From: Chlorobiota bacterium
GTDB taxonomy: Bacteria; Bacteroidota; Bacteroidia; Bacteroidales; F082
DNA length: 64,000 nt
Direction: 5' to 3'
Assembly (NCBI GenBank): GCA_013151215.1
Contig: JAADIS010000003.1
Coordinates: forward strand, 19,477-83,476
Shown: positions 1 through 64,000 of the stretch, in pieces
How positions within the stretch are numbered: position 1 is the stretch's first letter
Layout of the letters: the number at the start of each line of letters is the position of its first letter
Made by a program: the position numbers and the translations under genes
Notes under the pieces: generated by a model
What the model saw: only the letters and a program-made list of their open reading frames with translations
Told to the model about the DNA's origin: nothing
The model's database searches: none

Positions 1-1
1 C

Positions 2-1048
2 ATGTCTGCCGACGATAATCCTAGCGATGACGGGAAACTTGATCAAATCCGCACGGTCCTGGGCAACAACAAGGTCCTGCTTGCCGAGGACAATGAGGTA
101 AATAGTGAGCTGATCAAGGAACTGCTCGAAAAAGTGGGCGTCCTTGTCGATTTGACGGATAATGGCGCAAATGCCGTCCGGAAAACCATGGATAATGATT
201 ACGATTTGATTCTCATGGACTTGCACATGCCTATAATGGATGGTTTTTATGCCTCTGTGCAAATAAGGAAGCATAACTCAAAAATCCCTATCATTGCCAT
301 ATCCGCCGATACTTTACAAACGATAAAAGCAAAATGCGAGGAATCGGGAATCAACGATATCGTCGCGAAACCTATCGACCCGGACTTGCTTTATGAAATA
401 TTGATGAAATGGGCCTCGCGAAAAAAGAAGACAAGCCGCGAGACAACAATATCAAAAACAAATCGGCCTTCAAGCCCCGGCTCATTGCCCATAAGCGGTT
501 TGGACGTGGAAACCGGGATTCGCAGGTTCGGGGGAAACGCTGCCCTTTATTATAAAACACTAAAGAAGTTTATGGTTGGGAACAAAAGCATTTGCGGCGA
601 AATAGAAGGTCTGATACAAAAACGGGACTTTGTGGATGCCCATTTAAAAATACATGGCTTGAAGGGCGAAAGTTCCAATATTGGGGCTGACGAGGTTTAT
701 CTTCAAACAATAGTCGTTGAGAATTTTATTTTAGAGGACAACTTGTTCGAGTCCGCAAAATCCATAAAAACCCTTAGCAGATACCTCGACGACTTGATTT
801 CCGGGCTGCAAGCTTACTTTGAGCATTCGGCCACTGAACAGCCCGGCGGTTCATTATCCCTGGACATCTTAGTGAAGGATTTGATTTTGAACTTGCAAAT
901 GAATGACCCCAAGGCCTTGGACCTGCTTGATGATTTGAACGAAAAGGATCTCCCCGCTCCGCAAATAGGACGCATTAACAAGGCGGTTAATGACGGAAAT
1001 AACGATGAGGCCTGTGCTTTGCTCAAGAGCTTATTGAAGAATATCTAA
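2..1048 (+). CDS. Receiver + Hpt domain protein, probably the C-terminal part of a hybrid histidine kinase cut by the window edge
   Basis: Receiver motifs LLAEDNEVN, LILMDLHMPIMDG, AKPI; Hpt motif IHGLKGESSNIGA; ORF begins at base 2 so the true start may lie upstream. Confidence 0.8.
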   Translation: MSADDNPSDDGKLDQIRTVLGNNKVLLAEDNEVNSELIKELLEKVGVLVDLTDNGANAVRKTMDNDYDLILMDLHMPIMDGFYASVQIRKHNSKIPIIAISADTLQTIKAKCEESGINDIVAKPIDPDLLYEILMKWASRKKKTSRETTISKTNRPSSPGSLPISGLDVETGIRRFGGNAALYYKTLKKFMVGNKSICGEIEGLIQKRDFVDAHLKIHGLKGESSNIGADEVYLQTIVVENFILEDNLFESAKSIKTLSRYLDDLISGLQAYFEHSATEQPGGSLSLDILVKDLILNLQMNDPKALDLLDDLNEKDLPAPQIGRINKAVNDGNNDEACALLKSLLKNI

Positions 1049-1252
1049 GGGGAATTTAAGTTTATTTTAACAAGCGGTAAGGGTAAAACAACATTTGTCT
1101 GTCTTATTATTTAGAAATCGCTTTTTTTTGTCGAAAAAAAAGATTCCTGCCAAACCGAGACTGAATTATAATTGTCGATATTGATTATATAGTCATGTCC
1201 TTCTTGGACTTATAGTTAAGGGTATCGACCGTGCGTTCATAATATATTACTG

Positions 1253-4200
1253 ATGAAAAAAACAAATATACAGATGATGTTGCTGCTTTTGTTATCGGCG
1301 ATTTTCATAAACATTTATGCTAATAACAATTTAAATTTGCTAGGGTCTGATTTGAGCAAACAATCCAAAGAATCAACCTTTTTAATAACTGGTGTTGTGA
1401 GCGGTAATATTACCGATTGCAATACCGGAATTGGGATTTCCAATGTTTTGGTCGAGGCTGACGATGGCACAAATCACTATGAGGTTGAGAGCGACCAGAA
1501 TGGCGATTACACTCTGACCGTGGAAGCATCTACTTATAGCCTTCAATTCAATTTGCTTGGTTATCAGGAAGTTATATATAGCAATATTGTTGTTAGCGGA
1601 GGACAAACAAATATCCGGGATGCCCAATTGTGCGAAAACGCCAACCCTGTGTCCAATGTTTATGCCAATCCTGACCTAAATTGCCCCGGGGTTACTGTTA
1701 GCTGGGATCTTCCGGCAGGGCCTTATGCGATAATTTATGATGATAACTCGGCCGAGGACTATTCCATCTGGAATCAGGCAGGAGGGGAGATTGCAGTTGA
1801 ATTTACACCCGGTTCTTATCCCGCTACAATTACGGGAGGAAAGATTTATGTTGGCGATGGTTCTTATCCCGCTGGTGGCAACTGGTTGGGAACCACAATG
1901 GAAATAGGTGTTTTGGATGATGATGGCCTTTACGGCCTGCCGGGAAGTGTTCTGGAAACCGATACAGTTACCGTCGATAATTATGGATGGGTTTTGTTTC
2001 AGGGTGTTTTTTCGTCGGAAATAAGCGAAGGGAGCTTTTATATTTATTATAAGCAGCTTCACGACTCGCCAAATGCCGCTCCCATCGGAATTGATGGTGA
2101 TTTGCCGATAGTGTATCAATCTTATGTAAAACAGGCTGGCGGCAGTTGGGTGTTTTCGCCTTATCAGGATTTTATGATTAGGGCTGAACTCTATGGCCCA
2201 ACAGGACAATTTTCTAATTTTGCGCCAACCCGCGCATATCTGGAGCCGGCCGAGCCTATTGCGAGGGACGATATTTATTTAGCGACTTCCCACAAAAGAA
2301 TTCAGGCCGGTTTTAGGAAATCGGGCAAAATAATTCCGCTGGGCGATAAAACCCGCTCGCTTTCTAAATATAATTTGTTCCTTGTCTCGGGTTTCGACCC
2401 CGACCAAGGGGAAGGCCCTGAATCAGGAACGCCGACCAGCATTGGGAGCCCCAGCACTATTTCATATTACGATAATTTCCTGAAACCACCAGGCTTCTAT
2501 GCCTATGCCGTTGAGGCAGAATACGATAGCGGTGATAAATCATCCTGGGCCTATTCAAATATTTTTAGTTGCGGATTAGATAATGTTGTTGATCTAAGGA
2601 CAAGTCTTTGCGATAGTAGTCAAGCCGATAATGTTGAATATCATGCAATCGGAACTAATTTTCCTTATCAGGATATCATATTGATGAGCGATGACAGCGG
2701 CCTTGTGGTTTTCGATAGCTTGATAAACGGAAACTATAATATCGAGGTTTTTAAGATCGGATATGAAAAAGTTAGCCTGAACGACCTTCTGATTAGTACC
2801 GATAGTAGTTTGTCGGTCGAGTTATATGAAAACACTTTTGTGCCGCGGAATTTATTTGTGGATTCCTTGACGGCAGTTGCGGAATGGCAACCAGCCTTGG
2901 TAACGGCCCTGGAAACTGAAGACTTCGAGGGTGTGCAATTCCCTCCAGAGGGATGGTACCAAACCATCGACCTTGGGGATTTGTCGTGGTGGACTCGAAC
3001 GAACACGGCCTACAATGTGCCTCCGCAGTTTGAGGACGGAACCTCTTCCTGGTTTGCGGCCGGCGAAAAAAGGGAAAGTCTTCATCCAGGAGATTCATAT
3101 CTTGTTACTCCTTATGTTGATTTAAGGCTAAGCGACAGTTTATATATAACTTTTGATAGATGTTTTGACGGTACTTATGGTGATGTCGCAAGGGTTCTTT
3201 ATTCCAATAATAATGGCCTCGATTGGGTGTTGCTGCAAGAACTGTATCTTGCTCAGGGATGGATAAACCAGTCGATTGATTTGTCATCTATCTCAGGTTT
3301 TGAAAATGGGAACGACAGTGTCGTGTTTGCCTTTTCCAACACTTCTGCCGGAGGATACCCTGCGGTTTTTTGTGTTGATAATGTAAGCGTCCACAACGGC
3401 CCGGCAGCCGTTACAGAGTATGACGTTTATCTGAATGACGGTTTTGCAGGGTCAACTGCGCCCGATACCTTAACTTATTCATTCAGCGGCTTGGAGTATG
3501 GAGTAGAATATACAGCAAAGGTAAGGGCAGTTTATTCATGCGGTATTTCCGACCCGATTAGCTTTACCTGGACATCCTCTTTTCTTTATCCGCCGCGAAA
3601 CCTGGATCATGATTATACTTATAATACCGATGAGGTTTTGTTGAGATGGAATCCTCCTCTGCAGCAGGGCAACTACTACTCAAACTATGTTACGGCAATT
3701 TCCGATACTGCGTTTATACCAAGTGGATTGATAGGTTTTAAGGTTTATAAAAATGATGAATTAATTGATATTCAGGATTATACAGGCCAAACCGAAGATC
3801 AGTTTGTTTATTATCTGGATAATAATGTCGATCCAGGAACTTTTCGGTATTCAACAAGCGCGATTTATGACCTGACACCATACGGGTTTGCAGGGGATAC
3901 TGCCGAATCAATGCTCTCCAACTTTGATACGGTCAAAGTAGTCTGGGGAAATAGCATGCCTTTCTATGAAGGCTGGGAAAAGGCTGATTTCGATTATCAG
4001 GGATGGGGGACAAGCCCGGGCAACTGGAGAATAAGTACGCAGACAGGCGATGATGTGCCTTCTGCCGAATTTTCCTGGGAACCTCAGCTTGACACTTCAT
4101 ATAAAAGGATACTTGTTTCGGCACCGATAAATGCCGATATGATCGGCATAGGTAATATCTTCCTGGATTTCGATATAAAACTCGACGATAGAAATGCCGG

Positions 4201-5617
4201 CAATACCGAGAAGATGATGATTCAGATTAAGCAAGCAGATGACTCAAATTGGCATGGCATAGATACTTTATATAATAACGGATCTTTCGATTTTGCTCGA
4301 AAGCATTACGATATTACTTCGAAATCGCGTGATAAAGTATTCAAGATCAGGTTTGTGGCCAGTGGCGAAAACTCCTTTAACATAATTTCCTGGTATATCG
4401 ATAATATTAATGTTTATCGCACTTGTGAATCGCCATCCGGCTTGTATGCCGATTATTTTTGGGATTCGGACGATGATTATGGTATCTCACTTTGTTGGGA
4501 AGCACCCCAATTGCCAATATATTACCTTCATTGGGACGATGGAGAGGTTTATAATGGCATTGGCCTTGATGCAGAAGGCGAATTCAGTACTGCAGCTCGT
4601 TGGGATGCGGATATGTTGACGGATTATGATGGCCTATATGCAACAAAAATAATGTTCCGCCTTGCAGATCCAGGGTTTCAGAAAGTAATTGTTAAAATCT
4701 GGGAAGGGCCGGATGCATCTAGCTTGCTTGCCGAAAAGTTGGTTGATTCACCAGTTGTGCTCGATCTGAACACTGTGGAACTTGATGTTCCGGTGCCAAT
4801 AGATGTGAGCAAGGAATTATGGGTAGGATATACTATTTATAGCGATTTCACTTCCTTTCCTGCCGCTGTTGATGCCGGGCCTGCCATTTCAGCTTATGGA
4901 GATAAAATCAGCCTCGACGGCATTTCCTGGGACAACCTCTCTGATTTTGGGTTGGATTATAATTGGAATATCGGAGTGCAGCTGGAAGAATTGGATCAGT
5001 CATATCCCCGGAATGCTATCAGCGAAGCTGCTTACGAAATCACCGGCAGCAAGGCGAAATTTGTTCTGGGGCCGATAGTAAAAAGGCCAAAAGCCGTATC
5101 GTCTTATCCTGAAAGGAGTTTCGACGGTTTTAATATTTATTCTAAAACTGGTCAGGATAGCGAATACGAATTTGTGGAATTCGTTCCTTATATCGAAGGG
5201 CAATTGGCCTATTGTTATAAATTCAAGGCCGAGGATGATGTGCAGTCCGGTAAATGCTATTTTTATCAGCTTACATCAGTAAATTCTTCTGCCGAAGACC
5301 AATGTGAATCGGCACCGGCCACTACAGCAGATGGTGAAGATTATGCTTACGCTTGTGTAACCGGAATAAACGAGGCTTATGTCCCGGTAATTAACATGTA
5401 TCCTAACCCTGCGTCAAATACTGTTAATATCAAATCTATGTCAAATATTAACAAGATTGTCATCACTAATTATTTCGGACAGATTATACAAAATATTAAA
5501 CCCGCGCAGAGAACATCATTAATCCTCAACACTACATCGTTCCCCAACGGTGTATATCTCGTTCATATTGATACCGATAATGGAGTGCAAACCAAAAAAC
5601 TAAGTATCGCCAGGTAA
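1253..5617 (+). CDS. Large secreted multidomain protein (carboxypeptidase-regulatory-like, cleaved-adhesin-like and FnIII-like segments) with T9SS C-terminal sorting domain
   Basis: N-terminal signal peptide; VSGNITDCNTGIGISNVLVEA...; repeated 'EDFEGVQFPPEGW', 'YEGWEKADFDYQGW' segments; C-terminus NMYPNPASNTVNIKS...GVYLVHIDTDNGVQTKKLSIAR. Confidence 0.85.
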   Translation: MKKTNIQMMLLLLLSAIFINIYANNNLNLLGSDLSKQSKESTFLITGVVSGNITDCNTGIGISNVLVEADDGTNHYEVESDQNGDYTLTVEASTYSLQFNLLGYQEVIYSNIVVSGGQTNIRDAQLCENANPVSNVYANPDLNCPGVTVSWDLPAGPYAIIYDDNSAEDYSIWNQAGGEIAVEFTPGSYPATITGGKIYVGDGSYPAGGNWLGTTMEIGVLDDDGLYGLPGSVLETDTVTVDNYGWVLFQGVFSSEISEGSFYIYYKQLHDSPNAAPIGIDGDLPIVYQSYVKQAGGSWVFSPYQDFMIRAELYGPTGQFSNFAPTRAYLEPAEPIARDDIYLATSHKRIQAGFRKSGKIIPLGDKTRSLSKYNLFLVSGFDPDQGEGPESGTPTSIGSPSTISYYDNFLKPPGFYAYAVEAEYDSGDKSSWAYSNIFSCGLDNVVDLRTSLCDSSQADNVEYHAIGTNFPYQDIILMSDDSGLVVFDSLINGNYNIEVFKIGYEKVSLNDLLISTDSSLSVELYENTFVPRNLFVDSLTAVAEWQPALVTALETEDFEGVQFPPEGWYQTIDLGDLSWWTRTNTAYNVPPQFEDGTSSWFAAGEKRESLHPGDSYLVTPYVDLRLSDSLYITFDRCFDGTYGDVARVLYSNNNGLDWVLLQELYLAQGWINQSIDLSSISGFENGNDSVVFAFSNTSAGGYPAVFCVDNVSVHNGPAAVTEYDVYLNDGFAGSTAPDTLTYSFSGLEYGVEYTAKVRAVYSCGISDPISFTWTSSFLYPPRNLDHDYTYNTDEVLLRWNPPLQQGNYYSNYVTAISDTAFIPSGLIGFKVYKNDELIDIQDYTGQTEDQFVYYLDNNVDPGTFRYSTSAIYDLTPYGFAGDTAESMLSNFDTVKVVWGNSMPFYEGWEKADFDYQGWGTSPGNWRISTQTGDDVPSAEFSWEPQLDTSYKRILVSAPINADMIGIGNIFLDFDIKLDDRNAGNTEKMMIQIKQADDSNWHGIDTLYNNGSFDFARKHYDITSKSRDKVFKIRFVASGENSFNIISWYIDNINVYRTCESPSGLYADYFWDSDDDYGISLCWEAPQLPIYYLHWDDGEVYNGIGLDAEGEFSTAARWDADMLTDYDGLYATKIMFRLADPGFQKVIVKIWEGPDASSLLAEKLVDSPVVLDLNTVELDVPVPIDVSKELWVGYTIYSDFTSFPAAVDAGPAISAYGDKISLDGISWDNLSDFGLDYNWNIGVQLEELDQSYPRNAISEAAYEITGSKAKFVLGPIVKRPKAVSSYPERSFDGFNIYSKTGQDSEYEFVEFVPYIEGQLAYCYKFKAEDDVQSGKCYFYQLTSVNSSAEDQCESAPATTADGEDYAYACVTGINEAYVPVINMYPNPASNTVNIKSMSNINKIVITNYFGQIIQNIKPAQRTSLILNTTSFPNGVYLVHIDTDNGVQTKKLSIAR

Positions 5618-5640
5618 AATAGTTTGTTATTTGTATCAGT

Positions 5641-5680
5641 AAAAAAGGTTGCCCGTAATTTACCGGCAACCTTTTTTTTA
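5641..5680 (+). terminator. Rho-independent terminator
   Basis: AAAAAAGGTTGCC-cgtaatttacc-GGCAACCTTTTTTT hairpin with T tract, just after the stop at 5617. Confidence 0.85.
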
Positions 5681-5849
5681 AGATTTGTTGTCAATTCAAT
5701 GCCGGCGCATAAAAAAACGGCATTAAAGTTGTTTCATACAACGACCTTATTTTCACAACAGTACAAATCGGATGGTTGTTTAGGTAATTGTGTGTAAATG
5801 AGGTTAATACAAATGAAAATAAAATGCCATTTATAAGAATGATGACATA

Positions 5850-8312
5850 ATGGCGCAAACATCGGATATATTTATGGATACAAAGTTTAATCTGACAGAA
5901 ATACTAGATGCAGACACTGAATTTTTCCCTTTGCTTTCTTCGGAAGACGAAGAGATGATGAACTCGGAGGATGTTCCCGGCGATTTGCCGATATTGCCAC
6001 TTAGAAATACCGTTTTGTTTCCCGGAGTAGTTATACCCATTACCGTAGGGCGCGACAAATCGATAAACCTGATCAGGGATGCATATAAAGGAACTAAAGT
6101 GATAGGTGTTGTTGCCCAAAAAGATGCCGGGATCGAAGATCCAGTCGCCGAGGACTTAAACAAGGTGGGGACGGTCGCGCGCCTAATTAAAACGCTTCAA
6201 ATGCCCGACGGGAACACCACAGCCATCATTCAAGGGAAAAAGAGGTTTGAAATAAGCGAGATAACCCAACAAGATCCATATTTCAAAGCCAAGGTCCAGA
6301 ATTTTGAATCTGACAATGTTGTTCCTGAGACTAAGGAGTTTCAGGCTCTTATATCGTCAGTAAAGGATATGGCGATCCAAATTATCGAAAAGTCGCCCAA
6401 TATTCCCACTGAGGCCGTATTTGCCTTAAACAACATTGAGACCCCTGCGTTCCTGGTCAACTTTGTTTGCTCAAACCTGAATGCCGATAATACCACAAAA
6501 CAAAAGTTGATCGAGATTTCTGATATCGAAGTGCGCGCCAACAAAGTCCTGGCAATCCTTACCAAGGAATTGCAGATGGTGAACCTTAAGACCGATATCC
6601 AGAAAAAGGTAAAGACCGATCTTGATAAGCAGCAGCGCGATTATATGCTGAACCAGCAACTCAAGACCATACAGCAAGAACTGGGCGGCGGCCCGCACGA
6701 TAGCGAAATAAAAGAGCTGGAACAAAAGGCAAAGAAGAAAAAATGGAGCAGGGATGTCGGCGATACTTTTAAGTCGGAACTGCATAAGCTGCAGAGGATG
6801 AACCCCTCGGCGGCAGAATACTCCATACAGCTCAACTATTTGGATGTCTTTGTGGAACTGCCCTGGGATGAGTTTACAAAAGACAACCTGGATTTAAGGC
6901 GCGCCGATAAAATATTGAATGAGGATCATTACGGACTCGACAAAATAAAGGAGCGGATAATTGAGTATCTGGCTGTTCTAAAGCTAAAAAACAATATGAA
7001 GGCCCCGATCCTCTGTTTTGTAGGCCCTCCCGGAGTTGGAAAGACTTCGCTCGGGAAGTCGATAGCCCGTGCCCTCGACAGAAAGTATATCCGCATGTCG
7101 CTTGGCGGCGTTCGCGACGAGGCTGAGCTGCGCGGCCACCGCAAGACTTATATAGGCGCCATGCCCGGCAGGATTATACAAAACCTTAAAAAGGTAAAAG
7201 CCTCCAATCCTGTTTTTATGCTCGACGAAATAGATAAGGTAAGTGGCAATACTTATAGCGGCGATCCGCAGGCTGCTTTATTGGAAATACTTGACCCTGA
7301 GCAAAACAACCACTTTTATGATAATTTCTTGGAGCTGGAGTACGACCTTTCCAGGATAATGTTCATCGCAACGGCGAATACCTTATCGACTGTTCACCCG
7401 GCATTGCGCGACAGGATGGAGATAATCGATTTAAGTGGTTATTTGCTGGAGGAAAAACTGGAGATCGCAAAAAGGCACCTTGTCCCTAAACAACTTGAGG
7501 AACATGGTGTGAAATCATCTCAGCTTAAGTTTAACAAGGCTGTTTTGGAGGCAATAGTCGAAGATCACACCCGTGAGGCAGGAGTGAGGTTGCTTGAAAA
7601 ACAAATCGCCAAAATTATACGGAACAGGGCAAAGTTCATTGCCATGGACGAAGAGTTCGATGCTAAAATAAGCAAGGAGGACCTGAACAAGATTCTTGGG
7701 CCGCCGCGATTCCAGAAAGATAGAAATATCAAAAATGACATAGCAGGAGTAGTAACCGGACTGGCCTGGACAGCCGTGGGCGGCGAAATATTGTTTATCG
7801 AGGTTAGCCTGAGCAAAGGCAAGGGGCTGCTGAAGCTGACCGGTAACCTGGGCGACGTGATGAAAGAATCTGCAAGCCTGGCTTATGAGTATTTAAAAGC
7901 TCATTCCATGCTTTGGGACATAAACCCCGATGCGTTCGACAAATGGAACGTACATATCCATATCCCTGAAGGAGCAACGCCGAAAGACGGCCCGTCGGCG
8001 GGCGTAACCATGTTGACGGCACTGGCATCGGCGTTTACCCAGCGAAAAGTAAGGGCCAGGATGGCAATGACAGGTGAAATTACCCTGCGCGGAAAAGTAA
8101 CACCGGTAGGAGGTGTGAAAGAAAAAATACTTGCGGCTAAACGTGCTAAGATCAAAGATATTCTTCTTTCCAAAGAAAACGAGAAGGATATATTGGAGAT
8201 AGATGAGAGCTTCATTAAAGGTGTTGACTTCCATTATGTTGAAAATATGACCGAAGTCTTGGACTTTGCCCTGCTAAACGAAAAAGTGAGAAACCCGATC
8301 AAGATTTCATAA
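5850..8312 (+). CDS. lon: ATP-dependent endopeptidase La (Lon)
   Basis: LPILPLRNTVLFPGVVIPI N-domain, GPPGVGKTSLGKSIARAL Walker A, PKDGPSAGVTMLTALAS catalytic Ser motif. Confidence 0.97.
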   Translation: MAQTSDIFMDTKFNLTEILDADTEFFPLLSSEDEEMMNSEDVPGDLPILPLRNTVLFPGVVIPITVGRDKSINLIRDAYKGTKVIGVVAQKDAGIEDPVAEDLNKVGTVARLIKTLQMPDGNTTAIIQGKKRFEISEITQQDPYFKAKVQNFESDNVVPETKEFQALISSVKDMAIQIIEKSPNIPTEAVFALNNIETPAFLVNFVCSNLNADNTTKQKLIEISDIEVRANKVLAILTKELQMVNLKTDIQKKVKTDLDKQQRDYMLNQQLKTIQQELGGGPHDSEIKELEQKAKKKKWSRDVGDTFKSELHKLQRMNPSAAEYSIQLNYLDVFVELPWDEFTKDNLDLRRADKILNEDHYGLDKIKERIIEYLAVLKLKNNMKAPILCFVGPPGVGKTSLGKSIARALDRKYIRMSLGGVRDEAELRGHRKTYIGAMPGRIIQNLKKVKASNPVFMLDEIDKVSGNTYSGDPQAALLEILDPEQNNHFYDNFLELEYDLSRIMFIATANTLSTVHPALRDRMEIIDLSGYLLEEKLEIAKRHLVPKQLEEHGVKSSQLKFNKAVLEAIVEDHTREAGVRLLEKQIAKIIRNRAKFIAMDEEFDAKISKEDLNKILGPPRFQKDRNIKNDIAGVVTGLAWTAVGGEILFIEVSLSKGKGLLKLTGNLGDVMKESASLAYEYLKAHSMLWDINPDAFDKWNVHIHIPEGATPKDGPSAGVTMLTALASAFTQRKVRARMAMTGEITLRGKVTPVGGVKEKILAAKRAKIKDILLSKENEKDILEIDESFIKGVDFHYVENMTEVLDFALLNEKVRNPIKIS

Positions 8313-8542
8313 TGTTGCTACTGGGGCTTAAACCTGATTAATTCATAAAAAATGACAATTAACAAATCAAAAAAAAAATACTATTGTTTGGGGCGGCAAA
8401 AAACCATTTATGTTAAGCATTGTTTATACTGAGTTCCCGGATAAGACCGGAAGTGTTTCAGGATTTGTTTGTTGTGAATTTAGTGGTGCGATTTTCGCAT
8501 TTGACACTTGAGCCTACGCCTGGGCATTTCGATCGTAATTAG

Positions 8543-8572
8543 TTGTAGATGTGCAAAAAATTAGTACTTTTG
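8543..8572 (+). promoter_or_regulatory. Bacteroidetes-type promoter for thrS
   Basis: TTG (8543-8545), 19-nt spacer, TACTTTTG (8565-8572, TAnnTTTG consensus), 28 nt before the thrS ATG. Confidence 0.7.
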
Positions 8573-8600
8573 CAGCCAATTTTTTCAGCGAAAACAGAAG

Positions 8601-10544
8601 ATGATAACTATTACATTACCGGATAAATCGAAACGCGAGTATGCCGATGGGGTCAATGCCCTTGAGGTTGCTAAAGACATCAGCGAGGGCCTTGCCCGCA
8701 ATGTATTGGCGGCAAAGGTAAACGGAGAAGTATGGGATGCTAATCGACCCATTGTTCAGGACGCTGATGTTCAGTTGCTTACGTGGAAGGATGATGAAGG
8801 TAAAGCCGCAATGTGGCATTCTTCGGCCCACCTGATGGCGGAGGCAATCGAATTGCTGTTCCCGGGTGTCAAGTTCGGCATCGGCCCCAATATCGAGAAC
8901 GGCTTTTATTACGATGTTGATTTTGGGGAATATGAGGTCTCGGAAAACGAGCTTGTTAAAATCGAGGGGAAAATGCTGGAGCTTGCCCGCGAAAAGCAGG
9001 TTTTTGTGAGAAAGGACATTTCAAAGGCTGACGCCCTAAAGTATTTTACGGATAAGGGAGATGAATATAAGACAGAGTTGATCAACGATCTCAACGATGG
9101 CGAAATCACTCTTTATCAAAGCGGGTATTTCACCGACTTATGCCGCGGCCCCCATATACCTAGCACTGCTTTTATCAAGGCTATAAAACTAACGAGCATA
9201 GCCGGCGCTTATTGGCGGGGCGACGAAAACAGGAAACAGCTTACGCGCATTTATGGAATTACTTTTCCAAAGAAAAAGGAGCTCGACGAGTATTTGTTGA
9301 TGCTTGAAGAAGCCAAGAAGCGTGATCATCGCTTATTGGGCAAAGAACTTGAGCTGTTCACTTTTTCGCGGAAAGTGGGACAGGGATTGCCGCTTTGGTT
9401 GCCGAAAGGCGCCGAGCTTAGGGAGAAGCTCGAACAATTCCTGAAGAAAGTCCAGAAGGAAGCAGGATATAAACCGGTTATCACACCCCATATCGGCAAT
9501 GTCGATCTGTATAAGACCTCGGGCCACTTTCAAAAGTACGGCGCCGAGTCGTTTCAGCCCATCAAAACCCCTGCCGAGGGCGAGGAGTTCTTTTTAAAGC
9601 CGATGAACTGCCCTCATCATTGCGAGATATATAATAGTAAACCTCATTCATACAAAGAATTGCCTATTCGCTATGCCGAGTTCGGTACGGTATATCGTTA
9701 TGAGCAAAGTGGCGAGCTGCACGGGCTTACAAGGGTCAGGGGGTTTACTCAGGACGATGCTCATATCTTCTGTACTCCCGACCAGATCAAGGACGAGTTT
9801 AAGGCTGTCATCGATATCATTGAGATAATTTTCAAGGCCCTAGACTTCAACGACGTAATGGTTCAGATATCGCTCCGCGACCCTGAGAACAAGCAAAAGT
9901 ATATCGGTAGCGACGAAAACTGGGAAAAAGCCGAGGCTGCCATCAAGGAAGTTGCGGAGGAAAGAGGCCTGGACGCCAAGACCGAGTATGGCGAAGCGGC
10001 GTTTTACGGGCCTAAGATGGACTTCATGGTAAAAGATGCCCTCGGCCGCAAGTGGCAGCTTGGCACAATCCAGGTTGATTATAACTTGCCCGAGCGTTTC
10101 GATCTAACTTATATAGGATCCGATAACGAGAAGCATCGCCCTGTAATGATTCACAGGGCGCCCTTTGGCTCCTTGGAGCGTTTTGTCGCTGTTTTGATCG
10201 AGCATTGCGCCGGTAAGTTCCCTTTGTGGTTAGCGCCCGAACAATATATTCTCTTGCCAATAAGCGAAAAATATCAAGCATATTCCGAAAAAGTCTTAAA
10301 TTTGCTGAATAAACAGAATATCAGGGGTATAATTGACGACCGCAGCGAGAAAACCGGAAGGAAGATCCGCGATGCCGAATTGAAGAAGATACCGTTTATG
10401 CTGATAGTGGGCGAAAGAGAGGAATTGGAGGGAAGCGTGTCGGTAAGAAGGCACGGTCAAGGAGATTTAGGAACATTTAGTATTGAGGATTTTGCGGTGA
10501 TGATAAATGAGGAAGTTGATGATTTAACCGCTCAGGATAATTAA
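8601..10544 (+). CDS. thrS: Threonyl-tRNA synthetase
   Basis: TGS domain, [26 protein letters not shown], class II motifs; followed by infC-rpmI-rplT. Confidence 0.97.
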
Positions 10545-10563
10545 ATAAAGTATTAATAAATAT

Positions 10564-10570
10564 AGGAGGA
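10564..10570 (+). promoter_or_regulatory. Strong Shine-Dalgarno sequence for infC
   Basis: AGGAGGA 7 nt before the ATA start at 10578. Confidence 0.7.
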
Positions 10571-10577
10571 CACGACA

Positions 10578-11132
10578 ATAGCACAATTTAGAGGTAAAAG
10601 AAGGCCTAGGAAGCCTTTTAGGAAAGCAGAGGATCCGCACCGGATTAATCATAAGATTACATCTCCTGTGGTAAGGCTCGTAGGCGATAATGTCGAAACG
10701 AACATTTATCAGTTGCGGGATGCTTTGGATATAGCCGACAGACAAGAATTGGACTTGGTTGAGATATCGCCATCTGCCAATCCGCCAGTTTGTAAAATAA
10801 TGGATTATAAGAAGTTTCTTTATCAGCAAAAAAAGAAACAAAAAGAAATTAAGGCTAAAACGGCAAAAGTAGTAATCAAGGAAATAAGGCTTGGGCCCAA
10901 TACCGATGATCACGACTTTAATTTTAAGTTATCCCATGCCAAGAAATTCCTTGAAGAAGGTGCGAAGGTTAAAGTTGACGTGTTTTTTAAAGGAAGATCC
11001 ATCATTTATAAAGACAAAGGGGAATATATCCTTTTGCGGTTTGCCCAGGAACTTGAGGATTTCGGAAAGGTTGAAAGCCTGCCGAAACTTGAGGGAAAGC
11101 GCATGATAATGATAGTAACCCCCAAGAAATAG
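10578..11132 (+). CDS. infC: Translation initiation factor IF-3, proposed AUA start
   Basis: Continuous frame from ATA 10578: (M)[39 protein letters not shown]... then GTG 10668 (supplied ORF start) which lacks conserved N-terminal residues; C-terminal IF3 domain [18 protein letters not shown]. Confidence 0.85.
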
Positions 11133-11176
11133 GAATTTTTAATAAATATATTTTAATCAATAAATTCATTTGTGCA

Positions 11177-11371
11177 ATGCCAAAAATGAAATCTAAATCC
11201 AGTGCCAAGAAGAGGTTTACCTTTACAGGCACCGGTAAAATTAAAAGGAAGCACGCTTATAAAAGCCACATCCTGACAAAAAAATCGAAAAAGCGTAAGC
11301 GTAATTTAACTTACTCGACCATTATCGATAAGTCGGATGAAAAAAGGATAAGAACCTTGCTTCGTAATTAA
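11177..11371 (+). CDS. rpmI: 50S ribosomal protein L35
   Basis: [33 protein letters not shown]. Confidence 0.97.
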
Positions 11372-11443
11372 TAAGTTGTTTAACGTTTGTTATAGCAAAA
11401 AAGATCCTGAGAAGGGCGCTATAATGAAGAAAAATTTAAAAAA

Positions 11444-11788
11444 ATGCCAAGATCTGTTAATTCAGTAGCTTCAAAAGCAAGGAAGAAAAAGCTTATGAAG
11501 CAGACCAAAGGACAATTTGGTCGAAGAAAAAATGTCTGGACGGTTGCCAAAAATGCGTACGAGAAAGGAATGCTGTACGCATACCGCGACAGAAGAGTTA
11601 AAAAACGTAGTTTCAGGGCTTTGTGGATTCAGAGAATCAACGCTGCCGCCCGTCTGCATGGAATGTCCTACTCGGTTTTCATGGGTAAGCTTCATGCCAA
11701 GGATATCGAGATTAGCAGGAAGGTCCTAGCCGACCTTGCCATGAACAATCCTGAAGCATTCAAGGCAATTGTAAAAGCCGTGAAATAA
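11444..11788 (+). CDS. rplT: 50S ribosomal protein L20
   Basis: [42 protein letters not shown]...[21 protein letters not shown]. Confidence 0.97.
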
Positions 11789-11800
11789 ATGCTTTCGAAG

Positions 11801-11841
11801 AAACAAAAGCCGTCCCGCCTTAGGCGGGACGGCTTTTGTTT
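11801..11841. terminator. Bidirectional intrinsic terminator downstream of rplT
   Basis: Perfect 41-nt inverted repeat AAACAAAAGCCGTCCCGCCT-t-AGGCGGGACGGCTTTTGTTT; T-rich on both strands. Confidence 0.85.
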
Positions 11842-11962
11842 TGAGGAATTCCCAAGGGCTTTCTTTACAGGCTGTCTTTGCCGTTTTTAGCCAAAACACA
11901 TTTGTATAGCTGATATTTTCCTGCTCTCTCATCAACAGCCCGTCTGCGGTCCCGGATGGGTT

Positions 11963-13345
11963 TTATTCGATACCCAGTTTTTTTATCCTTCTGTCAAGGG
12001 CCTGCCAGGTGATGTTCAATAATTCGGCAGCCTTCGATTTATTATTGTTGCACTTATCTAATGCCCTAATTATCAGTGATTTAATGTTTTCGTCCAAGTC
12101 AAAGCTCCCGTTATAGGGTAAAGCCGCCGACTCGTTGGCAGTATTTGTGCCTTCACTGGTGAACAGCCTGAAATGCTTGCTCGTCAATACTTCGCCATCG
12201 CATAATATCACTGCTCTTTCGAGCATGTTCTTGAGTTCACGTATATTCCCGGGGAAATTATAATTGCTTAAGTCCTCAATTACCGATTTATCGATCGACT
12301 TCACTTTGTTCCCCATTTGCTTTGCATAAAACCTCATATAATAATCCAGCAGTATAGGAATATCCTCCCTTCTTTCCCTCAAGGGGGGGATCTCGATTAC
12401 GAATATGCTCAGGCGGTGGAACAAGTCCAACCGGAATTTATTCTCCAAAGCCATGCTCTCCAGGTTTTTGTTCGACGCAGCAATAACCCTGACATCAACC
12501 GAGCGGCTGACGCGCGAGCCAACTTTATTTACCTTTCGCTCTTCGAGGACCCTTAGTAGCTTGGCTTGTTGCATAAGTGGCATATCACTTATCTCATCGA
12601 GGAAGAGGCTGCCTTTGTCGGCAATCTCGAACCAGCCGTCCTTATCTTCCGTGGCACCGGTAAAAGCACCTTTTTTATGCCCGAAAAACTCACTTTCGAA
12701 TAAGCTCTCAGGTACTGCTGAGCAGTTTACCGAATAAAACGTTTGTTTGTTCCTTTTGCTTAAATAATGTATGCCATGGGCCACTAGCTCTTTGCCCGTG
12801 CCGCTTTCACCAAGTACCAGGACGGATGTGTTCTCGGTTTTCGCTACCTTTGTCATCATCGAGATCAGGTTGTTTACGGCAGCACTGTTGCCCAGGATTT
12901 GCACCCCGATGTTCTGCATAAGCTTTTTCGAGAGTATGCTCACATCTTCCCTGCTGTCCTTCAACTCGCGGTTCAGGAATATAAACCTCTTGGTGCGCAA
13001 GATAGCATTGTTGATGTCCAACAGGCGGAATGGCTTTTGGAAATAGTCGGTTGCGCCACAGCGCATGGCTTCGATAACAGTTGACATGTCGCCATGGCCG
13101 GAAACCATGATCACCTCGGCATCAGGCTGTTCTTTCTTGATTATTTTCAGGACCTCGATCCCGCTCATCTCGGGTAGTTTTATGTCGAGGATTACAATGT
13201 CTATCTTTTTGTCTTCAATTACCCTGAGAGCAATAGAGGGCTTAGTAGCCTTGTAAACAGTGAAATTCTTGTTCCCAAGGAATTCGTTGAGCTCTTCGAG
13301 CAATCTTTCCTCGTCGTCAACTATCAATATATTAAGTTTCTTCAT
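11963..13345 (-). CDS. Sigma-54-dependent NtrC-family response regulator
   Basis: REC (DIVILDIKLPEMSG), AAA+ (GESGTGKELVAHGIHY, ESEFFGHKKGAFTGA), C-terminal HTH (NNKSKAAELLNITWQALDRRIKKLG). Confidence 0.95.
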   Translation of the reverse strand: MKKLNILIVDDEERLLEELNEFLGNKNFTVYKATKPSIALRVIEDKKIDIVILDIKLPEMSGIEVLKIIKKEQPDAEVIMVSGHGDMSTVIEAMRCGATDYFQKPFRLLDINNAILRTKRFIFLNRELKDSREDVSILSKKLMQNIGVQILGNSAAVNNLISMMTKVAKTENTSVLVLGESGTGKELVAHGIHYLSKRNKQTFYSVNCSAVPESLFESEFFGHKKGAFTGATEDKDGWFEIADKGSLFLDEISDMPLMQQAKLLRVLEERKVNKVGSRVSRSVDVRVIAASNKNLESMALENKFRLDLFHRLSIFVIEIPPLRERREDIPILLDYYMRFYAKQMGNKVKSIDKSVIEDLSNYNFPGNIRELKNMLERAVILCDGEVLTSKHFRLFTSEGTNTANESAALPYNGSFDLDENIKSLIIRALDKCNNNKSKAAELLNITWQALDRRIKKLGIE

Positions 13346-15034
13346 TTATCCTTTTATTAATGGTAGTTCTATTGTTAGCTTGGTGCACTCTTGAGGAGAG
13401 CTTTCCACTCTTATTAACCCGTTCATCTCCTTTATGATGCCGTATGAGATGGACAAGCCGAGGCCGGTTCCGCTTTCTTCATCTTTAGTTGTAAAAAACG
13501 GGTCGAATATCTTGTCGAATATCTTGTCGCTGATGCCAATTCCGTTATCGCTAATATATATTAAGATAAAGTCGTCTTCAGTTTCAACCTCAATCTTTAT
13601 TTTCTTGTTAAAATCATGGTTTTTTGCTTGGGCCGCCCTTTTGTCAACTGCCGATTTAGAGTTCGAGAGCATGTTCAATATCACTTGCTCAAGCTTAAAT
13701 GCGTTGCCTGATGTTGTATATATGCCTTCCGGATAAGTAAACTGCAGGTCAACCGAGTGGTTGAGATATTGCCTGTTTATGAGGGAGATGGACTTGCTGA
13801 TGACTTCTATGACATTGATGATGGAATGATCTGCTCTTTGTTGGTCGCGGGAAAATATCCTGACGTGCTCGATAATGTTCTTTATCCTGTCGATATCCTG
13901 AAACAAGACATTTATCTTGGATTTTATATAGTTGGTGTTCAGGTCGCCCTCTGCGATTTTGTATATAATGTTCTCGAGTCCCATCGAGATGCCTCCCAAA
14001 GGTTGATTTATTTCGTGGGCAAGCCCGGCACTCAGCTCTCCCAGGGATTCCAGTTTCGACTTTTGGATAAGCAGCTGCTGTTGGCTTTTTACCTTCTCAA
14101 CTTCGCTCTCGACTCGTTTTTCGAGGTTCTTGTTAAGCTTAGTCAAATTTAATTGTGCTAGTTTTCTCAGTGTGATGTTGGAGGCGAAAACAAGGTAGCC
14201 CGCCTCGTTGTCCCAGTCGATAATATTTATTTTCAGCTCAAGCCATTTTTGTTTTTCTCTTTTGGTGGAGATCATCACCTCGAAAGACTTCTCTGTTTCC
14301 AGAGGCTGTTCGTCCAAGAAATATTCTTTGATCTCGTCTGCGTTTTTGCTTTTTATGAATTTGTATAGAGGTTTCCCGATAAGGTTGCGGGGGATGTCCT
14401 GCATAAGGTTGACCATTGTCGGGTTCAGAAGGATGATTATACCGTTTTGGACAAGAAGTATGCCGTCGCTGGCATTTTCATAGATAAGCCGGTATTTTTC
14501 CTCGCTTTCCCTCAAAAGCAACTGGGCATTGGTTCGTTCGGCTATTTCAAGTTCAAGTTCTTTTGTCCTTTCCCTTACCCTTTTCTCAAGGGTGATGTTC
14601 ATGTTTATCAGTTCTTTTTCTGCTTCTATGCGCCTTTTTTCCGCTTCGGCTAAATTCCTTTCGAGTAAGATGTCGTTTGCCTGTTCAGTGACTATTTTGA
14701 TAAGATGCTCGTTTTTGACCGGTTTGATAAGGAAACCCTTCACGCCGGTTTCAATAGCATTTAAAAAGTATCTCGACTCTCCGTAAGCCGACATTATGAT
14801 GATTCTTACATTGGCGTTCCTGTCGCGGATTTCGCGGATCATATCAAGCCCGTTCATAATCGGCATTTTAATATCAGAGAGTATCAGATCGGGTTTGATG
14901 TCGAAATACTTTTGCAGGCCTTCCTCCCCGTTCGACGCTAAATGCATCTCATTAACTGTTTTCTCTAAAACCCTATAATATATATTTCTAATTATGGGGT
15001 CGTCCTCTACTATTAAAAGCTTAATGTCGAACAT
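13346..15034 (-). CDS. Sensor histidine kinase with N-terminal receiver and PAS domain
   Basis: REC LLIVEDDPIIR/LILSDIKMPIMNG; PAS; H-box LSAGLAHEINQPLGGISMGLEN; DNGIGISD, GTGLGLSISYGI; abuts the NtrC-family RR. Confidence 0.93.
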   Translation of the reverse strand: MFDIKLLIVEDDPIIRNIYYRVLEKTVNEMHLASNGEEGLQKYFDIKPDLILSDIKMPIMNGLDMIREIRDRNANVRIIIMSAYGESRYFLNAIETGVKGFLIKPVKNEHLIKIVTEQANDILLERNLAEAEKRRIEAEKELINMNITLEKRVRERTKELELEIAERTNAQLLLRESEEKYRLIYENASDGILLVQNGIIILLNPTMVNLMQDIPRNLIGKPLYKFIKSKNADEIKEYFLDEQPLETEKSFEVMISTKREKQKWLELKINIIDWDNEAGYLVFASNITLRKLAQLNLTKLNKNLEKRVESEVEKVKSQQQLLIQKSKLESLGELSAGLAHEINQPLGGISMGLENIIYKIAEGDLNTNYIKSKINVLFQDIDRIKNIIEHVRIFSRDQQRADHSIINVIEVISKSISLINRQYLNHSVDLQFTYPEGIYTTSGNAFKLEQVILNMLSNSKSAVDKRAAQAKNHDFNKKIKIEVETEDDFILIYISDNGIGISDKIFDKIFDPFFTTKDEESGTGLGLSISYGIIKEMNGLIRVESSPQECTKLTIELPLIKG

Positions 15035-15037
15035 GTC

Positions 15038-16267
15038 TTATCTTGATTGTTTGTATTTTTTTTCGCCTGCCTTGATCTTGATATTCAAATGGTTGCCAAA
15101 AGGGACCAAGGGGCACGACCACCTTTCGGAATATGCGCAATAAGGATTGTACGCACTGTTGAAATCCAGTTCTATGCTATCGGTTTCCGGAATTCGGATA
15201 TCGAGATAGCGGCCTCCGCCATAAGTCGTGTTTCCATTTGTTAAATCGGTAAAGGGGACAAATAACGAGCTGCCGTAAACCGGGTGGCTTATAAACTCCA
15301 TGTTTTGATATGCCGTCAAGTTGAGCATGGTGTCGTTGATGCTGAAATCAAGATGCCCATAGACTCTATAAAGCGGCTTCCTGGATGTGGTTGTCGGCAT
15401 CTCGAAAACAGCATCTGATGTGTCTAGGCTGAATTTGGCCTTGGCAACATAGCGGGGGCTTATATCAAAATAATTAAATTTTATGTGGTGTGAGATCTCC
15501 TCTTTGTTAAAGGGGGATGTAAGCGTATCCGTAAACTCAAATTGTTTTTTATTCCTTTCATTTCTGTGCTTGTCAAAGAACTTGCCCCTATCAATTTTTC
15601 TCAAATAATCGTTTTCGTCTGGATAAAAAAACAAGCTGGCGTAAAAATAAGCTAGCATCTCGTTGGTGACCGTGCGGAAACCAACGCTGCTGGTCCACCA
15701 TTTGTTACCTATATATGTTCTTACGGAATGAGAGATAACCCCGATTTTATAATCGTCGCCGAACGCTTTTTTAAACAATAACAAACTGCGCCTCGAATGA
15801 ACCCCCATGGAATAAACGTTAAATGACTTTGCCCATCCGGGGTGTGCCTCAAATATTTCCTTTGCGGTTAAAGCAGTGCTATAGGTACGGTCTTGGTATA
15901 TGCTTGTGGGTATCGAGGCCTCGTAAACCGTATCGTTGAACCCGAAGTGATTTAATGCCTTGATGGTGGCTTGCGAGGTATAATTAAAATCGGATGCATA
16001 TTCGTATTGAGTCATCGGGATGCCGGTAACGATAAGCTGCTTGTAATTGCGTGCCTCATAGTATTTGATAAGGTCGGGTAGGGCGTACGATGAAACCCAG
16101 CCTTCAAGTATCATGGTTTTTGAATCAATGGGCTTGTCGAGTGATAAAAACGAGTGTATAGCAGGCATCGACACCCTCAATAAGCTTAATATCGCAGCAA
16201 GCACGATGATTGCTCCAAGCAAGGTGGGTCGGTAACAGTATTTTTTTTTGAACAAACTGATTTTCAT
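15038..16267 (-). CDS. Membrane-anchored ElyC/SanA/YdcF-like (DUF218-like) domain fused to a C-terminal DUF1684-like domain
   Basis: N-terminal TM; KTMILEGWVSSYALPDLIKYYEARNYKQLIVTGIP; C-terminal GGGRYLDIRIPETDSIELDFNSAYNPYCAYSERWSCPLVPFGNHLNIKIKAGEKKY. Confidence 0.7.
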   Translation of the reverse strand: MKISLFKKKYCYRPTLLGAIIVLAAILSLLRVSMPAIHSFLSLDKPIDSKTMILEGWVSSYALPDLIKYYEARNYKQLIVTGIPMTQYEYASDFNYTSQATIKALNHFGFNDTVYEASIPTSIYQDRTYSTALTAKEIFEAHPGWAKSFNVYSMGVHSRRSLLLFKKAFGDDYKIGVISHSVRTYIGNKWWTSSVGFRTVTNEMLAYFYASLFFYPDENDYLRKIDRGKFFDKHRNERNKKQFEFTDTLTSPFNKEEISHHIKFNYFDISPRYVAKAKFSLDTSDAVFEMPTTTSRKPLYRVYGHLDFSINDTMLNLTAYQNMEFISHPVYGSSLFVPFTDLTNGNTTYGGGRYLDIRIPETDSIELDFNSAYNPYCAYSERWSCPLVPFGNHLNIKIKAGEKKYKQSR

Positions 16268-16375
16268 CTTGCTAAAAACTCATTAGTTTAGCTCAAAAGT
16301 ACACAAAAAGCTTATTGTTATAACTGTTGTGGTATATGTTTTTTTATTTTTATCAACATCGGATTTCAAGTGGCT

Positions 16376-16573
16376 TCAGGCCATTTCGTTCAGTTCTTTT
16401 ACAAAGCCCTCGATATCCTCGTCAGAAAACGACTTTTCTTTTGCGGCTTCTTCCAGCGTCCCCCATATCGGCTCGCCGCACATGACGCACTTGATTCCTT
16501 TTTCCATCAGGTATCTCACCGAGAACGGATAATCGTTCACCAGATTCTCTATAAAGATGTTCTTGCTGATCAT
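16376..16573 (-). CDS. DUF1858-type small protein
   Basis: LVNDYPFSVRYLMEKGIKCVMCGEPIWGTLEEAAKEKSFSDEDI. Confidence 0.75.
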   Translation of the reverse strand: MISKNIFIENLVNDYPFSVRYLMEKGIKCVMCGEPIWGTLEEAAKEKSFSDEDIEGFVKELNEMA

Positions 16574-16668
16574 TTTTTTTTTTGTTTAATCCAGAAAGGC
16601 AAATTTACTTCTTCTAGTTTAGAATGGCTTATAAATTGTTATTATCGCTTTAGCGCCCTGCAAAGAGC

Positions 16669-18429
16669 TTAATCATTGATATCGAATTCGATAAGGTTCT
16701 TCAGGCCGGGGTTTAGTGATAGGTTTGCTTGTAGCTCGCCGGTAATTTTCTTTATTAAAGCCGGATGTTCATCACTAAGCTTGGCGGCTGCGAGCAGTTC
16801 TGTTAGAAATAACCAGTCATCAACTTTGATTCTCTTGTATTCCGCAAATAATTTGTCAGGGCGATTTTGCCCGCCTTGGTTTCCATCAACAAACTCCTTG
16901 GTTTTTTTATATAGCTCATGAAGCTTTATTGTCTTGTCGTCATAGCTTATCTTTAATGTTTTTTCTTGCGGGACTTGTCTTGACAATTCAAAAGCGTCGG
17001 CATCGGCAGCCCCCGAAAAGGCTGAAACGATACTTTCGCCAACGGCCATGTCATAATGGCCCCATGATGGGTCGAATAGTATTTTCCTGTTATGCCTTAT
17101 AGTGCAATCATAAAAAGTAATAAGAAGTATTTTACCGTCTTTCCTGACCACCCTGCCGAGCACGCCCTCTACTTTTACGCCCGATTCAAACTCAAAACTA
17201 CAGTGCTTGCCTTTTATTATACCATATTCCGCGAGTTCTGTATCGCTTAAGAACCGGGTAGGCTTGAGCGCTCCTTTTATTTTGCCTATGGGCGAGCCAA
17301 AACCTTCGGCATGATTTTCCTTTCCTTGCCCGTCCATCAGCTTGTTCTTGTAATTAAGCGTAGTAGGGCCGTTGGTGTTTATATAAACCGGGCGTCCGCC
17401 AGAAATTAAAACGTCGTTGAAGGTGCCTGACACCTGCAGCCCCGATGAATATTCAAGCGTTGCGGTATTGCCGGAACCAATCGCTTTCATTATACCGTCA
17501 AGGCCACCGGTAGTAAATGCCATTTGCTTTGCAAACTCCTCCAGAACACTTGTAAGGTGCTTGAAGTCAGGTGTTACAAATAATTGTGGTTGTGGCTTTG
17601 TTATATCAAAACCATAATCCATTGCATCTAGGCTGTATAGTATTTTCTTGACGTCGTATTTTAAGGCGTTCTCGCTCTCGCTTATGCTTGAGAGAAGGCC
17701 TGCACCGTATATTTTAGGTTTAATAAGGCTCCCTATCAGGCCGTATTCCACCGTCCACCAATGCAAATTCCTTATCAGCGTCATTTCCGAGGGCATGCCC
17801 GATTTAGTGCCCAGCACTTCGATCTTTTTCACGGCCATATTGATTTCCCCCTTCTTGGAGTATGGGCTGGCCTTTAAAATCGATAAATGCCGGATCGCCT
17901 CGTAAATTTTATAATCGTTCTTAGATGAGAAAGCTTTAGAGCCCAGCTCGCCGAAATATCGTAAATATTCAGCATATTCAGGGTCGGCGATAATGGGCGC
18001 ATGACCGGCTGCCTCATGGATGATATCAGGGGCAGGAGTATATTCTATTTGATCGAAAGGCCTTATGTCGGCGGCTATCACCAAGACTTTGTGCTTTTGG
18101 AATTCCATAAATGCCGAGGGCGGTATAAAGCCGTCAACGCAAACCGCGGCCCATCCGATCTTGCCCAGGCTGTTGTTCATTTCTTCAACCGATGGAATAT
18201 GATCCGTTGATATACCGGTGCTTTCCAGCCCTTTCACGTATGAGCCATCTGCATGCTTGCTCAGGAATTCCATGTTTCTTTTCATGACATATCTCCAGAC
18301 TGCTTGGTCGCGCGCTGTATATTTATCGTAATTTTGCTCTATTATAAAAGTGTGCAAATGTTTTGGCAGTAGTTGTATTATTGGATTGTCGTACATATTG
18401 TTATTTAGAAGTATTTTAAATAAGTCCAA
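16669..18429 (-). CDS. Pterin-dependent aromatic amino acid hydroxylase (phenylalanine 4-monooxygenase family) with long C-terminal extension
   Basis: PAPDIIHEAAGHAPIIADPEYAEYLRYFGELG Fe-binding HEAAGH motif; WWTVEYGLIG; about 250 extra C-terminal residues. Confidence 0.9.
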   Translation of the reverse strand: MDLFKILLNNNMYDNPIIQLLPKHLHTFIIEQNYDKYTARDQAVWRYVMKRNMEFLSKHADGSYVKGLESTGISTDHIPSVEEMNNSLGKIGWAAVCVDGFIPPSAFMEFQKHKVLVIAADIRPFDQIEYTPAPDIIHEAAGHAPIIADPEYAEYLRYFGELGSKAFSSKNDYKIYEAIRHLSILKASPYSKKGEINMAVKKIEVLGTKSGMPSEMTLIRNLHWWTVEYGLIGSLIKPKIYGAGLLSSISESENALKYDVKKILYSLDAMDYGFDITKPQPQLFVTPDFKHLTSVLEEFAKQMAFTTGGLDGIMKAIGSGNTATLEYSSGLQVSGTFNDVLISGGRPVYINTNGPTTLNYKNKLMDGQGKENHAEGFGSPIGKIKGALKPTRFLSDTELAEYGIIKGKHCSFEFESGVKVEGVLGRVVRKDGKILLITFYDCTIRHNRKILFDPSWGHYDMAVGESIVSAFSGAADADAFELSRQVPQEKTLKISYDDKTIKLHELYKKTKEFVDGNQGGQNRPDKLFAEYKRIKVDDWLFLTELLAAAKLSDEHPALIKKITGELQANLSLNPGLKNLIEFDIND

Positions 18430-18482
18430 AAATACTTATTTTTTTTACTTCTTGCGGAATCCGAGGTTTTTTACAAATTTTT

Positions 18483-19694
18483 ATGATTTACTTGGCGCTT
18501 CCCATATTGAACGAGTCGGCAAACCTGCCGGCTTTGATTAATTGTCTGTCGTTTCAGGAAACGGACGGTTTTGAGCTATTTGCCTGTGTGAACAATTATG
18601 ACCAGTGGTGGGCTGACGAGGATAAGCTAAGCCAATGCATGGATAATCAGGAGAGCATAAGGATTTTATGCTCCGTTACAGGGTTTAAGGTAAATGTCAT
18701 AGATAAGAGCTCAACAGGGAAAGCCTGGCGCAAAAAGAAAGGTGGGGTAGGGCATGCCAGGAGAGTGTTGATGGATGCTATCAGCAATGCCGCTGCCCCC
18801 AACGATCTAATAGTGAGCATTGATGCCGATACGTATTATCCCCCGGATTACTTGCGGGAAATTGCCAAAGTACTTGATGGGACAGGCGTAATAGGGCTTT
18901 CGTTGCCTTATTATCATAGGTTAAACGGGATAAACGACCGATTGATATTGCGATATGAGATTTATATGCGCTATTATTTGTCGAATATGTTAAGGATAAA
19001 AAACCCTTATGCTTTTACTGCCATCGGCTCGGCAATGGCATTTCCGGTCCGGGCTTACCGCAAAGTGGGCGGAATAACACCTGTCAGCAGCGGAGAGGAT
19101 TTTTACTTTTTGCAAAAGCTGTCGAAAAGCGGTTTCGTCTGCAATTGGGCAAACACAACTGCCTATCCGTCGGGGCGCTTTTCCGACAGGGTTGGCTTTG
19201 GCACCGGCCCGGCACTGATAAAAGGAGGCAAGGGAGATTGGGGCTCATATCCGTTTTATCCACCCGGTTTGTTCGATGTCGTTAAAAGCACTTATGATAA
19301 ATTCCCGCTATTGTATGAGCGCAACATAAAGTGCGATATGGACGAGTATTTGAGCAAACAGTTTAAGACCAACAAGATATGGGATGCCTTAAGGGATAAT
19401 TATAAGGACAGGGAAAACTTCGTTAAAGCTTGTGTCAACAAAGTCGATGCCTTGAGGATATTGCAGTTTCTAAAATCAGAGAATATAAAATCCCCCGTAA
19501 ATGATTCATCCGTCCTCAAGCGGTATTTAAAAAAATATCATTCGGATGATTTAAGCCCGGAGCTTTTCGGCCTTGTTGAAGGGCTGGATTTCAATAAGTC
19601 CTCGATACATGAACTGGATTTGCTGAGGAATTGGATGTTCGAGAGTGAAAATAGGCTAAGGGAAGCACAGACAGACAAGATGTTTGATGAATGA
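18483..19694 (+). CDS. Family 2-like glycosyltransferase
   Basis: MIYLALPILNESANLPALINCLSFQ...DLIVSIDADTYYPPDYL...GITPVSSGEDFYFLQKL. Confidence 0.75.
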   Translation: MIYLALPILNESANLPALINCLSFQETDGFELFACVNNYDQWWADEDKLSQCMDNQESIRILCSVTGFKVNVIDKSSTGKAWRKKKGGVGHARRVLMDAISNAAAPNDLIVSIDADTYYPPDYLREIAKVLDGTGVIGLSLPYYHRLNGINDRLILRYEIYMRYYLSNMLRIKNPYAFTAIGSAMAFPVRAYRKVGGITPVSSGEDFYFLQKLSKSGFVCNWANTTAYPSGRFSDRVGFGTGPALIKGGKGDWGSYPFYPPGLFDVVKSTYDKFPLLYERNIKCDMDEYLSKQFKTNKIWDALRDNYKDRENFVKACVNKVDALRILQFLKSENIKSPVNDSSVLKRYLKKYHSDDLSPELFGLVEGLDFNKSSIHELDLLRNWMFESENRLREAQTDKMFDE

Positions 19695-19752
19695 GTCCTG
19701 TGATAAATTAATTTATTTTCATTCTTAAAATACTTTCTAGTATCTTGCACAC

Positions 19753-20670
19753 ATGAACCGATTGATATGCATTCTTGGGCCAACGGCGACCGGGAAGACC
19801 TCGCTGGCCTCACATCTGGCCGCCTTGATAGGGGCTGAGATAATTAGTGCCGACTCTAGGCAGGTTTATGCCGGGATGGATATAGGCACTGGGAAAGACA
19901 TTGGGGATTATACCGTTGGCGGCGTAGAAGTCCCGTATCACCTGATAGATATTAAAGAGCCGGGATACGAATACAATGTTTTTGAGTATCAAAACGATTT
20001 TGTTAAGGCATATAAAAAAATTATCGCCAACGAAAAGATTCCCATCCTTTGCGGGGGCAGCGGCATGTACCTCGACAGCATACTGCGTGCCTATGAAATG
20101 AACAAGGTTCCCGAAAACAAAGCACTGCGCACTGAATTGCAGCAAATGCCCGACAAACAGTTGTCGGACATGCTAAATGGCTTGCAAAACCTACATAACA
20201 CAAGCGATACGACAAGTCGGGCACGGATGATCAGGGCCATAGAGGTGGCAAAGGCAAATAAAGCCAACTTGGATACCATGAATTTGCTCAAGTCTTTGCG
20301 CAGCATTAATTTCGGTATTCTTTTCGATAGGCAAACAATAAGGGAGAGGATCACCGAACGCCTTGTGCAAAGGCTTGAGAATGGTATGCTTGATGAGATC
20401 GGGCACCTTCTCGAAAAGGGCGTTTCCAAGGACGAACTTCTTTTTTATGGTTTGGAATATAAGTTCCTGACCCGATATGTTTCGGGCGATATTTCGTACG
20501 ATGAAATGTTCGACGGGCTTAATACAGCGATTCACCAGTTTGCCAAAAGGCAGATGACCTGGTTTAGGAGAATGCAGAAACAAGGCGTTAGATTAAATTG
20601 GATTGATGGAAACTTAAGCATGGAGGAGAAGATTTCGCTAATTTTGAATGTGGTTTCAAAAGTAAGTTGA
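19753..20670 (+). CDS. miaA: tRNA dimethylallyltransferase
   Basis: ICILGPTATGKTSLASHLA, EIISADSRQVYAGMDIGTGK, FAKRQMTWFRR. Confidence 0.95.
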   Translation: MNRLICILGPTATGKTSLASHLAALIGAEIISADSRQVYAGMDIGTGKDIGDYTVGGVEVPYHLIDIKEPGYEYNVFEYQNDFVKAYKKIIANEKIPILCGGSGMYLDSILRAYEMNKVPENKALRTELQQMPDKQLSDMLNGLQNLHNTSDTTSRARMIRAIEVAKANKANLDTMNLLKSLRSINFGILFDRQTIRERITERLVQRLENGMLDEIGHLLEKGVSKDELLFYGLEYKFLTRYVSGDISYDEMFDGLNTAIHQFAKRQMTWFRRMQKQGVRLNWIDGNLSMEEKISLILNVVSKVS

Positions 20671-23600
20671 TGGTTGGGAAGATGCGCATATTGCTTGTTT
20701 TTTGCCCGTTGATCATAGCGGCGGGGGCAATGGGGCAGCGTAAGCTGCTTTTTAAGGAAACCGCAATAAAGGATATCCAAACAAAATTTATTAACCTTAA
20801 CACTTCTGACGGCCTAAGCAATGATGCTGTTACCGATATACTCCAGGATGAGAAAGGCTTGATGTGGATATGCACGCTTGATGGCATTAATTCATACGAC
20901 GGCTCTGTTTTTACCAACTACTATCATGTTGAAGGTGACAGCCTTAGCCCGCAGTCGAACGAAGTTTACTGTGTTGAGGAGGATGAAAGCGGGAATCTGT
21001 TTTTCGGGACGGAGAAGGGCTTGTGCAAATATTCGCCCTATTCCGATAATTTTGTTCAAATCGACTTGAAGGGCAGTTCCTATTCGAATAAGTCGGCTTA
21101 TATCAGGCAGTTGAGGAGCAACGGAAAGGGCGGTTTGTGGATTGAGGTCCTGGAAGGTGCTTTGTTGCTGTATAATATCGAAAACGACTCTGTCGAAAAA
21201 GTGTTCAGCCATAATGCGACCCAGCAGCCTTATTATCATTATCACACTATTTATTACGATAGTGATTCAACCTTATGGGTAGGGGGAAGGGGCTTGGATC
21301 CGCTATTTCTGAAAAAAGGCAGCAACTTGCTGGAGACAATCAGAAATGATGAACTTGACCCGGACAAAAAAAGGGAAAATGACGTTGCTTGTTTTTATGA
21401 GGACAGCAGGGGCGATTTTTGGGTGAGCGCCCTCGACGGGGTTTATCTGCTGAACAGGGAATCCCTGGTATATACGAAATTTATGAGAACCTCGACCTGG
21501 GATATTGTTGAGGATAACGAGAGTAATATCTGGTTCGCAGGCGGTAGCGGCATCTTTAAGTATATGCCGAGCGCTAATCAAATGGTTTGGTTCGCAAAAG
21601 ATAAGGACAATCCAGCCTCGCTTGCCTCCAACAGCGTCTTAAAAATTTATGAGGATTACCACAATAATTTGTGGTTTGCGACAAATAATGGTATAAGTAT
21701 ATATAGTCCAAGCGCTTACCCTTTTGGTACTTACTCGCACATACCCGGTATCGCACAAAGTCCGCAAGGGGTTGTGGTAACTGCTGTCGCCGAAGATAAA
21801 AAGGGTAATTTATGGATTGGATATGAGGAAAATGGCCTGGATTATTTTATGCTTCGCGACAGGCAGTTCGATCACTATCAAAAAACCAGGGATGGCCTGT
21901 CGGCCAATGAGGTATCAAGCCTTTATGTTGATAAGTACGATATGCTTTGGATTGCCTTGTGGCGGGGTGTGGGCTTCAATTCGTTGAACCTTGCCAATGG
22001 AAAGTTCACCTTGTACACTTACGACAAGACTAGTTCCAAATTTGATTGGTATAACGATTTTATAGAAGATGATTCAGGCAATTTTTATCTTGGGTTTTGG
22101 GGTAGTGAGGGATTAACGCTTTTTGATAGAAAAAAGGGAAGGTTCATAAAAACCCTTAAGCATAAATTCCCTCGCCTGCAGCAATCAAGGTTGATAACTC
22201 GATTGTTAAAGGATAATAAGGGAAATATCTGGTTTGGGACTTCAAAGGGAGGCTTATATGTTTACGATCCTATCAGCGATACTTCAAGGGCGTATTTTGC
22301 TGATATTGATGATAATAGAGGCCTGTTGTCGAATTCTGTCAACGATTTGTGCATGGATAACGACGACGAAATCTGGTTAATAGGAAATAGTTTGCAAAGG
22401 TATATTCCCGAAAATGATTCATTTGTGTCGTATGGAGCGGGTTATGGGCTTGGTAGCACCAAGCTAGTTTCCTTGCTGCCCGATAATTTGGGCAATATCT
22501 GGGTCGCTTCGGCTGATAAAGGTTTGTTTAAGTTTAATAAACACGATGAGAGCTTTATGAGGTTTACCGAAGATGCAGGTCTGCAGTCGAACAAGTTCTC
22601 AAAAGCAAGGTTGAAGCTGTCAACAGGTGATTTGTTTTTCGGAGGTTCGAAGGGGTTTAATTTGTTTAGCCCGGGATTCATCATTAGCAGGTCGATTATA
22701 CCAAAGCCGTTTTTCGGGAACCTTTATGTTAACTATAATAAGACCTTTCCTAGTTTGAATGACCGAGGCAGCCTGGTGTTTTCCTCCGATGTTAATAATA
22801 TCAAGATAGAATTAAGATCTACCGATGCGGTTAAGCCCGAACGCTACTATTATCAATGCATGCTTGTGGGCTACGATGCCGATTGGGTGGACGTTGACCG
22901 TAAATATCGGGAAGTCAGTTATTCATTTATTCCGGCAGGCCGTTACACTTTTAAGTATAGGATGGGCGACGGCAGCAGCTGGTCGGACAGGGTTGCCGAG
23001 TGCAGCCTTGTGTTTAGAGAGCCTTTTTATAAGTCGTGGTGGTTCGGCCTCTTGGTGGCTTTAGCCCTGGCGGCAATACTTTTTGCTGTTGTTAAACAGC
23101 GTCTGTTCGACTTAAACCAAAAGCACAATAATCTGGAGCTGGAACAACGTTTGTTCCGTTTGCAGATGAACCCGCACTTCATTTTCAACGCCTTGTTGGC
23201 AATACAGAATTTTGTTTTTAAAAAGGACGTGAAGGAAGCCGGCTTGTACATATCTGATTTCGCCAAGCTATATAGGCTGATACTCGACAACAGCCGCAGC
23301 GAGTTTGTGCTTTTCGAAAAAGAAGTGGAAACTTTGAACCTGTACCTGAGGCTTCAATCGCTGCGCTATGAAAATAAATTCGATTTTATAATAGATGTCG
23401 ATGAAAACATCGAAAGCGATATGTTTATGATTCCGCCAATGCTCGCCCAACCGATTATCGAAAATGCCGTGGAGCATGGTATTTTTAAGAAACAAAGCAA
23501 GGGCTATATCAATATCAAATATATATTGTCGGATAAGGTGATTTATTTTGAAGTCGTCGATGACGGGATTGGGCTGACTGCTTCAAAAGATTCCGTAAAA

Positions 23601-23774
23601 TATACTGAGCATAAATCCTCGGCCCTAGATATCACGCAGCGCAGATTAAGGGTCCTGGCAAAGAAATACTCCTTCAGCCCAAATTTTGTATTGGAGGAAC
23701 TAATTGAGGATAAAGTTGTTAATGGTACAAAGGTAAGTTTTAACCTGCCTTATAAATACTTGTATGCAACATAA
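20667..23774 (+). CDS. Propeller-sensor LytS-type histidine kinase (periplasmic beta-propeller repeats, Y_Y_Y domain, TM, His_kinase); likely start ATG 20670
   Basis: Repeated 'GNIWFGTSKGGLYVYD'-type blades; RLFRLQMNPHFIFNALLAIQNFVFK; PPMLAQPIIENAVEHGIF; DDGIGL. Confidence 0.92.
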   Translation: MMVGKMRILLVFCPLIIAAGAMGQRKLLFKETAIKDIQTKFINLNTSDGLSNDAVTDILQDEKGLMWICTLDGINSYDGSVFTNYYHVEGDSLSPQSNEVYCVEEDESGNLFFGTEKGLCKYSPYSDNFVQIDLKGSSYSNKSAYIRQLRSNGKGGLWIEVLEGALLLYNIENDSVEKVFSHNATQQPYYHYHTIYYDSDSTLWVGGRGLDPLFLKKGSNLLETIRNDELDPDKKRENDVACFYEDSRGDFWVSALDGVYLLNRESLVYTKFMRTSTWDIVEDNESNIWFAGGSGIFKYMPSANQMVWFAKDKDNPASLASNSVLKIYEDYHNNLWFATNNGISIYSPSAYPFGTYSHIPGIAQSPQGVVVTAVAEDKKGNLWIGYEENGLDYFMLRDRQFDHYQKTRDGLSANEVSSLYVDKYDMLWIALWRGVGFNSLNLANGKFTLYTYDKTSSKFDWYNDFIEDDSGNFYLGFWGSEGLTLFDRKKGRFIKTLKHKFPRLQQSRLITRLLKDNKGNIWFGTSKGGLYVYDPISDTSRAYFADIDDNRGLLSNSVNDLCMDNDDEIWLIGNSLQRYIPENDSFVSYGAGYGLGSTKLVSLLPDNLGNIWVASADKGLFKFNKHDESFMRFTEDAGLQSNKFSKARLKLSTGDLFFGGSKGFNLFSPGFIISRSIIPKPFFGNLYVNYNKTFPSLNDRGSLVFSSDVNNIKIELRSTDAVKPERYYYQCMLVGYDADWVDVDRKYREVSYSFIPAGRYTFKYRMGDGSSWSDRVAECSLVFREPFYKSWWFGLLVALALAAILFAVVKQRLFDLNQKHNNLELEQRLFRLQMNPHFIFNALLAIQNFVFKKDVKEAGLYISDFAKLYRLILDNSRSEFVLFEKEVETLNLYLRLQSLRYENKFDFIIDVDENIESDMFMIPPMLAQPIIENAVEHGIFKKQSKGYINIKYILSDKVIYFEVVDDGIGLTASKDSVKYTEHKSSALDITQRRLRVLAKKYSFSPNFVLEELIEDKVVNGTKVSFNLPYKYLYAT

Positions 23775-23788
23775 TTTAATTATAAGAT

Positions 23789-24541
23789 ATGATTAGGACA
23801 GTTATTATCGATGATGAACCAAATGCGAGGCAGCTTATCGCAAACGTATTGGAATTGTATTGTGAAAACGTGGAACTTGTCGGTCAGGCAGAGAGTGTTG
23901 ACACCGGCTTGGGGCTAATCAATAAACTTAAGCCCGAATTGGTCCTGCTCGATATCCAGATGCCCGACGGCAGTGGTTTCGATTTATTAAGGAAAATAGA
24001 GAATATTGACTTTAAGTTTATTTTCATTACCGCTCATCAGCAATATGCGATTAAAGCGATAAAACTGAGCGCTTTGGACTATGTTCTAAAACCCATTAAC
24101 ACCAACGAGTTGATCGATGCGATTGAAAAGGCTGAGCTGAGTCATGAGAATGCTGATGAAATAAGGACAAAACTAGATAATTTCCAGAACAATATAAATA
24201 GCAACAATCCCGATAAGCGCATCAGCATCAATACAACTGATTCGGTTTATAGTATCCGCATAAACGATATATTATATTGCAAATCGGATAAGAACTATAC
24301 TGAGCTATTTCTTTTAAACAAAGGTAAATTATTGATATCCAAAACATTAAAAGAATTCGAGCATTTGCTTGCCGACTATGGTTTTTATAGGGCGCACCAA
24401 TCCTATTTAGTGAATATGAAATTCGTGAACCGGTTTGCGAAAATGGGACTGGGCGGTAAGGCTGTGCTCGACAATGATGTGAAAATACCTGTTTCCTCCC
24501 GCAAAAGGGAAGGATTCCTGAGGTATATGGAAAATATGTGA
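23789..24541 (+). CDS. LytTR-family response regulator
   Basis: VIIDDEPNAR, VLLDIQMPDGSGFDLL, C-terminal LytTR INDILYCKSDKNYTELFLLNKGKLLISKTLKEFEHLL. Confidence 0.95.
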   Translation: MIRTVIIDDEPNARQLIANVLELYCENVELVGQAESVDTGLGLINKLKPELVLLDIQMPDGSGFDLLRKIENIDFKFIFITAHQQYAIKAIKLSALDYVLKPINTNELIDAIEKAELSHENADEIRTKLDNFQNNINSNNPDKRISINTTDSVYSIRINDILYCKSDKNYTELFLLNKGKLLISKTLKEFEHLLADYGFYRAHQSYLVNMKFVNRFAKMGLGGKAVLDNDVKIPVSSRKREGFLRYMENM

Positions 24542-24701
24542 TCCTAAACCGGCTTTCTCCTGCTATCGTATTTTAGTTTAACCTAAACGTTTGTTAAATA
24601 AACCCTAACGTATCTATATTAAATTCTGCCATCAAGCTTGTTTGTAAGTAATTTAGCTTGAAAATTATTACTAATCGGTTTGATTTGGCTCAAACACAAA
24701 A

Positions 24702-25121
24702 ATGAAAATTATGAGATTAAAAAGTATTTTTAAATTAATCGCGATTGCGCTGGTAAGCGTAACAATGATCTACGGGTCTTGTAATAAAACTGAAGATCCC
24801 GTTGCGCCGGCACCGTATTTGCCGGGATTCAACGCAACTTCCATATCCGGTAACGTTGGTGGAGTGGAGGTTATCGAGTTTGCAATTGTTTGTACAACAG
24901 ATGATGTAAACATCACAAAAATCGAAGTTCATGCGCCTGACGGAAGTACTTATACTTATACTGGTGGCTTGTTTGTAAGAAACCAGCAAATGTTAATCCC
25001 TGATACTTTTGTGAAGCTTTCCGGCAGCTGGACTTTTGCCATAACAGGATCGGTATCGGGTGGCACACATAATGCAGAAGGTTTTAATGCGTCGGCCACG
25101 GTAAGCGTTTCGGCAAAATAA
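24702..25121 (+). CDS. Small secreted lipoprotein, function unknown
   Basis: Signal peptide with lipobox VTMIYGSC; beta-rich remainder; own terminator. Confidence 0.7.
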   Translation: MKIMRLKSIFKLIAIALVSVTMIYGSCNKTEDPVAPAPYLPGFNATSISGNVGGVEVIEFAIVCTTDDVNITKIEVHAPDGSTYTYTGGLFVRNQQMLIPDTFVKLSGSWTFAITGSVSGGTHNAEGFNASATVSVSAK

Positions 25122-25190
25122 ATTTCCCCCGGGGAAACTGATTAATTGATTCTTCATATTTTTATATTGGACCTGATAAGTTATTCAGGG

Positions 25191-25222
25191 AAAAAGCCAC
25201 TTTGATATGGTGGCTTTTTTTA
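25191..25222 (+). terminator. Rho-independent terminator after the lipoprotein gene
   Basis: AAAAAGCCAC-tttgatatg-GTGGCTTTTTTTA. Confidence 0.8.
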
Positions 25223-25542
25223 TGCCACGTCTTTCCGTTCTTGGGTCTTTGATTTTGCACCTTGCTTTTTTTGAATTGTTCCAATGGACATGTTGGGGGA
25301 TCCGCTCAGCAGTTTGGTGATCGCATCCGGGCAAGCATTCTTGGCTTATGCGTCCTTTCACCTTTTAAGGGTAGGAGGGCGCATATTGTCTTTGTCGAAT
25401 AGAGGGGATATGAATTCATGAAAGGCGATACCTGTCTAATAGACAGTCCCCTTCTTCTAAGCATAATTTGTCGTTGCTTTATTTTCATTCCCCATTGTTT
25501 CACAATAATGTTAATATTCAAGGAATAAATTACCGACTTGTG

Positions 25543-25853
25543 TACAAATGTAACCCAACCAAAGTATATGTCTGAGCATCAAACTCATAGCAATAGAACC
25601 GTTTTGATATCGGATATCAGGATGTTTACAAATGTATATACATTTGTAAACAATGAAGAATTTGGTAAATACTTGATATAATAATCACATAACCAGACTT
25701 ATAATTATCAATATATCAAATACACTTTAAAATATCGGCATAAATGCTATAAAAATTTGATGAATATAATTTGCGATAGAAGTATATGAATATCAATGTA
25801 ATATGATAATAAATCAGAATTATAGTTTAAATAATTGCATTGTTACATTTGTA
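25543..25853. promoter_or_regulatory. Cluster of repeated operator-like 10-mers upstream of the XRE gene
   Basis: TACAAATGTA at 25543-25552 and 25627-25636; reverse complement TACATTTGTA at 25639-25648 and 25844-25853; two of these form the perfect 28-bp palindrome 25624-25651. Confidence 0.6.
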
Positions 25854-25901
25854 ATCACCATATTTTTTTCATTGGTGTTTACACCTGAATACTATTTTGT
25901 T

Positions 25902-25909
25902 TAATTTTG
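25902..25909 (+). promoter_or_regulatory. Putative -7 element of the XRE gene promoter
   Basis: TAATTTTG matches TAnnTTTG, 20 nt before ATG 25929; imperfect inverted repeat GGTGTTTACACC at 25874-25885 lies about where the -33 element should be. Confidence 0.45.
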
Positions 25910-25928
25910 TATATCAAACATAGCTGTT

Positions 25929-26396
25929 ATGATACAGAGAATAAAAAGTTTTATCGAGAACCAAAACCTGAGCTCCTCGGGATTTGCGAACGAGATCGGT
26001 GTTCAGCGTTCTTCTGTTTCACATATCTTATCGGGCAGGAATAAACCTAGCCTGGATTTTATTTTAAAGTTTAAGGAGCATTATCCCGACTTAAATTTCG
26101 AGTGGTTGTTGACGGGCAAGGGGGGCATGTTCGTCCAGAAAGAAAAAGTTGCCGGGACCGATAAGCCTGGAGGCAAGCGAAAAGCTGCTGTCAAAGAAAC
26201 CGGGGAAAATGAATTATCCTTGTTTGCCGATGAGCAAAGACCGTTCAGTGAAACAAAACAGACTTCCCCTGACATGCCTGGCGTGGTAAAAGACGAGGAA
26301 ATGGCTTATTATGGGAAAACAAATGTATCGAAGAAGATTAAAAAGATTATTTTACTTTATCAGGACAATAGCTTTGAGGAATTCAAGCCTGAATAA
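25929..26396 (+). CDS. XRE-family helix-turn-helix regulator
   Basis: MIQRIKSFIENQNLSSSGFANEIGVQRSSVSHILSGRNKPSLDFILKFKEHYPDLNFEWLLTGKGGMF. Confidence 0.9.
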   Translation: MIQRIKSFIENQNLSSSGFANEIGVQRSSVSHILSGRNKPSLDFILKFKEHYPDLNFEWLLTGKGGMFVQKEKVAGTDKPGGKRKAAVKETGENELSLFADEQRPFSETKQTSPDMPGVVKDEEMAYYGKTNVSKKIKKIILLYQDNSFEEFKPE

Positions 26397-26402
26397 TGCA
26401 AT

Positions 26403-26438
26403 AAAAAAGGCTGCCTTTCGAAAAAGGCAGCCTTTTTT
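26403..26438. terminator. Bidirectional terminator between convergent XRE and ndk genes
   Basis: AAAAAAGGCTGCCTTT-cgaa-AAAGGCAGCCTTTTTT. Confidence 0.9.
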
Positions 26439-26455
26439 GATTTTTAACGGCCGGA

Positions 26456-26875
26456 TTAGAACATCTCCCTTTGTGAGAAGAAGAAATTTGCTTCGATTCT
26501 TGCGTTGTCATCGCTGTCGGATCCATGAACTGCATTGGCTTCTATTGAAGTAGCATATAGTTTGCGGATGGTTCCCTCTGCCGCGTCGGCAGGATTGGTC
26601 GAGCCTATATATTCCCTATAGGCTTCAACAGCATTTTCTTTTTCAAGCACGGCAGCGACAATCGGCCCCGACGACATAAAGGACACTAAGTCGTTGTAAA
26701 AGGGGCGTTCTTTGTGAACCGCATAAAATTTTCTCGCATCACTTTTTGTTAAGCGTGTGAATTTAAGGGCTTTAACCAAAAAGCCGCCCTCGATAATCTT
26801 GGCGATTATGTTTCCCATATTGCCGTCAGCAACAGCCTTGGGCTTAATCATCGTAAAAGTTATGTTTCCTGACAT
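26456..26875 (-). CDS. ndk: Nucleoside diphosphate kinase
   Basis: [46 protein letters not shown] (NxxHGSD active site motif). Confidence 0.95.
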
Positions 26876-26950
26876 AGTTAATGTTAATTAAAATTTTCGC
26901 AAAAATACATGTTATTTTTATCTTTGCCACTTCTAATTTTACAAAATGCA

Positions 26951-27994
26951 ATGTTGACGAAACAACAACTTGACGAAATCAACGGTTTTATCAGTGATGG
27001 GAATAAGATCGTTATAACAACTCATACAAACCCTGATGGCGATGCTGTTGGGTCTTCACTGGCCGTTTACCATTATTTAATGGAAAAAGGTGCTGAGGTA
27101 ACTTCAATAGTGCCTAATAAGTTTCCGGGTTTTTATAACTGGTTATCGGCGAGTAACGAGATAATCGTTTTTGAGACCGAGGCGAAAAAAGCGAAAAAGG
27201 CCCTGTTGGGGGCTGATCTGATCTTCTGTTTGGATTATAATGCCGTCCACAGGCTTGGGGCCATGGCTGATTTGCTCAGGACGGCCAAAGGAAAAAAAAT
27301 CCTTATCGACCATCATGTTTCCCCTGAGCTTGAAAGCTTCGATTACGTTTTGTCGGATATTAACACCTCTTCGACAGGTGAGCTGGTGTATGATTTTATT
27401 GTTGCCTTGGGGGATGAGGAATTGATCGACTCGAAGGTCGCGGAATGTCTTTACACCTGTATTATAACGGATACCGGCTCTTTTAGCCATTCGTGCAACA
27501 ACCCTAAAACTTATGAGGTGATGGCAAAGCTTGTGCGCAAAGGCATCGATGCGCGAAGGCTGCATGGTCTTATATATGACACATTTTCTGAAAACCGCCT
27601 GCGCTTGTTGGGTTTTGCCATAAACGACAGAATGCTGGTCTGGGAGGAGCTTAAAACGGCACTTATTTACCTCACTAAAGATGATTTAAAAAAATATAAC
27701 TATCAAGTTGGTGATACTGAGGGAGTTGTTAACTTTGCCCTATCGATGGAAAAAGTAAATTTGGCAGTGTTGGTTACCGAAAAAGATAAAAAAATACGAT
27801 TAAGCTTCCGCTCGAAGGGGGATTTTTCCGTGAACGACCTTGCCCGTGAGCATTTCAACGGAGGAGGGCACCGCAATGCCGCCGGTGGTAACCTGAACCT
27901 GCCCATCATGGATGTTATCGACAAGATAAGGTCGGTCTTGGGCAATTACCGAACAGAGCTGAACTCTAATAACGTAAGCACTGATGCGGTTTAG
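26951..27994 (+). CDS. DHH/DHHA1 phosphoesterase (NrnA-like oligoribonuclease/pAp phosphatase)
   Basis: TTHTNPDGDAVGSSLAVYHYL, LIDHHVSPE, GGGHRNAAGGNL; start at 26951 preferred over supplied 26909, which precedes the promoter box. Confidence 0.88.
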   Translation: MLTKQQLDEINGFISDGNKIVITTHTNPDGDAVGSSLAVYHYLMEKGAEVTSIVPNKFPGFYNWLSASNEIIVFETEAKKAKKALLGADLIFCLDYNAVHRLGAMADLLRTAKGKKILIDHHVSPELESFDYVLSDINTSSTGELVYDFIVALGDEELIDSKVAECLYTCIITDTGSFSHSCNNPKTYEVMAKLVRKGIDARRLHGLIYDTFSENRLRLLGFAINDRMLVWEELKTALIYLTKDDLKKYNYQVGDTEGVVNFALSMEKVNLAVLVTEKDKKIRLSFRSKGDFSVNDLAREHFNGGGHRNAAGGNLNLPIMDVIDKIRSVLGNYRTELNSNNVSTDAV

Positions 27995-28517
27995 TTTTAG
28001 AATGCTAATATTGGTTTTATCGATGGGTTTCATTTTTTCCTGTATAAATGAGGACGATAAGGGCGATGTTATTTATAAGCCAAGTGCCCGCGACAAGGAG
28101 CTGGCATTGTTGAAGGCCAATAAATATTTGTTGAAGCTTGAGAGCCAGGATATTGACAACTATGTGCGCAGGCATTCGTGGAATATGGTTTCGACTGGTT
28201 CCGGGCTCAGGCTCGGGATTGTGGAAAAGGGAAGTGGCAAGGCCATAAAAAAGGGCGAGCTGGTGAGGATGGACTATGAAACCCGATTGATAGACGGCAG
28301 CCTTGTTTATTCTTCGGAAAACGACGGAACGAAATCGTTTATTGTCGGGCATGGTGGCATCGAGTCAGGTTTGGAAGAAGCAGTGCTGTTGATGCACTAT
28401 GGCGATGAGGCAAATATCATTATTCCCTCTCACCTGGCTTTTGGTTTGTTAGGTGACCAAAAAAGTATACCTTCGCACGCAACTTTGATTTATAAGGTTA
28501 AAATATTGAACAATTAA
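27984..28517 (+). CDS. FKBP-type peptidyl-prolyl isomerase lipoprotein, one domain (GldI-like)
   Basis: Lipobox MGFIFSC; GSGKAIKKGELVRMDYETRLIDGSLVYSS...LAFGLLGDQKSIPSHATLIYKVKIL. Confidence 0.8.
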   Translation: MRFSFRMLILVLSMGFIFSCINEDDKGDVIYKPSARDKELALLKANKYLLKLESQDIDNYVRRHSWNMVSTGSGLRLGIVEKGSGKAIKKGELVRMDYETRLIDGSLVYSSENDGTKSFIVGHGGIESGLEEAVLLMHYGDEANIIIPSHLAFGLLGDQKSIPSHATLIYKVKILNN

Positions 28518-28591
28518 AATAATAATAGTAGTTTGGGTTGTAAGGCTTTGTAAACCAGCATATTGCAATTCAACAATTAAAATTTAAGGTA

Positions 28592-29464
28592 ATGAAAAAA
28601 ATAGTTTTAGGATTAATGGTAATGGGAGTTATTGCTATTTTAATCTCTTCATGTGGGGATAATGGCGAATCAAAAACTACCAAGAGTGGGCTTAAGTACA
28701 AATTTTATGAGACAAACAATGATGGGCGCATCCCGGTTAAAGGCGATATCATTGAGGTCAATATGAGTTATCAAACTCCCGATACTGTCTTGTTTGACAG
28801 TAAAACAATGCCGAAGCCCTTAGTTATGCGTTTGGACGAATCTGTTTTCAAAGGTGATTTATACGAAGGAATTTATTTGATGCACGAAGGCGACAGCGCT
28901 TCTTTTTCTTGTAATACCGACTCTGTTTTCATGAAGCTTTTCCGTCAGAAAGTAACGCCACCTCAATTCGATTCGGTTGATTATATAACATTCAACATCA
29001 AGCTGTTGAGCGTTAAGTCGCAGGATGAGCTTAAGAAAGAGCAAGAAGCCGGGAACAAGGCCGCACAGGAGAGCGAGAAGGCGGGTCTGGATAAATATCT
29101 GGCCGATAACAATATAACTGCCACACCTACCGAAACGGGCTTGATCTTTATCGAAACTCAAAAGGGGAACGGCGAGAAGCCCCAAAAAGGAGATAAGGTA
29201 AAAGTTCATTATACAGGTTATTTATTGGACGGAACAAAATTCGATAGTTCGCTGGACCGCGGCAAGCCTTTTGAATTCGAGCTAGGTGCCGGCCAAGTTA
29301 TCAAAGGCTGGGACGAAGGTCTTGCCCTTATGGACGTAGGCAGCAAGGCCACACTTATCATTCCATCAGCAATTGCCTATGGGCCAAGAGGCGCCGGCGG
29401 CATGATACCTCCTTATTCAACTCTTAAATTCGATGTCGAGCTTTTAGGCATCGACAAGAAATAA
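28592..29464 (+). CDS. FKBP-type peptidyl-prolyl isomerase lipoprotein, two domains (first divergent)
   Basis: Lipobox ILISSC; canonical C-terminal [69 protein letters not shown]. Confidence 0.9.
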
Positions 29465-29570
29465 TCGGTTCTTAATGAATGAGTCGTTGGTTATGTTAAT
29501 GATGATCAGCGGCTTTTTCATGTTTTGGTTTCTTGTTGTGTTTTAATGGCACTAGCAATCTTTTAATCTT

Positions 29571-30902
29571 ATGAAGAAGTATTTTGCAATATCAAGTGTG
29601 ATTATCGTCTTTTTCAGTTTATTTAACGGATGCTCGAATTCTAAATATCCGGGTTATGAACTGTCCGATAATGGGGTTAACTATAAGTTTATTACTCGCT
29701 CAGCCGATACTGCAAAGGCAGAAGTATCGGATTATGTGGTAGTTAATATGACCTATGGCCTGGCCGACACCTTGTTGTTCGATAGCAAGACATTGGACGA
29801 CGAGCTGGTGTTCCCTTATATTGAGCATACATTTGAAGGCGACCTATATGATGCTTTAGGCCTTATGTCGGTCGGCGATTCGATGGCGTTCGTTATAGTA
29901 GCCGATTCGTTTTATCTTAAAACTGCCAATATGAGCAAGCTGCCAAGTTATGTAAAGGCAGGGGAACCAATGTATTACCAACTGAAACTGCTGAGGGTCG
30001 AGACAAGAAAACAATATCAGCAGGCAATATTAGGTGCCCAGATGGAGAAGAGAAAAAAGGAAATCAGCACCTTGCTCGATTATGTGCGCAACAACAAGAT
30101 CAGCAACCCACCAACAGCTAGCGGCTTATATTTTATAGAAACGAAAAAGGGCTGGGGGCACAAGCCGGGAAAAGGCGATATCTGCAACATAAGACTTATG
30201 GTTAAAACCTTGAACGGGACTCAGTTATATTCAAATCTTAAAAAAGATATACCTGTCCTGAAAGTAGAGTATGGAAAAGAGTTCGACACCAAAGGATTTA
30301 TGGAAGGCCTTGGTATGATGAAAGAAGGGGGGGAAGCCAAGCTTATTGTTCCTTCCAACATAGGTGTCGGGGCTTATGGAATGCAAGGCGTTGACGGATT
30401 TACTACCTTGGAATATAAGCTTGTACTTGAGTCAATAACACCGTTTGCTGCTGCGGAAAAACAAAGACTGGAGGAGGAGAAGATCAGAAATGCCGAGCGC
30501 GATAAAATAAAAGGCACGGAAAAGGCCAAGCTGGAAAGTTATATCAGGAAAAACAAAATTAAGGTCAGCCCTCAGCCCTCCGGGTTTTATTATATTGAAC
30601 GCCGGGCCGGCAGTGGTAAGCAAGCCGTACATGGAAGCACCGTCGAGCTTAATTACAAGCTATTCTCCATAGACGGGGACCTTATCAGCTCTTCCTATGA
30701 AAAAGGACAGCCGCTTAAATTCGTGCTTGGCACGGGAGCGGTGATCGAAGGGTGGGAGAAAGGCATAAAGCTTATGAGCGAAGGTTCTGAGGCTACTTTG
30801 GTCATTCCGTCGAATTTGGCTTATGGGAGCCAGGGAAAAGGCAAGAAGATCCCTCCATATTCAACTTTGGTGTTCGATGTCGAGCTAGTTTCTGTTAAGT
30901 AA
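29571..30902 (+). CDS. FKBP-type peptidyl-prolyl isomerase lipoprotein, three FKBP-like domains (first two divergent)
   Basis: Lipobox SLFNGC; three successive FKBP-like blocks; canonical last domain FVLGTGAVIEGWEKGIKLMSEGSEATLVIPSNLAYG. Confidence 0.85.
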   Translation: MKKYFAISSVIIVFFSLFNGCSNSKYPGYELSDNGVNYKFITRSADTAKAEVSDYVVVNMTYGLADTLLFDSKTLDDELVFPYIEHTFEGDLYDALGLMSVGDSMAFVIVADSFYLKTANMSKLPSYVKAGEPMYYQLKLLRVETRKQYQQAILGAQMEKRKKEISTLLDYVRNNKISNPPTASGLYFIETKKGWGHKPGKGDICNIRLMVKTLNGTQLYSNLKKDIPVLKVEYGKEFDTKGFMEGLGMMKEGGEAKLIVPSNIGVGAYGMQGVDGFTTLEYKLVLESITPFAAAEKQRLEEEKIRNAERDKIKGTEKAKLESYIRKNKIKVSPQPSGFYYIERRAGSGKQAVHGSTVELNYKLFSIDGDLISSSYEKGQPLKFVLGTGAVIEGWEKGIKLMSEGSEATLVIPSNLAYGSQGKGKKIPPYSTLVFDVELVSVK

Positions 30903-31316
30903 TGTTTGATTGGCACTCAACTCTTTATTGTTGTTAAAGTATTTCTCGATCAGGTCTGTCAATTCCTCTACTAAAAACGGTTTTGCCAGGAAATTGTCCA
31001 TTCCCGCATCGAAACAGCTTTGCCTGTCTGTTTCCATGGCGTAAGCCGTAACGGCAATAATCTTAACCGGCGGCAAATTGTTTGCGGCTTCGTATTCCCT
31101 TATTTGAATCGTGGCATCCAGTCCGTTCATTTCGGGCATTTCCAAATCCATAAGTATTAAATCATATTTGTTCTTTTTGTAAAAACCTATGCCTAACTGG
31201 CCGTTTACGGCAATATCTGTTTTATGGCCTAATCTGTCAAGAACAATCTTCACAAACTTTATATTCATTTCGTCGTTTTCGACTAGCAGTATTCTCAGTC
31301 CTCTTACTTTTTCCAT
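30885..31316 (-). CDS. Stand-alone CheY-like receiver protein
   Basis: ILLVENDEMNIKFVKIVLDRLGH, LILMDLEMPEMNGLDATIQIREYE, FLAKPFLVEEL. Confidence 0.9.
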   Translation of the reverse strand: MEKVRGLRILLVENDEMNIKFVKIVLDRLGHKTDIAVNGQLGIGFYKKNKYDLILMDLEMPEMNGLDATIQIREYEAANNLPPVKIIAVTAYAMETDRQSCFDAGMDNFLAKPFLVEELTDLIEKYFNNNKELSANQTLLNRN

Positions 31317-31512
31317 ATTAGTATTTCTTTGTTGTTGATAGTACTTAATTATTGTAAATCAAGATATATGCCATTTTTAAATTTATTGATATAATACTGG
31401 TTTTGTGATTATTAAATTATCACAGACGATAAGGTCGAGTTTCAAATCGGGACATTTTTTTTGATAATAAGACAAATAACGATCAATGTGGTTCTTAATA
31501 GAAAAATTTCCG

Positions 31513-32910
31513 CTACAAATTTAATACTTTTTCGATTACGGAAATCAATTCTGTCTTTTTTATTGGCTTCGACAAATATTCGTCGAAACCTTCATTTAAG
31601 AGTTTTTCCTTTTCATTCGACATGGCATAGGCCGTTTGGGCTATAAAAGGCGTGCTTACCATTACGGGCCAGTCTTTTTTAATCCGGTGCATAAGCGTTA
31701 TTCCGTCAAATTCACCGGGCAGGTTAATATCCATTAGCACAAAATCAATTATAAATTGGTCGAGTGCCAGCTTGGTTAGCTCATCCAGGGTCTCTTCCCC
31801 GGAACCGCAGACGACAAGTTTATTACAACCAAATAACAATTTCGTAAATAATATTTGGTTGATCTTGTCATCTTCCACAAGCAAGATATTTTTGTTTTCC
31901 CATGGAGCCTTATCGCTTATTTGCTTTTTCCTGACCTTGGGCTCTTTTTGTGCCTGGGCTACTCTTGCAAGTTGCAAACTGATGAAAGCCTCTGTCCCGC
32001 TGCCTTTTTCAGATTCGATAACAATATTGCCGTTCATCAGATGGAGGGCTTTTTTCGCAAGTGGCAAACTTAAGCCTGCTCCTTGGTATTTCGTTGAATA
32101 CCCTAAGGTTTCCTGCCTGTAAGGCTCAAACACAAGCGGGATATAAGATGGGTCGATCCCGATGCCGGTATCTTTAATGCTGATGGTAACTATATCACCT
32201 TCGCTTCTTGCGCCAACTTTAATATACCCTTTGTCGGTAAACCTAACCGAATTGTCCAAAACCGAATCGATAATCCTCCTCAGGGCATCTCTGTCTGACA
32301 AACAATTGTGGTCCAGGTCTTTATCTACTATAATCTGTAAGCCTTTCTCGTCGGCTATTTTCCTGAAGTTTGCGATCGATTCGTTGAGTATCGATTTTAA
32401 ATCGCAAGCCACCAGGTCGAAACTAATATCGTTTACCTCTATTCTGCTTATATCGATAATATCGTTTAACAGCTTGAGCAAATTCTCCCCGCTTTCGGAG
32501 ATGCTGTTCCCATACTCATATAGATCGTCCCTGTTAAGGTGGGCCATCTCGGTTTTGAGCAGGTTGGCGAAACCCAAAATCCCGTTCAGCGGATTCCTTA
32601 TTTCGTTACTGACATTTGTCAAGAAAACATTTTTCATATAATTGGCCTTTTCTTCCTTTTCTATGGAGGCTTTCAAGGACTTGTTCCTGATCTTGATGTC
32701 TTGTATGTCAATCTTTAGTGCCTGTGATTCGGATCTGTAACGGGACTCGAAACTGTTATTGGGGTTATTAAGCTCGTTTAAGTTCAGCCTGATGTCATTT
32801 TGCTTGTCGCTTATGGTTTTGGCCCAAACCGATTTTTTTCTGTAAAAAATAAATGCCGTGCTTATGGATAGCAAAACAAGTGCGATACTTAAAACATAAA
32901 ATAAGCTCAT
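31513..32910 (-). CDS. Hybrid histidine-kinase-like protein with intact receiver but H-box His replaced by Asn
   Basis: TM; FLTNVSNEIRNPLNGILGFANLL (Asn where SHEIRTPL His is expected); DTGIGI, GAGLSLPLAKKAL; receiver LLVEDDKINQ, VLMDINLPGEFDG, SKPI. Confidence 0.88.
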   Translation of the reverse strand: MSLFYVLSIALVLLSISTAFIFYRKKSVWAKTISDKQNDIRLNLNELNNPNNSFESRYRSESQALKIDIQDIKIRNKSLKASIEKEEKANYMKNVFLTNVSNEIRNPLNGILGFANLLKTEMAHLNRDDLYEYGNSISESGENLLKLLNDIIDISRIEVNDISFDLVACDLKSILNESIANFRKIADEKGLQIIVDKDLDHNCLSDRDALRRIIDSVLDNSVRFTDKGYIKVGARSEGDIVTISIKDTGIGIDPSYIPLVFEPYRQETLGYSTKYQGAGLSLPLAKKALHLMNGNIVIESEKGSGTEAFISLQLARVAQAQKEPKVRKKQISDKAPWENKNILLVEDDKINQILFTKLLFGCNKLVVCGSGEETLDELTKLALDQFIIDFVLMDINLPGEFDGITLMHRIKKDWPVMVSTPFIAQTAYAMSNEKEKLLNEGFDEYLSKPIKKTELISVIEKVLNL

Positions 32911-32916
32911 GATAAT

Positions 32917-33723
32917 TTATTTGGTTTTTTCAGCAGTAAACAGGATTTCCTTCGGGAACAGCTTTAATCTTTCGACTTTCGCAGGGTCAAAATCGCCCTG
33001 TCTTATCAATTTTACCATAAAGCCTACCGATTCCAGAAGTTTGGGATAGTCTTTTCCGTACAATCTAACATGATCGAATTGCCCATAATTATCTTCTCTT
33101 TCCTTAACCGTCCTCAAATCAGTGTTCTCAAAGGTTGAATCCGTATTATTTGAATAAGGGATCTGTAATATGGCGATACCACCTTTTCTCAATGTCCTGT
33201 GCATCTCGCTAAGCGCCAGCTTGTCGTTGGGGATATGTTCCAAAACATGATTGGCAATGATTATATCAAACTCGGAATCGGAATAATGCATGTCCGTTAA
33301 GTCCACCAAAGTCATTTCGGCAGGATAGTATATTCCTTCATGGTATTTAGCGGCAGGTATATAATCAGCATTTTCAAAGGACGATAAGAACCTATATAAG
33401 CCGGGCTCCGGAGCAATATGAAGTATTTTTATCTTATCATCGAGCAAGTCGGGGCGACTATCGAAAAACAATTTCACGAACCTGTCGCGGTCGGTGCTCT
33501 GGCAATTGGGGCAGATATGGTTTCTTGTCCCTGCCCCGATAATTTCCTTTTCCCCGATAATGGGCAAATTAAAACCTCCCGGCAGCATCTTCCTGAATTT
33601 CCTGTTGCAGATGTTGCAATCACAAGAATTACCGGCATAATAAATACCCCTTAAATACAGAAATATTTTTTTTAGACCTCTGGCATAAGAATTCGGCAGC
33701 TTCTTTTTTAAATCGGAAATCAT
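32917..33723 (-). CDS. Class I SAM-dependent methyltransferase with N-terminal Cys-rich (zinc-finger-like) segment
   Basis: CNICNRKF...HICPNCQSTDRDR; KILHIAPEPGLYRFL; FDIIIANHVLEHIPNDKLALSEMHRTLRKGG. Confidence 0.85.
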   Translation of the reverse strand: MISDLKKKLPNSYARGLKKIFLYLRGIYYAGNSCDCNICNRKFRKMLPGGFNLPIIGEKEIIGAGTRNHICPNCQSTDRDRFVKLFFDSRPDLLDDKIKILHIAPEPGLYRFLSSFENADYIPAAKYHEGIYYPAEMTLVDLTDMHYSDSEFDIIIANHVLEHIPNDKLALSEMHRTLRKGGIAILQIPYSNNTDSTFENTDLRTVKEREDNYGQFDHVRLYGKDYPKLLESVGFMVKLIRQGDFDPAKVERLKLFPKEILFTAEKTK

Positions 33724-33729
33724 AGGCTC

Positions 33730-35367
33730 TTATTGAATTATCAACTTATGGTTTACTGAATAAGTCCCGGTATTAACCGTTAAGATACATAATTGGGGGG
33801 ACAAGCCTTTTAAATCAATTTCTATTTTATTATTTATTCCACCCTGGCAGTAGGAATCAAGCTCAAATAATTGCTTACCGTCAATCGACCGAATCGTAAA
33901 AGTGCAAACCCCGCTTTTTAAAGGCCTAATGTTTATACTAGTATAATTTTTGGCGGGGTTCGGGAAAACCTGGCCAACAAAAGCACTCTCTTTCCCGGCT
34001 TCGCCGATGGCGTCGGGGCCCTGATATTCATAGGCGCCAACATCGTAAAAAGTATTATATGGACGGTTATGGTTCAGCAGATCGAATGTTACGCCCTCGC
34101 TACTGAGATTTTTCCCGAAGTCGATGGCGATAGAGCCGTTTTTGAGGCTATAATCGTCGGACGAGGGATTTGTAAACCCAATGTCCGAAATCGAGGGCGA
34201 AAAAATATTATTGCTCAGAGTTAAATTTGCCGAAGAGGTGAGGTTGTTGACATAAGCTGATTCCCCCTCGTCAATTTTACCCGGATCCGCTATTATATTA
34301 TTGATTATGACCCCTTGATTGGCAACGGGGTTGTTATAGGTAATCCCATAGGACTTAGGGCTGACGATAGTGTTATTATAGAATTTGAAGTCGAGATTTG
34401 CGAGAGTTACAACATCGCCTACATAAATACCGTGCTTGGCAGAATTTGGGTTGCCGGGCTCAAAGCTTCTGCCGGCCCTGACTATCAAGTTGTTGTAAAC
34501 CATAAACCCTCCAAGGCCGAGGACATCGATACCATCGCCCTTGCCGTCGTAGATTTCATTGTTATAGCAATCGCAGCGGGAGCCGCCACCGATTAATATC
34601 CCCGACATCTGATAAAGCGTTTCCTTGTCCGAGTCGTAGCGGATAATATTATTATAAATACTGCAGTCCTCGTCGGATGACGATACCTGTATGCCGTCCC
34701 AACCACAATGCTCCAGAATGTTGTTGTATATCTTTACGTCTTTAATCAGGTGCGGGAAAATAGTAGTGTCGCAGGCATCCAAATAAACACCTTGTTCATA
34801 TTTCGAATGACCGATATACATGCCCTCGTCGCCGATATCGTGAAAATAACAATCGTGGATATGCAGTGAATACATAGTGAAATTATCCCTGCTGGAAGCA
34901 AAAGTGCAATCCGGGTCGGTTTTGGCGTAAAGCCCTGCTATTAATGTATTGCTGATTTCGATGTTCGAAACTTCAATATTGGTGCTCAGTTCGTCAATCG
35001 ACATGCCCGAACCATTGGCGACCCTTTTTATTTTAAATCCGTAATCGATACCTTCATAACCATTGCCAAGAAATTTTATAAATGAACAATTCGCGATCTT
35101 AATACCGTAAAAGTTGTCGGTATCGAATAAAACCTGACCATTGCTGTTGATAAAAGTTATGGGCTGGTTCTCAGTACCGTGCACGTTCTTGATAAGCAAA
35201 TAATCCTTTTGCGACGATTCGATACAAACTGTGCTTCCGGCCGGTATGCTTGTTGTTTCGCCATCAATAATAAACTCGTTGGCTGCTATTGTCATGTCGC
35301 AATCTTGCGCCGATAAGCTAAAGGTTAGTAAAGAGCAGAATAAGACAATATTTATTAGTTTTATCAT
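33730..35367 (-). CDS. Secreted right-handed parallel beta-helix repeat protein with T9SS sorting domain
   Basis: Signal peptide; repeated IYNNI/IYNNIIRYDS/YNNTIVS helix rungs; C-terminus GQVFPNPAKNYTSINIRPL...NHKLIIQ; ATG at 35367 overlaps the stop of the upstream gene. Confidence 0.85.
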   Translation of the reverse strand: MIKLINIVLFCSLLTFSLSAQDCDMTIAANEFIIDGETTSIPAGSTVCIESSQKDYLLIKNVHGTENQPITFINSNGQVLFDTDNFYGIKIANCSFIKFLGNGYEGIDYGFKIKRVANGSGMSIDELSTNIEVSNIEISNTLIAGLYAKTDPDCTFASSRDNFTMYSLHIHDCYFHDIGDEGMYIGHSKYEQGVYLDACDTTIFPHLIKDVKIYNNILEHCGWDGIQVSSSDEDCSIYNNIIRYDSDKETLYQMSGILIGGGSRCDCYNNEIYDGKGDGIDVLGLGGFMVYNNLIVRAGRSFEPGNPNSAKHGIYVGDVVTLANLDFKFYNNTIVSPKSYGITYNNPVANQGVIINNIIADPGKIDEGESAYVNNLTSSANLTLSNNIFSPSISDIGFTNPSSDDYSLKNGSIAIDFGKNLSSEGVTFDLLNHNRPYNTFYDVGAYEYQGPDAIGEAGKESAFVGQVFPNPAKNYTSINIRPLKSGVCTFTIRSIDGKQLFELDSYCQGGINNKIEIDLKGLSPQLCILTVNTGTYSVNHKLIIQ

Positions 35368-36557
35368 GACCCTCGTTTTGCCCTTTCCCAATTTACGGAT
35401 TGCTGCCCTTTTAAAAACCGTTGAAACCCGAGGTAAACGGCATAGTTCATAACGAAAAAGTAGTACGGTACGAACAATATCTTTATGCTGATCTTTTTGT
35501 TTTCGAGAAACCAGCCCAACATTGCGAAAACGTAGAACAATACCTGGGCATAAAAAAGCAAGGTGTAAATATTTGAAAAAGAAGTTATTCCGGCATTTAA
35601 GGCCAGGAAAAAATTAAAGATAAATATAAAAGGCAATGCAAGAGGGGCAAGCGTCCAGCGCAAAACCCTGTGTGAAATGTATTGAAAGCTAAGGGTTTTA
35701 TATTTAAAGATATTAAGCAAAGGACTTAACCTAATTATTGATTGAATACCCCCGGCAGCAATCCTTATCTTACGTTTGAGTTCTTCCTGTACGTTAGCCG
35801 AAGAGCTTTCTATCGCATAGGCTTCAGGATCATATTGAATAGTGTAACCTTCCATGGCAACTCTTAATGAAATAATGAAGTCGTCGAGAAGTGTATCTTT
35901 TTCAACTTCGCGGAATAATTCTGTTCTAATTGCGAAAAGTTCCCCCGCTGCACCCACAACGGAATAAAGTTCGGCATCCCATTTTTTTAGTTTGGATTCA
36001 TATTTCCAATAAATCCCTTCACTACCCACGGCTGAGTCGGAATCCTTCTTGAAAATCCGTTTTTCGCCTGATACACAGCCTACTTTGGGGTCTTTGAACA
36101 TATTTACTATCCGTTGGATCGATTCTTCACCTAGCATGGTGTTTCCATCGGAGAATATCACAATGGGCGACTTGACAAATTTCATGCCCCTGTTCATGGC
36201 ACCTATTTTTCCGCCTCTGGCATCTTCATGATAAACTTCCACGCCCCGGTCTGAATATTTCTTCAAAATATCAGGCGTTCCGTCGTCCGATCCATCGGTT
36301 ACCCAAACTTGTCTTACTTTGTCCTTATTATATTTAAGACTGAACGAGTTTTCGACCTTGGCATCAACATAATCTTTTTCGTTATATGCTGCAACGAACA
36401 ATGTAACTTCTGGTTCATAGTCTTCATCGATATTCTTTTTTGAACTGCCGAATATCCTTTTAAGTTTAACCAAGAAAAACAATAGAATTCCATAACCCAA
36501 ATAGGCATAGAAAACAATGAAAAGCAAAAGCCAGAATATAAATTCCAATGTGTTCAT
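35364..36557 (-). CDS. Family 2 glycosyltransferase, membrane-associated
   Basis: EVTLFVAAYNEKDYVDAKVENSFSL...IFSDGNTMLGEESIQRI...C-terminal TM segments. Confidence 0.88.
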   Translation of the reverse strand: MNTLEFIFWLLLFIVFYAYLGYGILLFFLVKLKRIFGSSKKNIDEDYEPEVTLFVAAYNEKDYVDAKVENSFSLKYNKDKVRQVWVTDGSDDGTPDILKKYSDRGVEVYHEDARGGKIGAMNRGMKFVKSPIVIFSDGNTMLGEESIQRIVNMFKDPKVGCVSGEKRIFKKDSDSAVGSEGIYWKYESKLKKWDAELYSVVGAAGELFAIRTELFREVEKDTLLDDFIISLRVAMEGYTIQYDPEAYAIESSSANVQEELKRKIRIAAGGIQSIIRLSPLLNIFKYKTLSFQYISHRVLRWTLAPLALPFIFIFNFFLALNAGITSFSNIYTLLFYAQVLFYVFAMLGWFLENKKISIKILFVPYYFFVMNYAVYLGFQRFLKGQQSVNWERAKRGS

Positions 36558-36569
36558 AAGGTCGATATA

Positions 36570-37208
36570 TTATTTTTTAATTTTATCTTGATTGATAACA
36601 CGTTCCCACTTGCCCGATTCTTTGTTGTATTGCTTGAGCAGTTTAGCAGGGTTACCTCCAACGATTGAATAGGGGGGGACATCTTTGGTTACAACGCTAC
36701 CGCCGGCAACAACTGAATGTTTACCAACTGTAACACCGGCAGTAATAACAGCATTAGCCCCGATCCAGACTTCGTCTTCAATAGTTATTAGACTTGTTCT
36801 TACATGTTGGTCGGCAATGGGAACATTAATATCCTCATAAACATGGTTCAGTCCGGAACATACAATATTTTGGGCAAACATGATATCATTACCAATCTTA
36901 ATCGGGCCGATTATCACATTGGCCATCCCGAGCCTTGTACGGTCACCAATTTCTACATGACCAACTCCATTGTTTATTGTGGAGAAGTCCTCGATTGTTG
37001 AATTACTCCCAAGTTTAAAGTCGTTATAAGGAAAAACATCCATTCTGACCCTACGTCGGATTACGGAGTTTTTCCCTCTTTTGTTCAATATCGGGTTAAC
37101 GAACATTCTAACCCATAATCGCGGACGTGCCTGATTCTTAGGCATTAACATCCAAAGCGCAAAGTTCTTGAGTTTTTCGTTCGATTTTATTTTACCAGCT
37201 ATACCCAT
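36570..37208 (-). CDS. Left-handed beta-helix acyltransferase (hexapeptide family)
   Basis: IEIGDRTRLG-type hexads; VWIGANAVITAGVTVGKHSVVAGGSVVTKDVPPYSIVGGNPAKLLKQ. Confidence 0.9.
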   Translation of the reverse strand: MGIAGKIKSNEKLKNFALWMLMPKNQARPRLWVRMFVNPILNKRGKNSVIRRRVRMDVFPYNDFKLGSNSTIEDFSTINNGVGHVEIGDRTRLGMANVIIGPIKIGNDIMFAQNIVCSGLNHVYEDINVPIADQHVRTSLITIEDEVWIGANAVITAGVTVGKHSVVAGGSVVTKDVPPYSIVGGNPAKLLKQYNKESGKWERVINQDKIKK

Positions 37209-37209
37209 A

Positions 37210-38415
37210 TTATTTATTATTTTCGTTTTCCACTAACTCTATATATTTAAATATTTCTTTCGCATTGGCCTCCCAAGTATGTCCGCGGGCCAGTTTTTCG
37301 CGTTTTACTTCCAGGTCAGCATTATTATCATCAAGTGCTTTTTGTACTAGTTTGAGATAATCTTCCTTGTTTTCGGCAAGGTAGGTATAATCGGCAAAAA
37401 CCGACATGCCTTCGGTCTTGGTGGCTACGGTAGGCTTGCCCATTGCCAGGTATTCATCTATCTTGCGCGGGTAATTCCCGATGGTAACCTCATTTAACAG
37501 CTGTGGGTTTAGGGCAACGTCGAATGAGTTAAGGTAGGCCGGCAGTTCCTCCATTTTTTTGCTTCCCAGAAAATGGACGTTCTCTAGATCGTGAAGCTCA
37601 CTGGACGCAAAAGCGTCATCCTCGGGTCCAACCAGTACTATGCTCCAGTCGGGGCGGTTTTTTGCCAGATGGACTAAAACCTCAATATCAAGGCGCAGGT
37701 TGAAAAGCACCCCTATATAACCGATTATGGGTCCTTTTATATCCTTAATGTCGTGCGGGGCTTCATTAATAAGTTTTTTGTCGAACAAGCTTACATCGCA
37801 GCCCTGGCCTACATAATAGGAGTGAGGGTTGAATTGCCGTGCCTTGTCGGCAAGATAAGTGGAGTTTGCTACAACTACATCTGCTTTAGCCATCAACTTG
37901 GCCTCGTTGCGGATTCCCTGAGCCTTCCAAAAATCGACGGCAACCATATTGTCGCGTGTGTAATAACAGAATGTTTTGGCCTTTATCATTTCTTTCAGAT
38001 AAAAACTACGGAACATATCGGTATCGTTGAATATTATAATATCCTTAAAACCAAGTGATTCTATTGCTTCGTTAACTTCCCTGGCCTGACGTTTGTTATT
38101 GATTTTGTTTAAAATATCAAAAAGCCAATCAACTTTCAGCTGACTGATTGATTCAAGTACGGTATTGGGATAAAGATTCCAGAAATTATCCGTTACTTCA
38201 ACTAATTTTGGCTTTTTACCTTTCATTATTTCCCTTCGTTTGATAACTAAGGGGTCTTTTCTTTCGCGCCAAAGCGTAAACCTGTCGAGGGGATAATTTA
38301 CATAAAGTACCCTATTGTGTTTGGCAAATTCGTAAGAAAGATTTATGACATTGCTTCCGATACGGCTATCCATTGCAGCCAAACCCACAACTACTATATC
38401 CCTGCCTTTAATCAT
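37210..38415 (-). CDS. Glycosyltransferase (GT4-like)
   Basis: IKGPIIGYIGVLFNLRLDIEVLVHLAKNRPDWSIVLVGP...KIDEYLAMGKPTVATKTEGM. Confidence 0.85.
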   Translation of the reverse strand: MIKGRDIVVVGLAAMDSRIGSNVINLSYEFAKHNRVLYVNYPLDRFTLWRERKDPLVIKRREIMKGKKPKLVEVTDNFWNLYPNTVLESISQLKVDWLFDILNKINNKRQAREVNEAIESLGFKDIIIFNDTDMFRSFYLKEMIKAKTFCYYTRDNMVAVDFWKAQGIRNEAKLMAKADVVVANSTYLADKARQFNPHSYYVGQGCDVSLFDKKLINEAPHDIKDIKGPIIGYIGVLFNLRLDIEVLVHLAKNRPDWSIVLVGPEDDAFASSELHDLENVHFLGSKKMEELPAYLNSFDVALNPQLLNEVTIGNYPRKIDEYLAMGKPTVATKTEGMSVFADYTYLAENKEDYLKLVQKALDDNNADLEVKREKLARGHTWEANAKEIFKYIELVENENNK

Positions 38416-38420
38416 AATAA

Positions 38421-39575
38421 TTATTTTTTGTTATTATTATAAACTGTTTTGTAAAGTTCCAATACTTCGAGAGCCATATTTTTCCAAGAGAATTTTGCGG
38501 CTTGTTTCAGTCCTTTTTCTACCAGTTGCCTGCGAAGTTTCTCATCGTTCCCGATTTTGATCATCGCATCTGTAATTTCTTCCGGTTTGTAGGGATCTAC
38601 GATAAATGCCGCATCGCCGCTAACCTCCGGCATCGATGAAGTATTTGAGGTAATTACCGGTGAGCCGCAGCCCATGGCTTCCAGCATTGGAATTCCAAAA
38701 CTCTCGCGTAGCGAAGGATAAAGGAATATCTCGCATTGCTGATAAATAGAAGGTAAATCGGTATTGATAACATAACCCGTTAGGATAATTCGTTTTATTA
38801 GATCAGGATCTCCTATGCTGTTCAGAATCTTGGCAAGTTCTTGTTGTTCATAGTCGAGCATAACAAGATAAACGTCCTCAACTGTTTTTTTCAGATAATC
38901 GCTAAAGGCCTTTAATGTCCCAGGAGTGTTTTTCTTGGGATCGGTATTTCCCAAGAAGAAAAAATATCTGTCGGGAAGTTTATATTTATCTTTAACACGT
39001 TTTAGTTCATCTTTGTCGGTAACAGGCCTAAAGTGCTCACTAACACCATTATAAACTGCAACCAGCCTGTCGTCTGATTCAGGGAAGCCGAAAAATTCCT
39101 TAATTCGGTTTCTTTCGAACTTAGAAACAGTAATAATCTTGTCGCTTTTTTTAACAACGGCAGGTACTACATATCTACGGTACATATTACCGAATTTCTG
39201 ATACCAGGTACCACCTTTTTTGAAGATGCTTATGCCTTCGAGGTAAATTATATCGTGCAGTGTAACAACTAAAGGCATGCCCGGGTTTATTGGAGCCGTA
39301 TTACTGGTGCAATGGAGTATGTCGCAACCCTCTTTTTTTGCTGCTTTCGGTAGGGCAAACTGCTCCCATGTGGGGTAAGGGCCTCCGGGCAGTTCGACTA
39401 CCTTAAAGTTTTTTGTTTTTTTTAATGTATCCTTGTCAACATCAGGTTTCACAAAAACAACATATTCGTTCTCATGATCCAGTTTCTGTAATTCGTTTAT
39501 CAGCTCTAGGGCAACCATATCCATACCATGTTTCTTGGTACGGAAAAGCCTTTGTCCTTCAATTGCAATTTTCAT
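38421..39575 (-). CDS. Glycosyltransferase family 4
   Basis: PLVVTLHDIIYLEG...YFFFLGNTDPKKNTPGTLKAF...FLYPSLRESFGIPMLEAMGCGSPVITSNTSSMPEVSGDAA. Confidence 0.93.
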   Translation of the reverse strand: MKIAIEGQRLFRTKKHGMDMVALELINELQKLDHENEYVVFVKPDVDKDTLKKTKNFKVVELPGGPYPTWEQFALPKAAKKEGCDILHCTSNTAPINPGMPLVVTLHDIIYLEGISIFKKGGTWYQKFGNMYRRYVVPAVVKKSDKIITVSKFERNRIKEFFGFPESDDRLVAVYNGVSEHFRPVTDKDELKRVKDKYKLPDRYFFFLGNTDPKKNTPGTLKAFSDYLKKTVEDVYLVMLDYEQQELAKILNSIGDPDLIKRIILTGYVINTDLPSIYQQCEIFLYPSLRESFGIPMLEAMGCGSPVITSNTSSMPEVSGDAAFIVDPYKPEEITDAMIKIGNDEKLRRQLVEKGLKQAAKFSWKNMALEVLELYKTVYNNNKK

Positions 39576-39590
39576 TTTGTTGGCGTTTAT

Positions 39591-40352
39591 TTATATTTTC
39601 TCCATCACGAACAAATAATCCCTGTTCAGGTAAAAATTCGATGAGTCGTATTCGGAGTGTTTTATTATTCTATATCCGGCTCTTTTGGCCAGTATTTCTA
39701 TTGTTTGGGGGTTTATGAAATAAAATCCTCCCGGCCAATACCTGTCCTGTACTTTAAATCTGTCCCAACCGCCCTGAGTGCTAAGGTTTGCTGTATGAAG
39801 AAAAACCTTTCCGTCATCTTTGAGCACTTTCTTTATTTCTTTGAAATAAGCCCAAATGTTATGCAGGTCGAGATGGACGAACACGTCGAAACTAAAAATC
39901 ATGTCAAAACTTTTATCGAGTTTGTCATCAAATTTTGAACTAGTCAGGTGGACATATTCAATATTTTTATGTTCTTCCAGGGATTTCGCTGCTTTTTTCA
40001 GCATTTCCTTTGCAACATCGAAGCCATAGAGTTTCTTTACTTTTGGAGCCACGATATCAGCAATCCTGCCGCCTCCGATACCAATTTCGCCAACGATGCT
40101 ATCCTTATCCACATATCTGAGAAGGTAGTCCTCGATCAATGCGTTGGCATCCTGAAGATTGCCCCATTCGTTACCAATGAATTTAAGGTAGTCCTTACGT
40201 TTCTCCGAGTCGATATCCTTATTTTCGACATCTATTGTTTTAAGGTCCCAGTTTTTTGCATAATCATCCCAAATTTTGACATTGTATTCTACGTTGTCGT
40301 TAGGAGTTACGTTTAGGATGTTTTTTATTTTTGCTTTTATTTTTGAAATCAT
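39591..40352 (-). CDS. Class I SAM-dependent methyltransferase
   Basis: IVGEIGIGGGRIADIV, DMIFSFDVFVHLDLHNIWAYFKEIKKVLKDDGKVFLHTAN. Confidence 0.85.
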   Translation of the reverse strand: MISKIKAKIKNILNVTPNDNVEYNVKIWDDYAKNWDLKTIDVENKDIDSEKRKDYLKFIGNEWGNLQDANALIEDYLLRYVDKDSIVGEIGIGGGRIADIVAPKVKKLYGFDVAKEMLKKAAKSLEEHKNIEYVHLTSSKFDDKLDKSFDMIFSFDVFVHLDLHNIWAYFKEIKKVLKDDGKVFLHTANLSTQGGWDRFKVQDRYWPGGFYFINPQTIEILAKRAGYRIIKHSEYDSSNFYLNRDYLFVMEKI

Positions 40353-40419
40353 TTAATCTAATTTAAAAAGTTCACTAATATACAATTTTAGGGTTAAATA
40401 TACAATCCTTTAATTAAAA

Positions 40420-41541
40420 TTATTTTTTAGTCATAACGAAAAGTGGGTATTGGCCATACTTTCCAGCTGTTTCGGGATGCTTGTCCTCCCAATTGTAGAT
40501 TGACTGCAGAATCTTTTTCCCGCCCAAAAACGGGTGGATATATATTTTGCTAAAAGGAACCGAAATGCTGCGCCAGACAAATATATCGAGATTGAAATCC
40601 CAATCGGTGTTTTTAAAATGCCCATAGGGAAAAGCGTGGAAATACAATACGGGATCTGCACTGCTGTCGGTTTTTACCGGTATAAGCCTGAGTTTTTTAA
40701 GTATCGACAAAAATATACGTCCAATTTTTTGGAAAGCCATCCAAACTTTTAAATAGATGAGAGCAATATTCATGAATAGAGAATATTTATCGCCCCAGGT
40801 ATAGACAATGGCCGCCGTCCGCCCAGGTTTTAAGGCGCGGTTTATTTCGTTCAGTGCTTTCGACTGCTCGTCCATGGGGATGTGGTAAATGGCGTTCAGT
40901 GCAATGGCGGCATCAAGTACGTTGTCTTTAAGCGGGAGGTTTGTTATATCGCCCATTATGCATATTCCCTTGTCGCCTAGCTTGCTTTTGGCTTGTTTAA
41001 GGCTTTCGATCGATAAATCCACGCAAATCCTGTAATCGTAGTCCTCGGAATAAACTAGGTAGCCGTCATACTGTATAGGACCGCTGCCCGCGTCCAAGAT
41101 AAATTTACCTTTGGGCTGAATATATCTTTTCACCCTGTTGTTGCAGCTAGTAAAATAATCCAAGGCCACCGGGCGGAGATCCTCGAAAATCTTGGCATCC
41201 GCAAAATGCTCGTCATCGATCTGTTTCCAGCCTATATTGTCGTAAAAGTTTTCGACGTCCCTCTTCTCGCTCCTCAGGTCTATATGTTCGGATTTGCGGG
41301 CAAGAATCATTGCCTTGTCTTTTCTTAATACAATAACATCTTGAATAATAGGATAGTAGCTGTCGGCCTCCTTTGAGAAAAGTGCCGATTTTATTTCTTC
41401 GAGCATTTTGTCGCCACCTGTAAACTCTAATTCCCCGTTTTCAACTTTTTTGTTAAGTAAATCAAGGTCGTGTTTATTTGCAAGTACCAAATCGCCTCCG
41501 CTTATGGGGCATTTTAATATCTTGATAATCTCTTCTTTCAT
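40420..41541 (-). CDS. SAM-dependent methyltransferase with Trm112-like N-terminal segment
   Basis: EIIKILKCPISGGDLVL; FILDAGSGPIQYDGYLVYS; ALNEINRALKPGRTAAIVYTWG; TAATG overlap with the upstream gene. Confidence 0.82.
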   Translation of the reverse strand: MKEEIIKILKCPISGGDLVLANKHDLDLLNKKVENGELEFTGGDKMLEEIKSALFSKEADSYYPIIQDVIVLRKDKAMILARKSEHIDLRSEKRDVENFYDNIGWKQIDDEHFADAKIFEDLRPVALDYFTSCNNRVKRYIQPKGKFILDAGSGPIQYDGYLVYSEDYDYRICVDLSIESLKQAKSKLGDKGICIMGDITNLPLKDNVLDAAIALNAIYHIPMDEQSKALNEINRALKPGRTAAIVYTWGDKYSLFMNIALIYLKVWMAFQKIGRIFLSILKKLRLIPVKTDSSADPVLYFHAFPYGHFKNTDWDFNLDIFVWRSISVPFSKIYIHPFLGGKKILQSIYNWEDKHPETAGKYGQYPLFVMTKK

Positions 41542-42746
41542 TATAACTTACTTTTTTTAGTTTTCTTTTGAAAAGCGTTGTATGAATGTTTTGTATGAAT
41601 AAATTCCTTATTGGCGCCTTTTATTTTCAGTAAAGATAACAACATATAATAAAAGCCTGACGGGATTTTCATCAATGCCTTAAGTGTTCTCATATTATAA
41701 AGATAGAGAGGTGTTGAAATGGCAAATGTCAGTATGCAAAGCAAGAACAGTATTCCCCATTCGACAAACAGCTCAAAGGGAGCAAAAGCAAGGTAAACCA
41801 CATTTATAAATATCAACAGGCCCAATAAAAGTATCCTGGGGATTAAGATAAACTGAACCGCCTTGTCGAACAGGTCGATATTGCCCTGGGCGAGAAGTGC
41901 TTTTGTAGCAGGGATAAAGCTTTTCCCGAAGAAATGCAGTTGTGCCGACAGCCACCTCCTGCGCTGGTCTGAGAACACCTTTGCATCAGGAACTTTCTCG
42001 TCATAAACATAAGCGTCGGGGAGATATTCGATCTTGATTTTTTTTGCAAGCGTCAATACTTCGATTTCCTTGTCGAAGCCCCCGACAACTTCAACTTTCT
42101 CCATCATCTCGCAAAAATATGAATATTCGAAAGCCATGGCTGAACCTATCAATGCCGATGAAAGACCTATCACGCGATGACCCTTCCTGAAGATATGGTT
42201 GTTGATTTCCTCACTGGCGGCATCGAGGATAGAGTAGGAAGTATCCATGTTCTTAGCAACCCGATGTGCTTGTACTACCGTATTGCCTGCCGAGAAGGCA
42301 GTGTTTACTTTTTCCAGGAAATCTTTTTCCATCAAATTGTCGGCATCGAGAACTATTGCCACGTCATAGTCTTTTTCCAGCGCGCGGAGGGCGGCGTTAA
42401 TTGCCCTCGACTTGGTGCTGAACTCCAATTCAACAACAATTAGCCTGATGTCCAGTACGTTAAGTCGGTCAAGGGTTGATTGCCTAAAACCGTCGGCTAC
42501 TATGATGACATCGAATAGCTCAGGGGGGTAATTTTGTTTCAAAGCCTCGTTAGCCACTTCTACCACAACGGTATCTTCTTTGTAGCCCGGTATTAATATG
42601 GCAAAGCGCCTCTGTTTGTCGTCCAAAGGTTTTTTTTGCTTGAAGCTGAACAGTCCGGCTATTGAGAAGAAAAAAATATAAATGGTCGAGAAGCCGACGA
42701 TCACAAAAAACAAATAGTTCAATATATACAGATAGTTCATAGTCAA
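41541..42746 (-). CDS. Membrane family 2 glycosyltransferase (duplicate module B, type 1)
   Basis: RRFAILIPGYKEDTVVVEVANEALKQNYPPELFDVIIVADGF; VAIVLDADNLMEKDFL; QRRRWLSAQ. Confidence 0.9.
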   Translation of the reverse strand: MTMNYLYILNYLFFVIVGFSTIYIFFFSIAGLFSFKQKKPLDDKQRRFAILIPGYKEDTVVVEVANEALKQNYPPELFDVIIVADGFRQSTLDRLNVLDIRLIVVELEFSTKSRAINAALRALEKDYDVAIVLDADNLMEKDFLEKVNTAFSAGNTVVQAHRVAKNMDTSYSILDAASEEINNHIFRKGHRVIGLSSALIGSAMAFEYSYFCEMMEKVEVVGGFDKEIEVLTLAKKIKIEYLPDAYVYDEKVPDAKVFSDQRRRWLSAQLHFFGKSFIPATKALLAQGNIDLFDKAVQFILIPRILLLGLLIFINVVYLAFAPFELFVEWGILFLLCILTFAISTPLYLYNMRTLKALMKIPSGFYYMLLSLLKIKGANKEFIHTKHSYNAFQKKTKKSKL

Positions 42747-42752
42747 ATCTTT

Positions 42753-43679
42753 TTACAACATCGGGTTTTCGTGGATCTCCTTCGAGAAAATATTCCTTAT
42801 GTTCCAGCCAATGGCCCGGTAATAGGCAAAAAACAACTTATACTTGCCTTTCAACAGGAATTTAAAGGCGTTTTTCGGGATGGCAACGAACAGTTGATAA
42901 AACAAGCCCAAATAAAACTCGCGCCCTTCGATGTTACGACGCATAAAAACGATGCGGTTTCTATTTTGATAATATATTTTCAAGGCACTCAGCCGCCCTG
43001 TAGAAACTGATTCCTTGTGATATACGAATGTGCTGCCTATAAAATAGTTTTTATAACCGGCCTTCTTAATCCTGGCACACCAATCAGCCTCTTCGTAATA
43101 CAGGAAAAATATATACGACATCAGGCCTATTTTCTTAATGACCCTCATGGGGACTATCATTGCCGCCCCGTGAGCATAGGCAGTTTCCTTGTCCTCTTTA
43201 TATTGGCCCTTGTCCTTTTCCCAGTAACCTATCGAGGCATTGCGCATCGTTATAGGGTTTATGGGAGTGTAACCTGCATATTGTATGGTGTCGGGCTGAT
43301 AATAAAATTTAATCAAGGGGCTTGCTGCCCCGATATGATGGTTCTTCTCAAGCTTGTTTACCAAAGGTTCCAAAAAACCCGCAGGAACCTCCACATCGTT
43401 GTTCAATAACATAACGTATTCGCCCCTGGCACGCATCAGCCCGAAATTGTTGCCGGCCGCAAAGCCGTAGTTTATCGGGTTTTCAATGTATATTATATTC
43501 GGGTATTTTTCTTTTATTATGGATGGGTCGTCTTCTGTGGAATGATTATCGATTATTATTACCTCTATATTGGGGTAGGTGATCTTGTTCAATGATTCGA
43601 GCAAGGCACAAGTAACATCAGCCTGATTGTAATTAACCGATACAATGGATACTAATGGATATTTATTCCTGACAGGCAC
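42753..43679 (-). CDS. Family 2 glycosyltransferase, rhamnosyltransferase-like (duplicate module B, type 2)
   Basis: VSIVSVNYNQADVTCALLESLNKITYPNIEVIIIDNHSTEDD...EYVMLLNNDVEVPAGFLEPLV. Confidence 0.9.
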   Translation of the reverse strand: MPVRNKYPLVSIVSVNYNQADVTCALLESLNKITYPNIEVIIIDNHSTEDDPSIIKEKYPNIIYIENPINYGFAAGNNFGLMRARGEYVMLLNNDVEVPAGFLEPLVNKLEKNHHIGAASPLIKFYYQPDTIQYAGYTPINPITMRNASIGYWEKDKGQYKEDKETAYAHGAAMIVPMRVIKKIGLMSYIFFLYYEEADWCARIKKAGYKNYFIGSTFVYHKESVSTGRLSALKIYYQNRNRIVFMRRNIEGREFYLGLFYQLFVAIPKNAFKFLLKGKYKLFFAYYRAIGWNIRNIFSKEIHENPML

Positions 43680-43697
43680 GTTTTTCCCCTTCCTTAA

Positions 43698-44921
43698 TTA
43701 ATTGTGCTTTGTTTCCTCCACATGATCGTGGGTAGTATGCAGAAACTTTTTGCTAGCACCTTTTATTTTAAACAGGCTTATAAGCATCAACAAGAAGCCA
43801 TGTGGTATTTTAAGCAAAGCGAGAAATGTTTTAAAATTATAAAAACTAACAGGGATTGAAATAACCAAGCCAATGGCAGTCAATGCGAATATGTATAGCC
43901 ATATAGTGTAAGATGTTATAAATAAACTACTTATAAAGTCAATTGATAGAAATGAAAATAATGCGGACACAATTACGCTTATGAACAGCACACCGGCAAG
44001 AATAATACGGGGCGGCATTATCATTTGTATGACTTTATCGAAATAATCGACATTGGCTTTGGTGAGAAGCTGACCCAGGCCGTCGAGGAAATGACTACGG
44101 AAATAATCGAGCTGTGCAGCGATCCACCTTCTGCGCTGATTAACGAAGACATCTGATTTAGAAGTCTTCTCGTCATAAATAAGGGCATCGTGTATATATT
44201 CGATCTTGTGCTTGTCGCGAATTATTTTTAGCTCGACCTCCTTGTCCTCGCCTACCGAATCGACAGTTGCCATGGTGGATTTGAACAAACGGTACTCCAG
44301 GGCCATGCCGGAACCTATAAGTGCCGACGAAAGACCAAGCACGCGGTGTCCTTTCCTGAAGATATGATTATTGATCTCTTCGCTCAAGGCATCGAGGATG
44401 GCAAAGTTGGCGTTCAGGTTCTTGGCGGTGCGATGCCCTTGGACGGCAGTAAAGCCTCTTTCAAAAGCCATGTTCATTTTTGCTAGGACGCCAGGCCCCA
44501 TAACATTATCGGCATCCAAGATCATTGCCACGTCATAATCGTCGCCTATGCGCTCCATGCACAAATTAAGAGCCTTCGACTTTTTGCTTACCTCAAACTC
44601 GACCACTTCAACCCTAATGGGAAGTTTTCTTAATTTTTCCAAGGTTGAACCGGAGAACGAGTCGGCAATTACGATAACATCATATTTTTCATCAGGATAA
44701 TCTTGTTTTGTTGCTTGTTCGGCAACGCTGACTATAACAGCATCTTCTTTATAACCAGGAATCAAAACGGCAAATCTCCTATGCTCGGAAACGGAAACTG
44801 TTTTTCGGTTTTTATAAAACAAGCCTGCAAGGGCGAATATAAAAACATAAAGTGAAGCCAGGCCCAAATAAACGTAAAATACTATTTCGATGCTGTTAAT
44901 CAGTAATTTAAGTACGCCCAT
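43698..44921 (-). CDS. Membrane family 2 glycosyltransferase (duplicate module A, type 1)
   Basis: RRFAVLIPGYKEDAVIVSVAEQATKQDYPDEKYDVIVIADSF; paralogous to 41541..42746. Confidence 0.9.
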   Translation of the reverse strand: MGVLKLLINSIEIVFYVYLGLASLYVFIFALAGLFYKNRKTVSVSEHRRFAVLIPGYKEDAVIVSVAEQATKQDYPDEKYDVIVIADSFSGSTLEKLRKLPIRVEVVEFEVSKKSKALNLCMERIGDDYDVAMILDADNVMGPGVLAKMNMAFERGFTAVQGHRTAKNLNANFAILDALSEEINNHIFRKGHRVLGLSSALIGSGMALEYRLFKSTMATVDSVGEDKEVELKIIRDKHKIEYIHDALIYDEKTSKSDVFVNQRRRWIAAQLDYFRSHFLDGLGQLLTKANVDYFDKVIQMIMPPRIILAGVLFISVIVSALFSFLSIDFISSLFITSYTIWLYIFALTAIGLVISIPVSFYNFKTFLALLKIPHGFLLMLISLFKIKGASKKFLHTTHDHVEETKHN

Positions 44922-44922
44922 G

Positions 44923-45858
44923 TCAATTTCTTTTTAATTTTGGTATTCCAAAAACTATATCTTTACGGTGGGTGATGTTCCACCATACAGCTTTCCAGTA
45001 AGCAGCAAACAAGTCGAAGCGTTTACGCATGATGAACCCCAAACTAATCCGCGGCCCTGAAATAAAGTATAAATATAATAAAGTTATCAATCTTTTAAGT
45101 CCTTTTGTATTTCTTCTTGCAAACAATATTCTCCCCCTGTTGATATAATAAATCTGAAAAGGGCTGTCTTTAACGGTGGAAATGGATTCTTTGTGCAAAA
45201 CAAGCGATTTGCCCTGGTAATATATCTTATAGCCGGCCTTTTCAATGTGTGCGGCCCAGTCATGTTCTTCGTAGTACAGGAAGAATACTTCCGTCATCAT
45301 GCCAACTTTCTCGATTACGTCCATAGATACCAACATGGCGGCGCCGAATATAGAGCCGGTTTGGCAGCAGATATCATATTGCCCTTTGTCGATCTCGCCG
45401 AAACCAATGGCAAAGTTTCTGATGGTTACCATGTTAAATTTTGTAAAGCCCGCAAACTGCAGGGTGTTTTTGGTATGGAAGTATTGTATTTTAGGGCTAA
45501 CCATCGCAATGCTTGTGTCGTTTTCCAGCACATCCACGAGAGGTTCCAGAAATCCAGGGTCAACTTCTGTGTCATTATTGATAAAAAGGACGTGTTTTCC
45601 CTTGCAGTATGGCAGGGCGAGGTTATTGCCGCCAGCGAAACCAAGGTTCTTGTCGCTTTTTATTAATCTGATATATGGGAAGTCAAGCTTAAGCCTGTCC
45701 GAATCATCGATGGGGGAAGCATTGTCCACAACGAAGACCTCCGTCCTGGGATATGAGATTTTTTCCATTGAACGGAGAAATTCTGCCGTTACCTCAGTTT
45801 GATTATAATTTACAGTTACTACCGAAACTAAAGGTAATCGTATGGCTTTTTTCTCCAT
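44923..45858 (-). CDS. Family 2 glycosyltransferase, rhamnosyltransferase-like (duplicate module A, type 2)
   Basis: VSVVTVNYNQTEVTAEFLRSMEKISYPRTEVFVVDNASPIDD...VLFINNDTEVDPGFLEPLV; paralogous to 42753..43679. Confidence 0.9.
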   Translation of the reverse strand: MEKKAIRLPLVSVVTVNYNQTEVTAEFLRSMEKISYPRTEVFVVDNASPIDDSDRLKLDFPYIRLIKSDKNLGFAGGNNLALPYCKGKHVLFINNDTEVDPGFLEPLVDVLENDTSIAMVSPKIQYFHTKNTLQFAGFTKFNMVTIRNFAIGFGEIDKGQYDICCQTGSIFGAAMLVSMDVIEKVGMMTEVFFLYYEEHDWAAHIEKAGYKIYYQGKSLVLHKESISTVKDSPFQIYYINRGRILFARRNTKGLKRLITLLYLYFISGPRISLGFIMRKRFDLFAAYWKAVWWNITHRKDIVFGIPKLKRN

Positions 45859-45868
45859 GATATAAGAT

Positions 45869-47362
45869 TTATGTTTTTGTAAATACTGATGTTGGTGTTA
45901 TGCCCTTACTTTTTAAATAGTCCCATTCCCTGTCGAACTGCTGGGACATGAAAACAAATGCCCAGCTCAGGTAGATAAGCGGGCCGGTTGGGATCTGGCC
46001 CAGTACGCCATTGCCGTAGCTGGCGCCGACTATACCCGCAAACCCGGCATGGACCGCCCCTAGAATACCTGCCAGCTCAGGGTTTCTTACCTTGAACAGT
46101 ATGAGGTAAAAGCCTTTTATCATTATGTACGACAGTATAAATACATGGATAAACAGCCCGACGATCCCTGTTTCGGCCCATATTTGAACATACCAGCTAT
46201 CGGTTGCTATTTGAGCAAGGTAGCCTTGTGGCGAAAAACGCTGGCCCCAGTTACCCGCACTGCCGACACCTCCTCCGAAAGGCTTATCCGACAAATATTC
46301 TTTTAGTATGGCCCTGTTTTCCAAACGGACCTGATAAGACGCATCCTCCGTGGGCCTGAAGGCGGTGCGCATCCTGGCAATTTGATAGTTGCTGTCGCCA
46401 ATATAAGTATAGGCAAAGAAAAGATAGACTGCGGTCATCATGAGCCCACCTATTATAATAACCCTAAGGTTTTTACGCAGAATAATATATACTACTCCTC
46501 CTATCATGGGCACTATCATCGCACCCCTGGTTCCTGAGAGAAACATTCCCCAAAGTCCTAGAAACCCCATTGTCAGAAAGAAGATCCTATTCCTCATCCC
46601 TTTTATGGTTGACGCCACCAACAGACCCACTACGCCTGCCGCAGCCTGTGCCGCACCAAATTGCCCGGCGTCGGAAAAGAATGAGAAGATACGTAATTTG
46701 CCGAGTATTATGTGTGTTACCGCCCCAACGGTGTCAAGCCAATATTGTTCGGCGGAATCCAAGCCTATGTATTCTTGTTTTAAGCCAACCAAGGTTGCGA
46801 GTATGGTAAACACCCCCCATAAATACAGGAAGCCCATCATATACCTTATTCTGTTAAAGGTAAATAGGGCAATAGGAATTAGTAGCATCGAATATAGCGC
46901 GACGCCCCTCATGGCATAAAACCATGCGGTGCGGCTAAGAGCCTGTGGGTTGCCCAACTGCATTAAAATATATAAAAACCAAAAAAACAAAAGATATACT
47001 ATATCCCTGTTAATTTGCTGGAAATCAATTCGCACATGGAAATATTTAAAGAAAAACCCAAGAATTGTCACTACCATAAACCCATCGATACTAAGCCCCA
47101 GGGGCACTCCTTGAATATAACGGGTAAGGCCAATGGCTAAAAATGCAAATATCAATAAGGTATATATTCCTATCGGCGGATTGTTGAACACCCTGTTCAG
47201 GAAGAATAAAACAGGTAACATCGCCACAAGCATTACTGCGGTTTTAACACCTCCTTTTGCCATTATTACACCGGCAATTACGGCAATCATCACCAATATG
47301 GCAATAACCAAAGGATGTTCAAGTTTTCGCGCGCCGCGCTTTTGCTTTAATGATTCCAACAT
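45869..47362 (-). CDS. O-antigen ligase/polymerase-like multi-TM protein (Wzy/WaaL type)
   Basis: Many TM helices; FLSGTRGAMIVPMIGGVVYIIL and large periplasmic loop with NWGQRFSPQGYLAQIATDSWYVQIWAETGIVGL. Confidence 0.8.
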   Translation of the reverse strand: MLESLKQKRGARKLEHPLVIAILVMIAVIAGVIMAKGGVKTAVMLVAMLPVLFFLNRVFNNPPIGIYTLLIFAFLAIGLTRYIQGVPLGLSIDGFMVVTILGFFFKYFHVRIDFQQINRDIVYLLFFWFLYILMQLGNPQALSRTAWFYAMRGVALYSMLLIPIALFTFNRIRYMMGFLYLWGVFTILATLVGLKQEYIGLDSAEQYWLDTVGAVTHIILGKLRIFSFFSDAGQFGAAQAAAGVVGLLVASTIKGMRNRIFFLTMGFLGLWGMFLSGTRGAMIVPMIGGVVYIILRKNLRVIIIGGLMMTAVYLFFAYTYIGDSNYQIARMRTAFRPTEDASYQVRLENRAILKEYLSDKPFGGGVGSAGNWGQRFSPQGYLAQIATDSWYVQIWAETGIVGLFIHVFILSYIMIKGFYLILFKVRNPELAGILGAVHAGFAGIVGASYGNGVLGQIPTGPLIYLSWAFVFMSQQFDREWDYLKSKGITPTSVFTKT

Positions 47363-47404
47363 TCTATAATGATTTGTGCCTTAAAATTAATAAAATTCCT
47401 TTAT

Positions 47405-48838
47405 TTATTTTTTTAATAACGACTTCCTGATAAAAACACTGAAAAATGAGATACCGCCTGAAAATATATTCCTGAACCGCAAATCCAATTCTTTATCTAA
47501 ATAACTGAAACCCACAAATATACCTATCATTGAGAACAGTAATGTGACCACGGCCACTAATTCGAGAACGGTCAGTTTGGTAAAACCCGACAGTACGCTT
47601 ATAAAGGTGTCGATACTTTCGACCTGGGTGAATAAAAGCGTAAAACCGGTAATGAACAATACAAAATAATATATTCCGAACACCATTATCCCATCACCTA
47701 TGATATTGGCAAGTGTCATATAAACTACCTTGATGAAATTTTGCTTGGGCATATTTACGCTGTCCAGGGCAACTCCCGTAAGCCTATCGATTGGAAGCAA
47801 AAGACCATAGAAGCAAAAGATCCTGAAAATAGTCGCGGTTTGCGCATAATTGCTTCCTCCCAAGACGGTAACAAATTCCTCGGCGAAAATAAAACAGAAT
47901 AGCATCACGGGAATGAGCATATAAAGAAGTCCTCCGGCATTTTGATAGTATAAGCGCTTTACCTCTTCTTTGTTTCCTTCGATACTTGCCTTCGACATGC
48001 CGGGGAAGGCAGTCATAGCATAGCTTCTCACGGGAATCTCAATTATCTCGGTAAGCTTTAGCGGTATGCTGTATAAAGCAACTGCCGTGGTTCCTAAAAA
48101 TGGGCTCAAGCCGATGATAAAAGTATCGGCGCTTTTAAGCAAGTTGCTTCCTATCAAGGTGCCGGTCGTATATTTCCCGAAATCCAATATCACCTTTATC
48201 TTAGCCTTGTTAGTGTGAAATATATAACGGATCCCGTCCCAGTTGAACAGCATTGTCAACAATGACGTAAGCAAGGTTGTGGAAAGGTAAACTATCATTA
48301 TTTCCAACAACCCATAATTCAGGAAGAAATAGTTGACAACCAAGAACAACATAAATATCCCTACGTTGACTATTCTGACCAAAAGGATAAGGTCGAAGCG
48401 CAAACGAGCCTGCAATACCGATAGTGAATTGTTGAACGGCAGGCTTAAGACGGCATAAATCGGAAACCATTGGAAAAACAGCGAGAAACCCGAGCTGGAA
48501 ACCGTGTCGCGGAAATAATAATTTATCAGTAAAGTAATTACGATTAGGGAAATTGATGAAATAATATTTATAGTGTAGTTGGAGCCTATAAGCTGCCTGG
48601 CCTCATTTTTTCTTGCCCCCGACAAAAACCTGACCATTGCTGTTCTGGTAATGCCGAACCTGAGCATATCCAGAAAGTTTGCCGTTGTCAGGAACAAGAC
48701 CCATTTGCCGAAATCATCGGTAGGAAGGCTGCGAACCAATACCATAAAGCTGAAAAATGCCAAAACGGCGACCAATCCATTATTTGCTAAAGAAAGGAAG
48801 TTGTTGTTCTTTAGTATTTTAGTTAACAGATTTCCCAA
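47405..48838 (-). CDS. Polysaccharide flippase (Wzx/MATE-like)
   Basis: FLSLANNGLVAVLAFFSFMVLVRSLPTDDFGKWVLFLTTANFLDMLRFGITRTAMVRFLSG; about 12 TM segments. Confidence 0.85.
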   Translation of the reverse strand: MGNLLTKILKNNNFLSLANNGLVAVLAFFSFMVLVRSLPTDDFGKWVLFLTTANFLDMLRFGITRTAMVRFLSGARKNEARQLIGSNYTINIISSISLIVITLLINYYFRDTVSSSGFSLFFQWFPIYAVLSLPFNNSLSVLQARLRFDLILLVRIVNVGIFMLFLVVNYFFLNYGLLEIMIVYLSTTLLTSLLTMLFNWDGIRYIFHTNKAKIKVILDFGKYTTGTLIGSNLLKSADTFIIGLSPFLGTTAVALYSIPLKLTEIIEIPVRSYAMTAFPGMSKASIEGNKEEVKRLYYQNAGGLLYMLIPVMLFCFIFAEEFVTVLGGSNYAQTATIFRIFCFYGLLLPIDRLTGVALDSVNMPKQNFIKVVYMTLANIIGDGIMVFGIYYFVLFITGFTLLFTQVESIDTFISVLSGFTKLTVLELVAVVTLLFSMIGIFVGFSYLDKELDLRFRNIFSGGISFFSVFIRKSLLKK

Positions 48839-48841
48839 CGC

Positions 48842-51781
48842 TTATTCCTCCTTTCTGATATTAATCTTGTATTTTAAAGGATAGGAGAGTACATTTTTAA
48901 TCTTTTTTATCAATGCTTGTCTCTTGCTCTTAGGTAAGGATGTCAGTAATTCCTCAAGGTTATAAAGTTCAACTTCGTTGAGGATTACCATAGGATCAAT
49001 ATTAATGGAACCCTTAAATATATCAAGAGCGTTTTTATCGGCTTTTTGCAAGCTGCTGTTTGCTGATACTACCAGTAAAACACTATCTGCCAAATTGATG
49101 AGCTTTATCGGGTAATTATTGTAAACTATTGAAGGCAACTCGATAAACATATAATCATATTCATAGTTTTCCTTCCTGATATTTTTTGCGTTCAACAAAT
49201 CGGGTATCGAATCCAAGTCGATGAAATCGTTACCAATCTTATAGGTGAACGAATAATTATAATCTTCTTCAAACTCGTTTTCGTTATCCTTGCTATAGTT
49301 GGCGTATAGTATTGTATGTCCCATGTCGCGCAGTCGGTTAACGATTTTCTGGCCCAATAAAGTCTTGCCCATTTTGTCCTGGGTGGAAACCATAAGGACA
49401 ATTTTCGGTTTTTTATCCTCATCCTGGGATCTTGCAAGCTTGACTTTGATATTTTGGATGATCATGTCAACCAACCTTCCGGTAATACGGGCTAATTCCC
49501 TGGCCTGGGCTGCCGAGCCGATTCGCGGGTAGGCACCTGCAAGCTCCAGTTTGGTTTCGTATTTAACCCTGTTTGGGCTCTTGACTGAAGAGTCGAAGTA
49601 TTCAAGGATAAGTATTACGAATGCCACCATGATAAGGCCGAACATAAATGCTGCCGCAATAAGTATTTTTGTTTTTGACGCTTTTGGCGAAATAGGGAAG
49701 AAGGCAGGGTCAACAACCTTTATGTTGGTTGACATATCAAGTCGCTGCTGCTTCATCTTCGCAGCGTTCAGGCTTCGTAAAAGCTCGAGGTAGGATTGTT
49801 CGGCAACCTTTATTTCGCGCTCTATTCGTTTAAGCATAGCACCGAGCGGCGCAAACTTTTGGTATGTCCTCACAAAATCCATCTTGCGCCTTGCCAAAAC
49901 AATAAGTGCGGCTTTTGCCTCCTCATAGCTTAGGGTGTTCGTCAACCAGCTTTCCAGCAATGTTTTTATCGGCATCCCCTGGGTTGAATGGCTATAAAGG
50001 AAAAGTTGGTCCACATACAGCTTTATATGGTCCTGTAAGTCTTTTTGCCTCAGGCGAAGCATGTTTAGCTTGTTCTTCGTCCTTTCGTCATAACTTTCCG
50101 ATAACTCGTTAAGCACTATTGCCTCAGTAATATCCGAGAGTTCTTTTTTCATTTGGTTTATCTCGTCGCTTTTCAGGTAAATACTGTCCCTGGCCGTTAA
50201 GTTAGTCTCAAGTTCCCTGAGCGACGAAGCCGACGAAGCCATCCTTACCTGTTCGTTTTGATAATATAGGTCGAGGTCTTCTTTCTGGCTTGCTATATAT
50301 TTACTCTGCTCATAGTAGTTGATGATATTGTTCTTCATATTGAACTTCAACAAGCGGTCTTCCGCTTCCTGGAGCTTTTTGTCTGCCAGGGCAACCTGTT
50401 CCTCAAAATAGTTAATAACAAGGTTTGTCTCGTTTTCGCGGAGCATCTTATAATTTTTCATAAAAACCTTTGATAAAATCTTAAGTGTCTGCTGGCATAT
50501 CCCGGGATCATCGGCTGAATAGATGATCTTTACCATATCGCTGTTCTTCTCCCTAAAGACCTGAAGTTGAGAGATTTTGGCAATACTATAATGGGGGTGC
50601 TGGCCATAATGCAATAGTCCGTAGATAAAGTTGCTGTCGTTGGCGCTATAGAAGGCCATCAAATTATTAAAAGTTTTCTGGAAGTCCTCCGGATTAATTC
50701 CTGATGGAGTTATGGGGTCTTTTTTTGATGCATCGGTACTACTGCTGATAGTAGTACTTATCTTAGTTGTAATGCCATCATAATTATCGTTGTTTGAGGA
50801 AACCGGGCTCGATTGAACAACAATCCCGGGTGAGACCTGTTTTACGGCATAGTCATAAGAAGAGCCCTGGTTTGACAAAGAATTATAACCTTGTTCGATT
50901 ATTATTTTCTGTCCGGGACTTAATGCCCTGTTATTCAAGTTATTGTTTTCGCGAAGCTTGCTTATGTTGATACCGTAGCGCTTAGCAATCGAATAGAGGG
51001 TCTCGCCACGCTTTACCGTATGGTATTTGGAAGTCATGCCCGAGGGAGTGCTTTTTTTGATAATAATTGATTGTCCTCCGGATAAATCGCCGGTGGTAAG
51101 GTTGTTCAGGTCCATCAGCTGCCCTCTGGATACTCCGTACCTACTGGCAATTTCCGATAATGATTCGCCTTGCTGGACCTCATGGAAAACATAATTGTTG
51201 TTATCGACAGCTGCCCTGTCCTTCCCGACGCCGGCAGAAGACCTGAATGCGGGGTCAACATATCCGTCTTGACGAATTTTGTTCTGGGCGGCTTTATTCT
51301 TCTTTTTGGTAATTTCTCTTTCAAGGGAGGTGATTTCTTTTTCGAGGTTTTTGATCTGTTCCTCCTTCTCGCGCTCTATTCCCGATTTATTGTATTTTAC
51401 AACTAAGTCCTTAACCCTTTTTGGTATAAACTCCTGGAGTTTCTTATAATGTTCTTTCGAGATGTACTGATTATTGTAGCTTTCGAGGGAAAGATCTTGT
51501 GCCAATAGCCAAAGTGAGGTGGAGACAATGGTTTGGCGCGAGCTTAACATAGCAATTATATTGTCGAACTGAGCGCTGGTTGTAAAAAAGTTTGAGCTTT
51601 GCTGCGTATTGGACTCAATGGAATAACCTGTTGTAATACCCGTATAGATCAACACTTCCGATTCATACTCCAAAGTTTGGTTCCTGGTTAAGAAATAGAC
51701 CACAAAGGCCAAGATTAGCGGAATGGCTATTAGTATTACCAAGTTACGTTTAAAAAGCTTTAAAAACTGACCAATATCCAT
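48842..51781 (-). CDS. Wzc/Wzz-type polysaccharide co-polymerase with two periplasmic LysM domains and degenerate C-terminal BY-kinase-like domain
   Basis: Two flanking TM helices; LysM FHEVQQGESLSEIASRYGVSRGQLMDLNNLTTGDLSGGQSIIIKK and YHTVKRGETLYSIAKRYGINISKLRENNNLNNRALSPGQKIIIEQ; C-terminal VLMVSTQDKMGKTLLGQKIV. Confidence 0.88.
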   Translation of the reverse strand: MDIGQFLKLFKRNLVILIAIPLILAFVVYFLTRNQTLEYESEVLIYTGITTGYSIESNTQQSSNFFTTSAQFDNIIAMLSSRQTIVSTSLWLLAQDLSLESYNNQYISKEHYKKLQEFIPKRVKDLVVKYNKSGIEREKEEQIKNLEKEITSLEREITKKKNKAAQNKIRQDGYVDPAFRSSAGVGKDRAAVDNNNYVFHEVQQGESLSEIASRYGVSRGQLMDLNNLTTGDLSGGQSIIIKKSTPSGMTSKYHTVKRGETLYSIAKRYGINISKLRENNNLNNRALSPGQKIIIEQGYNSLSNQGSSYDYAVKQVSPGIVVQSSPVSSNNDNYDGITTKISTTISSSTDASKKDPITPSGINPEDFQKTFNNLMAFYSANDSNFIYGLLHYGQHPHYSIAKISQLQVFREKNSDMVKIIYSADDPGICQQTLKILSKVFMKNYKMLRENETNLVINYFEEQVALADKKLQEAEDRLLKFNMKNNIINYYEQSKYIASQKEDLDLYYQNEQVRMASSASSLRELETNLTARDSIYLKSDEINQMKKELSDITEAIVLNELSESYDERTKNKLNMLRLRQKDLQDHIKLYVDQLFLYSHSTQGMPIKTLLESWLTNTLSYEEAKAALIVLARRKMDFVRTYQKFAPLGAMLKRIEREIKVAEQSYLELLRSLNAAKMKQQRLDMSTNIKVVDPAFFPISPKASKTKILIAAAFMFGLIMVAFVILILEYFDSSVKSPNRVKYETKLELAGAYPRIGSAAQARELARITGRLVDMIIQNIKVKLARSQDEDKKPKIVLMVSTQDKMGKTLLGQKIVNRLRDMGHTILYANYSKDNENEFEEDYNYSFTYKIGNDFIDLDSIPDLLNAKNIRKENYEYDYMFIELPSIVYNNYPIKLINLADSVLLVVSANSSLQKADKNALDIFKGSINIDPMVILNEVELYNLEELLTSLPKSKRQALIKKIKNVLSYPLKYKINIRKEE

Positions 51782-51788
51782 GTTAAAA

Positions 51789-52586
51789 TTATCTAATTAT
51801 AGTTATTAAGTTAAAGTGCATACCTGTAATAACCTCAAGAGCATCGTAATTTTTCTGAAATTCGGTAATAACTTTAATATAGTCGATTGCACCCCTGGTC
51901 TGAATCTCTTTGAGCCTGGCATATTCAGCAGTTGTTATCTCACCGTTCAAGAATTCATTTTGGGCCATTTGCATCTGTGTCAATGTAAAGGCCTGATAAT
52001 CATTATATATTTTAATCTGGCTCTGAAAGTTGACCAGGTCGTTATAAATGTTGATGACCCTGTCGGCCAGAAACCTCCTGTTAATTTCTTTTTGCGTTAA
52101 GGATAGCTCTATCCATTTTTTTTGCTTGTTGATCCTGTTTCTTCTGTCGATAAGGGTGACCAATGGCATGCGGATATAAAACCCCACTGCGTAATTTCCT
52201 CTCCACGATTGCGAATTGTAGAATTTGTTGGGGTTGTTCGGGTCGCTGATCTGAAGCTCCTGCCAGTCCCAATAATCCCATTTCCCGAAGTTGAGGTCAA
52301 CGCTCCAACGAAGCATGTCGAGCCATTCCCGCGCTGCCGACAGTTGTTCGTACCTGTAATAGTCAGCTTTCAGGTCTTCATAAAGCATATCGGGAGAATT
52401 GAACGCGGCAGAGTCGATAAGCACGCTCAAGGCAGGTAGCCTTTCGGTTATGTCATCAGTTAATGGGTTGAACTCCTGCTCTTTACCCTTGTTTGAATTC
52501 TGCGCAGACACATTTAGGCTAAAAATTGTGAGCAATAGGAACAACCACAAATCATTAAATATATTTCCCGATGTTGATTTTATCAT
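51789..52586 (-). CDS. Short TolC-like outer-membrane protein
   Basis: Signal peptide; GNYAVGFYIRMPLVTLIDRRNRINKQKKWIELSLTQKEI...RVINIYNDLVNFQSQIKIYNDYQAFTLTQMQMAQNEFLNGEITTAEYARLKEI. Confidence 0.65.
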   Translation of the reverse strand: MIKSTSGNIFNDLWLFLLLTIFSLNVSAQNSNKGKEQEFNPLTDDITERLPALSVLIDSAAFNSPDMLYEDLKADYYRYEQLSAAREWLDMLRWSVDLNFGKWDYWDWQELQISDPNNPNKFYNSQSWRGNYAVGFYIRMPLVTLIDRRNRINKQKKWIELSLTQKEINRRFLADRVINIYNDLVNFQSQIKIYNDYQAFTLTQMQMAQNEFLNGEITTAEYARLKEIQTRGAIDYIKVITEFQKNYDALEVITGMHFNLITIIR

Positions 52587-52692
52587 TTTTTTGGTCTCTC
52601 TATTCTAGAAATTTTGTCCAAACTACTAATATATGGCATACATTAAATTGTAGTTTTCATTTATTTATTAATAATTTCTCAACATATAATCG

Positions 52693-53919
52693 TCAAACAT
52701 TATCCTTCTGCAGCAATGCAGGAATCGTCCTTAAAATAAGTTTTATGTCCCCCCAAAATGAATAATTGTTAGCATACTGATTATCAAGCATTTTGCGCTC
52801 TTCTTCGCTCATCACGCCCTTTTTCCCCCTTAATTCCACCTGCCACAGACCTGTTATTCCGGCGGGTCCCATGAACCGCAGGCTCCAATCGTCGGATGTT
52901 AATAACTCTGCCTCGTACAAAGGCAGGGGGCGGTTGCCCACAATTGACATATCCCCTTTTAGAACGTTAAATAGCTGGGGTAGTTCGTCAATACTGGTGT
53001 TCCTGATAAAATTACCAACTTTGGTGATCCTGGGGTCATTGGATATTTTTATGAACGTGGAGTCTGTTAGTTCCTTTTTTTGTTTTATATACCAGTTCTC
53101 ACATATCTTGTGACCTTTGATATACAGGATAGGGGAACAATGCTCGCCTTCGGGAAGTTTTGCGCATTCGGGGCAGTTGAAATCCAGTTCGTAGTCCTTC
53201 TCGGCTTTTTTTTCTTTTCCCCCGTTCTTGCCGTCGGAGTATTGATTCAAATGTTTTAGCTCGGCAAGCTTGGCATCGGCGCCGGTGTACATTGACCTGA
53301 ATTTCAGGAAATCGAATATTTTATATCCCGTGCCGACCCTTTTGCTCTTATAAACTATGGGGCCTTTCGACTCAAGCCGTATGGCAAGGGAAACTATAAG
53401 AAGTATGGGTGAGATCATGAGGAGCACGCTGGCAGATACCAGTATGTCGAAGCCTCTTTTCATCAATGGTATCTTATACTCGTATTTTTTCTTCTTTTTG
53501 ACTTTTTGGTCAAGTATTTCGGAATAGTACTGTTGAAGCGACCTAATGCGGTTATAGATATCTATCGGTTTTACCGGATAAAAATAAAGATCGTCGATTA
53601 TGCCCTTTGCTGCAAAGGATTTTTTTAATAAATCGTCGTCTTTTTCAAACGCGAGCAGAATAATCGGCGTTTTCAATAACCTTTTGTTCCCTCTTAAAAT
53701 CCCTGCATACTCTATACCGTTCATTCCGTACATGAAAGCCTCGCAAACGATAGCATCTATGTCCTCGTCCGATTTAATATAACTATTGGCCTTTAGTCCA
53801 TTATCGAACTGTGTAAGCGCAAATAACTCAGTGTTCGCCCTTAAGTCCGCAATAAAGTTTTCGTTGCTTCCAACATAAAGAACTTGCAATGGTGAGCGAG
53901 TGGGATTTTCCATAATCAA
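52693..53919 (-). CDS. Initiating sugar transferase (polyprenyl-P glycosylphosphotransferase, WcaJ/PglC-like) fused to an N-terminal pseudo-receiver
   Basis: Receiver-like fold AIVCEAFMYGMNGIEYAGILRG ... FYPVKPIDIYNRI; PGT core MKRGFDILVSASVLLMISPILLIVSLAIRLESKGPIVYKSKRVG, FLKFRSMYTGAD, DPRITKVGNFIRNTSIDELPQLFNVLKGDMSIVGNRP. Confidence 0.93.
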   Translation of the reverse strand: MIMENPTRSPLQVLYVGSNENFIADLRANTELFALTQFDNGLKANSYIKSDEDIDAIVCEAFMYGMNGIEYAGILRGNKRLLKTPIILLAFEKDDDLLKKSFAAKGIIDDLYFYPVKPIDIYNRIRSLQQYYSEILDQKVKKKKKYEYKIPLMKRGFDILVSASVLLMISPILLIVSLAIRLESKGPIVYKSKRVGTGYKIFDFLKFRSMYTGADAKLAELKHLNQYSDGKNGGKEKKAEKDYELDFNCPECAKLPEGEHCSPILYIKGHKICENWYIKQKKELTDSTFIKISNDPRITKVGNFIRNTSIDELPQLFNVLKGDMSIVGNRPLPLYEAELLTSDDWSLRFMGPAGITGLWQVELRGKKGVMSEEERKMLDNQYANNYSFWGDIKLILRTIPALLQKDNV

Positions 53920-53932
53920 AAAATTTCGGAAA

Positions 53933-54298
53933 CTAGATTAGTAGGTTTTCAATCCTAATCGCCAATTCTTCCGGGTTAAAGGGTTTGACTATATAATCGT
54001 TTGCGCCCAGCTTTAGGCATTTAACCCTTTCAACACTACTTTCAATGCCCGAAAGCATTATTATGGGTATGTGTTTGAAGAAACCGCTCTCTTTTATTTT
54101 TTGCAATAATTCGTATCCGTCCATGTTCGGCATTTGTATATCAGCAACAATTAGGTCGGGCATATTACCTTCCTCTAGCGATTTCAATGCTTCGATACCG
54201 TCGTTGGAGGTGGTGACATTATAGCTTTTTCCCAAAAAATTCTCGAGTAACATTCTGATACTTAATTCATCGTCTATAATGAGTATTGTTTTCTTCAT
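53933..54298 (-). CDS. Stand-alone CheY-like receiver
   Basis: MKKTILIIDDELSIRMLLENFLG, LIVADIQMPNMDGYELLQKI, IIMLSGIES, YIVKPFNPEEL. Confidence 0.93.
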   Translation of the reverse strand: MKKTILIIDDELSIRMLLENFLGKSYNVTTSNDGIEALKSLEEGNMPDLIVADIQMPNMDGYELLQKIKESGFFKHIPIIMLSGIESSVERVKCLKLGANDYIVKPFNPEELAIRIENLLI

Positions 54299-54459
54299 AA
54301 AAAAAAGTTTATTTCAATTAATATTGTAACAAATATATAAAATATCACCCATATCCTGACATTTAATATGTATTTTATTTACATGGAAAAGTTAATAACT
54401 GGCTAATATTTAACGAAATTCTTTTTTTGATCGCTCAATTTGATCGAAATTAAGAGCGT

Positions 54460-54948
54460 TTAGTTGTATTTTCCGCTATCAGGACGGTAGATGGTCCATC
54501 TTTTGTTAAACGCCAATTCCTGTGATTTATAGCGTTTGCCTGCATCGTTTTCAACTATGATCCTAAAAGTGCTAAATTTAAATTCACTGGAATTGAGCAG
54601 TTTATAAAACTCGTCGAAATCTAGCCCGGTAATCGTTTCTATTTGTCCATCCTCCCTTGCCCTTTCTTGTTTTTCCTTTTCGGCAAGATCTATAATCAGT
54701 CTTTCGCGCTTGCTGTTTATCAGTTCCGCCTTGGGCGGGTGCAAGCTCAGGTTTTTGTTGCGCATGGTTTTAATTATAACTGATTTATGTTTCCCGTCCT
54801 TCTTCTCTATTAAAACCCACATCTGCATTTCAGGGAATAGCTGGTGCGAAAGCCAGTAAGGGCGCGGCTTGGCATATCTTATTTGCCAAACTGCCACACC
54901 CCCGATTATCAACCCGAAGACTATAACGTAAGTAAGTATATCTTCCAT
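54460..54948 (-). CDS. Hypothetical protein with N-terminal TM
   Basis: MEDILTYVIVFGLIIGGVAVWQIRYAKPRPYW; open frame between same-strand genes. Confidence 0.6.
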   Translation of the reverse strand: MEDILTYVIVFGLIIGGVAVWQIRYAKPRPYWLSHQLFPEMQMWVLIEKKDGKHKSVIIKTMRNKNLSLHPPKAELINSKRERLIIDLAEKEKQERAREDGQIETITGLDFDEFYKLLNSSEFKFSTFRIIVENDAGKRYKSQELAFNKRWTIYRPDSGKYN

Positions 54949-54951
54949 TGC

Positions 54952-55998
54952 TTAGTACTTGTTTATTAATGAAGCTTCGTCGCCCAGGAGAATGCCGATT
55001 ATCTTGGTTTGTTCCCTGCTGTCGAAAATTATTTTAAGTATCATTGTCAAAGGTGCCGCAATGAGCATTCCCACAGGCCCAAGGATGTATCCCCAAAACA
55101 ACAACGATATAAACACGATCAGGGGGGAAAGCCCTAAATTCCTGCCCATCAACGGCGGTTCGATAATTGATCCGATCAGTGAATTCACGACTAAATAGAC
55201 AATAGCAGTGATAACCCCCTCAAAAAAACCCAGCTGTATAAATGCAAGTATCACCGCCGGGATAGCGGCAATAATAGATCCGATGCTCGGGATGAAGTTC
55301 AGGATGAACGCCAATAATCCCCATAAAAGGGCAAAGTCAACGCCAATAATCGATAAAGCCACGTAAACGATTAGGCCCGTTGCAAAGCTTGTAATGGTCT
55401 TAATGCCAAAATATATCCTGATATTCTTTATTATCTTATCGAAACCTTTCATGGAATCCGACGAGATAATCCTCATTTTCTTGCCGAAGCTCTTCACCTC
55501 CAGCATCATGAAGATGAATATGAAAAACACGAGGAAAGGATCGCCGACTATGCTAGGAAGGCTGGCAACAAATGATTTTGAGGAGCCAATTATATCAGCA
55601 GACTGGAGAATATTCCTGATATTAAATTTATCGTCGATAAGGCCATTGCGGAACAAGAAGGAATATAGGCCATCCCAATAAGTTAATAACTTCTCCTCAT
55701 AAAAGGGCAGCTTGCCTGTAAAGCCATCCAGTGACTTCGTCAATAAGAAACCAAATAAATAGAGTATTACGAATATTATTGTTATCACGATTATAATTGC
55801 CAATATGCCCGGAATGTTTTTCTTGCGGAGCCATAAAAACGGCGAGAGCGATATTGATGTCAAAAACAAGGCTACCAACACTATGGTTACCAGGTTCGAC
55901 GCGGTTTTCAAGCCGGCCACCACAATTACCACGCATGCGGCAATTACCCAAAACCTCAGTCCTTTATAACTGCTCCATAATTTTTCGTCGAACTCCAT
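54952..55998 (-). CDS. AI-2E family transporter
   Basis: LLAFILNFIPSIGSIIAAIPAVILAFIQLG; GNLGLSPLIVFISLLFWGYILGPVGMLIAAPLT-type motif. Confidence 0.9.
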   Translation of the reverse strand: MEFDEKLWSSYKGLRFWVIAACVVIVVAGLKTASNLVTIVLVALFLTSISLSPFLWLRKKNIPGILAIIIVITIIFVILYLFGFLLTKSLDGFTGKLPFYEEKLLTYWDGLYSFLFRNGLIDDKFNIRNILQSADIIGSSKSFVASLPSIVGDPFLVFFIFIFMMLEVKSFGKKMRIISSDSMKGFDKIIKNIRIYFGIKTITSFATGLIVYVALSIIGVDFALLWGLLAFILNFIPSIGSIIAAIPAVILAFIQLGFFEGVITAIVYLVVNSLIGSIIEPPLMGRNLGLSPLIVFISLLFWGYILGPVGMLIAAPLTMILKIIFDSREQTKIIGILLGDEASLINKY

Positions 55999-56015
55999 AG
56001 TATATTTATTAGATA

Positions 56016-58514
56016 TTATTCAGTTTTCGGTTTTGCTTTGTCAAGCGTGTTCTTTGCCTTTTTTTGCAATATGATGTTTTCGACCTCAGGTTCAACGGAC
56101 CTCAGGTGCAGGTCCGTTTGAGGGAACGGGATATTTATCCCGGCTTGGTTCAGGCCATCGTATATTGCAATAGTTACTTCGCTTTTTGTTGTCAGGCCAA
56201 CGTCCATGGCAGTCCATATCCGTAGCCTGAAATTCAGCGAGCTGTCGCCGAAACCGTCGAACAACACCCATGGCTCGGGGTTTTGCAATACGTTTATGTT
56301 GCCGTTGGCAGCGGTTTTAAGAATTTCCATAACCTTGTGGGGATCGCTACCGTATTCAACCCCGACATGAATGTCGCGACGTTTTCTCCTGTCGGTCAAG
56401 GTCCAGTTTATTACGTCGTTTGAAATCAAGTTGCCGTTTGGCACTATAACTTCGGATCCCTCGAAAGTCCTTATGGTGCTCGACCGCACCCCTATGGACT
56501 TCACCCTGCCGATAACCGTGTTAACCTCCACGGTATCACCAACTTGTATAGGCCGTTCAAAGGCAAGGATCAAACCTGCGATAAAATTGAAAACCACGTT
56601 TTGCAGGCCAAAGCCAATACCTATGCCCAGTGCCCCTGCCATCAAGCTGAATTGAGATATATCCACGCCCAGCGCCATAATGGAAACAACAATTCCCCAT
56701 GCAACTATGAAGTATCTCACGACCATCGAAATGGCGCCCGGGATGCCGCGCGGCAAACTGATGCGGCTAAAAACCTCTTCTTCGAGGATTATTTTTATGA
56801 ACTTGGAAATAAGGGTAGTGATCAATATTACGAGCAGGAAGCTCAAAACCGCCCCAAGCTCAATCTTGATATCGCCAAACTCCCAGCTCAACATGAAAAA
56901 ACCGCCTAACCATTTCATTAGCAGATCATAGCTCGACATCAGGTTTAATACGAACTGAACCCAAAGCAAGATGCCGAAGGCGTTTAGAAGCACCAAGATG
57001 TATTTTTCTATTATTTCCCTGTGCAGGGCTATCACATTCGATTTCAATAAATATTTCGATTTAAGGAGGATGTTGAAGGTGGCATTCAGGATAAGAAGTG
57101 CCGAAAAGATGGCTATCGAGTTGAATATAGTGTTGATAATTATATTATTGACAAAAGTAGTAAGCCCTATATAACCAAAAATATTCGCTATTAACGGAAT
57201 TAGTATAGCAACATAAAACAACTTCACAGTACCTATTGCAAGACCCAGCCATTTTGCAGGCACGCTGGAGTATAAGGGTCCCTGTTTTTTGAGCATCACC
57301 CTAAGGATCATGAAGCTTAAAACGAGCTCGCCGATAATTATCAGGCGGGTTATAGGGGCATAGGGCGGCGACAAAAGCTGCATCTGGTTTAGTAAATGCA
57401 AGCCTATCGCATAATATATCACCTTTCGGTAATCGTGGTGAATAATTTTGGGAAGCAGGAATAAGGAAAGCACCAGGCTTATTAACTGGAAGGCGTCGTC
57501 AACGATTAACTGGCGTATCGGATATAACCAGATGACAACAAAGCTTGTTAGATAAACAGCATTCAGGATGTTGTTGTCCAGTACTTTAATAGATCTTTGC
57601 AGTTTGTGGCCACCTGGCTCCAAAGCTGAATTGTTTTTCTTGAGGACGTAAAAAAAGGCAAGAAACGCCAAAAGAAGAATAAAATGCAGATAAACTTGAT
57701 TTCTGTTCGCATCATAAAAAACGTAAAATGTTTTTCCGGTTATGCTTAGCGATTGTTCGTAACTATCGATATTGGCCGAGTAAAGGAAGCTGGACTTGAA
57801 AATATTCCAAATCGCCGCGCCATCCTTGTTCAAATAATTTTTAGTCAGTTTTGTTCTTGTGTCTTTCAGCTCGTTTATCGTTGAATCGATGAACAGGGAA
57901 ATTTCCGTGATCTGGCTTTGTTTTTTGTAAATGGAAATAAGCTCTGTGTCCAATTGATTTCTCAAATGATTCAGTTGAGTCAGTATTTCCCTGATGCTCA
58001 GTAATATTTCCTTTGGCGGCTTTTGGTTTTTTGCATCCTTGAGCGTCAGGCTCCATATAATTGCCCTCTTCTCTATCAGCAATTTGGTCTCATTTAAGAG
58101 AGTGGTTCGCTTACTGATGATGTCCTGCCATTCGCCAAGCTTCGACTTATAGTTTTTCCATTGCTGGATCGCGTCCTCCAAAACCCTTGTGTTCGGTTCC
58201 ATGTCGCTGTCGAATATCTTCTTTTTTTCGGCGGTCAGCCTTTCGGTGGCCAGCTGGTAAACGGAATCGGTATGTAGAAGGTCTTCGTCAGGCTCGATGT
58301 CGTCCAGTGTCTGTTTAAGCAGCTGGATAGTGCCTTCAAGGCTGGAATTAACTTCCGGCAACCTAATGCCCCTTAGGACAGTGGTGTCGCCATCGTTTAT
58401 GAAGGTTTTGCTGCTGATTTCCTGCTGGGCAAAGCCGCCAATCGATAAAACGAGCAGCAATTCCAGGACAATAATAATTCTTGCCGATCTAATATTTAAA
58501 TATCCAGGCATCAT
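56016..58514 (-). CDS. MscS-family mechanosensitive channel, large form
   Basis: GIGIGFGLQNVVFNFIAGLILAFERPIQVGDTVEVNTVIGRVKSIGVRSSTIRTFEGSEVIVPNGNLISNDVINWT; long N-terminal domain and many TM segments. Confidence 0.92.
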   Translation of the reverse strand: MMPGYLNIRSARIIIVLELLLVLSIGGFAQQEISSKTFINDGDTTVLRGIRLPEVNSSLEGTIQLLKQTLDDIEPDEDLLHTDSVYQLATERLTAEKKKIFDSDMEPNTRVLEDAIQQWKNYKSKLGEWQDIISKRTTLLNETKLLIEKRAIIWSLTLKDAKNQKPPKEILLSIREILTQLNHLRNQLDTELISIYKKQSQITEISLFIDSTINELKDTRTKLTKNYLNKDGAAIWNIFKSSFLYSANIDSYEQSLSITGKTFYVFYDANRNQVYLHFILLLAFLAFFYVLKKNNSALEPGGHKLQRSIKVLDNNILNAVYLTSFVVIWLYPIRQLIVDDAFQLISLVLSLFLLPKIIHHDYRKVIYYAIGLHLLNQMQLLSPPYAPITRLIIIGELVLSFMILRVMLKKQGPLYSSVPAKWLGLAIGTVKLFYVAILIPLIANIFGYIGLTTFVNNIIINTIFNSIAIFSALLILNATFNILLKSKYLLKSNVIALHREIIEKYILVLLNAFGILLWVQFVLNLMSSYDLLMKWLGGFFMLSWEFGDIKIELGAVLSFLLVILITTLISKFIKIILEEEVFSRISLPRGIPGAISMVVRYFIVAWGIVVSIMALGVDISQFSLMAGALGIGIGFGLQNVVFNFIAGLILAFERPIQVGDTVEVNTVIGRVKSIGVRSSTIRTFEGSEVIVPNGNLISNDVINWTLTDRRKRRDIHVGVEYGSDPHKVMEILKTAANGNINVLQNPEPWVLFDGFGDSSLNFRLRIWTAMDVGLTTKSEVTIAIYDGLNQAGINIPFPQTDLHLRSVEPEVENIILQKKAKNTLDKAKPKTE

Positions 58515-59334
58515 TATAAGTATATGGTAAATTTTGTTTAACGTACATCGCCTCTTTCAAGCTGTCCAGCTTTTTTATGTATAACCTGAGGTTGTTCCCC
58601 GTCTTCAATATGCCGGCTTCGTCAAAGCCATTGTGCTTTAAGCGCTTCAAGCCTTCCTTGGCATCTTTAGCCGATTGAAAACTTGAGACTATAATATAAA
58701 AACTTGAAGTTTTTTCATTCTTTTCTATAGGTGTAAGCTGTTCGTTACTAGAACAAATGCTTGCTTCCCCGGCTTTGTCTGCCTTTTGGGCGAACCAAAT
58801 TGAAATATAGTTTCGGCTCATCGACGCGCCCATGCTTATCCATTTCTTTTGTTTGTATCTGCCATTGGCAAGTAGCATGTCGCGCGCGGGTTTCGACGAG
58901 ATAATAAACTGAATTACAGTATCAACATTAAAAGAATCCTCGAAATACAGGGCTAGCTCATATCCTCTGTAAGTAAATGACGTGAGCTCCTTTGGCTTGT
59001 CCCATATACAGTCGGGCTCAGGTACGTATTTGTTGTAGCAGCACGATGTCCAGCTGCCGTTGTCGGACCAGCTTGATAAATTGCAAATGCTCGTGTCCGG
59101 GTGGTTTTCCTGTAAGTCGTTGGCGTGCAGGCTTGCCACATAGTTTAGCGATATGGAGTTGCTGATTGTCTTTTCCCCGTTCTCGGCCCTGAACAAATTA
59201 ATTCTCCCCATCAGTCGTTCCTCCTGGCCGCTGATGCAAAAACCATCGGGAATACTGCTTTTTCGCTGCCCAAAAACGTTAACTTGAAGTAGTAGCACAA
59301 AAAATAGAAATGAGTATAGTTTATTATTTTTCAA
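58489..59334 (-). CDS. Secreted CAP/SCP-like domain protein with C-terminal SPOR domain
   Basis: Signal peptide; NYVASLHANDLQENHPDTSICNLSSWSDNGSWTSCCY...MGASMSRNYISIWFAQ; SSFYIIVSSFQSAKDAKEGLKRLKHNGFDEAGILKTGNNLRLYIKKLDSLKEA. Confidence 0.75.
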   Translation of the reverse strand: MKNNKLYSFLFFVLLLQVNVFGQRKSSIPDGFCISGQEERLMGRINLFRAENGEKTISNSISLNYVASLHANDLQENHPDTSICNLSSWSDNGSWTSCCYNKYVPEPDCIWDKPKELTSFTYRGYELALYFEDSFNVDTVIQFIISSKPARDMLLANGRYKQKKWISMGASMSRNYISIWFAQKADKAGEASICSSNEQLTPIEKNEKTSSFYIIVSSFQSAKDAKEGLKRLKHNGFDEAGILKTGNNLRLYIKKLDSLKEAMYVKQNLPYTYNDAWIFKY

Positions 59335-59353
59335 TGTTTTTTTTGTAAAATTA

Positions 59354-60184
59354 CTAATTCCATTTAAAACCTCTTAAATCGTTATCCATTATAGATTGGA
59401 ACTTATCAAGAATCTTCAAAAATAATTTATTATTTGGAACGAAATCAAAAGGGCCGATTCTGTTTATCGGCAGTATTTTTATCGATGTCCCGCTTAAAAA
59501 GGCAGCATCGAATTTATTTATTTCTTTTAAGTGTATTTCCTTTTTGATTAGCTTTATTCCTTCGGCTTCGCAGATGCCCATAATTTTTTGCCTGCTTACG
59601 CCTTCCAGCACATCAGCGTCAAAACTTGTATAAATAGTATTTCCCCCAATAAAAAACAAGTTGCTGCGACTGCCCTCTAAGAGTTTTTCATCTTCGTCCA
59701 TCAAGATAATCTCGTAGGCCCCCAGTTTATTTAACTGTGCCTGAACGCGCTTGCGAAGAACGCTATCGGAGTTTTTGGAATTGGGGTTTTCTCTTTTGCC
59801 GAGAACAAGGTCGCAGGCGATACCATTTTCCCTGTCTTGTTCCGATGGATACAAATAAGGCGATGCCCACATATAAAAATCTTGCTCATTATCAAGGCCC
59901 CAAGTCAAAACCCATTTGACGTTTCCGTTTTTAAGACCATTTAGGTCGATAAGGACTTTAAGGTTTTTGATAATCCGTGACTTGCTGATGTTATGGTTTA
60001 AGTTACAGATATATAGGGAGTTGAAAAACCTGTTTATATGCTCGTCGAGAAACAGCGGGATGCCGTCGATTACCCGTATCACTTCGTAAATACTTTTTCG
60101 GTCGGGCAATTCAACAATCGAAAAGTCGCAACAGTCCTTAATGTCGTTGTTCCTGATGAAATAGGATAATAAACAGGATTCCAT
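59354..60184 (-). CDS. Class IV aminotransferase (branched-chain aminotransferase / aminodeoxychorismate lyase-like)
   Basis: YEVIRVIDGIPLFLDEHINRFFNSL; EIILMDEDEKLLEGSRSNLFFIGGNTIYT; VLEGVSRQKIMGICEAEGI. Confidence 0.88.
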   Translation of the reverse strand: MESCLLSYFIRNNDIKDCCDFSIVELPDRKSIYEVIRVIDGIPLFLDEHINRFFNSLYICNLNHNISKSRIIKNLKVLIDLNGLKNGNVKWVLTWGLDNEQDFYMWASPYLYPSEQDRENGIACDLVLGKRENPNSKNSDSVLRKRVQAQLNKLGAYEIILMDEDEKLLEGSRSNLFFIGGNTIYTSFDADVLEGVSRQKIMGICEAEGIKLIKKEIHLKEINKFDAAFLSGTSIKILPINRIGPFDFVPNNKLFLKILDKFQSIMDNDLRGFKWN

Positions 60185-60429
60185 TAGCTGCTTTTTTCGT
60201 CCCTTTGGCTGAAATATTCTTTTAGCAATGCGCTGGCTGCATCAAAAAATTCCTCCTCCACGGAAACCTGCATGCTATCTCCCGGCAGCCCGTCGGCCCA
60301 GCCGGCCTGTACGCTCGATTGAAAAGCATCTTTGGCAATGCATCCTATATTGTTTTCCTTTAATAGTTCTTTGATAAACAGACCTTCGACCTTCGAGCCC
60401 GTAAACACTAGCTTAATTCCATCAGCCAT
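60184..60429 (-). CDS. DUF2007-like small protein
   Basis: IKLVFTGSKVEGLFIKELLKENNIGCIAKDAFQSS...MQVSVEEEFFDAASALLKEY. Confidence 0.7.
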   Translation of the reverse strand: MADGIKLVFTGSKVEGLFIKELLKENNIGCIAKDAFQSSVQAGWADGLPGDSMQVSVEEEFFDAASALLKEYFSQRDEKSS

Positions 60430-60481
60430 AATAATCGAGTATTAAATTTTGTATAAAGATAACGAAATTGCCGTAACAAAG

Positions 60482-61393
60482 TTAAAGTTTTTTGGCATTT
60501 AACCTGATTAGCGCAAAAACCATTACTGCGGCACTAATTAATTGTGTGTACGACAGAATGCTGTCGTTAATGAAGTAGTCGAAAATAATCGCTGAGATAG
60601 GGAACAGCAGTTCGCTCATGGTGGCAACTATCGCCTTGACCCTCCTAAGTCCGTAGTAATAAATGAATATGGCCCCCGAGCCCGTGCTTATGCCGATAAT
60701 TGCAAAAAACGCCCAGTTTGTGGGCGATGTTTTATAAAACTCTGAATAGTAGCCGCCAATTACTATGAACATCAACATGAAGATGGTCGTGAACATATAT
60801 CTGAAGAAAGTGGCAGTTACAAAATTGTGGTTGAGCAGGATTTTTTTCGAAAACACCGTGGAGCTACCGAATGAAAATGCGGCAAGCAATGCATAAAGTG
60901 CTGCCTCAATGGTTCTTGAGCCTGAGTCCAGCTTGGGTAAACTTAGACCGAAAGTCAGGAAATAACTTGCGACGATTGCAACTCCTGCCCATAAACCGAA
61001 TCCTTTCCTGATCTTTTCCTTTAAAAGTATCCGTGCGAGGATAATGGCGAAGATAGGCTGGAGCTTCTGTAGTAAAACAACAACCGACAATTGCTGGAAA
61101 TTAACCAGGAACAAGGCTTTTACGATAGCCATAGTGCCTATGCCGCCACCGAACAGCGCCACCATGGCAAAAGTTAAATAATCCTGTCGCACAAAGGTTT
61201 TCATCTGCTTGTATTGCTTGAACAAGAATAAGTTCATCACCAGGAAGGGTAGGAGGTGAAGCATAAAAACAACATACGAGACGTTCAGGTTGAACAGGCG
61301 CGGTGTCAACACTACCCCGTCGAAGCCCCATAATATGGCCGAGATGCTTATGGCAACAGTGCCTTTTATAATTTGACTTTGCTTAATACCCAT
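60482..61393 (-). CDS. EamA/DMT-family transporter
   Basis: Ten TM segments with internal duplication; TVAISISAILWGFDGVV; SVVVLLQKLQPIFAIILARILLKE. Confidence 0.88.
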   Translation of the reverse strand: MGIKQSQIIKGTVAISISAILWGFDGVVLTPRLFNLNVSYVVFMLHLLPFLVMNLFLFKQYKQMKTFVRQDYLTFAMVALFGGGIGTMAIVKALFLVNFQQLSVVVLLQKLQPIFAIILARILLKEKIRKGFGLWAGVAIVASYFLTFGLSLPKLDSGSRTIEAALYALLAAFSFGSSTVFSKKILLNHNFVTATFFRYMFTTIFMLMFIVIGGYYSEFYKTSPTNWAFFAIIGISTGSGAIFIYYYGLRRVKAIVATMSELLFPISAIIFDYFINDSILSYTQLISAAVMVFALIRLNAKKL

Positions 61394-61582
61394 CTTTGAA
61401 AATTGGCTGCAAAAGTAGGGATTTTTATGGCATAGGCTGTAAATTTAATTTGCTATAACAGGGCAAGCTTACACTTTGTTGCCTAATAGTTTTGAACAAT
61501 TCCTGTGATTAGTTATTATTATTGAAAGTAGTTACTGTTTCAACAGGAATTAAACTTATTTTTGGTTTTTAAAATATTTGTC

Positions 61583-62359
61583 ATGAATTTAAAAATAGAA
61601 GATAAGCTATTTGTGGTCGGCGGGGCAGGAGCCGGTTTCGGAAGGGCGATTGCCACGGCTTTGGCACAAGAAGGAGCTAAGGTTATAGCCGTTAGCAGGA
61701 CTGGGGGTAAACTTCAGTCCTTACGATCTGAAAAGCCTGATAGCATACTGGCTTTGACAGGCGATATTACAAAGGTAGAAGTTCAGGGCCGCATCTTGGA
61801 ATTGATAGGCAACGATAAATTATCGGGCGTATTGGTGAATGCCGGAGGCCCGCCGGCAGGCGGTTTTTTCGACCTGGATATGGACGACTGGGAAAATGCC
61901 TGGAAAACTGTCGTTAGGTGGAAAATCTCTTTTGTGAAAAAGCTGCTCCCCTTGTTTTTAAAGAACAATTACGGTAGAATCGTCTTTGTTGAGAGCGTTT
62001 CGGTAAAGCAGCAGGTGCCTAACCTAATACTGAGCAACGCCCTTCGCCCGGCAATAGTCGGGATGGCAAAAACCCTCTCCCGCGAAGTGGCGGGCAAGGG
62101 AATAAACATAAATGTGCTTGCTCCCGGCTATCACGAAACATCTGCCATGAAAAGGCTTTATAAAAATACCGCAAAAAACATGAATATCAGCGAGGAAGAA
62201 GCTAAACTCATCTTTGAGAAGAATTTGCCCGTCAAACCGATGGGAAGGCCTGAAGAAATGGCGAGCCTTGCTCTTTGGCTGCTGTCGCCGCTTTCGCGTT
62301 ATGTTACCGGGCAAACAATTTCGCATGATGGCGGACTTGTTGAAGGATTATTTGGCTGA
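61583..62359 (+). CDS. Short-chain dehydrogenase/reductase (SDR); start at 61583 preferred
   Basis: GGAGAGFGRAIATALAQEGAKVIAVSR; LVNAGGPPAGGF; C-terminal GRPEEMASLALWLLSPLSRYVTGQTISHDGGLVEGLFG; catalytic Tyr region divergent (ESVSVKQQVPNLILSNALRPAI). Confidence 0.88.
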   Translation: MNLKIEDKLFVVGGAGAGFGRAIATALAQEGAKVIAVSRTGGKLQSLRSEKPDSILALTGDITKVEVQGRILELIGNDKLSGVLVNAGGPPAGGFFDLDMDDWENAWKTVVRWKISFVKKLLPLFLKNNYGRIVFVESVSVKQQVPNLILSNALRPAIVGMAKTLSREVAGKGININVLAPGYHETSAMKRLYKNTAKNMNISEEEAKLIFEKNLPVKPMGRPEEMASLALWLLSPLSRYVTGQTISHDGGLVEGLFG

Positions 62360-62367
62360 TTTCCTTT

Positions 62368-62423
62368 ATTTTGCTTTTTTTGAACACCGAACACCGGTCA
62401 ACGATTTGAGATTTTGGAAGTTT
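62368..62423. repeat. Intergenic direct repeat, copy 1
   Basis: ATTTTGCTTTTTTTGAACACCGAACACCGGTCAACGATTTGAGATTTTGGAAGTTT; one mismatch to copy 2. Confidence 0.9.
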
Positions 62424-62461
62424 GAGATTTTGGAAGTGGTTTTCATATCCCATGTAAATTT

Positions 62462-62496
62462 CATAATTCATAATTCATAATTCGTAATTCATCATT
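62462..62496. repeat. 7-bp tandem repeat, five units (two imperfect)
   Basis: CATAATT CATAATT CATAATT CGTAATT CATCATT. Confidence 0.9.
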
Positions 62497-62498
62497 CG

Positions 62499-62554
62499 AT
62501 TTTGCTTTTTTTGAACACCGAACACCGATCAACGATTTGAGATTTTGGAAGTTT
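62499..62554. repeat. Intergenic direct repeat, copy 2
   Basis: Same 56-nt element as 62368..62423 (GATCAACG instead of GGTCAACG). Confidence 0.9.
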
Positions 62555-62589
62555 TGTTCTTTGTCCTATATAGACTTCTCGCCCCGATT

Positions 62590-62772
62590 GATTATATTAA
62601 TCGAAAAGTATACCAGTATTTCATTTCAAAAGTCCCCTATTATTAGGTTAGGGGCAGGATATTCTTCAAAAAGCAGGAAATTGATGAGTGGGTTGAAAAA
62701 ACAAGACATTAGTCGGGAAGCGAATATTTGAACGAATACTTAAAACTAAAGCGATGGAGGAAAAAGTACTAA
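62590..62772 (+). pseudogene. Decayed excisionase-type HTH gene (HTH_17-like)
   Basis: One frame reads ...DYINRKVYQYFISKVPYY*VRGRIFFKKQEIDEWVEKTRH*SGSEYLNEYLKLKRWRKKY*, with in-frame TAGs at 62644-62646 and 62710-62712. Confidence 0.55.
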
Positions 62773-63192
62773 AGGAGTTTAAGCAGAATCGACAATTGCT
62801 CTCTGAAATGCTTGGGACATCAGATATGCCAACCAAAGAGAAATTCTCAAAGATGGCAATAGCGAAACCGGCCAAAGAGTACCATAAAATGCCTTAATCC
62901 TAAGTTAAAGAAGTATTGTAAAGATTGGAGTTTTAAGTTTAATTATACGAATGATGCTTTGAAGAAGGTTAAGGATATAAAGCAAGGGACAACAGGCAGT
63001 ATCAAATTTGTAATCATTTACTTTTACCCAATAACTAAGCGTTAATTTACTTCCCGTAAATAGATATATTCCCATAATAGGATATATGCGAACGTCTAGT
63101 TGTTACATATTGACCATGTATTCAGCATGTTAGGCGTTTGGCATTCGTTTTGAAATGTGTTGTACAAATCATTAATTATGTACTACAACACT

Positions 63193-63570
63193 ATGCATAA
63201 AAGACAATTTAAACCATTATTTGGGCTTTCCATATTATTATTCGCTTTTATTATCTCACTTGCATCCTGTCGAAAGGAAAGAGTTAATAATTTACCTATT
63301 GTTGAGCCTTTAAGTATAGATGAGGTTTTGTATGATCCCGATTTCAATTGGAGTTCAACAAAAGTTGTTGACCTTAAGATTAATGGAATTGAACGGGAGG
63401 TTGTTAATATAACGTCTCTTGATGGGCAGCGAAGATATCATAGAGGCTTATTTTTAGGAGATGGCAATGATTATAATGTTAAAATAAGTTTGCCTAATAC
63501 TGTTAAACAGTTAATGATAAATCAAGATACAGTGTCTGTAAGTTCTCCAATAATTCATACTATTTCCTAA
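63193..63570 (+). CDS. Secreted lipoprotein
   Basis: MHKRQFKPLFGLSILLFAFIISLASC lipobox; DPDFNWSSTKVVDLKI segment typical of Bacteroidetes surface lipoproteins. Confidence 0.7.
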   Translation: MHKRQFKPLFGLSILLFAFIISLASCRKERVNNLPIVEPLSIDEVLYDPDFNWSSTKVVDLKINGIEREVVNITSLDGQRRYHRGLFLGDGNDYNVKISLPNTVKQLMINQDTVSVSSPIIHTIS

Positions 63571-63589
63571 TTACCAAAAATAACTAGTG

Positions 63590-64000
63590 ATGAAAAAACT
63601 ACTCATATTAACTTTAGCGATGTTTACAGTATTTGTAACTAATGCACAAACAACTTACGTACCCGATGATAATTTTGAACAAGCCCTGATTGATCTGGGT
63701 TATGATAATGTATTGGACAATTACGTGTTAACAGCCAATATTGACCAAATTGAATCATTATTTTTAATGAATCTTCCAATAAGTGATTTAACAGGGATTC
63801 AATCATTCACCGCTTTAACTCTTTTATCGGTTATAATAACCAATCTAACAAGTTTGGATATTTCTAATAACACTGCGCTAACAAATTTAACTTGTTCTTA
63901 TAATCACCTCACGAGTTTAGATGTTTCCAATAACCTTGCATTAGAAATTTTAAATTGTGATAATAATAATCTCACAAATATTGATGTGTCAAATAATTCA
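63590..64000 (+). CDS. Secreted leucine-rich-repeat protein, truncated by the window end
   Basis: MKKLLILTLAMFTVFVTNAQTTYVPDDNFEQALIDLGYDNVLDNYV...LTSLDISNNTALTNLTCSYNHLTSLDVSNNLALEILNCDNNNLTNIDVSNNS; open to the end. Confidence 0.85.
   Translation, partial: MKKLLILTLAMFTVFVTNAQTTYVPDDNFEQALIDLGYDNVLDNYVLTANIDQIESLFLMNLPISDLTGIQSFTALTLLSVIITNLTSLDISNNTALTNLTCSYNHLTSLDVSNNLALEILNCDNNNLTNIDVSNNS

Follow-up and report, generated by a model that had tools for sequence, protein, structure and literature searches.

There is, to our knowledge, little explanation of how polysaccharide machines get through the peptidoglycan and locate their outer-membrane partner. In polysaccharide co-polymerases (PCPs) of the Wzc type, the segment preceding the second membrane helix is known as GNVR. 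FimV and HubP, which are not PCPs, possess a large acidic cytoplasmic domain with TPR and serve pili as well as polar organisation. FimV resides in the inner membrane and binds peptidoglycan with its periplasmic LysM, and it helps the outer-membrane secretin PilQ to assemble and to localise; once this LysM is deleted, the pilus machine loses its position, and secretin multimers are fewer in a fimV mutant (PMC5285504). LysM in general recognises GlcNAc-X-GlcNAc, and the AtlA LysM module was shown to bind peptidoglycan, with peptide stems lowering its binding (PMC4083421). EcpK/EpsV of Myxococcus xanthus is a PCP-2 system with a BY pseudokinase in place of an active kinase (PMC12004946). In the same organism, an initiating transferase is activated by a single-domain response regulator (PMC12802240).

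Within the window, i.e., the whole 64,000-nucleotide stretch of DNA analysed here, the open reading frame 48842-51781 on the minus strand encodes, from an ATG start, a protein of 979 aa. Translation, Pfam, structural model and fold match identify it as a Wzc-fold polysaccharide co-polymerase with two intact LysM modules between its membrane helices. Pfam detected LysM over two stretches (E 8e-28) and GNVR over residues 650-725 (E 6.2e-7); NCBIfam matches to polysaccharide chain-length and exopolysaccharide-transport families were found under the cut-offs of these families. By hydropathy, membrane-helix regions occur solely at both ends of the periplasmic part, with TM1 at residues 10-31 (51689..51754; helix 14-32 in the model) and TM2 at residues 704-728 (49598..49672; hydropathy and model). 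Two membrane helices flanking one periplasmic domain, the arrangement of the PCP-2/Wzc family, were thus seen by hydropathy and model, together with a Wzc fold and the GNVR segment before TM2. Because no membrane helix was found between residues 40 and 690, and given the topology of the PCP family, the LysM region is predicted to be periplasmic, as the first-pass annotation had proposed. A cytoplasmic topology, against which that annotation had asked for its proposal to be checked, was ruled out by hydropathy, the extra membrane helix being absent. All sequences it had quoted for two membrane helices and two LysM stretches are present in the translation, and its assignment of the protein to the Wzc/Wzz type is supported by GNVR and the Wzc fold match.

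The AlphaFold model (mean pLDDT 77.8, pTM 0.44, 52 sequences) arranges the chain in the order TM1, base, stalk helix, disordered stretch, LysM1, LysM2, disordered linker, long periplasmic helices, TM2, and cytoplasmic alpha/beta domain. The stalk helix, delineated by model, alignments and sequence, covers residues 134-170 (51272..51382) and displays coiled-coil-like I/L spacing. Both LysM modules, LysM1 at residues 200-242 (51056..51184; Pfam and HMM scan) and LysM2 at residues 254-296 (50894..51022; Pfam), are folded, their blocks reaching pLDDT values of ~83-87, and are bordered by the disordered linkers 170-195 and 299-352. The latter belongs to a long, fast-evolving linker of residues 297-361 (50699..50893; pLDDT about 33, identity 0.24). 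It is followed by the periplasmic PCP core of long helices, which includes most of GNVR (residues 362-700, 49682..50698; Pfam, model and fold match). The modules combine the LysM sequence profile with the beta-alpha-alpha-beta fold, as determined by Pfam, model and structure match; Foldseek relates the insert to crystal structures with two LysM (4uz2), and LysM2 was aligned over its full length to the AtlA LysM module 2mkx (E 1.7e-7). On the level of the whole protein, VIA-align superimposed residues 1-949 of the model on Wzc (7nib) with Z 18.4 over 414 residues and an rmsd of 5.3, and its C-terminal part on BY-kinase domains with Z about 17. A chance or frame artefact behind the reading frame was ruled out by the profile scores and the many homologues.

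The cytoplasmic domain (48917..49591) was assigned to the BY-kinase fold by fold match, and motif counts reveal its degeneration. Glycine and lysine of Walker A are invariant in all alignment rows. At the Walker A' aspartate position, 48 of 52 rows have Asn; Glu replaces the aspartate of Walker B in 50 of 52, and the C-terminus of the window PCP lacks a tyrosine-rich tail; the combination defining active BY-kinases (Walker A, A' DxD, B D, Tyr cluster) was not found. By analogy with EcpK, we infer that the domain is a pseudokinase and that its activity has probably been lost. The same genome encodes a second PCP (G000:C10, L142:1405-4687) of 825 aa, whose tail GYGYGYGYGYYTDD is rich in GY repeats and for which no LysM match was reported. 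Its gene adjoins that of a Poly_export protein, the only Wza detected in the genome, and constitutes with it a separate, canonical Wza-Wzc pair.

The gene order response regulator, initiating phosphoglycosyl transferase, half-size TolC-like protein, PCP, Wzx, Wzy is conserved. All on the minus strand, the operon begins with a single-domain response regulator whose phospho-site is intact, the phospho-site residues being conserved (53933..54298), and continues with the phosphoglycosyl transferase (52693..53919; family matches and alignment). Downstream of the PCP lie a Wzx-type flippase (47405..48838; Pfam Polysacc_synt_3), a Wzy-type polymerase of the polymerase/O-antigen ligase family (45869..47362; Pfam Wzy_C), and glycosyltransferases plus a methyltransferase of the same cluster (40420..45858; Pfam). 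The transferase carries an N-terminal receiver-like domain, with Glu at the phospho-site position in 59 of 73 sequences, and a four-Cys insertion present in 71 of 72 homologues. Together with the response regulator, it resembles the EpsW-EpsZ control in Myxococcus. Two further genes were observed in the window: one within the glycosyltransferase cluster (33730-35391) encodes a right-handed beta-helix protein that carries a C-terminal sorting domain for type IX secretion and might, once secreted, modify or bind a polymer, and one at the far end of the cluster (31513-32910) encodes a hybrid histidine kinase with a receiver domain, a possible partner of the response regulator.

Directly upstream of the PCP gene, a single-repeat, half-size TolC-like outer membrane protein of 265 aa is encoded (51789..52586, minus strand; Pfam OEP, E 2.3e-10). 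Its model (pLDDT 87) consists of one TolC repeat in the order helix, beta-hairpin, 72-residue helix, helix, and its leading solved-structure matches are channels of the TolC family, such as TolC and OprM. The OEP repeat, with its beta-hairpin and its long helices in the periplasm, is present once; the relatives mostly measure 220-320 aa, against about 420-480 aa for the two-repeat form, which is not seen here. To build the same barrel as TolC, such a chain would need six subunits, double the number in TolC; a different number might instead suit the PCP ring. The half-size gene stands beside the PCP gene throughout the loci, LysM-less ones included. In a phylum sample of 395 genomes, strong matches to the half-size protein (E below 1e-20) and to the PCP (E below 1e-100) fell into the identical 21 genomes, a co-occurrence whose significance is inflated by kinship among the genomes; there, the genes are direct neighbours with few exceptions and are never more than 15 kb apart. 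Judging from this gene order and co-occurrence, the PCP and the half-TolC protein may be in contact. No match to OPX/Wza was detected in the window or in the flanks of 80 loci, and a PCP-2a with an OPX in the same cluster is hence not what the window system presents. OPX occurs in 37 of 40 genomes with the operon, on other contigs or >100 kb away, with one at about 15 kb; a Wza hidden in the cluster was rejected on these grounds. Of the Wzc-like machine that the first-pass annotation had described, the Wzc fold has held; the kinase domain, however, is apparently inactive, and a half-TolC protein, not Wza, is the likely partner at the outer membrane. The pairing of this protein with a PCP in an OPX-free operon is arguably more novel than the LysM insert.

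The LysM cassette, comprising stalk helix, linker, one or two LysM and long linker, separates two helices in the N-terminal region of the PCP, close to the membrane: the insert follows the helix ending ...PKRVKDLVVK and precedes the one starting ...EDFQKTFNNL. LysM-less relatives show nothing or a short linker at this site, and the stalk helix 134-170 is missing in those aligned. Across alignment rows, identity amounts to 0.53-0.55 for the LysM modules, 0.59 for the PCP core and 0.18-0.26 for the linkers, both modules being conserved nearly like the core, above the kinase-like domain and far above the linkers. With dN/dS values versus the nearest relative of 0.04 for LysM2 and 0.08 for LysM1, compared with 0.13-0.40 for the linkers, the modules are, judged from substitution patterns, under purifying selection while the linkers scramble. 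A full-length homologue, defined as a best match with E below 1e-200, exists in 24 of the 37 sampled genomes of the window's family; two genomes from the same order but different families (G049 and G056) have one too. The nearest 80 loci of a GTDB scan belong nearly all to Bacteroidales or unplaced Bacteroidota MAGs; their full-length homologues all carry one or two LysM at the same site, except L105 and L109, a LysM-bearing fraction biased upwards since the list holds nearest relatives. A 395-genome phylum draw contained PCP-core matches (E below 1e-15) in 85 genomes, and among 30 loci read from it LysM was found in the window's own PCP only. The LysM modules persist in PCPs of many genera and of several families. 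The Bacteroidales operon also turned up at L102 and L097, on contigs that bear the labels Alphaproteobacteria and Paraglaciecola arctica; the L102 PCP is nearly identical to the Bacteroidales L101 protein, making mis-binning likely.

Phylogenetic analysis showed the LysM label to be clustered on a tree of 109 proteins, an inheritance with at least one loss. In a 24-protein tree, one clade of all LysM-bearing proteins was rejected (AU p 1.6e-7), which excludes a single LysM-bearing clade and points to gain plus loss, with the number of gains unfixed. LysM-less proteins of about 791 aa from family f31 (L113-L116, four genomes) group with LysM-bearing Bacteroidales at a support of 100/100 and retain a linker remnant at the insertion site, and their lineage keeps the whole operon. 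Among the neighbouring genes read at LysM-less loci, no LysM protein was found, and a shift of the LysM to another gene was discarded as an explanation. The simplest reading of these patterns would be an old gain of LysM, with losses afterwards and recurrent switches from one module to two or back, the deep order being unsure owing to long branches. The 791-aa versions represent natural deletion controls.

Anchorage to the cell wall, one of two functions the first-pass annotation had suggested for the modules, is the best-supported reading, drawing on the LysM2-AtlA alignment, the conservation of the modules and the FimV precedent. In the mechanism we propose, the PCP serves a Wzx/Wzy-type exopolysaccharide system as its co-polymerase in the inner membrane, and its LysM modules would bind the glycan strands of peptidoglycan. 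By way of the flexible linkers, these modules may fasten the PCP ring to the wall around the point at which its periplasmic helices contact the tunnel that the half-TolC protein forms in the periplasm, and this wall contact would stabilise or position the trans-envelope conduit. The Wzy-made polymer, formed beside the PCP, could then exit via the half-TolC channel. To the explanation as a whole, an exopolysaccharide PCP of a Wzx/Wzy system tethered by LysM to peptidoglycan and meeting a half-TolC conduit, we assign an even chance. Because some lineages have lost LysM, the cassette would be an accessory for assembly or positioning, inessential to the chemistry; its dispensability in the f31 lineage with the entire operon speaks against the tether being essential. 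The other suggested function leads to a different ligand and to the main alternative, namely binding of the nascent GlcNAc-containing exopolysaccharide, whose length LysM might measure as a ruler or which it might hold on its surface close to the polymerase. LysM does bind GlcNAc-X-GlcNAc in several polymers (PMC4083421), its copy number differs between one and two by lineage as that of a length-control part might, and the cassette sits close to the membrane. The glycosyltransferase sets, however, vary between loci while LysM stays, so that peptidoglycan, being invariant, is mildly favoured over a fixed polymer ligand, and the closest modules are those of the cell-wall binders LytE, P60 and AtlA, although these are also the commonest solved ones. 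We regard the polymer as a rather unlikely ligand.

Binding to the wall could also serve localisation and not mechanical support, if LysM recruited the export machine to a division site or pole with stem-poor glycan strands. No sequence feature separates this role from anchoring, and a polar or division partner was not seen in the operon; with the delocalised pilus machine after FimV LysM deletion (PMC5285504) and the lowered AtlA LysM binding in the presence of stems (PMC4083421), by which LysM may favour stem-poor wall, on its side, recruitment still appears rather improbable to us. That the insert is a neutral, tolerated passenger domain would agree with the loss of LysM in some lineages keeping the operon and with the fast evolution of the surrounding linkers. 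Set against retention across many genera and several families, conservation close to that of the PCP core and above that of the kinase-like domain, and dN/dS of 0.04-0.08, we consider a passenger very improbable. Returning to the wall-anchored PCP, a broader proposal may be formulated, which we put slightly below an even chance: an OPX-free class of Bacteroidota Wzx/Wzy machines, in which a half-size, single-repeat TolC-like protein replaces OPX (Wza) and the PCP bears a pseudokinase, and in whose Bacteroidales branch LysM pins the PCP to peptidoglycan, uniting inner membrane, wall and outer membrane in one conduit.

A search of open-access papers, which reaches a minority of subscription papers and is thus weak evidence for novelty, yielded no description of a LysM-bearing PCP or of a PCP with a half-TolC partner. 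A PCP with built-in LysM modules makes the wall's role testable via a defined cassette, with LysM-less relatives as natural controls. If confirmed, the half-TolC partner would open a second export route, unrelated to the first, for polymers made by Wzy, and it would extend the roles of the TolC family to polysaccharides. Shared by a large group of Bacteroidales that are uncultured, the LysM-PCP and its half-TolC neighbour hint at a machine for sugar polymers that is fastened to the cell wall.

Compared with known systems, the half-size protein resembles TolC and OprM in its TolC repeat, beta-hairpin and long helix, but is half their length with a single repeat and linked to PCP and Wzx/Wzy genes instead of an efflux pump. 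PslE, a PCP of Pseudomonas aeruginosa (9v6l), matches the window PCP with the C-terminal half of the profile (E 1.3e-9), leaving out the LysM region. With FimV and HubP, the window PCP shares the placement of a periplasmic LysM in an inner-membrane protein, which in FimV binds peptidoglycan and aids assembly of an outer-membrane channel (PMC5285504); it differs in its BY-kinase-fold cytoplasmic part, without a TPR match. In EcpK/EpsV, the pseudokinase is a separate protein, whereas here it is fused to the PCP, and LysM is not mentioned in the available part of that source (PMC12004946). Like the canonical Wza-Wzc pair of its own genome, the window PCP gene adjoins a gene for a putative outer-membrane partner; unlike the 825-aa PCP of that pair, with its GY-rich tail and adjacent Poly_export protein, it carries LysM. 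To E. coli Wzc (PCP-2a), it corresponds in its two membrane helices, periplasmic base and long helices, GNVR and C-terminal BY-kinase fold, and it departs from Wzc and the Wza-Wzc complex by the LysM cassette, degenerate kinase motifs, missing Tyr tail and a half-TolC neighbour in place of Wza. Since the features of an active PCP-2a kinase and of a Wza-partnered system were tested and not found, it is filed as neither, being instead a protein of the PCP-2 fold that combines a predicted pseudokinase with a putative wall-binding cassette.
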